This document shows, piece after piece, positions 1-30,565 of a stretch of 30,565 nucleotides of DNA (within the stretch, counting starts at the first letter, position 1; every line of letters starts with the position of its first letter). The stretch lies in the IMG/VR virus record IMGVR_UViG_3300015024_000023, positions 1 to 30,565 of that record; one strand, 5' to 3'. Both the position numbers and the translations under genes were made by a program. Under the pieces are notes generated by a model. That model had not been told where the DNA came from. It did not search any database and worked only from the letters and a program-made list of their open reading frames with translations. This DNA comes from a virus.

Positions 1-390
1 TACCAGAACGCTTTAATAATATGGTCTAGCTATTGTGATGACGAACCGCACCCGTACTCTTTTCCAAAATATATCGAGGTAAAACTTGATGAACTTGAAG
101 AGCCGAAAACACTAATGTATAGGTGTATCCAGGTGCGCCCTGCAATTAACGGGATGTTTGAAATATTGGGGGAATTGTATCCGGAAGATTATTGTATTGC
201 AGGTTTTAATTTAGCCGATTTGCCGAAACACTTTGAACTGGTCGAACCGGAGCCGGAGCCGGAAAAGATAACGTGGCAGGAAGTTGTTACTCTAATTGAA
301 GGCTTTAAACGCAAGACTTTTTTACCACAGGGGTTTTATATAGAACTAATTAAAATAATTAACCGAATTAAAACCGATCACCTATCATGA
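1..390 (+). CDS. Partial hypothetical protein (5' end outside window)
   Basis: The reading frame is open from the first base of the window to the stop at 388-390, giving at least 129 residues. An internal ATG at 115 could be mistaken for the start, but the 38 codons before it read as normal protein (it begins YQNALIIW), so the gene most likely starts upstream of the window. A PEPEPEPEK stretch lies near residues 86-94, followed by a short helical tail. Its stop overlaps the ATG of the next gene by 4 bases, so the two are translationally coupled. I do not recognise the family; it is probably a small accessory phage protein from the end of an early or middle operon. Confidence 0.7.
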   Translation, partial: YQNALIIWSSYCDDEPHPYSFPKYIEVKLDELEEPKTLMYRCIQVRPAINGMFEILGELYPEDYCIAGFNLADLPKHFELVEPEPEPEKITWQEVVTLIEGFKRKTFLPQGFYIELIKIINRIKTDHLS

Positions 391-656
391 GCAAAATAAA
401 AACAGTCTTGCAATTCGAAAAGCCTACTCCACCACCCTGGAGAACAGATATTGAGAACGCTCCGAGGGATGGTAGAAAGATATTTATTAGTAATTACAAT
501 GGATATTGTTATGTTGTAAATCCCTTAGATGGCTTAGACTATTATTCAAAGGTAAGCAGGAACCAGGGGTATACATGGGGAAGTATGCTCTCTGGAATAT
601 TTAGAGACAATGAAATAGCCTATTGGATGCTAATACCTGAACTCCCAAAGCCCTAA
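387..656 (+). CDS. DUF551-like small protein
   Basis: This 89-residue protein has the layout of short phage proteins of the DUF551 kind. An N-terminal W-R-x-x-x-x-A-P-x-D-G motif (WRTDIENAPRDGRKIF, about residues 18-33) is followed by a beta-rich middle, and the C-terminus YWMLIPELPKP matches the family's typical ending with Trp and Pro-rich residues. The biochemical role of this family is unknown. It starts within an ATGA overlap with the gene upstream and is followed 6 bases later by a strong terminator, so it closes its operon. The family assignment rests on motif memory only. Confidence 0.6.
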   Translation: MSKIKTVLQFEKPTPPPWRTDIENAPRDGRKIFISNYNGYCYVVNPLDGLDYYSKVSRNQGYTWGSMLSGIFRDNEIAYWMLIPELPKP

Positions 657-662
657 TTTCAG

Positions 663-686
663 ACCCGGCCTAACAAGCCGGGTTTT
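663..686 (+). terminator. Intrinsic terminator closing the left-hand operon
   Basis: A 7-bp GC-rich perfect stem, ACCCGGC/GCCGGGT, encloses the loop CTAACAA and runs into four T. It separates the DUF551-like gene from the virion region. The 19-nt core of this hairpin recurs exactly at 30084-30102. Confidence 0.85.
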
Positions 687-691
687 ATTCG

Positions 692-699
692 TATATTTG
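692..699 (+). promoter_or_regulatory. Bacteroidota-type -7 box before the packaging genes
   Basis: TATATTTG fits the Bacteroidota -7 consensus TAnnTTTG. It lies between a terminator and the terminase small subunit gene, about 33 bases before its ATG. No TTG is seen 17-23 bases upstream, so it may need a phage activator or be weak. Confidence 0.5.
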
Positions 700-732
700 C
701 ATACAAAATATAATTTTTAATTATCTATAATT

Positions 733-1032
733 ATGCCGTTCCAAAAAGGCCATAAGCTAAGCCCAGGGCGTAAGGTAGGCCAGATAAACAAGGCCACAGC
801 TAACGTTAAAGCCGTTTTTGTAGAAGTTTTCGCTTTAATGCAAGGCGACGCTAATGCTAACCTTTTGGCCTGGGGTATTAACAACCCTACCGAGTTTTAC
901 AGGCTGGCAGCTCGATTAATCCCTTACCAGGCAGAGGTAACAATAAGCAAGTTAACGACAATAATTGATATAAGTGGCGAAGGTATTAGCATTGACAGCG
1001 AAGCAAGCGGAAGCGACCAGGACAGCGAATGA
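733..1032 (+). CDS. terS: Phage terminase small subunit
   Basis: This 99-residue protein would recognise phage DNA for packaging and hand it to the large terminase subunit. The N-terminus (FQKGHKLSPGRKVGQINKAT) has the basic G-R-x-x-G-x-x-N-K-A-T opening common in terminase small subunits and related phage DNA-binding proteins. It is followed by a helical core with NPTEFYRLAARLIP at about residues 51-64, and a very acidic serine-rich tail (GSDQDSE). Its 3' end overlaps the large-subunit gene by 59 bases in another frame. The position before a clear large terminase supports the call; the sequence signature alone is modest. Confidence 0.75.
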   Translation: MPFQKGHKLSPGRKVGQINKATANVKAVFVEVFALMQGDANANLLAWGINNPTEFYRLAARLIPYQAEVTISKLTTIIDISGEGISIDSEASGSDQDSE

Positions 1033-2356
1033 TAACACTATTACGCTATATGGCGGCGCTATCCGAGGCGGCAAAACATACTGGCTAATATTAATGATAT
1101 GGGTTTATGCTATCCGCTACCCTCGTAGCCGCTGGATAATCTTACGGGCGTCAGTGCCAACGCTGACCCAGACGACGCTGGTAACCTTCCAAAGCCTATT
1201 AAATGAAGGCCTCCAGCAAGATGTAGCCCATTGGAACGCCCAGACAAAAACGTGTACTCTTCATAATAACAGCCAGATTATTTTTATGGCCGAATCTTAC
1301 GACACCGACAAGGAGTTAAACCGTTTTAGAGGTCTTGAAATTAACGGTGCTGGTATTGACGAGATTAACGAAATACAGGAAAATACGCTAAACAAAATTA
1401 TTGAGCGTGCCGGCTCCTGGCAGCATTCTAAAGGTTGCCCTATAAAGATTCTGGCAACCTGCAACCCTACTAATAACTGGGTAAAAACGCTTTTCTATGA
1501 CCGTTATATAAATGGTACGCTGCCGAGTAAATGGGCCTATGTGCCTGCAAAAATTACCGACAATCCCTATTTATCGGCTACGTACGTTGAGGCGTTAAAA
1601 CAGCTGCCTCGCTATCAGTATATGGTTTTTGTGGAAGGTAACTGGGAGGTACAAATAAAAACAGGTGGTGAGTTTTATAAATCATTCGACCTGGATCAAC
1701 ATATAGGACCTGCTAAATATAACCCGTCACTGCCGCTACATATTAGCTTTGACGACAACGTAAACCCTTACCTGCCGCTGGGTATCTTCCAGATAGTAGG
1801 CAAAAATATTTTATTTATTGACGAAATTGCTGGCCGCGATCCTATAAATACCGTTACTGGCGTATGTAGAGAATTTGTCAGGCGCTATCCGGCTCACAGC
1901 GCTGGCCTGTTTGTATATGGTGATGCGACGGCCAGTAAGCAAGATACAAAGCTCGAGAAGGGATATAATTTTTACCGCCTTATTACCGACGCCCTAAAAG
2001 ATTACCGCCCAGCCCTGAGGGTACTTACTTCCAACCCAGCAGTAGTTATGAGAGGCAATTTTATAAATACGGTGCTCGAAAAACACTATGGCGGTATTAC
2101 CCTGGTAATAGACCCAGCTTGTAAGACGGCCATAAACGACTTTGTAGGCGTTAAAGAAGCCAGCGACGGCACTAAGAATAAAGAAATGGCTACCGACCCA
2201 TTAACCAAAGTAAGGTACCAGGTTTACGGTCACTTTACAGATTTATTTGATTATTTTATTTGCTCTGCCTTTGCCAGTGAATATCTTGATTATCAGCGCG
2301 GTGGCTCTCCTGCCGTCAGGACTTTTGGTAAGAATGTTAGTAAAAACTCTTATTAA
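974..2356 (+). CDS. terL: Phage terminase large subunit (ATPase/nuclease)
   Basis: The packaging motor and DNA-cutting nuclease. The ATPase domain shows an adenine-binding LTAKQAEA motif (residues 7-14), Walker A GGAIRGGKT (27-35), Walker B with D129-E130 in GAGIDEINE, and the coupling motif ATCNPT (161-166). The C-terminal RNase H-like nuclease has acidic residues D260/D261 (HISFDDN) and D317 (YGDATAS). At 460 residues it has the usual length. The GTG start at 974 is needed to include the LTAKQ motif, which is encoded inside the overlap with the small subunit; a TTG at 991 would leave only part of it. It stands first in the virion gene set. Confidence 0.95.
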   Translation: MAKVLALTAKQAEATRTANDNTITLYGGAIRGGKTYWLILMIWVYAIRYPRSRWIILRASVPTLTQTTLVTFQSLLNEGLQQDVAHWNAQTKTCTLHNNSQIIFMAESYDTDKELNRFRGLEINGAGIDEINEIQENTLNKIIERAGSWQHSKGCPIKILATCNPTNNWVKTLFYDRYINGTLPSKWAYVPAKITDNPYLSATYVEALKQLPRYQYMVFVEGNWEVQIKTGGEFYKSFDLDQHIGPAKYNPSLPLHISFDDNVNPYLPLGIFQIVGKNILFIDEIAGRDPINTVTGVCREFVRRYPAHSAGLFVYGDATASKQDTKLEKGYNFYRLITDALKDYRPALRVLTSNPAVVMRGNFINTVLEKHYGGITLVIDPACKTAINDFVGVKEASDGTKNKEMATDPLTKVRYQVYGHFTDLFDYFICSAFASEYLDYQRGGSPAVRTFGKNVSKNSY

Positions 2357-2384
2357 TAATAACGAAAATGATACCTTTTGTGTT

Positions 2385-2392
2385 TATATTTG
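2385..2392 (+). promoter_or_regulatory. -7 box of the small ORF behind terL
   Basis: TATATTTG matches TAnnTTTG and ends 12 bases before the ATG at 2405, so the transcript would have a leader of only about 6-8 bases. No good -33 TTG is seen. It lies in the 48-base gap after terL. Confidence 0.5.
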
Positions 2393-2404
2393 CGTTATAT
2401 AAAT

Positions 2405-2587
2405 ATGGAAACCAAAAAAAAGAACGATAATTTCAATACAGACGTTAGAATCATTGCAAATCATATTTCTTTACTTCCTGCTATTACCAACCCTAAGTTT
2501 GATACCTATTATAAAAATCAGATAGACCTTTGTGAAAGACTTATATCCATACTAAAAGAACAGCAGGAACTAAATATTAAGTCATAG
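2405..2587 (+). CDS. Small moron-like hypothetical protein
   Basis: A 60-residue, charged, probably all-helical protein with a lysine-rich N-terminus (METKKKNDNF). I chose the ATG at 2405 rather than an in-frame TTG at 2378, because the TTG lies within and before the promoter box and would not be on the transcript. The gene has a promoter-like box directly in front and two intrinsic terminators directly behind, while its neighbours are packaging and head genes. That arrangement is typical of a moron: an independently expressed gene carried among late phage genes, often active in the prophage. I do not recognise the family. Confidence 0.65.
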   Translation: METKKKNDNFNTDVRIIANHISLLPAITNPKFDTYYKNQIDLCERLISILKEQQELNIKS

Positions 2588-2613
2588 TAAGATATGTTAC
2601 CGTTCTCGACGAG

Positions 2614-2641
2614 CCGGCACCGTAATAGGGCCGGTTTTTTT
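2614..2641 (+). terminator. Intrinsic terminator 1 behind the small ORF
   Basis: Stem CCGGC (2614-2618) with GCCGG (2630-2634), an 11-base loop, then seven T. It lies 27 bases after the stop of the 60-residue gene. Confidence 0.75.
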
Positions 2642-2650
2642 ATGCTCAAA

Positions 2651-2682
2651 AAAAAACCGAATCATAATAGATTCGGTTTTTT
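2651..2682. terminator. Bidirectional intrinsic terminator 2
   Basis: A perfect 13-bp inverted repeat, AAAAAACCGAATC / GATTCGGTTTTTT, with the loop ATAATA. The A-run on one side and T-run on the other let it act in both directions. It is the second terminator in 70 bases, so read-through in both directions should be strongly blocked here. Confidence 0.85.
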
Positions 2683-2713
2683 GCATAAAAGATATATTTT
2701 TTGCTTACTTTTG
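2680..2713 (+). promoter_or_regulatory. Promoter for the head gene operon
   Basis: TTTG at 2680-2683, a 22-base spacer and TACTTTTG at 2706-2713 match the Bacteroidota TTG / TAnnTTTG layout, at the long end of known spacing. The promoter sits just after two terminators and restarts transcription 53 bases before the TTG start at 2766. Its -33 part overlaps the descending arm of the second terminator. Confidence 0.55.
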
Positions 2714-2765
2714 CATACGTTCAATAGAGCGCTCTTTATAAGACCTTTTCCTTGCCGTTCTCAAA

Positions 2766-3521
2766 TTGGCGTATCTTACAGAGCCTGACTATCACAGGGT
2801 AATACAGGAGGCAAACTTACAGCAGATAATAACAGCTGATTCTGCCGTATTGCTAGCAGCAGGCCAGACGGCCCAGGCAGAGGCAATAAGCTATTTAATA
2901 CAAAAGTATGATACTGCCTCCGAGTTTGCAGATACAACGCTCTGGAGCTCTTTAACGACCTATCAGGCCGGATCGCGCGTATATGACACCACTACGCCGA
3001 CACCTTTATATTATAACGCAATTATGCCAGCTCCTTTATTTAATGAGCTAGCATACTACATAATAGGGCAACAAGTATTTTGGAAGGGTAAAGTTTATAC
3101 CTGCATTATTGCTACCGTTGTTTCAAACCTAGGCTCTATACAGCCTGGTACTTACAATAATATACCGCCCTTAAATATTTACCCTGACGACACGTATAAC
3201 GGTGCTATAAATTGGGGGGGCGGTATTACTTATACTATACCAGCGGCAACGGCTCTGGCAAATACGGCATTCTGGGCGCCTGGAGACACCAGAAACCAGC
3301 AGCTAGTTACTTACCTGCTAGATATATCACTTTATCACTTACATAGCCGTATTACGCCTAGAAATGTACCTGAAATACGGCAAATACGCTATGAGAGCGC
3401 TATAAAATGGTTAAAGATGGCTGGTAAAGGCGATGTAACAGCCGGTATGATAAAATTTCAGCCAGCTCAGGGTAAAACTATTCGCTTTGGCGGTAATATT
3501 AAAAATAATAATATCTACTAA
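2766..3521 (+). CDS. Mu gp36-like head-tail connector with inserted modules
   Basis: The ends match DUF1320/Mu gp36-like proteins, which act at the head-tail joint. The N-terminus is MAYLTEPDYHRVIQ. The C-terminal part LLDISLYHLHSRI, followed by the P-R-N-V-P-E-I-R motif and Y-E-S-A-I-K-W-L-K (about residues 184-219), is the most family-like part. Family members are usually near 140 residues; this one has 251. The extra 100 or so residues lie in the middle and contain two segments like carbohydrate-binding ChtBD3/CBM5 modules (WSSLTTYQAGSRVY at 60-73 and YIIGQQVFWKGKVYTC at 98-113). The start is a TTG at 2766; no ATG is suitably placed. The stop overlaps the portal ATG by one base. Confidence 0.7.
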   Translation: MAYLTEPDYHRVIQEANLQQIITADSAVLLAAGQTAQAEAISYLIQKYDTASEFADTTLWSSLTTYQAGSRVYDTTTPTPLYYNAIMPAPLFNELAYYIIGQQVFWKGKVYTCIIATVVSNLGSIQPGTYNNIPPLNIYPDDTYNGAINWGGGITYTIPAATALANTAFWAPGDTRNQQLVTYLLDISLYHLHSRITPRNVPEIRQIRYESAIKWLKMAGKGDVTAGMIKFQPAQGKTIRFGGNIKNNNIY

Positions 3522-4843
3522 TGTCAGCAATAACAAAAATTAGTAACTTCTTTTCGGCGCCCTTTTCTGGCGTAGCCGCTAATAACGGTGATAAGAAAAA
3601 TCTATCAAAAACCATAGCGCCACAGCAGTTACAGCGCTTACGTTTTGATGTTAGTATGTGGCGTGAGGCAATTAAAGAGGCAGAGCTAGCATATTTCCCT
3701 TACAGGGTGAAAATGCAGCAAATGTTTATAGATACAGCCCTAAACGGCCATGTTATCGCTGCCATGGAGCGCCGTAAAGACCTCACTTTACTGAGGGACT
3801 TTCATATAATCCAGGGCACAAAAGTCAACGTCTCTCTAACGGCAGAATTTAAAAAAACGTGGTTCTATAATTTTATGAGCTATTCCATAGATACCCTATT
3901 CTATGGCTATACACTAATGTCAATCGGTGATATTACCAACAACCAGTTAAATGATTTGTCGATTGTCAGGCGGTGGAACGTTAGCCCTGACCGGCTCAAC
4001 GTTACCGCCTTCCAATACGGCATAACAGGAGAGCTATTTAATGAAGACCCTTATAAAAATTGGCATATTTATTTAAAGACGCCCAGCGATAACGGCTCCT
4101 CGAAATGTGGCTTTGGTTTATTATACTATGCCGCGATTTACGAAATATACCTTCGTAATGTGCTCAGCTATAACGGTGACTTTGTGGAGCTTTACTCCCA
4201 GCCTTACCGTATCGGCAAGACAAATAAAATCGAAGGTGCCGAGCGTGACAACCTGGAGGCGGCCTTACGTCAGATGGGCTCCAATGGTTATGCAATTATT
4301 GACCCCACAGACGAAATACAATTTTTAGAAACGGCTCTGGGAGGCACAGGATGGCAGGGTTATGCTAATTTTGAAGAGCGCCTGGAAAAGAAAATAAGCA
4401 AGTTATTTTTGGGTCACTCTGACGCTCTTGACTCAATACCCGGCAAGCTGGGCTCTGGACAAGGTGCCGAAATGTCGCCAGTTTCAGCGGCAATTAGCGA
4501 AAAGCAAAGCAAAGACGGCAGATATATTGAGGATGCCGTAACTAATAATCTATTTTTAAAATTACGCGCTATCGGCTTTTCTATACCGCTGGATGCCGAA
4601 TTTAAATTTATCAACGACGACGAGACAGAGGAGTTTAGAAAGAAAGAGGACAACTCAAACCTAACGACGGCAACAATTGCTTCGACTATGGCCCTGGGGG
4701 GTTTGCAAATGGACCCAGCCTATTTTTCCGAGCGTACAGGCATACCGGCAACGGCAGCAATACAACCAGCAGCCGATAAGCCAGCCGATAAGCCAGCCCA
4801 GACCAAAAAAGTAAAGGCTATGCTTAACAAACTTTATAAATGA
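3521..4843 (+). CDS. Portal protein (DUF935, Mu gp29-like)
   Basis: The portal forms the dodecameric ring at the capsid vertex through which DNA is pumped and to which the tail joins. Marks of the Mu gp29/DUF935 family include the segment ALNGHVIAAMERRKDLTLLR near residue 72, a central WHIYLKTP...GFGLLYYAAIYEIY region near 180-208, and FEERLEKKISKLFLG near 285-299. The length of 440 residues is usual. The C-terminus carries a short PADKPADKPAQ repeat (DNA about 4770-4800) and a basic tail. The stop overlaps the ATG of the MuF gene by 4 bases, as expected for a coupled head operon. Confidence 0.9.
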   Translation: MSAITKISNFFSAPFSGVAANNGDKKNLSKTIAPQQLQRLRFDVSMWREAIKEAELAYFPYRVKMQQMFIDTALNGHVIAAMERRKDLTLLRDFHIIQGTKVNVSLTAEFKKTWFYNFMSYSIDTLFYGYTLMSIGDITNNQLNDLSIVRRWNVSPDRLNVTAFQYGITGELFNEDPYKNWHIYLKTPSDNGSSKCGFGLLYYAAIYEIYLRNVLSYNGDFVELYSQPYRIGKTNKIEGAERDNLEAALRQMGSNGYAIIDPTDEIQFLETALGGTGWQGYANFEERLEKKISKLFLGHSDALDSIPGKLGSGQGAEMSPVSAAISEKQSKDGRYIEDAVTNNLFLKLRAIGFSIPLDAEFKFINDDETEEFRKKEDNSNLTTATIASTMALGGLQMDPAYFSERTGIPATAAIQPAADKPADKPAQTKKVKAMLNKLYK

Positions 4844-5637
4844 GCAAAATAAAATACTCTGATAGTGAAATTTCGGATTTACTAGACGGCATTTTTGCTG
4901 GTGATATTACCGAATACTCGCTACCGGACAACTTATATTTTGCTATTGCCGACTATTTAAAAAAAGGCTTATATGAAGGCTTTGGTAAATCTATTGCAGA
5001 GCTCGACGGTGACGACGTGGCTCTGGGTTTACTTTCTGAGCTCCGTAATAATATTTACGCGTTTTCTGGTGCTAAGACTTTTCAGCAGGTCCGCGAAATG
5101 GTTGACCTACTCACCGACGACGCTGGGAAAATACGAACATTTTCAGCGTTTAAAACCGACGCTATCGATATTTACCAGACTTATAATATTGACTGGTTAC
5201 AAACTGAGCGCTCGACGGCACTTGGCCAGGCTAGCAATGCGGCGAAGTGGCAGCAGATCATAAAAGATAAAAAAACATTCCCCTTGCTCCGCTATTCGGC
5301 TATCGAGGATGCAACAACGTCAGATATTTGCGCGCCTCTTGATGGTATTGTATTACCCGTTAATGACCCGTTTTGGGATGAGTTTATGCCGCTTAATCAT
5401 TTTAACTGCCGCTGCCTGGTAACACAGATAGCTGACGGTGAGCTAGAGGCTACCGATCCTGACGAGCTAGACGGTATTGCTGCCGGACCTAGAGAGCTTA
5501 TAAAGCCGCTATTCGCTGAAAACCCAGGCAAAACAGGCGAGGTGTTTAATAAGGAACACCCCTATTTTGATGTGCCTAAAGCGGACAAGAAATATGCTAA
5601 AGAGAATTTTAACCTAGATATACCAGAAAATGATTAA
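4840..5637 (+). CDS. MuF-domain minor head protein (Mu gpF-like)
   Basis: A minor capsid protein acting in head assembly or DNA ejection near the portal. The C-terminal MuF domain shows the family marks: ERSTALGQASNAAKW near residues 125-139, RYSAIEDATTSDICAPLDG near 151-169, and the cysteine-rich end FNCRC near 188-192. The two cysteines of CRC plus the earlier ICAPLDG cysteine are the usual conserved set. At 265 residues it is on the short side, without a C-terminal toxin or peptidase domain of the kind sometimes fused to MuF. It lies directly after the portal, with an 8-base overlap to the next gene. Confidence 0.88.
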   Translation: MSKIKYSDSEISDLLDGIFAGDITEYSLPDNLYFAIADYLKKGLYEGFGKSIAELDGDDVALGLLSELRNNIYAFSGAKTFQQVREMVDLLTDDAGKIRTFSAFKTDAIDIYQTYNIDWLQTERSTALGQASNAAKWQQIIKDKKTFPLLRYSAIEDATTSDICAPLDGIVLPVNDPFWDEFMPLNHFNCRCLVTQIADGELEATDPDELDGIAAGPRELIKPLFAENPGKTGEVFNKEHPYFDVPKADKKYAKENFNLDIPEND

Positions 5638-5899
5638 CCCTAACGCTCCAAAATTTGACCTTACCGGCTACCGCTCTATTGATATGCTGGCCTCTATGGT
5701 TACTCATAGGCGTACATTTTGCAAACCTATAAAGGCCTTTTACTTAAAGCCTTTATTATATGACAAATTTATGTCAGACTTTGAACAGCTGACGGGCCAG
5801 GAATGGCAGGCTGGCCGGGAGGTTACCTTTGACAATATAAATATTTATTGTGGTGATGTAAACCAATTTGATGCCGTAAGAGAGGTATATTATGAGTAA
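5630..5899 (+). CDS. Hypothetical small protein between MuF and gpG-like genes
   Basis: An 89-residue protein of unknown family with mixed alpha/beta composition and two cysteines (C31 near THRRTFCKP and C74 in IYCGDV). It overlaps the MuF gene by 8 bases and the gpG-like gene by 8 bases, so it is clearly part of the head-tail joining operon. Small proteins in this position of other phages include adaptors and head-closure accessories, but nothing in the sequence allows a specific call. Confidence 0.65.
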   Translation: MINPNAPKFDLTGYRSIDMLASMVTHRRTFCKPIKAFYLKPLLYDKFMSDFEQLTGQEWQAGREVTFDNINIYCGDVNQFDAVREVYYE

Positions 5900-6353
5900 A
5901 AATCAATTCGGTATTGATAAAATTATTGTCGCCCTGGGTAATATGAGGGATGAAATACCTATGAAGCTGGCTAACCAGGCGCAAAACTTCTTTATAGATA
6001 ACTTTCGTAGGCAAGGATTTTTAGACGGCAGTACAAAGCCCTGGGCAGAAGTAAAGCGTCGCATACCTGGTACCAATGCCTATAAATACCCGCTAAAAAA
6101 AGACCTGGGTAGGCACGAGAGAGCTATTTTACAGGGCAAAGGCTCTGGTCAGCTACGTAAAGGTGTTAATAACAGCATTAAAAAAGCAACCTTTTCGCTT
6201 GTAAAGCTGGTCGTTGATGTGCCCTACGCTAGTTATTTGAATGAAGGCACCTCAAAAATGCCAGCCCGTAAATTTATGGGCGACTCTATTACACTAAAAG
6301 AAAACCAGGTGAAACTAATAAAACAGTATATTGATAACGCCTTTAAGAAATGA
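5892..6353 (+). CDS. Phage virion morphogenesis protein (Mu gpG-like)
   Basis: A 153-residue protein of the phage virion morphogenesis (gpG/gpS-like tail completion) family, needed to finish the tail end that joins the head. Family marks are FFIDNFRRQGFLDG near residues 37-50, a W-x-x-V-K-R-R segment (PWAEVKRRIPG) near 54-64, and the C-terminal PYASYLNEGTSKMPARKFMG near 117-136. The last of these, with N-E-G-x-x-x-M-P-A-R-K-F-x-G, is the most diagnostic. It is linked by ATGA-type overlaps to genes on both sides. Confidence 0.87.
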   Translation: MSKNQFGIDKIIVALGNMRDEIPMKLANQAQNFFIDNFRRQGFLDGSTKPWAEVKRRIPGTNAYKYPLKKDLGRHERAILQGKGSGQLRKGVNNSIKKATFSLVKLVVDVPYASYLNEGTSKMPARKFMGDSITLKENQVKLIKQYIDNAFKK

Positions 6354-6913
6354 GCGGCATAAAGCAACCTATTTTAGATATTATGGCTCTTATATCTACT
6401 CTTACAGATATTAAGACGGTCAGAATATGGAATAACCAGGTAAAAAGTATTGACAGCCGCCAGGGATATAATTTTCTATTCCCTGCCGCCTTTGTTGCCG
6501 TACAGTCTCCAGCAGATTATAACCAGATGGGCGGCGGCTTTGCAGAGGCAGACCTTACTTTTACTATTTACCTATTCCATGAGTATTACGACGCTTCGGA
6601 TGGCACTTTTGAGCAGGACCTACCAGTTTTTGCCATACGTGACGAGCTTATAAAGCTTCTGGTAGGCTATCAGGCAACGGCTTGCTCTTCATTATTTCTG
6701 GTAGCAGAAACTTTCAGCTATGACCATGACGACGTTTACGAATACCAGTTACAGCTAAAATGTAGCTTTATAGATTCCAAAGGTTCGCCTTACGATGTTG
6801 GCTCTACTGTTTTTACGCCTTCTATACCTCCATTAACAGAGATAACAACGGCCTCACAGGGATTAACACCTTTTACACCAGACACAAGTACTTATAAAAT
6901 ACCTCAATCTTAA
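6350..6913 (+). CDS. Tail terminator/completion protein (Mu gp37-like)
   Basis: A 187-residue protein following the gpG-like gene, which is the place of the Mu gp37/DUF1834-type or gpU-type tail terminator. It shows the mix expected of that fold: an N-terminal helix (PILDIMALISTL), paired beta strands (FVAVQSPADY, ADLTFTIYLFHEYY), a helix (DLPVFAIRDELIKLLVGY) and a final strand pair (YEYQLQLKCSFIDSKG). The C-terminal 35 residues are proline- and threonine-rich and probably flexible. The assignment depends mostly on position and predicted fold order. Confidence 0.6.
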   Translation: MSGIKQPILDIMALISTLTDIKTVRIWNNQVKSIDSRQGYNFLFPAAFVAVQSPADYNQMGGGFAEADLTFTIYLFHEYYDASDGTFEQDLPVFAIRDELIKLLVGYQATACSSLFLVAETFSYDHDDVYEYQLQLKCSFIDSKGSPYDVGSTVFTPSIPPLTEITTASQGLTPFTPDTSTYKIPQS

Positions 6914-6917
6914 ATAT

Positions 6918-7760
6918 ATGGCTCGCTCAGTTGCAACTATTCAAGCTCTTATTGTTACCAACTTTCAGGCTCAACCAGAGCTCGCCGCCGCTAATAGCAC
7001 GAGCAAGCGCGCTATATGGTACCTGCTTACCTTTATTGTGGCTACGGCAATAAACGTTTTTGAGCAGCTCCTAGACTTGTTTAAAGCAAATATTACAGCC
7101 ATTGTGGCGCTATCGGCACCGGCTACGCCTCAATGGTTACAGGCAAAAATTTTTAATTTTCAATATTCGGCTACTAACCCACAAAATATACAGCTAATAA
7201 ATACGGTTCCTACTTATGCCGTCGTTGATCCTACGCTCTTGCTTATTACCAGGGCTTCCGTAAAAACGTCGCTGGCAAATACGGTAGCAATAAAGGCCGC
7301 AAAGCTGATGCCTCCAGTAGCCTTATTAGCTCCTGAGCTATCGGCACTACAAAGCTATATTAATAGCATAGGCATAGCCGGTATTAACTATACGGTTACC
7401 TCTGCCAACCCTGACCAGATATTTATACAGGCAACGGTTTTCTACCAGGGTACTTATGCCGCTATTATCCTGCAATCAGTTACAGCAGCTATTGCAACCT
7501 TTTTAGCTAACCTAGCTTTTGATGGATCGATGAAGGTATCAGACCTTGAAAATACAATACGAAATGTTACAGGCGTTAACGACGTCGTATTACAAAATGT
7601 TACCGTCAGGCGTGACCAAGACACCGTTGCTCAGGGCACCGTACTTATTCAGAATCAAACAGAGGTCGCCCGGCTATGGGCAACGATTGCCGGTTATATG
7701 GTTGCTGAAAATACCGCCGGTTATACCCTTGCTACGACGCTAACCTTAACGCCTCAATAA
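6918..7760 (+). CDS. Baseplate wedge protein (gpJ / Mu gp47-like)
   Basis: A 280-residue baseplate J-like protein that joins the tail tube hub to the outer wedges. The N-terminal helical part (VATIQALIVTNFQ, about 5-17) is followed by a region with PATPQWLQAKIFNFQY, and a C-terminal domain with repeated strands and helix. That domain includes FLANLAFDGSMKVSDLENTI near 194-213, then VTGVNDVVLQNV, which matches the L-G-x-x-x-x-S-x-L-x-x-x-I-x-x-V-x-G-V-x-D-V pattern of the family. In Mu the equivalent gene follows the gp46-type gene; here it sits about 12 kb earlier, before the protease and capsid genes. Confidence 0.8.
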   Translation: MARSVATIQALIVTNFQAQPELAAANSTSKRAIWYLLTFIVATAINVFEQLLDLFKANITAIVALSAPATPQWLQAKIFNFQYSATNPQNIQLINTVPTYAVVDPTLLLITRASVKTSLANTVAIKAAKLMPPVALLAPELSALQSYINSIGIAGINYTVTSANPDQIFIQATVFYQGTYAAIILQSVTAAIATFLANLAFDGSMKVSDLENTIRNVTGVNDVVLQNVTVRRDQDTVAQGTVLIQNQTEVARLWATIAGYMVAENTAGYTLATTLTLTPQ

Positions 7761-8425
7761 TGAGCATTTTTAACGTCAACTTTTCAAACTTCGGCTCCGA
7801 GCTATTGCCGCCAGATAAGCGAAATAGCCGTCTGGTAAAACTCGTTTCTGTATTGTTATCGCAAATTCAATACTTGCGGGATATTATTTTTGATTCTTAT
7901 GGCAACGGCTCAGCGGCTCCAGCTTACAGCGCCGGTGCTTATATCCTGGGTGCTAGGGTAGTCTATAAGCATAATGTTTATGAATCGCTGACAGCTGGTA
8001 ATACAGATGTGCCGCCCTCGGTAAACTGGTTTTTAGTTCAAAGCAATGCCATAGGCATAAATGAGCAGGTACTTTACTCAGGGCAAAAAATAGTACTTGA
8101 ATATGCTTTAAACCGCTGGTTTGGCACAAACTTTATACAGCCTCCAGGTCAGTCAGATATTTACCTGACCAATAGCGCTCAGGCGGTAGCTGTTTTCAGG
8201 GTAGGAGGTACAGAGAATAACAGTTCGAAAGTTTTCCTAACCATATCCAGCGAGTTTATCATTAATAGCTATGTGACCACAGGAACGGCAAACCTTACAA
8301 TAAACATACCCATAGCCGTTTTTACCGCTCTTGACCCTTTATTGATCAACCGTTTTGCTTTAGTAAATTCCATTGTTAACCAATACCTGCCGGCGGGTAT
8401 AACCTACGCTATCCAAACATACTAA
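7760..8425 (+). CDS. Baseplate protein (Mu gp48-like) with carbohydrate-binding-like module
   Basis: A 221-residue protein directly after the gpJ-like gene, the place of Mu gp48 / P2 gpI, which links the baseplate to the tail fibres. The N-terminus (LLPPDKRNSRLVKLVSVLLS) and the helix QIQYLRDIIFDSY fit that role. Residues 56-90 form an added module with Y-x-x-G-A-x-V-x-Y...V-Y-E-S-L-T-A-G-N-T...P-P-S-x-N-W, typical of ChtBD3/CBM5-like carbohydrate-binding modules found on phage tails. The rest is beta-rich, with a long alanine-, valine- and isoleucine-rich C-terminal part. The start overlaps the previous stop by one base. Confidence 0.7.
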   Translation: MSIFNVNFSNFGSELLPPDKRNSRLVKLVSVLLSQIQYLRDIIFDSYGNGSAAPAYSAGAYILGARVVYKHNVYESLTAGNTDVPPSVNWFLVQSNAIGINEQVLYSGQKIVLEYALNRWFGTNFIQPPGQSDIYLTNSAQAVAVFRVGGTENNSSKVFLTISSEFIINSYVTTGTANLTINIPIAVFTALDPLLINRFALVNSIVNQYLPAGITYAIQTY

Positions 8426-8426
8426 T

Positions 8427-9302
8427 ATGAGAAAACTAGACACCAGCGCCGTAACGGCAGCTATCGGACTACCAATAAAAGCGGGTACTTTAGTACACGT
8501 TCAAGCGGCATACGCCGAAGCGCTTACAGCAGCTATAAACACCGTTATCGGCGCTGGTTATAATGCAAGCGCCGTATATATTCTTTATGGCTGCCTAAAT
8601 ACGGGCTCAGGTTTAAACTATATAATTTCTGCCGGTGCCGTTTATGTCGGTGGTGAAATTTACCAGGTAGCGGCGGCAACTTTTACAGCGCCTACTGGCC
8701 AGATAGCGGTAGGCAATATATCTACCGGCTTTTTTACTGACCCTACCGCCGACCCCGTAGTTTTTACCGACCAGGTCAGCCGGAATATCCACCAGGTAAG
8801 AATATTAACCTTTGCTGCCGCCGTTTCAGGAACAGGCACAGCAGATTTTATGGCTATGCTAAAGGGAAACTCTGCCCAGGTGCCCGTTAATACTGTTTTA
8901 AACTATGTGCCAGCAGGCGGATCGCTTGGAGAGTTTGACGCTAGCGGTAAAGGTATTACGTACAATACTTTTGGCTGGGCAATTTGCAACGGCAACAACG
9001 GCACCACAGATTTGCGCGGTAAATTTCTGGTAGGGTATAGCAATATCGACGTTAATTACGGCCTGGCGGCTACTGGAGGATCAAAAACAACTACGCTCGT
9101 ATTAAACAATATACCGGCACACGTGCACACAATAGCCGTAGCGTCAGGAACTACGGGAACGTCTTTTGCCCAGGGAGCGGCCAGCGCCAACCCTCCAGGA
9201 GTAACGGGCGACGGTACGGCTGGCGGTCTTGCTGCCTTCCCGGTACCTTTTGACACGAGGCCTCCTTTTTACTCAGTTCTTTACATACAAAGAATCTACT
9301 AG
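8427..9302 (+). CDS. Tail fibre with phage tail collar domain
   Basis: A 291-residue fibre. The first half is an alanine- and glycine-rich beta-strand shaft. The C-terminal part is a tail collar/short-fibre domain: GWAICNGNNGTTDLRGKFLVG near residues 179-199, then NNIPAHVHTI with an H-x-H motif near 225-235, and the terminal PPFYSVLYIQRIY. In T4-type fibres the H-x-H motif binds metal along the fibre axis. It probably contacts the host surface and is the first of two fibre genes in this window. Its stop is adjacent to the next ATG (TAGATG). Confidence 0.85.
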   Translation: MRKLDTSAVTAAIGLPIKAGTLVHVQAAYAEALTAAINTVIGAGYNASAVYILYGCLNTGSGLNYIISAGAVYVGGEIYQVAAATFTAPTGQIAVGNISTGFFTDPTADPVVFTDQVSRNIHQVRILTFAAAVSGTGTADFMAMLKGNSAQVPVNTVLNYVPAGGSLGEFDASGKGITYNTFGWAICNGNNGTTDLRGKFLVGYSNIDVNYGLAATGGSKTTTLVLNNIPAHVHTIAVASGTTGTSFAQGAASANPPGVTGDGTAGGLAAFPVPFDTRPPFYSVLYIQRIY

Positions 9303-9497
9303 ATGTCAAAAACAGAAGCCCGGCGGGTCCGGGCGTTTCCACCACCGAGATACTATGAGCTTCTGGGAGCTTATTGTCACCAGACAGGGCTTAGCCAATC
9401 GAAGTCTATAAATATCATTATTAAGAAGTTTTTCGACGATCTACCAGCCTGGGAAGTCGATAAGATCATTAAAGATTACCGTTTTTTGCATAAATAA
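9303..9497 (+). CDS. Small ribbon-helix-helix-like protein
   Basis: A 64-residue protein with basic N-terminus, a strand-like RVRAFPPP, then two helices (YYELLGAYCHQTG and SKSINIIIKKFFDDLP). This order resembles a ribbon-helix-helix DNA-binding fold, though the proline run is unusual. It starts one base after the fibre gene stops, yet a GC-rich hairpin lies over its codons 6-11. Its last codons and 3' flank are an exact 27-base repeat of the end of the gene at 23787. It may be a regulator carried with the fibre cassette. The function is inferred from fold pattern only. Confidence 0.6.
   Translation: MSKTEARRVRAFPPPRYYELLGAYCHQTGLSQSKSINIIIKKFFDDLPAWEVDKIIKDYRFLHK
9318..9334 (+). other. GC-rich hairpin inside the start of the small RHH-like gene
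   Basis: GCCCGG/CCGGGC with the 5-base loop CGGGT, followed by GTTT. It could act as an attenuator or weak terminator after the fibre gene, but the short T-run makes that uncertain. Confidence 0.4.
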
Positions 9498-9502
9498 TAT
9501 AA
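9476..9502 (+). repeat. 27-bp direct repeat, copy 1
   Basis: The 27 bases here are identical to 24128-24154. Both copies cover the last codons (Tyr-Arg-Phe-Leu-His-Lys and stop, apart from the first base of the Tyr codon) of otherwise unrelated genes, plus five bases beyond the stop. Within each copy lies TTTTTTGCATAAA, of which TTTTTTGCATAAA also occurs at 2677-2689. Confidence 0.85.
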
Positions 9503-9541
9503 ATAAGTGGGCCAAAACAGAATTAATACGCCCAGACCTCG

Positions 9542-9549
9542 TACTTTTG
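9542..9549 (+). promoter_or_regulatory. -7 box directly before the protease gene
   Basis: TACTTTTG matches TAnnTTTG and ends 5 bases before the ATG at 9555. With initiation usually 4-7 bases after this box, the transcript would be leaderless or nearly so. No -33 TTG is seen at the expected distance. Confidence 0.5.
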
Positions 9550-9554
9550 TATAA

Positions 9555-10688
9555 ATGATATATCAATATACCGTTGACCCAGCCGCCGAAGTACCTATAA
9601 TGCTATTAAATAAGCATATAGGTATGGATGCAATAGACGGACCCGGTATAATGGGAGCGGATTTTCAAGCGGAATTATTGGCGCTTGATGCGATGGGTAA
9701 AGAATCTATACAGGTATGGATTAACTCTCCTGGAGGCGTTATTTTAGACGCTTACGCTATATACAACGCTATATTAAAGAGTAAAACAAAAGTAGATACC
9801 TATGCCGTAGGTATTGCCGCCAGCTCTGCCGCTCTGATATTTCAGGCCGGTAGAAATAGAGTTATGGCAGACTATTCAATACTTATGTACCATAACCCAC
9901 AGGGTGACGGTGATGCAAAGGTCATGGATGCCTTTAAAACAAGTATTGTTACCATGGTAGCCGCTAAAAACCCAGAGATAAGCAGCGAGCTAATCTCTAA
10001 AATGATGAACTCTGAAACCTGGATAAACCCAGAAGAGGCTTTAAAATGTGGTTTTTGCGATAAAATAGAAATGTCAGGCGACCACAATAAGAAAAGAAAA
10101 TTAACAACAACCAACGCCCTAAAACAGGCTGGAGATATTGCAATAAATAAAATAATAAACATAAAACCAAAAACTAAAAGCAAAATGCTTAAAGTCACCA
10201 ACAAGCTGGGATTAACTGAGGATGCCTCGGAGGACAGCATATTGAGCGCGGTTGTTTTAATCGCAGATAAAAATACAGCTCTTGAGGCTGAAAATAAGGT
10301 TACTAAAAAGGCCGTTGATGCAGCTAAAGCAGCATACGACGAGCTAAAAGCCTCTTTCGACGCTCAGAAAAATGACCTAGACGCTGCCCAGGACAAGGCT
10401 AAAAGCCTAGAGGATAAAATCAAAGAAGACGAGGCAAAAGGCGTAGACGCTAAGGCTAAGAATCTTATTGACGGTTATGTAGCTAGTGGTAAGATAAAAA
10501 ACACAGCTGAAAATATTGCTGCCTGGGTGAATATCGCTCGTACTGATTATGAAGGCGCTAAAATTCTAATTGAAGAGCTGCCAATTAATTCAAAGGCCGT
10601 AAAAATCGAAGTAAAATCTACAGAAGCAGTACAGGGCAGCCATATTGGCAGAGCCGAAGCAGACCTTAGAAACAGGCTGAAAATTTAA
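9555..10688 (+). CDS. ClpP-type head maturation protease fused to scaffold
   Basis: A serine protease of family S14 that processes the prohead. The ClpP domain covers about residues 1-175: INSPGG (56-61), nucleophile S90 in GIAASSAALI, and H113 in LMYHNP. An extended linker is followed by a charged coiled coil (about 225-290, rich in A, K, E and D) and a C-terminal helical part, typical of a scaffold. One gene therefore supplies both protease and scaffold. No separate scaffold gene is seen before the capsid gene, and an internal start could make free scaffold; ATG codons near 10184 (KMLKVTNKLG) are candidates. The major capsid gene follows. Confidence 0.9.
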   Translation: MIYQYTVDPAAEVPIMLLNKHIGMDAIDGPGIMGADFQAELLALDAMGKESIQVWINSPGGVILDAYAIYNAILKSKTKVDTYAVGIAASSAALIFQAGRNRVMADYSILMYHNPQGDGDAKVMDAFKTSIVTMVAAKNPEISSELISKMMNSETWINPEEALKCGFCDKIEMSGDHNKKRKLTTTNALKQAGDIAINKIINIKPKTKSKMLKVTNKLGLTEDASEDSILSAVVLIADKNTALEAENKVTKKAVDAAKAAYDELKASFDAQKNDLDAAQDKAKSLEDKIKEDEAKGVDAKAKNLIDGYVASGKIKNTAENIAAWVNIARTDYEGAKILIEELPINSKAVKIEVKSTEAVQGSHIGRAEADLRNRLKI

Positions 10689-10694
10689 TAAAAT

Positions 10695-10715
10695 AAGGAG
10701 GCTGGAAACACCAGC
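10695..10715 (+). promoter_or_regulatory. Shine-Dalgarno and hairpin in the capsid leader
   Basis: AAGGAGG (10695-10701) is followed by the hairpin GCTGG-AAACA-CCAGC (10701-10715) and then 15 bases to the ATG at 10731. Linearly the Shine-Dalgarno is 29 bases from the start, which is too far. Folding the hairpin brings it to about 14-15 bases. Strong Shine-Dalgarno sequences are rare in Bacteroidota, and none is seen at the neighbouring genes. Confidence 0.55.
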
Positions 10716-10730
10716 ACAATAATTAATCCA

Positions 10731-11726
10731 ATGCCAGAAGCATTAAATATACAAGATTCCTCTTGGTCAGGCTTTGCAGCCGCCGAATTTATTACCCGCT
10801 CAGTTGTTGAAATGGACACTTTTAAACGCGGATGTGTTAAGATTCAAGATAATATTAAGAAGGCATACACTATACCGCGTATCGAAGTATCTAACTTTAT
10901 GCAGCGCCGGGCCGCTACTCCTTTATCTCAGGGTTTATTAACCGTTGATGGTAAGGTACTTGTACCCCAGGATATGATGCTTTACTACGAGTTTAACCCT
11001 CGTGACTTTGAGCAGCATTTTTACGCTGAGCAGTTAAGCCCTACTCTTTTAGGCCGCGAACTGCCCGTTACGGCTGAAAATTTTATGGTTATGCAGACCA
11101 TGAAGAGATTGAACGAATTTTTTGAAAATGCTATCTGGAAGAGCCGTAAAGCGTACGATTCTTTAGGTCTTAACATCAACCCAACGACAAAGAACGCTGC
11201 CGCTGGTGATTCAGCATATTTTTACTTTGACGGTCTGGTAACTAAGGCGTTAAATGATGTTACAGTTATCCAGGTACCTAGCCCAGTTGTTTTGACAAGT
11301 TTAAACGTCAGAGCAAAATTTCAGCAGGCTTTAACACTGGTGCCTAAAGCATTACTTTACAAGTATGGTGCTGGCGGACTTAAATTTATGGTCGCTTATT
11401 CTACTCAGCTAGTTTATGAGCAGGCTCTTAGAGAGGATACCTTTAAGAATGAGAATACCACAGACGCTGGTGTTAACAAATACTCAAATTACGATGTGGT
11501 GCCTCTAGCAGGACTGCCAGATAACACGTTTTTTGTATGTATTGCCAAACCAGATATGGATTCAAACTTATGGTTAGGTCTTAACTCTACGACTGACGAA
11601 AATAACCTCCAGTTACAGAGATTACAGAATAACAGTGAGCTTTTCTTTATCAAAGGCTTATTTAAGATGGATACACAAATCGGCTTTGGTGACCAGTTAG
11701 TAATGCACACTTTAATAGCACAATAA
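10731..11726 (+). CDS. Major capsid protein
   Basis: A 331-residue protein placed immediately after the protease/scaffold, in the position of the main head subunit. It has an N-terminal helical arm, a central alpha/beta region (PRIEVSNFMQRRAATPLSQG near residues 48-67) and a long C-terminal part. A segment MVMQTMKRLNEFFENAIWKS, about residues 119-138, resembles the spine helix region of HK97-fold capsids. The C-terminal GFGDQLVMHTLIAQ is typical of the end of the P domain. Its leader has an unusual Shine-Dalgarno with hairpin, which fits high expression. The assignment rests on position and size more than on a specific motif. Confidence 0.85.
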   Translation: MPEALNIQDSSWSGFAAAEFITRSVVEMDTFKRGCVKIQDNIKKAYTIPRIEVSNFMQRRAATPLSQGLLTVDGKVLVPQDMMLYYEFNPRDFEQHFYAEQLSPTLLGRELPVTAENFMVMQTMKRLNEFFENAIWKSRKAYDSLGLNINPTTKNAAAGDSAYFYFDGLVTKALNDVTVIQVPSPVVLTSLNVRAKFQQALTLVPKALLYKYGAGGLKFMVAYSTQLVYEQALREDTFKNENTTDAGVNKYSNYDVVPLAGLPDNTFFVCIAKPDMDSNLWLGLNSTTDENNLQLQRLQNNSELFFIKGLFKMDTQIGFGDQLVMHTLIAQ

Positions 11727-11730
11727 TAAA

Positions 11731-12108
11731 ATGGCCTCAACCTCTCGTATAACTATCGGAGTAAACCAGGATAATACCGGTAGAAACTTCGGCTATGATT
11801 ACCAGACGCCAGCCAGCTTACCCGTTATAAATTTAATAACGGCCCAGTTTGTTACGATTGTGAGCTTTGCCCCATTAACAGGGCCGCTCACAATTAATTT
11901 TGGTGTAGGCGCTGCCTTTGTTCCGCCCTTTGTTGGTGACCAAATGAAAATTATGTTTACCTCGGTAGCTGGTGCAACTATAACCTTTGGAACTGGTTGC
12001 TCTGTGTCGTCTCTTACTTCAATAGTAACAGCCACTAAATACAATACGGTAAGTTTTATTTTCAATGGCTCATTATGGGTAGAAATGGCCCGCTCGACAG
12101 GCGTATAA
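11731..12108 (+). CDS. Putative capsid decoration protein, copy A
   Basis: A 125-residue beta-rich protein starting 4 bases after the capsid gene stops. Its strands are short and separated by glycine and asparagine turns (INFGVGAAF, PPFVGDQMKI, SFIFNGSLWVEM). It is a paralogue of the next protein, of equal length, about 55 % identical by hand count without gaps. The shared blocks are GVNQDNTGRNF (10-20), PPFVGDQ and the IFNG-x-x-WVE ending. The W-V-E ending near a conserved NG turn is common in phage structural beta-modules. Decoration or head-fibre function is inferred from position right after the capsid gene. Confidence 0.65.
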   Translation: MASTSRITIGVNQDNTGRNFGYDYQTPASLPVINLITAQFVTIVSFAPLTGPLTINFGVGAAFVPPFVGDQMKIMFTSVAGATITFGTGCSVSSLTSIVTATKYNTVSFIFNGSLWVEMARSTGV

Positions 12109-12133
12109 TAAGATAATACTAAAATAAAAAAAA

Positions 12134-12511
12134 ATGTCTACTCTTTCCAGAATTACGCCAGGCGTAAATCAAGATAATACAGGTCGTAACTTTGCTTATG
12201 ACTATCAGATACCTGCTTCGGCAGCTATTATTAATATTGCCACCTCACAGTTTGACACTATCGTTATGGTGCAAAACTTACTGGTAGCGCCAACGATAAA
12301 TTTATCGGTAGGAACAGCATTAAACCCGCCCTTTGTTGGTGACCAATTACAAATAGTATTACCCTCTTCGGTAGGTGTTACAGCGGTACTAGGCACTGGT
12401 TTTATTGCCAGCTCTTACACCTCAATTATTGGTATAGGAAAAACAAACTCTATAAGCCTAATTTTTAATGGTATTGGCTGGGTAGAGGTTGGTAGATCAG
12501 CAGGCGCATAA
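12134..12511 (+). CDS. Putative capsid decoration protein, copy B
   Basis: A 125-residue paralogue of the protein encoded just upstream, with the same length and the shared blocks GVNQDNTGRNF, PPFVGDQ and IFNG-x-x-WVE. Identity is lowest in the central strands, where surface loops may have diverged. A 25-base A-rich gap separates the two copies. Both could form mixed trimers on the capsid, or one could be a head-fibre version. The final base of its stop codon is the first base of the next ATG. Confidence 0.65.
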   Translation: MSTLSRITPGVNQDNTGRNFAYDYQIPASAAIINIATSQFDTIVMVQNLLVAPTINLSVGTALNPPFVGDQLQIVLPSSVGVTAVLGTGFIASSYTSIIGIGKTNSISLIFNGIGWVEVGRSAGA

Positions 12512-12684
12512 TGTTTACAAAAGAACTAAAGGACACCCTGGCGCTCTCGCCAGGGCTCCTTTCGGTATATCTTAATCAAGCTGGTGACTGGGCTTTTAGT
12601 CCGCTCCCAGGTTATGATACCGAATTTACGGCAGAGGAAGTACTCGCCTATATTGAAATAGAGCCCGCTAAAACTAAAAAATAA
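12511..12684 (+). CDS. Small tandem paralogue A (57 residues)
   Basis: A short gene with start and stop both linked by single-base TAATG overlaps to its neighbours. The 57-residue product starts MFTKELKDTLALSPGLLSVY. It matches the next protein at L-K-x-T-L-x-L-x-P...V-Y-x-N-x-A...W-x-F-S over about 30 residues, then diverges to a short acidic helix (FTAEEVLAYIEIE) and a lysine tail. The pattern and the coupled position support a real gene. Because it lies between decoration-like proteins and the sheath, a structural or tail-completion role is possible. The family is not recognised. Confidence 0.7.
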   Translation: MFTKELKDTLALSPGLLSVYLNQAGDWAFSPLPGYDTEFTAEEVLAYIEIEPAKTKK

Positions 12685-12887
12685 TGGCTTTTCCAGCAGA
12701 CTTAAAAAATACACTTATTTTAAACCCCTCGATTACGTTTGTCTACTTCAATGCAGCGCAGACAGCCTGGGAGTTTAGCAATGAGGTACAAGAAAATTTT
12801 AACGATAATGACCCAGGGCCAAACCCTTACGATTTATCCACCGCTTATACCACCGCGCTAAGCGCGGCCTATGTGCTTGCTAACTAA
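12684..12887 (+). CDS. Small tandem paralogue B (67 residues)
   Basis: A 67-residue protein starting MAFPADLKNTLILNPSITFV. Its N-terminal 30 residues match the preceding 57-residue protein in the pattern L-K-x-T-L-x-L-x-P...V-Y-x-N-x-A...W-x-F-S. The second half differs, with an acidic NDNDPGPNPYD turn and an alanine-rich helix at the end (STAYTTALSAAYVLAN). It is coupled to the gene upstream by TAATG and followed by the sheath gene after 9 bases. The function is not known. Confidence 0.7.
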   Translation: MAFPADLKNTLILNPSITFVYFNAAQTAWEFSNEVQENFNDNDPGPNPYDLSTAYTTALSAAYVLAN

Positions 12888-12896
12888 ATAAAGAAT

Positions 12897-14429
12897 ATGG
12901 CTTTAAATGATATTGTATTTATAAAGGGCCAGGGCGGCTTGTCTAAGCCGCTGACTGGGTCCGACTACATATCCGGCCTTGTGTTTTACTCTGGCGCTTT
13001 ACCGTCAGGTTTTAGCACAGGTACCAGGATAAAGAAATTTTTAGCTCTTTCAGACGCCGTTAACGCTGGTATTTCAAATACCTATACGGATGAAACAAGA
13101 GCAACAAGCCTTGTCACACTTACTACGGTAGGCGCTACGGGTAACGTTATAGGTATTTCGGTAGCAGTCCCTGGAGCTTTAGCTACAGCAAATTTTATAC
13201 TGGCCAGTTATGCCCAGCTATCCACAGATACTACGGTTACCATACTGGCCGCCTCTATTGCTGCCGCTATTAACCTTAATACGGTCGTTACAGGCTTTAC
13301 AGCTATTTCTGCCGCTGGTGCTATTACTATCAGCGCTCAACCAGGTCTAGGTATTGGTTTAAATACCGGTACGCCACTAGTTGTTTCTTTTGGCGGCACA
13401 ATTACGGGCACTATTGCCCAGTTTTCAGGCGGTGTAGGCTCAAAACTTGCCGTTATGTACTACCATATCAGCGAGTATTTCAGAATGCAGCCAAAAGGCC
13501 AGCTTTTTGTAGGTGTTTTCGCCGTACCTGGCAGTTATACATTTGCTGAAATAGCTACCATGCAAAACTTTGCGGTAGGTGCTATTCGGCAGATAGGCAT
13601 ATTCAAAGACCTTGCGGCCTTTGCTCTAGGTGATGTGCAGCTAATATCAGCAGCTTGCTCAGCGATGGATGCCCAGCATATGCCTATTTCAGCCGTTTAC
13701 TCTGGTGACCTCTCACTGGTTACTGATATATCAACGCTCACAGATTTATCGATCCTGGCATCAAATAAATGCTCAGTAGTTATTTCTCAAGACGGAGCAG
13801 CCGCCGGAGCAGCCTTGTTTCTGGCCTATGGTAAGAGTATTGGTAATATTGGCGCCCTTCTGGGTACTATTTCACTGGCTCCGGTATCTCAGGATATTGC
13901 CTGGGTACAAGCCTTTAATATTGATAACGGCGTCGAGAATGACGTTTTAGCCTTCGCCAATGGTGAGGCCTTTACCGATGTTAGGGTTACTCAGGGACTT
14001 TTGAATAACCTTAATACCTTACGCTACATTTTTCTGAGAAAGTTTGTAGGCGTCGTAGGCTCTTACTGGAATGATAGTCATACCGCTATATCCACTACGT
14101 CAGACTACGCATTTATCGAAAATAACAGGACTATTGATAAGGCAATACGCGGTATTTACGCAAGTTTACTGCCTTCGCTTAACAGCTCAATACAGCTAAA
14201 TGCCGATGGCACTATCTCTAACCTTACTATCGCTTACCTAACCAGCCAGGCCTCCATTAACGTTGACCAGATGGTGAGAGATAAAGACCTCTCTGGTTTT
14301 CAGATAGCAATCAATGCAACGCAAAACGTTTTATCGAGCGGCCAGCTAATAGTAGCCGTAAAGCTCTTACAAAAAGGCATAGCGCGTAATATAATCGTAC
14401 CTATCGGGTACAATACTAAACTATCGTAA
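12897..14429 (+). CDS. Tail sheath protein (DUF2586-like)
   Basis: The contractile sheath subunit, which shows that the phage is a myovirus. At 510 residues it has the usual size. The N-terminal part is glycine-, threonine- and alanine-rich with an inserted beta domain (about residues 50-180). The C-terminal part carries the family marks: VRVTQGLLNNLNTLRYIFLR near 361-380, then SYWNDSHTAISTTSDYAFIE near 387-406, ENNRTIDKAIRGIYASLLPS near 406-425, and a terminal beta handshake segment (ARNIIVPIGYN). The tube gene follows after 2 bases, in the standard sheath-tube order. Confidence 0.9.
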   Translation: MALNDIVFIKGQGGLSKPLTGSDYISGLVFYSGALPSGFSTGTRIKKFLALSDAVNAGISNTYTDETRATSLVTLTTVGATGNVIGISVAVPGALATANFILASYAQLSTDTTVTILAASIAAAINLNTVVTGFTAISAAGAITISAQPGLGIGLNTGTPLVVSFGGTITGTIAQFSGGVGSKLAVMYYHISEYFRMQPKGQLFVGVFAVPGSYTFAEIATMQNFAVGAIRQIGIFKDLAAFALGDVQLISAACSAMDAQHMPISAVYSGDLSLVTDISTLTDLSILASNKCSVVISQDGAAAGAALFLAYGKSIGNIGALLGTISLAPVSQDIAWVQAFNIDNGVENDVLAFANGEAFTDVRVTQGLLNNLNTLRYIFLRKFVGVVGSYWNDSHTAISTTSDYAFIENNRTIDKAIRGIYASLLPSLNSSIQLNADGTISNLTIAYLTSQASINVDQMVRDKDLSGFQIAINATQNVLSSGQLIVAVKLLQKGIARNIIVPIGYNTKLS

Positions 14430-14431
14430 TT

Positions 14432-14848
14432 ATGGCGACGCCAATTATCAATGGAGTAAACTACTCCTGGTCTAATATTACCCTTATTCTTTTCGGCGTG
14501 CCAGTTGTCGGTATTGTAAAAATTGACTACAAGCGTAAGCAAAAGAAAGAAAATAACTACGGTATAGGCTCAGCGCCTACCTCCCGCGGTTATGGTAACC
14601 TTGAGTATGAGGGTATGATGGAGCTATACCTTGACGAATGGAAAAAAATTATTGCCTCCTCTCCAGGCAGGGACCCGCTGAGCATACCGCCTTTTGATAT
14701 TATCGTAGCCTTTTCAGGGCGTGGTGTTAATACCGATACGGATATTTTACGCTCTTGTGAATTTCTGGAGGACCCTTTTGCTGGCACCCAGGGAGAAACA
14801 AAATTGATGGTTAGCATACCGCTAATTATAGCACAGATTGACAGATAA
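14432..14848 (+). CDS. Tail tube protein
   Basis: A 138-residue protein directly after the sheath, in the place and of the size of the Mu-type tail tube subunit that forms the inner channel. It has the expected all-beta layout with one central helix: VNYSWSNITLILFGV, IVKIDYKRKQKK, EGMMELYLDEWKKIIASS (helix), then FDIIVAFSGRG and the closing strands TKLMVSIPLIIAQI. The K-R-K-Q-K-K-E-N-N-Y-G segment corresponds to the mobile loop that contacts neighbouring rings. Confidence 0.85.
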   Translation: MATPIINGVNYSWSNITLILFGVPVVGIVKIDYKRKQKKENNYGIGSAPTSRGYGNLEYEGMMELYLDEWKKIIASSPGRDPLSIPPFDIIVAFSGRGVNTDTDILRSCEFLEDPFAGTQGETKLMVSIPLIIAQIDR

Positions 14849-14861
14849 GCATTAACCTACG

Positions 14862-14884
14862 GGCGGCCAGTATGGGCCGCCTTT
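14862..14884 (+). terminator. Weak intrinsic terminator or attenuator after the tube gene
   Basis: GGCGGCC/GGCCGCC with loop AGTATG forms a perfect 7-bp stem. Only three T follow, so partial read-through is likely. This would lower expression of the chaperones relative to the tube protein. Confidence 0.55.
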
Positions 14885-14895
14885 AATCTTTAACT

Positions 14896-15228
14896 ATGAC
14901 TACTGACGAAATTAACGCCAAAGCCGAAGAGCTTACCCTACGTGAAGGTGTAAAAGTTTATCCAATGATTTTCCCACAAGCCAGCGGCGTGGATGTAGTA
15001 GGCTATCTGAAAGAGCCCAGCCGTATGACTAAAATCCGCGTTATGGATAAAGCGATGTCTATGCCTATAACAGCAAGCTACGAACTTTTCGAGGCCTGCC
15101 TACTTAGCGCTGATTCTGACGCTATATTTACCTCGGAACGGCCAGAGCATGACGCCTTTATTTTGGGTGCTACTATGGCTGCCTATAACCTGGTGATTAT
15201 TGCCGTAGATTCCTACAAAAAAAAATAG
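14896..15228 (+). CDS. Tail assembly chaperone, short form (G-like)
   Basis: A 110-residue helical protein that, by analogy with phage lambda gpG and Mu gp41, binds tape measure protein and recruits tube subunits. It ends in three lysine codons (AAA AAA AAA) followed directly by TAG, which is a slippery sequence. It lies between the tube and tape measure genes, the classical place for this pair. The sequence shows VYPMIFPQASGVDVVGYLKE, with a basic RMTKIRVMDKA segment and a long helix ending. The family is not named from sequence alone, but the frameshift signal and position are strong evidence. Confidence 0.85.
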   Translation: MTTDEINAKAEELTLREGVKVYPMIFPQASGVDVVGYLKEPSRMTKIRVMDKAMSMPITASYELFEACLLSADSDAIFTSERPEHDAFILGATMAAYNLVIIAVDSYKKK

Positions 15229-15404
15229 CTGACCACCTCATAGACAGGGAATCAAGTGAGGAGGTTAAATGGTCTGCTAGGCTCGTTTATTATTCTCATT
15301 TTAACCTAACACCGGCAGCGGTTGAGGCTATGACAGAAACAGTATGGCACCAGTCCGTAGCCGCCCTACGCTTTAACTTAATAGAAAATAATTTAATGGA
15401 GTAA
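14896..15404 (+). CDS. Tail assembly chaperone, -1 frameshift product (GT-like)
   Basis: If ribosomes slip back one base in the nine-A run at 15217-15225, they avoid the TAG and read on through ATA GCT GAC to the TAA at 15402-15404. The result is a 169-residue protein. The added 59 residues (beginning IADHLIDRESSEEVKWSARL and ending NNLME) read as ordinary protein and fill the otherwise empty 180-base gap up to the tape measure gene. An ATG inside the extension is possible, but it has no clear initiation signal. The longer form would bind the tape measure protein, as established for lambda gpGT. Confidence 0.85.
15217..15265 (+). promoter_or_regulatory. Programmed -1 ribosomal frameshift signal
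   Basis: Nine A (15217-15225) lie in frame as AAA AAA AAA before TAG, giving the slippery heptamer A AAA AAA. Six bases downstream a stem can form between 15232-15240 (ACCACCTCA) and 15257-15265 (TGAGGAGGT), nine pairs long with one A-A mismatch, around a 16-base loop. This spacing fits known -1 frameshift stimulators. Loop bases AGAC (15242-15245) could pair with GTCT just downstream to make a pseudoknot. Confidence 0.85.
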
Positions 15405-15409
15405 TACCT

Positions 15410-16963
15410 ATGGCAGAAGTTGTATATAATCTCTCCCTTAATGATTTTATGACCCAGAAGCTCAAGGAGGCCTTTGCTGCCTCTGAGAAACTTGAACATA
15501 AGATGGGGGAGCTAAAAGAAAAGGCCTCAGGTGTTGGTGAGGGTATGCTAAAAGGCCTGGAAACGTTAGGCATAGGCTTTGCGCTTTTTGAAGGTGCGGA
15601 ATTTTTCCATAAAAGTATAGAGGCCTTTCACAATATGGAGCAGGCAAATGCTCAGCTGGAAGCAGGCCTCGAATCTACTAAAGGCGTAGCCGGTATGACT
15701 ATGGCCTCATTAAACGAGGGCGTAGAGAAATTTACGGCCTCTACGCTATATTCCAGGACACAGCTAAAGGATATGCAGGCACAGTTACTGACTTTCCCAG
15801 CTATTACCAAAGATACTTTTAACCAGACCAGCGAGGCCGTTCTTAATATGGCCAGCCGTACCCATAGAGGCGTCAATGAGCTGGCTATAATGGTAGGAAA
15901 GGCTATGCAGGACCCCGTTAAAGGTATTGGCGCTATGAAGAGGGTCGGTGTAAACTTCTCCGACGCCCAAAAAGAAATGGTAAAGACTATGGTAGCTACC
16001 GGTCATGCTGCCCAGGCACAGAAGTTTATACTGGCGGAGTTATCTACCGAGTACGCCGGATCAGCAAAGGCGGCTTTTAATGCTGACCCGCTGGCACAGT
16101 ATAATAAGACCATGGAAACAGTACAGTTAACCGTAGGCAAGGCAGGTGAGGAGCTGGTAACGCTTATGGCTCCGGCGCTTATTGCCGTAGCTAAAGCCCT
16201 TAAGGCTGGCGTTGAGGGCCTTATAACCTTCGGTCACTGGCTGGCAGAAAATACCATATATCTCAAGGCTGCCGGTATTGCCGTAGGCATTTTAGCCGTA
16301 GGATGGTTAGCCGTTAATGGTGCTATGATTATAAGCACAGTTTCAGCCAGCGCCCTTACAGCCGTTTTATGGCTACTTGATGCCGCTGCCTCTGCTAACC
16401 CTATTGGCCTACTTGTTATTGGTATAGCTGCCCTTGCTGCCGGCTTATATCTGGCGTATATGAAATGTGCTCCTCTTCGGGCGGCTATATCTGGCATAGG
16501 TGCCGTTCTTACCTCTTTTGTGCCCGTAGTAAAAGGCTTTGGAGAGATACTTCTTGGAGCGCTGACCTTAAACCCAGCTTTAGTAAAGAAGGGTTTTAAA
16601 GATTCGTTAGCAGGCATACACGATATTGTTAACGCTGGCGGCATAACAGGGATTTTCTCAAAGGCCTATAACGCCTCTATGCACGATGGCGCTAAGGTAT
16701 CTACTATGGCAAAGCTCGGTGAGCATGAACACCATGCTGGCGCTGCCGGTGCCGAAGGTCTTGCCGCTAAAGCTGCAAAGGGTAAAAAGGAATCTGTAAC
16801 AGGTCACAAAAGCTATACGATAAATATAAAAATCGAAAACCTGGTAAAAGATTTTAGGGTACAGACTACAAACTTAACCGAAGGCGCCAGCAAGGCGAAG
16901 GATATGGTTGCCGCCGCTCTTATGTCAGCAGTAAATGATTCCCAGCTTGTTGCAGGTAACTAA
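15410..16963 (+). CDS. Tape measure protein
   Basis: The 517-residue ruler that sets tail length and may help DNA enter the cell. The N-terminal 60 residues are an amphipathic helix (QKLKEAFAASEKLEHKMGEL). The central part has the tape-measure pattern MASRTHRGVNELAIMVGKAM followed by a Q-D-P-V-K-G-I-G-A-M-K-R-V-G-V-N-F segment near 145-183. A hydrophobic alpha-helical stretch spans about 281-355, with several predicted membrane helices. The C-terminus is alanine- and glycine-rich and ends in a beta part. At about 1.5 angstrom per residue it would give a tail of roughly 75-80 nm. Confidence 0.9.
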   Translation: MAEVVYNLSLNDFMTQKLKEAFAASEKLEHKMGELKEKASGVGEGMLKGLETLGIGFALFEGAEFFHKSIEAFHNMEQANAQLEAGLESTKGVAGMTMASLNEGVEKFTASTLYSRTQLKDMQAQLLTFPAITKDTFNQTSEAVLNMASRTHRGVNELAIMVGKAMQDPVKGIGAMKRVGVNFSDAQKEMVKTMVATGHAAQAQKFILAELSTEYAGSAKAAFNADPLAQYNKTMETVQLTVGKAGEELVTLMAPALIAVAKALKAGVEGLITFGHWLAENTIYLKAAGIAVGILAVGWLAVNGAMIISTVSASALTAVLWLLDAAASANPIGLLVIGIAALAAGLYLAYMKCAPLRAAISGIGAVLTSFVPVVKGFGEILLGALTLNPALVKKGFKDSLAGIHDIVNAGGITGIFSKAYNASMHDGAKVSTMAKLGEHEHHAGAAGAEGLAAKAAKGKKESVTGHKSYTINIKIENLVKDFRVQTTNLTEGASKAKDMVAAALMSAVNDSQLVAGN

Positions 16964-16974
16964 AAATATAAACT

Positions 16975-17559
16975 ATGGCTGAAATTATACCGGTTATATC
17001 AGAGCTCGTTAGGGCTTTTGATATGCAAAACATACGAATATTATTACCGCCTCCTAACCCTTATAATTCGGTGCCACAAGGAACGACGCCCGACGCTGCC
17101 CTTTACAGGAGCCAGTTAGGTACGCCCGTTTTTGCTAACCTTAAATTTTCTGGTGCTGCCTATACGGATAACCTGGGGAACAGGCTAAATTTTCCAGACC
17201 TAATTTTTGACACCGTAATATTAACGCTCGACCAAACGAAAAATATCGTTACAACGGTAATACAAGGTCTTGATGGTACGGTAAAGGAATATATAGGCCT
17301 GGGTGACTACTCAATAAATATTCACCTTATTATTACCGGCCCTAATGGCCAGTACCCGCGCGCCCAGGTAGCACAGTTACGGCAAATGCTTTTAGCGCCT
17401 ATACCTATATCGGTGACGAGCTGGTATTTACAATTATTCGGTATAAATAACCTGGTAGTAAATTCCTTTTCTTTCGCTCAAGAAATAGGAGGCTATTCTT
17501 ACCAACCGGTATCTATATCGGCTCTTTCTGATAATTATGTACAGTTTACAGTTTCATAA
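16975..17559 (+). CDS. DUF6046-like tail/baseplate protein
   Basis: A 194-residue protein between tape measure and tail hub, in the place of Mu gpN (gp43). It has a strand-rich middle (FDTVILTLDQTKNIVTTVIQ near residues 78-97) and EYIGLGDYSINIHLIITGPN near 105-124. A helix PRAQVAQLRQMLLAPIPISV follows, then PVSISALSDN near the end. The G-x-D-Y-x-I-x-I...I-x-G pattern followed by a Y-P-x-x-x-V-x-x-L-R helix is what I associate with the DUF6046 family of Bacteroidota phages and with LysM-type tail proteins. A role in joining the tube to the hub is inferred from position. Confidence 0.7.
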   Translation: MAEIIPVISELVRAFDMQNIRILLPPPNPYNSVPQGTTPDAALYRSQLGTPVFANLKFSGAAYTDNLGNRLNFPDLIFDTVILTLDQTKNIVTTVIQGLDGTVKEYIGLGDYSINIHLIITGPNGQYPRAQVAQLRQMLLAPIPISVTSWYLQLFGINNLVVNSFSFAQEIGGYSYQPVSISALSDNYVQFTVS

Positions 17560-18744
17560 ATGATAATCTGCCAGACTACCGTTATAATCGTACAAAAACC
17601 TTCATTCTCATATCCTAACAGGACAAAAACGATAACATTCCCTTTTGTCGTTAGTTTTGAGGCTGAAAACTCATGGCGTAATATGACCGACAAGGCTACA
17701 ATTACGCTGCCTAAAAATATCTTTTACCTGGATGCTAATAACATACCGGTAAACCTGGGCAATAGTAACGCCAATATCGGCGGCTTTTCGGCCTCTGACC
17801 CGCTATTTTTAAAGGGCGACGCCGTTACCATTAATGCCGGTTACAAGACCTTTGACAAGCTAGGAAACCCTAACCTACTTATGGGGTCACCAACATTTGC
17901 CGGGTTTATTTCTAAGGTTACCAGCAAAAAGCCCTTTGTTTTGGAATGCGAAGACGCTATGTGGCAATTAAAGCAGATACCGGCACCTAACAAGCTATTC
18001 CCAGCGGCCAGCTATACGGTAGAGAAAATGCTCGCCGAGCTACTAACAGGGACTATTTACACTGTAAACCAGCAGACACAGACAAATATAGGCGACTGGA
18101 CAACGCAAAACGAAACAGTTGCTGACGTTTTAGCAAGATTACGAAAAGACAAGTTTCTAGAATCTTATTTTCGTGGTAACCAGTTAAGATGTGGTTCACT
18201 GGTTTATATCGAGGCCGAAGCGGTTACCCATACCTATACTTTCCAGCAGACCATAATATCTGACGACCTGGAATATCAGCGTAAAGACGATATAGTCCTA
18301 TCGGCTATCTGTAATAGCATAAACACTGTTTCGGTAGGCGGCACTACGCGTGACGGCAACGCCCGTACCCAGCAGCAGCGTTTAGAGGTGCTTATTACGC
18401 TAACAGCTAAAGGCGTAGTAAAAAATATAAGGCCTCTGGGCAGTAAGGCAGACTTTCCGCCGGCTAACGTAGGCGAGCGCCGTACACTTAATTTTGCCAA
18501 TGTTACCGATGTTAACGTGCTGGCAAACCTGGGCGTGGCTAAATTACAGCAGTATTATTATACGGGATTGCGCGGGAAATTCCTTACCTTTGGTATGCCC
18601 TTCGCAAGGCAAGGCGACAACGCGCAAATAGTTGATAATAAACTCCCTGAGCGCAACGGGACCTATAAAATTAAGTCCGTCAAATACACTGGCGGCACTG
18701 GCGGCCTAAGACAAGAGATAGAGCTCGATTATAAATTACCATAA
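17560..18744 (+). CDS. Tail hub protein (gpD / Mu gp44-like)
   Basis: A 394-residue protein in the place of Mu gpP (gp44), the trimeric hub that closes the tail tube. The N-terminal half is a beta domain (SWRNMTDKATITLPKN near residues 37-52, FLKGDAVTINAGY near 83-95). The middle has GFISKVTSKKPFVLECEDAMWQ, the hub hallmark of strand pairs with an E-D-x-x-W-x-L segment, and a helical insert (VADVLARLRKD). The C-terminal NGTYKIKSVKYTGGTGGLRQ is followed by a closing strand typical of hub domain IV. The start overlaps nothing; the stop overlaps the next ATG by one base. Confidence 0.8.
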   Translation: MIICQTTVIIVQKPSFSYPNRTKTITFPFVVSFEAENSWRNMTDKATITLPKNIFYLDANNIPVNLGNSNANIGGFSASDPLFLKGDAVTINAGYKTFDKLGNPNLLMGSPTFAGFISKVTSKKPFVLECEDAMWQLKQIPAPNKLFPAASYTVEKMLAELLTGTIYTVNQQTQTNIGDWTTQNETVADVLARLRKDKFLESYFRGNQLRCGSLVYIEAEAVTHTYTFQQTIISDDLEYQRKDDIVLSAICNSINTVSVGGTTRDGNARTQQQRLEVLITLTAKGVVKNIRPLGSKADFPPANVGERRTLNFANVTDVNVLANLGVAKLQQYYYTGLRGKFLTFGMPFARQGDNAQIVDNKLPERNGTYKIKSVKYTGGTGGLRQEIELDYKLP

Positions 18745-19268
18745 TGTCTGACCGTAATATAATCGAGGCCGTAAGGCAGCTAACAGGCAACCAGCTTGAG
18801 GACCGCGTTACAATAATCTCTGTTACAGTTGTTTCCGTAAATATAAACTCCAGAACTTTTAATGCCGTAACAATTGGCGGCACCGCCGTTACTGACCTCC
18901 TGGGCATACAGCTTATGGCTGGCGTAGCTGACGGCCTCCTATTAATACCTACTATTGGGTCGGTAGTTATTTGCGGATATTCAAAGATTAATAAGCCTTT
19001 TGCTATTCTTTACTCAGATATTACTGAAATAGTGGCTATTACAGGCTCTTCGGTTATAGATATGAAAAACGGCCTTATGCAGCTAAATGACGGCTCTTAC
19101 GGCGGTATGGTGCAAATAGTGGCATTAACGACGAAGCTAAATAACCTGGAGAAGGCAGTAAATAAGCTGATTATTGCAGTTACCGCCCTGGGAGCGCCAG
19201 CGCAAACACCCTTGATAGTTACCCTTCGGGCAAACATTGAAAATACAACTATAACTCATGGAAAATAA
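18744..19268 (+). CDS. Baseplate spike protein (gpV / Mu gp45-like)
   Basis: A 174-residue protein in the place of Mu gp45, the spike that punctures the outer membrane. The first 95 residues look like an OB-fold: strands VTIISVTVVSVNINSRTFNA, the segment LMAGVADGLLLIPTIGSVVI, then INKPFAILYSDITE. The G-S-x-V-x-x-G-Y turn is typical of gpV-like proteins. The rest is a short strand repeat (SSVIDMKNGLMQLNDGSYGG) and a helix, shorter than usual spikes and without a visible H-x-H iron site at the tip. Confidence 0.7.
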   Translation: MSDRNIIEAVRQLTGNQLEDRVTIISVTVVSVNINSRTFNAVTIGGTAVTDLLGIQLMAGVADGLLLIPTIGSVVICGYSKINKPFAILYSDITEIVAITGSSVIDMKNGLMQLNDGSYGGMVQIVALTTKLNNLEKAVNKLIIAVTALGAPAQTPLIVTLRANIENTTITHGK

Positions 19269-19270
19269 TA

Positions 19271-19579
19271 ATGGCTATAAACGCGGATTTAAATATTAAC
19301 AATAATGATATTTTTATCATTAACGGTGATTTTATTATTGCCGAAAGTGACGAGCAGCATATTTTAGACAGCCTTAATTCCTTCCCCGGATGGTGGAAAC
19401 AGAACCCGCTCGATGGGGTAGGCATACGCCAGTTTCAGAATGCTACCGGTATAGAGCAGGACCTTGCCCGTAAGATAAATGTAGAGCTTGCTGCCGATGG
19501 CTACCAGTCTGCGGGCGCTATTGTAGCCTTTGATGCTACCGGGCGCTTAAATGTCAATCCTAACGCCTATAAAGTATGA
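19271..19579 (+). CDS. Baseplate wedge protein (gp25 / Mu gp46-like)
   Basis: A 102-residue protein with the layout of the GPW/gp25 family, which starts sheath assembly at the baseplate. It has an N-terminal strand pair (INNNDIFIINGDFIIAESDE), a helix (QHILDSLNSFPGWWKQNPLDG) and a second helix (QDLARKINVELAADGYQSAG), followed by a strand ending. The N-G-D-F-x-I...Q-x-I-L-x-x-L...G-x-W motif is typical. It overlaps the following gene by 4 bases. Confidence 0.82.
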   Translation: MAINADLNINNNDIFIINGDFIIAESDEQHILDSLNSFPGWWKQNPLDGVGIRQFQNATGIEQDLARKINVELAADGYQSAGAIVAFDATGRLNVNPNAYKV

Positions 19580-19950
19580 TACAAAAATATATTTCCCAGG
19601 ATCAGCAGAGTATTTATGATGTCTGCCTAAATACATACGGCTCTCTTAATTTGCTTATAAAACTAATGACAGATAATAATTACCCTTCTTTGGATAATTA
19701 CCCGCCCTCCAGATCATTATTTGTTTATGACGACACCCTTACCGTAAACCAGTCAACAAGGGCAACGTCAGGAACACTCCAGCCCTATGCTACCAGAAAC
19801 ACCGGCACTGGCATAGTAACCTATAATATAACCGACCAGGGAGGCGTAATACCTATTTATATACCCGTACCAGTAGCGGCCCAGGCAGTTTACACAGGCA
19901 TAATTGACGACGGCATTCATTACGATAATAACTTTATAGATTCATATTAA
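19576..19950 (+). CDS. LysM/gp53-like baseplate protein
   Basis: A 124-residue protein whose N-terminus (QQSIYDVCLNTYGSLNLLIK, about residues 10-29) has the Q-S-x-x-D-V-x-x-x-x-Y-G-x-x-x-x-x-x-x-L pattern of small LysM-type or T4 gp53-type baseplate proteins. The C-terminal part is proline- and tyrosine-rich with strands (GIVTYNITDQGGVIPIYIP) and ends IDDGIHYDNNFIDSY. It sits after the gp25-like gene and directly before the long fibre, so it may link wedge and fibre. The call is tentative. Confidence 0.55.
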   Translation: MIQKYISQDQQSIYDVCLNTYGSLNLLIKLMTDNNYPSLDNYPPSRSLFVYDDTLTVNQSTRATSGTLQPYATRNTGTGIVTYNITDQGGVIPIYIPVPVAAQAVYTGIIDDGIHYDNNFIDSY

Positions 19951-19951
19951 C

Positions 19952-22900
19952 ATGGCTAAAGCTCGCGGCTCGATTCAAAATATTTATAATACCCTGGCAT
20001 TTATGCAGGCTCTTAACCCGACCCTTTTAAGCGGACAGGTTGCATACTACAAAGACGCTGTCGGTAATAAACTAGTTGTAGGTGACGGTGTAACACCTTT
20101 TATGTCACTGGTGCCTATGTTTGGCGCCTCAATTATTATATCTGCCGCTATACCTTTATCCTCGGTAGGCAATAACGGTGATATTGCCATACTTACAACT
20201 CCAGGCCAGATAGCACAAAAAACAGGCGGCGCCTGGGCGGTCGTTTATACCTTTCCTTCGGGCGGCGGAGCTGGAACAGTTACAGCCGTAAATACTATCG
20301 CGCCAGTGGGAGGGAATGTTACCCTAACAGCTGATAATATACCAGCCGGGGCAACCAATAAATATTGGACTAAGGCCGCCACAGATACCTACTACCTGCC
20401 GCTAGCCGGTGGTGCGCTTGCCGGGCCGTTAGTCTTATCGGCAGACCCGACGGCAGCGCTACAGGCCGCTACAAAGGCCTATGTAGACAGGGCCGTTTTA
20501 GGCGCTATGAAATTCCAGGGCGCTTATTCAGCAGCTACTAATTTACCCTTACTACCCGTGCCGTCTACGGCAAATAACGGTTTTTACTGGATACTCTCGG
20601 ACGCCGGCACACAATACGGTTTTATCCTTAATGCCGGTGACTGGATAGTAAGCAACGGCCAATATTATGAGCAGGTAAATAACTATGCCGTTGGTAACGC
20701 GACTTTGCAGCAGACGGCAACAATAGGCAACGTAACAAATACGGGGCTAATAGTTACCGGAAATGCTAGTATGGCCACTCCCGTTAATTCAATAGCTTTG
20801 CGCTCATATACACAGAACGGCGCTAGCTTTTTAGACTCAATCACAACAAATAGCTTTGGCGCCCAGCTTTACGCGCCTTTTGAATTAAAAAGTACAAATA
20901 TTAATATATTATCAGACAGAACTCTTTTTAATACGAAAACTAGCGGTATCGATATTGTAGGGGATATTATTGTCAGTCAATTTACAGCAGCGTCAGATTT
21001 TAGTAATACTCCTTTTGCTATATATACGCCCACTACGCCAGACGGCGTAACATTTACTGCCGGTCCTGCCGGCATTACCACTATATCGAGCGCTAGTAAT
21101 TTTAACAACTATATCGCCGCTCCATATACTACCCTATTTCGCGAGTGGTATACAGAATTAACTTACGTAGTTGGCGCCAAAGGCGTTGGTTTGGCTCTAA
21201 ATATCGGAAATACGACCTTTGGTATAATAGGCCAGTTAAACACTTCTACGGGCGTGCTTACCCTTAATTTGAGCTATGGCCAGCCATATAGCACGGCGGC
21301 AACGATATTGCCTATAAATATAGGCGACGTACTTAAATTACGCGTTATACGTACCGGTTTATCTGTTACGGCTATATGTCTTAATATTACCCAAAATATA
21401 CAGGTTACTTGTTCGTTTTCTTTTACGGAAATGCAGAACACGCCTTTCCCTGGTACTTATCCGGCAAATACGCTTATCAGCAACGCCGGCGGTACCTATA
21501 CTATTCAGTCGTTTTACTTCGGCTCTACCGAGAAAAGAAACTCATACATAGCGATTTTAGGAGACTCGATTACTGACGGCTCCTTTGCAGCGCAAAATGA
21601 CCAGGCGTCAGGTGTATTTAACGACGCTAACAATAGCTATGCTTCTATCCTGGCCAATAGCCTGGGATTTGGAAAAACTATTACAAACTTATCAATTTCA
21701 TCAACCCAGGCCAGTAATTACTCTTCATACCTGCCTGACCTGGGACGCGTTAACCCGCGTTATGCCTTATTTGCGCTGGGTATAAATGACGCTATAAATG
21801 CGAACTCTACGCTTATAACTTTTCAGGGGCTTGTAACTACTTTTATTAACTATTGTGCTAAAAATGGTATTATACCTATCCTGACAACGCCTATACCTTT
21901 AAGCAGCAGTTACACAATTACCCAGCAGACCCTCGTACAATCATATGCAGCCTATATAAATAGCCTGGCGCCAGATTACTACACAATCGATGTAAATACG
22001 CCGCTCCTTTTAGCTGGCCATACTTATTCTGACCCACAATTTATTTCTTCCGGCAATATATTGCACCCTAACCAGCTGGGCCACCTCACTATAGCGCAAA
22101 CAATACTATCGCGCTTTAAAACCTTTTCTTTTCAGTCTAGCGGTACTAAATTGATATTCGGCCCTGTTCTCTCAAGTTTTTCGGCAGCATACTCATCTCT
22201 TGCTATTGGTGGCCCTCAAATTTCAGGTCTATTAATTGGCCTTTATGGTGGTAACGAGATGGTAAGATTAACAACAAGTACCACCGTAGGCAACGGCGGT
22301 ACGTATTCATCCTGGTACAGGGGTGCTAGTCAAATGGGCTATATAGGCTACACTACCACCGACGCGTTACAGCTCATAAATAACGTAGGCTCTATATCTA
22401 TTAACGGTGTTATCGTAACGCCAGCCGGTGCACTGGTGGTTAACTCAATAGCCGTAGCACCTACCGGCTCAGTTGCCAACGGACTAACCTATTACAACAC
22501 AACTTCGAATTTGTGGCAGTTTCGGCAAAACGGTGTTTGGACCGGCCTAAATACACAAACACTCGACCAAACACTTACCAACGGCAATACCTCAGCCCAG
22601 GGCGCAACTTTTGGGGGTTTAACGGTAACAGCCGCGGCAGTTAATGGTATACAATTCAATGCAAGCTCAACGGCTGGTAATGTCATAACAGCGACAGCGA
22701 CAGCAGCGCCTGGCACTATTTTAAGAGCAGGATATAATTGTATTCTATCTGCTGACCCTATATCTACTATAACTGGGTCGGCGCCAGGTTTGGGCTTTGT
22801 TGCATATAGCGCCTCCTATGGTAGTAATGCAGCAGGTAAATCAAACCTTAACTCCAGCACCAACGGCGGCAGTCTTATTAGTATTTTTGGAAATGGTACA

Positions 22901-23776
22901 ACAACTTTTCCTAAATTGGTGTTTGGTATAGTTTCGGGCTCCTCAGTTGCTTTAGTTTCTGAGTACGGCAAGTTTGCCGCCAACACTGGTAATTTTATGC
23001 TTTTTCCGCCAACCGCTGCCGGCTCAGATAGCGCTCAAGCTGATTCTGCCGACCGGTTACAGGTTTATGGAACTAGTTATTTAGGTGGCCATACCTCTAT
23101 TACCGGCACTTATGCAGGACTGGCAACCCTGCAAGTCAGTACCTATGTCGGCGCCGCTGGTGGTGGCTCGACCTGCCAGTTTGGTACTATTAATCCTTTA
23201 TTTATTAATCAGCTGGTATCTAGCCAAGTTAACGAGATAGCGGCTAATTGCTCAGTTTCTGGCACTACACATACGGCCGTATCTGCCGGGTTTTGCCAAG
23301 TTATGCAATTCGATAGCGGTGCCGGGATACTGACATATTACAGCTCTTCGGCCTCGGTAGGTGCCGGCTCAACTTCTATACCGTTTGTAAATTGCTGGCA
23401 GGTAGATTTCGCCGGAAATCAAATTATAACAGGCGCCCTAACCTCTAAAGGAACTTTTGTTGCCGTGGCCTATTGCTCGGCTACCTACACAGTACCGGCC
23501 ACAGGTATTGAGGTTATTATCGCTTCCGGTTCAACTGCCTACACAATTACACTACCTTCTTGCGTAGCTGGCAAAATAGGCCAGCGCTTAATAATTATAC
23601 GCGCTCCTGGGTCGTCAGCGGCCATAACTATTACGGCCGCAGGGTCGCCAGCCCTGGAGGGTACGACAGGAACTTATAACCCGACGGCAACGCTTGGCGC
23701 GAATGGTGCCATAGGTAGCCGCTTGACCTATATAAATCAGGGTGGAGGTGCTTATGCTTTATTATCATCTTTCTAA
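19952..23776 (+). CDS. Long tail fibre with SGNH-hydrolase-like domain
   Basis: A 1274-residue fibre, the largest gene here. The N-terminus (GSIQNIYNTLAFMQALNPTL, then GQVAYYKDAVGNKLVVGDGV) resembles the Mtd N-terminal attachment module. Near residues 150-180 there is a typical fibre helix with TKAYVDRAV. A jelly-roll-like domain (about 340-525) precedes an SGNH/GDSL-like domain at about 530-730: GDSIT (537-541, S539), G610-x-N612-D613, and LHPNQLGH with H705. It would remove acyl groups from host surface polysaccharide. The third triad position is Asn702, not Asp, and the block II glycine is also replaced. The C-terminal 500 residues are beta repeats, probably the tip. Confidence 0.85.
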   Translation: MAKARGSIQNIYNTLAFMQALNPTLLSGQVAYYKDAVGNKLVVGDGVTPFMSLVPMFGASIIISAAIPLSSVGNNGDIAILTTPGQIAQKTGGAWAVVYTFPSGGGAGTVTAVNTIAPVGGNVTLTADNIPAGATNKYWTKAATDTYYLPLAGGALAGPLVLSADPTAALQAATKAYVDRAVLGAMKFQGAYSAATNLPLLPVPSTANNGFYWILSDAGTQYGFILNAGDWIVSNGQYYEQVNNYAVGNATLQQTATIGNVTNTGLIVTGNASMATPVNSIALRSYTQNGASFLDSITTNSFGAQLYAPFELKSTNINILSDRTLFNTKTSGIDIVGDIIVSQFTAASDFSNTPFAIYTPTTPDGVTFTAGPAGITTISSASNFNNYIAAPYTTLFREWYTELTYVVGAKGVGLALNIGNTTFGIIGQLNTSTGVLTLNLSYGQPYSTAATILPINIGDVLKLRVIRTGLSVTAICLNITQNIQVTCSFSFTEMQNTPFPGTYPANTLISNAGGTYTIQSFYFGSTEKRNSYIAILGDSITDGSFAAQNDQASGVFNDANNSYASILANSLGFGKTITNLSISSTQASNYSSYLPDLGRVNPRYALFALGINDAINANSTLITFQGLVTTFINYCAKNGIIPILTTPIPLSSSYTITQQTLVQSYAAYINSLAPDYYTIDVNTPLLLAGHTYSDPQFISSGNILHPNQLGHLTIAQTILSRFKTFSFQSSGTKLIFGPVLSSFSAAYSSLAIGGPQISGLLIGLYGGNEMVRLTTSTTVGNGGTYSSWYRGASQMGYIGYTTTDALQLINNVGSISINGVIVTPAGALVVNSIAVAPTGSVANGLTYYNTTSNLWQFRQNGVWTGLNTQTLDQTLTNGNTSAQGATFGGLTVTAAAVNGIQFNASSTAGNVITATATAAPGTILRAGYNCILSADPISTITGSAPGLGFVAYSASYGSNAAGKSNLNSSTNGGSLISIFGNGTTTFPKLVFGIVSGSSVALVSEYGKFAANTGNFMLFPPTAAGSDSAQADSADRLQVYGTSYLGGHTSITGTYAGLATLQVSTYVGAAGGGSTCQFGTINPLFINQLVSSQVNEIAANCSVSGTTHTAVSAGFCQVMQFDSGAGILTYYSSSASVGAGSTSIPFVNCWQVDFAGNQIITGALTSKGTFVAVAYCSATYTVPATGIEVIIASGSTAYTITLPSCVAGKIGQRLIIIRAPGSSAAITITAAGSPALEGTTGTYNPTATLGANGAIGSRLTYINQGGGAYALLSSF

Positions 23777-23786
23777 AAATTAGTAT

Positions 23787-24149
23787 ATGCTACTATTATC
23801 AATCTTATTTTTTATCCTGGGTGCTGCGCTAGACGCCGCCCAGGATGTACTAAAAACTAATTTTTCTACCAGCAAATTTAAAAACCTTAACCCTAAATTT
23901 TGGAACCCTGCCGAATCATGGGTAAATAAATGGGCCAACGGATCAACCACTAAAGAGCGTTTCCCTGGCTCCTCGACCATTTTTAGTGCCTTTACCGACG
24001 CCTGGCACCTACTAAAATTTGCTATGCTTTTCTGTCTATTTTCTGCTATTGCCTTATGGCCGCTGACTAATTTCATTATTAGTATAATAATCCTTACTGT
24101 TTTATGGGGCATTTTTTTTGAATTATTTTACCGTTTTTTGCATAAATAA
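23787..24149 (+). CDS. Conserved membrane protein of Bacteroidota type
   Basis: A 120-residue membrane protein with an N-terminal hydrophobic segment (about residues 1-17) and two more near 77-112 (LLKFAMLFCLFSAIALWPL and IISIIILTVLWGIFFELFY). The middle carries the motifs NPKFWNPAESWVNKW and FPGSSTIFSAFTDAWHLL, which I associate with short membrane proteins found in Bacteroidota genomes. It may be a captured host gene. It begins the lysis region, just after the fibre, but it lacks an obvious lysis motif. The 3' end, including the stop, is the second copy of the 27-bp repeat. Confidence 0.7.
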   Translation: MLLLSILFFILGAALDAAQDVLKTNFSTSKFKNLNPKFWNPAESWVNKWANGSTTKERFPGSSTIFSAFTDAWHLLKFAMLFCLFSAIALWPLTNFIISIIILTVLWGIFFELFYRFLHK

Positions 24150-24154
24150 TATAA
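24128..24154 (+). repeat. 27-bp direct repeat, copy 2
   Basis: Identical to 9476-9502. It covers the last codons and stop of the membrane protein gene and five bases beyond. Here the TTTTTTG inside it also stands at the right distance from a -7-like box, so this copy may supply a -33 element. Confidence 0.85.
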
Positions 24155-24170
24155 TTTTTACCGATATTTG
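24137..24170 (+). promoter_or_regulatory. Possible promoter of the lysis genes
   Basis: TTTG (24137-24140), a 22-base spacer and GATATTTG (24163-24170, one mismatch to TAnnTTTG) repeat the layout of the promoter at 2680-2713. The next ATG is at 24198. Confidence 0.4.
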
Positions 24171-24197
24171 TATAATTAACATAACTAACTGATATTG

Positions 24198-24584
24198 ATG
24201 GCTCTCAAAACTATCCCACAGATTGAAGAATTTGCGGCCCAGGCCGGGCAATATTTAAACGGTAATACAGACACTAAAATAGCTTATGCCCTTCGTAAAG
24301 TGCTTAAAAATGCCGAATCAGCGGCAAAACATTACAACGAAGATTTAGAGGATTTGCGTATCGAACACGCCCTTACGGGTGATCATGGTGCAATTTTGCG
24401 CGACGAAAAGAACGGTTACAAGTTTGATAAGGCTGGTTTACGCGCCCTTAACACTGCCGCAAAAAAACTCCATAAAGACCAGGTTTATGAAGTTAATAGT
24501 CATCTGGTATCTGATAATATTTATGAGCTTACCGAAGAGCAGGTAAGCGCGTTTGAAGGCTTTATTCTACCCTTATTGTCATAA
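24198..24584 (+). CDS. DUF1617-like hypothetical phage protein
   Basis: A 128-residue soluble helical protein. The ATG at 24198 is chosen over an upstream TTG at 24195, which would add a single residue. It has a long helix (TKIAYALRKVLKNAESAAKH, about residues 27-46), then a charged segment, and ends YELTEEQVSAFEGFILPLLS. The order, with A-Y-x-L-x-K-x-x-K then a run of acidic and basic residues and a final L-T-x-E-x-x-x-x-x-E, resembles the small DUF1617 phage family of unknown role. It is coupled by a one-base overlap to the next gene. Confidence 0.55.
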   Translation: MALKTIPQIEEFAAQAGQYLNGNTDTKIAYALRKVLKNAESAAKHYNEDLEDLRIEHALTGDHGAILRDEKNGYKFDKAGLRALNTAAKKLHKDQVYEVNSHLVSDNIYELTEEQVSAFEGFILPLLS

Positions 24585-24844
24585 TGGATGCAGCGAAAAT
24601 GTTGGTTAAGGATTTTTTACAGATTATTATAGTTGTGTTTTTTTCTGGTTGCTTTTATATCGGAACTAAGGATGCAATCGCAAACATGCAGGTATCAGTT
24701 TCCACAATATCGGTCCGCCAGATAGAAATGCAAAAAGACGACGCTATTTATAGAAAAGAAATTTCCGAACGAATCACTTCGCTGGAGCTACGGCAATCAA
24801 TTACAGAAATACGCCTGAAAGAGTTAACCGATAAAAACCGATAA
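24584..24844 (+). CDS. Single-span membrane protein with coiled coil
   Basis: An 86-residue protein with one membrane segment (FLQIIIVVFFSGCFYIG, about residues 11-27) and a following charged coiled coil rich in E, K, R and Q (about 45-83). With an endolysin gene 4 bases downstream, this fits a holin, antiholin or small spanin-like lysis protein. The N-in short tail (MDAAKMLVKD) and long soluble coiled-coil C-terminus agree better with a class III holin or inner-membrane spanin than with a pore-forming class I holin. Confidence 0.6.
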   Translation: MDAAKMLVKDFLQIIIVVFFSGCFYIGTKDAIANMQVSVSTISVRQIEMQKDDAIYRKEISERITSLELRQSITEIRLKELTDKNR

Positions 24845-24848
24845 ACTT

Positions 24849-25385
24849 TTGAAAATTGATTTATTAACATGCTCTAAAGACTTTTTTCGCGGCGCTCTCG
24901 ACGCTCCCAAAAAAGAAGGCATACTCGCTATTTTAAACGCTTGCGACAAAGCCGCTATAACCCTACCAAATCAGGTCGCTTATGTACTTGCCACCGCTTA
25001 CCATGAATCGGCAGGCCATATGCGAGGTATTGACGAGTTTGGGCATGGCAGAAACCACAAATACGGCGCTATGGACCCAGAAACGGGTAAAATTTACTTC
25101 GGGCGTGGTATTGTACAATTAACCTGGAGAGATAACTACCGCCGTTTTTCGCCTATTGCTGGCGTTGACCTCGTGCACCAGCCAGAACTAGCTAACAGGC
25201 TGGATATTTCAGCTAAAATTATCTGCTTCGGCATGAAACGCGCAATGTTTACCGGCGTAGGACTGGACAGATACATAGTACCTGGGCACGCGGATTTTTT
25301 AAACGCTCGCAAAATAGTCAACGGTCTGGATGCTTCGGTAAAAATTTCCGACTACGCGGTTAGATTTTCTCACCTCTTAAGCTAA
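24849..25385 (+). CDS. GH19 endolysin (lysozyme-like)
   Basis: A 178-residue glycoside hydrolase of family 19 that would cut peptidoglycan at the end of infection. Family marks are AYHESAGHMRG with E53 as probable catalytic acid, E63 nearby as probable base, then KIYFGRGIVQLTWRDNYRRF near residues 80-99. The C-terminal NARKIVNGLD near 151-160 is the N-x-R-x-x-x-N-G motif of phage GH19 lysins. There is no signal peptide, so it needs a holin. The start is TTG at 24849; no ATG lies upstream in frame. The holin-like gene follows 4 bases later. Confidence 0.92.
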   Translation: MKIDLLTCSKDFFRGALDAPKKEGILAILNACDKAAITLPNQVAYVLATAYHESAGHMRGIDEFGHGRNHKYGAMDPETGKIYFGRGIVQLTWRDNYRRFSPIAGVDLVHQPELANRLDISAKIICFGMKRAMFTGVGLDRYIVPGHADFLNARKIVNGLDASVKISDYAVRFSHLLS

Positions 25386-25389
25386 AAAT

Positions 25390-25557
25390 ATGAAAAACTG
25401 GAGAACTACTCTTGCTGGCCTATCGGCTGGTCTTGCTATCGTTTTGGCGCCATATGCTGAGCCAGGCGCTACTTTCACCTGGCAGAATATTGTTATAGCC
25501 CTGGGTATTGCTTTACTCGGTTACCTATCCAAAGATTCAAAAAACCCGCAAGTATGA
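25390..25557 (+). CDS. Small holin-like membrane protein (55 residues)
   Basis: A short gene with two predicted membrane helices: TTLAGLSAGLAIVLAPYA (about residues 6-23) and QNIVIALGIALLGYLSKD (about 32-49), joined by a short loop. The N-terminus MKNWRTT and the K-D-x-K ending are typical of small phage holins. It lies 4 bases after the endolysin and overlaps the next gene by 4 bases (ATGA), so it belongs to the lysis operon. The holin role is inferred from topology and position. Confidence 0.75.
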   Translation: MKNWRTTLAGLSAGLAIVLAPYAEPGATFTWQNIVIALGIALLGYLSKDSKNPQV

Positions 25558-26429
25558 TTTATCCTATACGTAGCCTGGGAGCAAAAAACGTGCATGAAAT
25601 TCAATTTGCATGGAAAAAAGTAGGCCAGGAGTTTGAAATTTTAGCTACCGCGGACTGGCATATAGATAATGCTAAATGTGACCGCGGTTTAATGACAGAG
25701 CAGTTTCAGGAGGCAAAAAGAAGAGGCGCTGGTATTATTGCCATAGGTGACCTTTTTTGCGCTATGCAGGGTAAATATGACCCGCGCTCTAGCAAATCCT
25801 CACTACGCCCTGAGCACCAGGTAGACAATTATATTGACGCTTTAGTAGATACTACTGCCGAATGGCTGGAGCCGTATAGCGATAATTTACTTTTTATCTC
25901 TCCGGGCAACCATGAAACAAGTATTTTGAAAAGATGTGAAACGGACCTTATAAAAAGGCTTGCCAATAAGCTAAATACGGGCGTGGCAGTGTCAGGATAT
26001 GGCGGTTATATAAAGCTGGTCTTTTATAGAACCAGCGACGGCAAGCCGTCAGTAAAGGGAAGGCATGACGGTACATCAATAATCATTAAAACCTTCCATG
26101 GATACGGCGGCGGCGGCCCGGTTACTAAAGGAACGATCCAGAGTTTTCGTCAGGCCGTTATTTACCCAGACGCCGATATTGTTATCTCAGGACACGTGCA
26201 CGAAAAATATATTATCGAATATCCACAAGAGCGGATAAATAACAGAGGCGTACTATCTATACGCCCACAAACTCATATACGGGTAGCAACCTATAAAGAG
26301 GAATTTCAACACGATATGGGCGGCTGGCATGTAGAGCGCGGCGGCGGTCCTAAGCCGCTGGGCGGCACCTGGCTAAATTTTGAAATAAAGGACCAGAAAA
26401 CGGTAAAATTCACACCTTACAGCGCTTAA
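25554..26429 (+). CDS. Calcineurin-like metallophosphoesterase
   Basis: A 291-residue metallophosphoesterase with the full set of metal ligands: D34 and H36 in ADWHID, D66 in AIGDLF, N119-H120 in GNHET, a later histidine in TFHGYGGGG, and GHVH in VISGHVHEKY. The substrate may be nucleic acid or nucleotide. The glycine-rich TFHGYGGGG segment and the final tryptophan-rich part are features of phage-encoded members. Its place inside the lysis region, between holin-like and DUF1599-like genes, is unusual for an enzyme of DNA metabolism. Confidence 0.88.
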   Translation: MIYPIRSLGAKNVHEIQFAWKKVGQEFEILATADWHIDNAKCDRGLMTEQFQEAKRRGAGIIAIGDLFCAMQGKYDPRSSKSSLRPEHQVDNYIDALVDTTAEWLEPYSDNLLFISPGNHETSILKRCETDLIKRLANKLNTGVAVSGYGGYIKLVFYRTSDGKPSVKGRHDGTSIIIKTFHGYGGGGPVTKGTIQSFRQAVIYPDADIVISGHVHEKYIIEYPQERINNRGVLSIRPQTHIRVATYKEEFQHDMGGWHVERGGGPKPLGGTWLNFEIKDQKTVKFTPYSA

Positions 26430-26433
26430 TATA

Positions 26434-26778
26434 ATGGATATAATAGAACAGGAAAGACACTTTGATACCCTGGTAGCAAAATGTAAAAAGATTATGCTAT
26501 CAAAAGGTAATGACTATGCCGGAGAGGATAGGCTAAGCAATTTCAACAAGGTTGCCGAAATAGTAGGTATTACTCCGGCCCAGGTGATACTCGTATTTAA
26601 GGCTACAAAATTAATAAGAGAAGTACAGCTCTTAAAATCTGGTAAAGGTGCCGAAAATGAAAGCCTGGCAGATTCTTTTATCGACGACGTAAACTATACT
26701 ATTCTTTGTGATATGATTCTGGCAAAGGCTATACCGGCAAGGCCAGCATTTAACCCAGTTAGAAATTTACATAAATGA
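26434..26778 (+). CDS. DUF1599-like protein (nucleotide modification associated domain 1)
   Basis: A 114-residue helical protein. The segment KGNDYAGEDRLSNFNKVAEI (about residues 24-43) matches the K-x-x-D-Y-x-x-x-x-x-x-L-x-N-F pattern of DUF1599. That family is linked to phage nucleotide metabolism and modified bases and is related to all-alpha NTP pyrophosphatases (acidic metal-binding residues). A second conserved part is ESLADSFIDDVNYTILCDMI with two aspartates near the end. It may act together with the metallophosphoesterase directly upstream. The next gene overlaps by 4 bases. Confidence 0.65.
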   Translation: MDIIEQERHFDTLVAKCKKIMLSKGNDYAGEDRLSNFNKVAEIVGITPAQVILVFKATKLIREVQLLKSGKGAENESLADSFIDDVNYTILCDMILAKAIPARPAFNPVRNLHK

Positions 26779-27323
26779 GAGCTCAGCGCGTAGGCCTGGT
26801 CGCCTATATACTAATTATTTTATTTGCCTGGTTATTCCTACTTTTTGGATGTAAGGCAACCAGGGATAGCAATGTACGTTTTACACACGTCGTAAAATTT
26901 GACAGCTTACACCTGGAAAAACACGAGTATAACTTTAAAGCGATCCAGGCAAGTCAGATAAACGACGAAGGTTTTAGGTTTATTATGAATAAAGACCGCC
27001 CGAAAATTAAGCCTGGGCAACCAATTTTAGAATATGCTGCCGAAAATGCCAGCTCAATAAAATACGATAACTACATAAAAAAAGATACGGCAGCTAAAGT
27101 AGCTGCCATATCTATATCAGTAAAGAATGAGAGGTCTTTATCTGATTCTACTGCAAAAATAAAACTAATCCAAAAAAAAACCGACAGCACACTCGGTGCT
27201 AATATACCCTGGTATGTATGGGTGATTTTAGCATCATTAGCTGGTATTTATCTCTTTATGCGTGTATATCCTCGCAATGGGCGTCTATTTGCTGGCCTAA
27301 TAAAAAAACAAGCTCAGGGATAA
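26775..27323 (+). CDS. Candidate unimolecular spanin (lipoprotein with C-terminal membrane helix)
   Basis: A 182-residue protein with an N-terminal signal ending in a lipobox, LFGC with C26 as the likely lipidated residue, and a C-terminal membrane helix (IPWYVWVILASLAGIYLFM, about 144-162) followed by positive charges. Between them lies a hydrophilic region of about 115 residues. Lipid anchor at one end and membrane helix at the other is the layout of a unimolecular spanin, which links outer and inner membranes and disrupts the outer one in lysis. The residues after C26 (KATR) are not acidic, so surface export is unlikely. It would complete the lysis set. Confidence 0.65.
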   Translation: MRAQRVGLVAYILIILFAWLFLLFGCKATRDSNVRFTHVVKFDSLHLEKHEYNFKAIQASQINDEGFRFIMNKDRPKIKPGQPILEYAAENASSIKYDNYIKKDTAAKVAAISISVKNERSLSDSTAKIKLIQKKTDSTLGANIPWYVWVILASLAGIYLFMRVYPRNGRLFAGLIKKQAQG

Positions 27324-27501
27324 CCTTTATACCCGCGTTTATATACCAGCCGGAATTTTCGCTATACCTCATAGATATATTGCAAACGCCATGGATTAAC
27401 ACCTGGTGAGCGCTAGTCCATTCATACCAGCGTACAACGCCTAACAGTTTTCTGCCTTTATAGGTTACTTCTATTACATAGGGCAATCCGTTTTTTATCA
27501 T
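27256..27501 (-). CDS. Hypothetical protein in the repressor operon
   Basis: An 81-residue protein read leftward, 2 bases after the repressor stop, as third gene of its operon. It looks like a compact beta protein: IEVTYKGRKLLGVVRWYEWT, then SAHQVLIHGVCNISMRYSE and GWYINAGIKVIPELVFLLG. Its 3' end overlaps the spanin-like gene on the other strand by 68 bases, so the leftward transcript would be antisense to the end of the lysis operon. The family is not recognised. Confidence 0.6.
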   Translation of the reverse strand: MIKNGLPYVIEVTYKGRKLLGVVRWYEWTSAHQVLIHGVCNISMRYSENSGWYINAGIKVIPELVFLLGQQIDAHCEDIHA

Positions 27502-27503
27502 TA

Positions 27504-27929
27504 TTATACGTGCTGGGGCTGCCTTAACTGTAAAGGTTTATCGACGCCGGCTCCGTAAAAACGGGAGGTTAGCAAACCTATTAATTCAGCCTGTTTTTTT
27601 GCCATAGACTTTAAGACCTCTAGCTCTTCTTTTAATAATGTTATATCAGTAACAATGGAGTTTTTCTCTATAACCTTATGACGAGGTCCTTTACCCGTCA
27701 GGACCCAGTCTGCCGAAATACCGAATTTTTGCAGTAAAACAAGTAAAGTGTCATGCTCTATTGCTGACTTATCATTTTCCTGTCGGGAAATTTTTTCCTG
27801 ATTTGTACCCACTATTTTGCCAAACTCAGTCCCATTATAGCCGTAATGTTCGCGTATTAATTTAAAACGGTGCCCGACAGTCATACGGCCAACGGCGGTA
27901 ACTTCCTTAATTTTTTCCTTGTTTATCAT
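27504..27929 (-). CDS. XRE-family HTH repressor
   Basis: A 141-residue repressor-like protein. The helix-turn-helix domain covers about residues 16-70: VGHRFKLIREHYGYNGTEFG, then KIVGTNQEKISRQEN (recognition helix) and HDTLLVLLQKFGISADWVLTGKG. The last motif is typical of phage CI-like proteins. The C-terminal part (LLKEELEVLKSMAKKQAELI) looks like a coiled-coil oligomerisation helix. There is no LexA/S24 peptidase domain, so self-cleavage after DNA damage is not expected. Its ATG overlaps the upstream gene's stop by 4 bases. It is the likely binder of the TTTGATAT arrays nearby. Confidence 0.85.
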   Translation of the reverse strand: MINKEKIKEVTAVGRMTVGHRFKLIREHYGYNGTEFGKIVGTNQEKISRQENDKSAIEHDTLLVLLQKFGISADWVLTGKGPRHKVIEKNSIVTDITLLKEELEVLKSMAKKQAELIGLLTSRFYGAGVDKPLQLRQPQHV

Positions 27930-28321
27930 ACCTTTTTGTATTTGTCGTTTTCAACTTCGTAATTACTTAGGTCTATATGTTTAAAAAATTCTTCTTCGTT
28001 TCCATACGAAAAGAGCCATGATATATCGACCTTACATTCATTAAAATATTTATTCATAGCTATCCGCTTTGACTGGCCTAAATGCATGCCGCCGTTGCTT
28101 TCGCGTATCTCAGAGGCATTTTTATTTATCCAGCGTGAATATTGAGCGCCGGTAGCTCCATTAAAAAGGGAGGCAAAATACGTTTTATATAGCTCACCTT
28201 CTAAATTATCTGGGTCTGCAAAGTTTTGCAAATTGGCTCTATACCATTCAATATTTAAAAGTAGCTCATTGCCGCCAGAATCTTTGCGAACATTTTTCAT
28301 TGTTTCTACGTAATTAGTCAT
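27926..28321 (-). CDS. Hypothetical protein, first gene of the repressor operon
   Basis: A 131-residue protein. An in-frame ATG at 28396 would add 25 residues, but it would lie upstream of, or at, the predicted transcription start near 28388, so I prefer the ATG at 28321. The protein is helical with many aromatic residues (NIEWYRANLQNFADPDNLEG, FASLFNGATGAQYSRWINKN). It has a possible recognition-like segment, SKRIAMNKYFNE, and an acidic end. It is encoded before the XRE repressor and may be its partner or a second regulator. The family is not recognised. Confidence 0.65.
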   Translation of the reverse strand: MTNYVETMKNVRKDSGGNELLLNIEWYRANLQNFADPDNLEGELYKTYFASLFNGATGAQYSRWINKNASEIRESNGGMHLGQSKRIAMNKYFNECKVDISWLFSYGNEEEFFKHIDLSNYEVENDKYKKV

Positions 28322-28327
28322 AATCTT

Positions 28328-28363
28328 TTTGATATGTTTGATATTTTTATTATCTTTGATACA
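28328..28363. repeat. Operator array 1: four 9-bp units
   Basis: Units TTTGATATG, TTTGATATT, TTTATTATC and TTTGATACA follow each other without gaps; the third is degenerate. An inverted copy, ATATCAAA, stands at 28390-28397. The array covers both elements of the rightward promoter. It corresponds unit for unit to the array at 28663-28698, with about 30 of 36 bases identical. Confidence 0.8.
28329..28358 (+). promoter_or_regulatory. Rightward early promoter (PR) inside array 1
   Basis: TTG (28329-28331), a 19-base spacer and TATCTTTG (28351-28358) match the Bacteroidota promoter very well. The first operator unit overlaps the -33 TTG and the fourth overlaps the -7 box. The start would fall near 28363, leaving a leader of about 65 bases before the ATG at 28429. 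Confidence 0.7.
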
Positions 28364-28393
28364 ATAATCAATCCATAAATAATATAAACATAT

Positions 28394-28424
28394 CAAATGT
28401 ATTAAATATATTAAACACTAACAA
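28394..28424 (-). promoter_or_regulatory. Leftward promoter of the repressor operon
   Basis: Read on the minus strand: TTG (28424-28422), a 20-base spacer and TACATTTG (28401-28394), a full match to the Bacteroidota layout. The inverted TTTGATAT copy (28390-28397) overlaps the -7 box and the start region. Its start near 28388 lies to the right of the PR start near 28363, so the two promoters face each other. Confidence 0.7.
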
Positions 28425-28428
28425 ACCT

Positions 28429-28650
28429 ATGTATAACAATTTAATTACAAAACCTCGTTTACTTCCTAACAGAGCAAAAAAAATCCGCGCTCTAAATGTT
28501 GGTGAGGCCTATATTGAGCCAGCAACATTACTCCGCAATAATTACGCTATCTGTGCAACCACAGTATCGTACATTAAAAAGAAATTACCAGAGAGGGAAT
28601 ATCAAACAGAAAAGCGCCCTGACGGTATCTATGTGCATAGAATAAAATAA
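28429..28650 (+). CDS. Small basic protein in the cro position
   Basis: A 73-residue basic protein with an N-terminal KPRLLPNRAKKIRALNVGEA. The following part, with TLLRNNYAICATTVSYIKKK, looks like a helix-turn-helix or short winged-helix segment, and the end EKRPDGIYVHRIK forms a strand pair. It stands between the two operator arrays, is transcribed away from the repressor gene and is thus in the place of Cro. It may compete with the repressor at the arrays. The family is not recognised; DNA binding is inferred from composition and position. Confidence 0.65.
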   Translation: MYNNLITKPRLLPNRAKKIRALNVGEAYIEPATLLRNNYAICATTVSYIKKKLPEREYQTEKRPDGIYVHRIK

Positions 28651-28662
28651 ATAAAAAATATA

Positions 28663-28698
28663 TTTGATATTATTGATATTATTGATATCTTTGATATA
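28663..28698. repeat. Operator array 2: four 9-bp units
   Basis: TTTGATATT, ATTGATATT, ATTGATATC and TTTGATATA follow each other in perfect 9-bp phase, 12 bases after the stop of the cro-position gene. The array is more regular than array 1 and also contains a promoter. Its last unit runs into the ATG at 28698. Confidence 0.85.
28664..28693 (+). promoter_or_regulatory. Second rightward promoter inside array 2
   Basis: TTG (28664-28666), a 19-base spacer and TATCTTTG (28686-28693): the same sequence elements and spacing as in array 1. Transcription should start at about 28697-28699, that is, at the ATG of the next gene (28698), giving a leaderless mRNA for the following operon. Confidence 0.7.
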
Positions 28699-28826
28699 TG
28701 ATATACTTAACTACTTCAAAAACACAAGCTCCAGGAGCTCGCCGGATCGATTATTTTTATTTAGCCTTAGCAGGTATTGTACTTGCCTCTGGTTTATTAA
28801 TTGGCTTTTTAATATCCATTGTATAA
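28698..28826 (+). CDS. Small membrane protein (42 residues)
   Basis: First gene behind array 2. The 42-residue product has a polar N-terminus (MIYLTTSKTQAPGARR) and one membrane helix (YFYLALAGIVLASGLLIGFL, about 19-38). The start ATG lies at the predicted transcription start; a longer reading in another frame from a TTG at 28664 would run through the operator array and gives unlikely protein. The stop overlaps the next ATG by one base. The function is unknown; such early membrane peptides can act in exclusion or take-over. Confidence 0.65.
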   Translation: MIYLTTSKTQAPGARRIDYFYLALAGIVLASGLLIGFLISIV

Positions 28827-28942
28827 TGGATAGGCTATCACTCAGCGGCGTACGCGCAGCTATTATGATCGTGTTAACCCTTGCCGTTTTTGCCTTTGTT
28901 ACTTACTGGATGTTCTCTCACCCACACCTAATGTATTTATGA
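28826..28942 (+). CDS. Small membrane protein (38 residues)
   Basis: A 38-residue product with a short basic start (MDRLSLSGVRA) and one membrane helix (AIMIVLTLAVFAFVTYWMF, about 12-30). It is coupled by TAATG to the gene before and by ATGA to the one after. I take the ATG at 28826 as start because the same frame upstream only reads through the previous gene and the array. The function is unknown. Confidence 0.6.
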   Translation: MDRLSLSGVRAAIMIVLTLAVFAFVTYWMFSHPHLMYL

Positions 28943-29241
28943 AAGTATCGATTTTTGTAAAATCTTTTTTATTCGACCCGGCCGAAGATACGCTCAATGT
29001 AGCGTATCGGTTTTCGGGCAGCAAAGAAATTATCGAGGAAACGGTAATACTTACAAATTTCTGGCTTTGGCTGGTATTAAATGACCTCACCGGTAACAGC
29101 ACGAGCGCCCATAGCTTTTCAGGCTATGCCGCCGATATGGTTATTATTGATATTGAATCATTCTGCTATAACTATATTTTTGCAGAACAGCGTTTAATGC
29201 TAAATAAATTTTTAACGCAAACAATGATATATCATGGATAA
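28939..29241 (+). CDS. Hypothetical early protein
   Basis: A 100-residue protein with strands at the start (MKVSIFVKSFLFD, NVAYRFSGSKEIIEETVILT), a tryptophan-rich helix (NFWLWLVLNDLTG) and a second helix (IESFCYNYIFAEQRLMLNKF). The order suggests a small soluble alpha/beta protein. It overlaps the neighbour genes by 4 and 8 bases. The family is not recognised. Confidence 0.65.
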   Translation: MKVSIFVKSFLFDPAEDTLNVAYRFSGSKEIIEETVILTNFWLWLVLNDLTGNSTSAHSFSGYAADMVIIDIESFCYNYIFAEQRLMLNKFLTQTMIYHG

Positions 29242-29332
29242 AGAATTAACGCCTCTCGAAAATACCCTTATACATGGTTTTATAATAATAGGAGTTTTTG
29301 TATGGATTTTATTTTTTTCACTTTTTATATAA
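29234..29332 (+). CDS. Small membrane protein (32 residues)
   Basis: Starts 8 bases before the previous stop. The polar N-terminus MDKELTPLENTLIHG is followed by the membrane segment FIIIGVFVWILFFSLFI. At 32 residues the case depends on the overlap, the sound hydrophobic pattern and the fact that it exactly fills the gap before the SSB-like gene. Confidence 0.5.
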   Translation: MDKELTPLENTLIHGFIIIGVFVWILFFSLFI

Positions 29333-29341
29333 ATTTTAATT

Positions 29342-29968
29342 ATGTCTGGATTTTCAACAAGCGACCGTAAGATTTATGCTTCCGTTATGGGAGGCAAATT
29401 TCGCCTTAAGGCAACGGAAAAAAGCGACACTGCCATAGTGCAGACGCGTATTAAAAAAACCGGTGAACAGGTCACCGAGGAGGTGCACGACCAGCTAGAA
29501 GGCCGGATAAAGGATATTAGTTTCGACCTGGGAAACTCGCTGGGCCCTATGCTTAATATAGTAGTTGATGCCGGCTTTGATGTTTCATTCTCGCTAAGCC
29601 TTAAAGGAGGTCCGTCAAAAGCGTTTCTAAAAACATTGCCTAACGTAGACCTATCAAAAGAGGTAGTTTTTAAACCTCGGGTAGAGGAGTTTGTCAGGCC
29701 AGACGGTACTAAGGGCACCTCAAATTCCATGTTACTAAAACAGAATGGCGCCTGGTTAAAGCAGTATTTCAAAAAAGACGCTATGAACGGTATGCCTGAC
29801 TATACAAAGGTGCTGGATAAGCTGACAAAAAAGGAAACGCTCGACGACAGCGACCAGGTAGGGTTTTTAGTGGAATATACAGTTAAGCATACCCTGCCAA
29901 AGCTAATAGCTACGGCGCCACAAGCGGCCACAATAATAGCCGAGGAGGAGGAGGAGCTACCCTTCTAA
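29342..29968 (+). CDS. Putative single-stranded DNA-binding protein with acidic tip
   Basis: A 208-residue protein that does not look like standard bacterial SSB in its core, but ends in EEEEELPF. This acidic stretch closing in Pro-Phe is the hallmark of SSB C-terminal tips, which bind recombination and repair partners. The core is beta-rich (KIYASVMGGKFRLKATEK, then GPMLNIVVDAGFDVSFSLSL) with a basic part (SMLLKQNGAWLKQYFKKDAM), consistent with an OB-fold-type phage ssDNA-binding protein. It is in the early operon, as a replication or recombination protein would be. Confidence 0.65.
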   Translation: MSGFSTSDRKIYASVMGGKFRLKATEKSDTAIVQTRIKKTGEQVTEEVHDQLEGRIKDISFDLGNSLGPMLNIVVDAGFDVSFSLSLKGGPSKAFLKTLPNVDLSKEVVFKPRVEEFVRPDGTKGTSNSMLLKQNGAWLKQYFKKDAMNGMPDYTKVLDKLTKKETLDDSDQVGFLVEYTVKHTLPKLIATAPQAATIIAEEEEELPF

Positions 29969-30075
29969 TGGAATATTATAAAGCATTAGCGGCCGTAATA
30001 GTTATGGCCGTCTTTCGCCTCGCAGTTATCTGTTTGGTAGTCTGGGTATGTTACTTGATACTTATAAAAAGATAA
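29968..30075 (+). CDS. Small membrane protein (35 residues)
   Basis: Coupled by TAATG to the SSB-like gene. The product has a short start (MEYYKAL), one long membrane helix (AAVIVMAVFRLAVICLVVWV plus CYLILI) and a KR end, which predicts an N-out or tail-anchored orientation. A terminator follows 7 bases later, so this is the last gene of the operon. Confidence 0.55.
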   Translation: MEYYKALAAVIVMAVFRLAVICLVVWVCYLILIKR

Positions 30076-30082
30076 TTTGCTC

Positions 30083-30108
30083 GCCCGGCCTAACAAGCCG
30101 GGCTTTTT
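30083..30108 (+). terminator. Intrinsic terminator of the early operon
   Basis: GCCCGGC/GCCGGGC with loop CTAACAA, followed by five T. The core of 19 bases is the same as at 664-682. Confidence 0.88.
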
Positions 30109-30112
30109 AGGT

Positions 30113-30565
30113 ATGACACCAAAGCAAAAACTAAAACAGGCAGCGATACACTTAGACCCAGAAGATTATACTGGAGGCATAGTACCTGCCGAATTTATAA
30201 AAAAACATGCAAAGTGTTTGGAAGCGGTAGAAAAGATAAGAGCATATAACGGTAAACGGTATGCCGAAAATCCGAAAAAGGAAAAAGCGGCTCGCGCTAA
30301 ATATAGAGCCGAAAACCCGGAAAAAATGAAAGCGGCTCGCGCTAAATGGGCCGCCGAAAATCCGGAAAAGGTAAAAGCTAATAATGCTAAATGGGCTGCC
30401 GAAAACCCGGAAAAGAGAAAAGCGGATAATGCTAAATGGTATGCCGAAAACCCGGAAGCGGTAAAAGCTAAGAACGATAAATGGGCTGCCGAAAACCGAG
30501 AAAAAATAAACGCTCGGCAGAAAGCCCGTAGAGCCGCTAACCGTCAGGCTGAAAACCAATTAGCA
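30113..30565 (+). CDS. Partial AENPEK-repeat protein (3' end outside window)
   Basis: The frame is open from the ATG at 30113 to the end of the window (151 codons). After a 48-residue leader (MTPKQKLKQAAIHLDPEDYT and on, with a single cysteine) come six tandem 15-residue repeats of the pattern W-x-A-E-N-P-E-K-x-K-A-x-N-A-K, then an arginine-rich stretch. Such lysine/glutamate helical repeats are often found before HNH-type nuclease or zinc-binding domains in phage proteins, but the C-terminal domain is not in the window. The start ATG follows the terminator by only 4 bases, so its own promoter is not clear. Confidence 0.7.
   Translation, partial: MTPKQKLKQAAIHLDPEDYTGGIVPAEFIKKHAKCLEAVEKIRAYNGKRYAENPKKEKAARAKYRAENPEKMKAARAKWAAENPEKVKANNAKWAAENPEKRKADNAKWYAENPEAVKAKNDKWAAENREKINARQKARRAANRQAENQLA
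30257..30526 (+). repeat. Six 45-bp tandem coding repeats
   Basis: Six in-frame units of 45 bases encode AENPEK repeats. The DNA of neighbouring units is similar but not identical, so they are old enough to have drifted, while the protein pattern, including the register of W/Y at position 1 and N-P at 5-6, is kept. The last unit is the most divergent (AENREKINARQ). Confidence 0.85.

Follow-up and report, generated by a model that had tools for sequence, protein, structure and literature searches.

Operators built of short repeated units are read by several small proteins, among them omega and MetJ, whose units are 7 and 8 bp long. These two (the omega heptad arrays of pSM19035, PMC9499535, and the met boxes) resemble the locus described here in that small proteins read contiguous short units, but both are ribbon-helix-helix proteins, and none was recognised in the 30,565-base IMG/VR virus record that we analysed (hereafter the window). 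BldC of Streptomyces, a MerR-like winged-helix protein of 68 residues, binds contiguous direct repeats head-to-tail with one protomer per 9 bp; its consensus is AATTXXXX(C), and the number of repeats varies between its promoter sites (PMC5859096). Cox, Apl and Xis work much like BldC on direct repeats; P2 Cox and 186 Apl are the products of the first genes of the early operon, their direct-repeat sites occupy the space between two face-to-face promoters and extend over these, and both promoters are repressed by Apl (PMC7498355). Finally, RdfS of ICEMlSym R7A, an oligomeric winged-helix protein, binds attP as well as promoters and forms a superhelical filament with about one protomer per 10 bp (PMC11963761); RdfS has no clear consensus repeat, whereas the repeat in the window is explicit.

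The window is probably an incomplete contig, the structural genes of which resemble those of Bacteroidota phages; the best matches of its terminase and capsid include phages of Flavobacterium and Bacteroides. Its switch region lies at 27.5–28.8 kb. Running leftward on the minus strand are a repressor candidate (27504–27929), assigned an HTH_19/XRE domain by family searches, and p131 (27926–28321), a 131-aa orphan that is the first gene of the leftward operon. Running rightward on the plus strand are p73 (28429–28650), a 73-aa orphan that is the first gene of the rightward operon and the suggested array-binding regulator, and small early genes, including p42 (28698–28826), which encodes a small membrane-like protein.

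Two plus-strand arrays, array 1 (28328–28363) and array 2 (28663–28698), flank p73. Winged-helix regulators of the BldC/Cox/Apl/Xis type use tandem direct repeats spaced by about one protomer (9–11 bp), and each array here consists of four contiguous 9-bp units of consensus TTTGATATn: in order, TTTGATATG, TTTGATATT, TTTATTATC and TTTGATACA in array 1, and TTTGATATT, ATTGATATT, ATTGATATC and TTTGATATA in array 2. The first-pass annotation had described them as about 30/36 alike, and they are identical at 30 of the 36 bases. Against the consensus TTTGATAT, array 1 matches at 29/32 positions and array 2 at 30/32; outside the switch, no site in the 30.5-kb window reaches at least 22/32, with peak scores of 19–22 in window-wide Markov sequences serving as the null. 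In a matrix search, as the same annotation had suggested for this phage, a matrix built from one array recovers the other, with a score as good in 0/20,000 dinucleotide shuffles. In an unsupervised lag-9 scan, the three top-ranking places of the window are array 2 (24/27), array 1 (20/27) and a third array discussed below (18/27). Arrays 1 and 2 are confirmed as real, far beyond chance, and within the window they are confined to the switch. It is scarcely credible that the 9-bp periodicity is a by-product of coding (three codons, giving Ile-Leu-Lys-type repeats) or of chance. In array 1 the repeats are in phase with a TTG-started extension of p131, in array 2 with another frame that begins at TTG, and several pattern matches in other contigs are coding starts; against this, the TTTGATATn unit recurs on both strands, at three sites that differ in frame and all lie outside ATG-started genes, and the shuffles of arrays 1 and 2 speak against chance.

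Each of these arrays contains a promoter-like sequence motif, TTTG-N19-TATCTTTG, which bears out the earlier proposal that both carry a Bacteroidota promoter. In the rightward promoter PR of array 1, the TTTG occupies 28328–28331 and the -7 box 28351–28358; in the promoter P2 of array 2, they occupy 28663–28666 and 28686–28693, respectively, both on the plus strand. Judged by sequence, the arrangement is that of the Bacteroidota primary sigma factor, i.e. TAnnTTTG with TTTG or TTG about 19–20 bp upstream. One detail of the proposal has to be corrected: the -7 box is not covered by unit 4 but straddles units 3 and 4. The Bacteroidota -7 consensus is TAnnTTTG, and the mapped -7 box of Flavobacterium extends from -12 to -5; setting the -7 box at these positions (PMC9723704) places the predicted starts at 28363 for PR and 28698 for P2. 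Note that P2 is predicted to start exactly at the ATG of p42, which points to a leaderless transcript in a Bacteroidota phage. Altogether, the window holds five TTTG-N17–23-TAnnTTTG pairs (1.9 expected window-wide), four of them within the switch. The sole pair outside, a TTTG-N22-TAnnTTTG at 2680–2718 (plus strand), lies upstream of a gene at 2766 and has no array.

The promoter cannot be counted as independent of the repeat: when the register is shifted, the unit reads TATnTTTGA, i.e. a TAnnTTTG -7 box with one extra base. The arrays might accordingly be reiterated -7 boxes or AT-rich promoter DNA, the repeats having been made by duplication of TATnTTTGA and having no dedicated binder. Most of the nine unit positions do fall in TAnnTTTG, but we consider this explanation decidedly improbable: departures from the consensus destroy most of the extra boxes, TAnnTTTG being intact at two of three unit junctions in array 1 and at one of three in both array 2 and array 3, with no loss of the 9-bp register. 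Moreover, the promoter-like site at 2680 has no array, and comparable non-coding 9-bp periodicity was found in only two loci, neither of them a recognisable switch array, among 115 loci of other phages (153 kb of non-coding DNA). The paucity of intact boxes in a conserved register argues for a reader of the repeat other than polymerase, as far as the sequence tells.

Array 3 (28380–28415, minus strand), which is absent from the first-pass annotation, has four units reading from 28415 to 28380 (TTTAATATA, TTTAATACA, TTTGATATG and TTTATATTA), inverted with respect to array 1. Its match to the consensus of arrays 1 and 2, at 25/32 positions, is significant (22 of 20,000 shuffles), but its periodicity taken alone is not (1126/5000 shuffles, lags 4–15); it is degenerate and weaker than arrays 1 and 2. 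Arrays 1 and 3 are inverted relative to each other and separated by 16 bp inside a 107-bp divergent intergenic region. Array 3 overlaps a predicted leftward promoter, PL, with TTTG at 28425–28422, a spacer of N20 and the -7 box TACATTTG at 28401–28394 on the minus strand, and a predicted start at 28389. An alternative leftward promoter immediately upstream of PL, PL' (28422–28451, minus strand), combines TTTG at 28451–28448, N18 and TAGGTTTG at 28429–28422, with a start predicted at 28417 by consensus only. The predicted starts of PR and PL face each other and lie 26 bp apart if 28389 is used or 54 bp apart if 28417 is used. With array 1 over PR and the inverted array 3 over PL, the two promoters, whose starts are placed by consensus, are predicted to oppose each other in the manner of P2/186-type switches.

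Like BldC sites, the window arrays are AT-rich, consist of 9-bp direct repeats without gaps and have one mostly conserved G:C pair per unit. On the other strand, the unit reads AAAnATATC, with a C after an AT tract in each 9-bp step, a resemblance to BldC sites rather than a test. The proteins are also of similar size, 68 aa for BldC and 73 aa for p73, but BldC is a host developmental regulator, whereas p73 is a candidate DNA binder that has no HTH_17/MerR similarity. The likeness to Apl and Cox concerns the layout: p73 is likewise the first gene of an early operon, and the window displays the same geography of promoters and sites. There are differences as well. Apl repeats are 10–11 bp apart and also occur at attP, whereas the window units are contiguous with a 9-bp pitch; the window has a further array on a second early promoter; and while in P2/186-type switches the same protein acts as excisionase, with sites at attP, no integrase was recognised among the ORFs listed for this contig, which is probably incomplete, and no att site was seen in it.

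Because the window has the promoter–site geography of Apl and Cox, we favour p73 as a Cox/Apl-like regulator. Our preferred reading, to which we give somewhat less than an even chance, is that the arrays serve as operators for a small protein that loads head-to-tail and represses PR, PL and P2, p73 being the most likely candidate. The three arrays would then be the operators of a temperate-phage lysis–lysogeny switch. The regulator would load head-to-tail, with one protomer per 9-bp unit and four per array, and once bound would occlude the promoter written inside each array. PR would drive the early operon, starting with p73, PL would drive the repressor operon against PR, and P2 would act as a second early promoter just after p73. 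Like P2 Cox and 186 Apl, p73 would shut PL so that no repressor is made; as it accumulates, it would also shut PR and P2 and limit its own operon. This scheme contains four steps that we infer: functional promoters, a single binder for all three arrays, its assembly into a filament, and p73 as that binder. The earlier suggestion that the 9-bp period hints at a wrapping or filament-forming protein is reasonable and has a direct precedent in BldC, with Cox, Apl and Xis working in a similar way; a 9-bp direct-repeat pitch is hence a known binding mode and is not novel in itself. The idea that one regulator could silence both rightward promoters is plausible and is widened by array 3 to the leftward promoter, the binder being a candidate.

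By eye, p73 has a helix-turn-helix-plus-wing layout, and its structure model, of low confidence (pLDDT 56), contains a helix at residues 31–52 and a hairpin at residues 58–72. It matched no family in Pfam, PHROGs or NCBIfam, HTH_17 included. We do not file p73 under any family because all family searches failed and the model is poor; neither these searches nor the model revealed a recognisable MerR/HTH_17-type winged helix. Similarly, p131 had no match in family searches, and its low-confidence model is all-helical. Fold searches with the p73 and p131 models, which are too poor to interpret, gave no significant match. That p131 or a host AT-binding protein reads the arrays is very doubtful: p131 would be transcribed from the predicted PL, is predicted to be all-helical with low confidence, and the repeat unit is very AT-rich, but p131 lacks a family match, its model is of low confidence and nothing ties it to direct repeats.

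In favour of p73, we count that no dyad in the region rises above the null and that 434-like repressors normally use palindromes; weighing against it are the missing family match, the low-confidence model, the degeneracy of array 3 and the failure to find an orthologous switch. A bolder version, which we regard as unlikely, is that one reiterated 9-bp word serves as -7 element and as operator at all key promoters (PR, PL and P2) and is read by an orphan 73-aa protein, the founder of a new filament-forming direct-repeat family with no sequence relation to BldC and Cox.

The main rival to p73 as array binder is the 434-like repressor candidate, a possibility that we judge rather unlikely. Its domain is similar to the 434 repressor and PezA, and its C-terminal part has no recognised protease domain. 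The XRE protein would load cooperatively on the repeats or bind the palindrome TATC-TTT-GATA, and the early promoters PR and P2 would be held shut in the lysogen. The early promoter is the usual site of repressor operators, and TATCTTTGATA occupies an identical position in both plus-strand arrays, over the -7 boxes of PR and P2, the form TATCnnnGATA being found only once more in the window. Lambdoid operators are palindromes that CI repressor and Cro share, and 434-type proteins are dimers on palindromes; the window dyads are not above the null, despite TATCTTTGATA at both promoters. In addition, the palindrome is missing from array 3, and binding by the repressor would leave four contiguous same-strand units unexplained. 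A contrasting arrangement is seen in the Mu-like Bacteroides phage BX-TP1 (L132:1400-1600), where two TCTAAG-N3-CTTAGA-type palindromes surround the switch promoter.

Relatives of the switch were sought in several collections. No close relatives of p73, p131 or the repressor candidate were found in IMG/VR; INPHARED gave nothing for p73 and p131, generic XRE matches only for the repressor, and no significant relative of the switch DNA; and p73 had no match in PLSDB. Scans of genome collections provided no usable Bacteroidota relative. Switch homologues were absent from 80 loci with the metallophosphoesterase gene, and loci with a homologue of the gene at 29342–29968 had neither switch homologues nor arrays. 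Among 68 terminase relatives (at most 68% identity), there was no homologous p73, one generic repressor match and no comparable non-coding switch array. These structural relatives without arrays provide no test of conservation, because the whole switch module is missing there. The array search in relatives that the first-pass annotation had proposed is hence neutral as regards structural relatives, and its indirect support comes from an unrelated phage. In IMG/VR, the array pattern occurs in 41 contigs, mostly as AT-rich repeats or coding starts, and only one of these occurrences is switch-like. Two apparent arrays were rejected, that of G043/L250 as a signal-peptide coding start and that of L056 as coding sequence. 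Elsewhere, a short 9-bp AT-rich repeat immediately precedes an ATG (L049:14238-14282), and a GC-rich (53%) viral contig has five perfect ATTGATATA units (L023:11684-11727), possibly an operator or a coding repeat.

The switch-like case is IMGVR_UViG_3300035162_001131 (L028), a 29-kb contig from a Bacteroidota-type temperate phage unrelated to the window. It has exactly two TTTRATATn arrays of five units each (7 overlapping matches versus 0 for the reversed control), which score 31/32, whereas shuffles peak at 24. The first directly precedes the integrase gene and ends in TACCTTTG; the second lies in the repressor/early intergenic region and extends over the repressor start codon. The gene at 5349–6158 is a putative repressor by its position and our own reading of its sequence, and it has no family match. 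An excisionase-type winged-helix (HTH_17) protein of L028 matches the PHROG 'excisionase and transcriptional regulator' (phrog_66), with weak similarity to Gp37, 4j2n; no similarity was found between it and p73. Like the window, L028 carries arrays of nearly the same unit, TTTRATATn, in its regulatory region. The sites differ, one L028 array lying by the integrase gene and the other over the start codon of the putative repressor, and the regulators of L028 and the window are dissimilar in sequence. Since L028 was picked by its array pattern, it shows recurrence and not prevalence, and its cognate protein is a candidate. We take this array pair as indirect support for the array reading.

To our knowledge, lysogeny control in Bacteroidota phages is largely uncharacterised. 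What is new here is that proposed operators coincide with the promoter sequences at three predicted phage promoters, together with an orphan candidate binder. If the preferred reading is true, the switch would be compact, with promoter and operator in the same letters and one small protein covering three promoters, and the head-to-tail direct-repeat mode of BldC and P2 Cox would extend into Bacteroidota phages. The 9-bp TTTRATATn arrays over TAnnTTTG boxes would then provide a simple signature for finding such switches.

Two further features lie to the right of the switch. The gene at 29342–29968 (plus strand) encodes a protein of 208 aa; distant homologues occur in other phages, and all end in an acidic (L/A)PF tip like the tails of single-stranded DNA-binding proteins; judging from this tip, it may belong to a phage SSB family. 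At the contig end, the segment 30230–30510 (plus strand) contains coding tandem repeats of 45/90 bp, which give repeats of about 15 residues, e.g. AENPEKVKANNAKWA.
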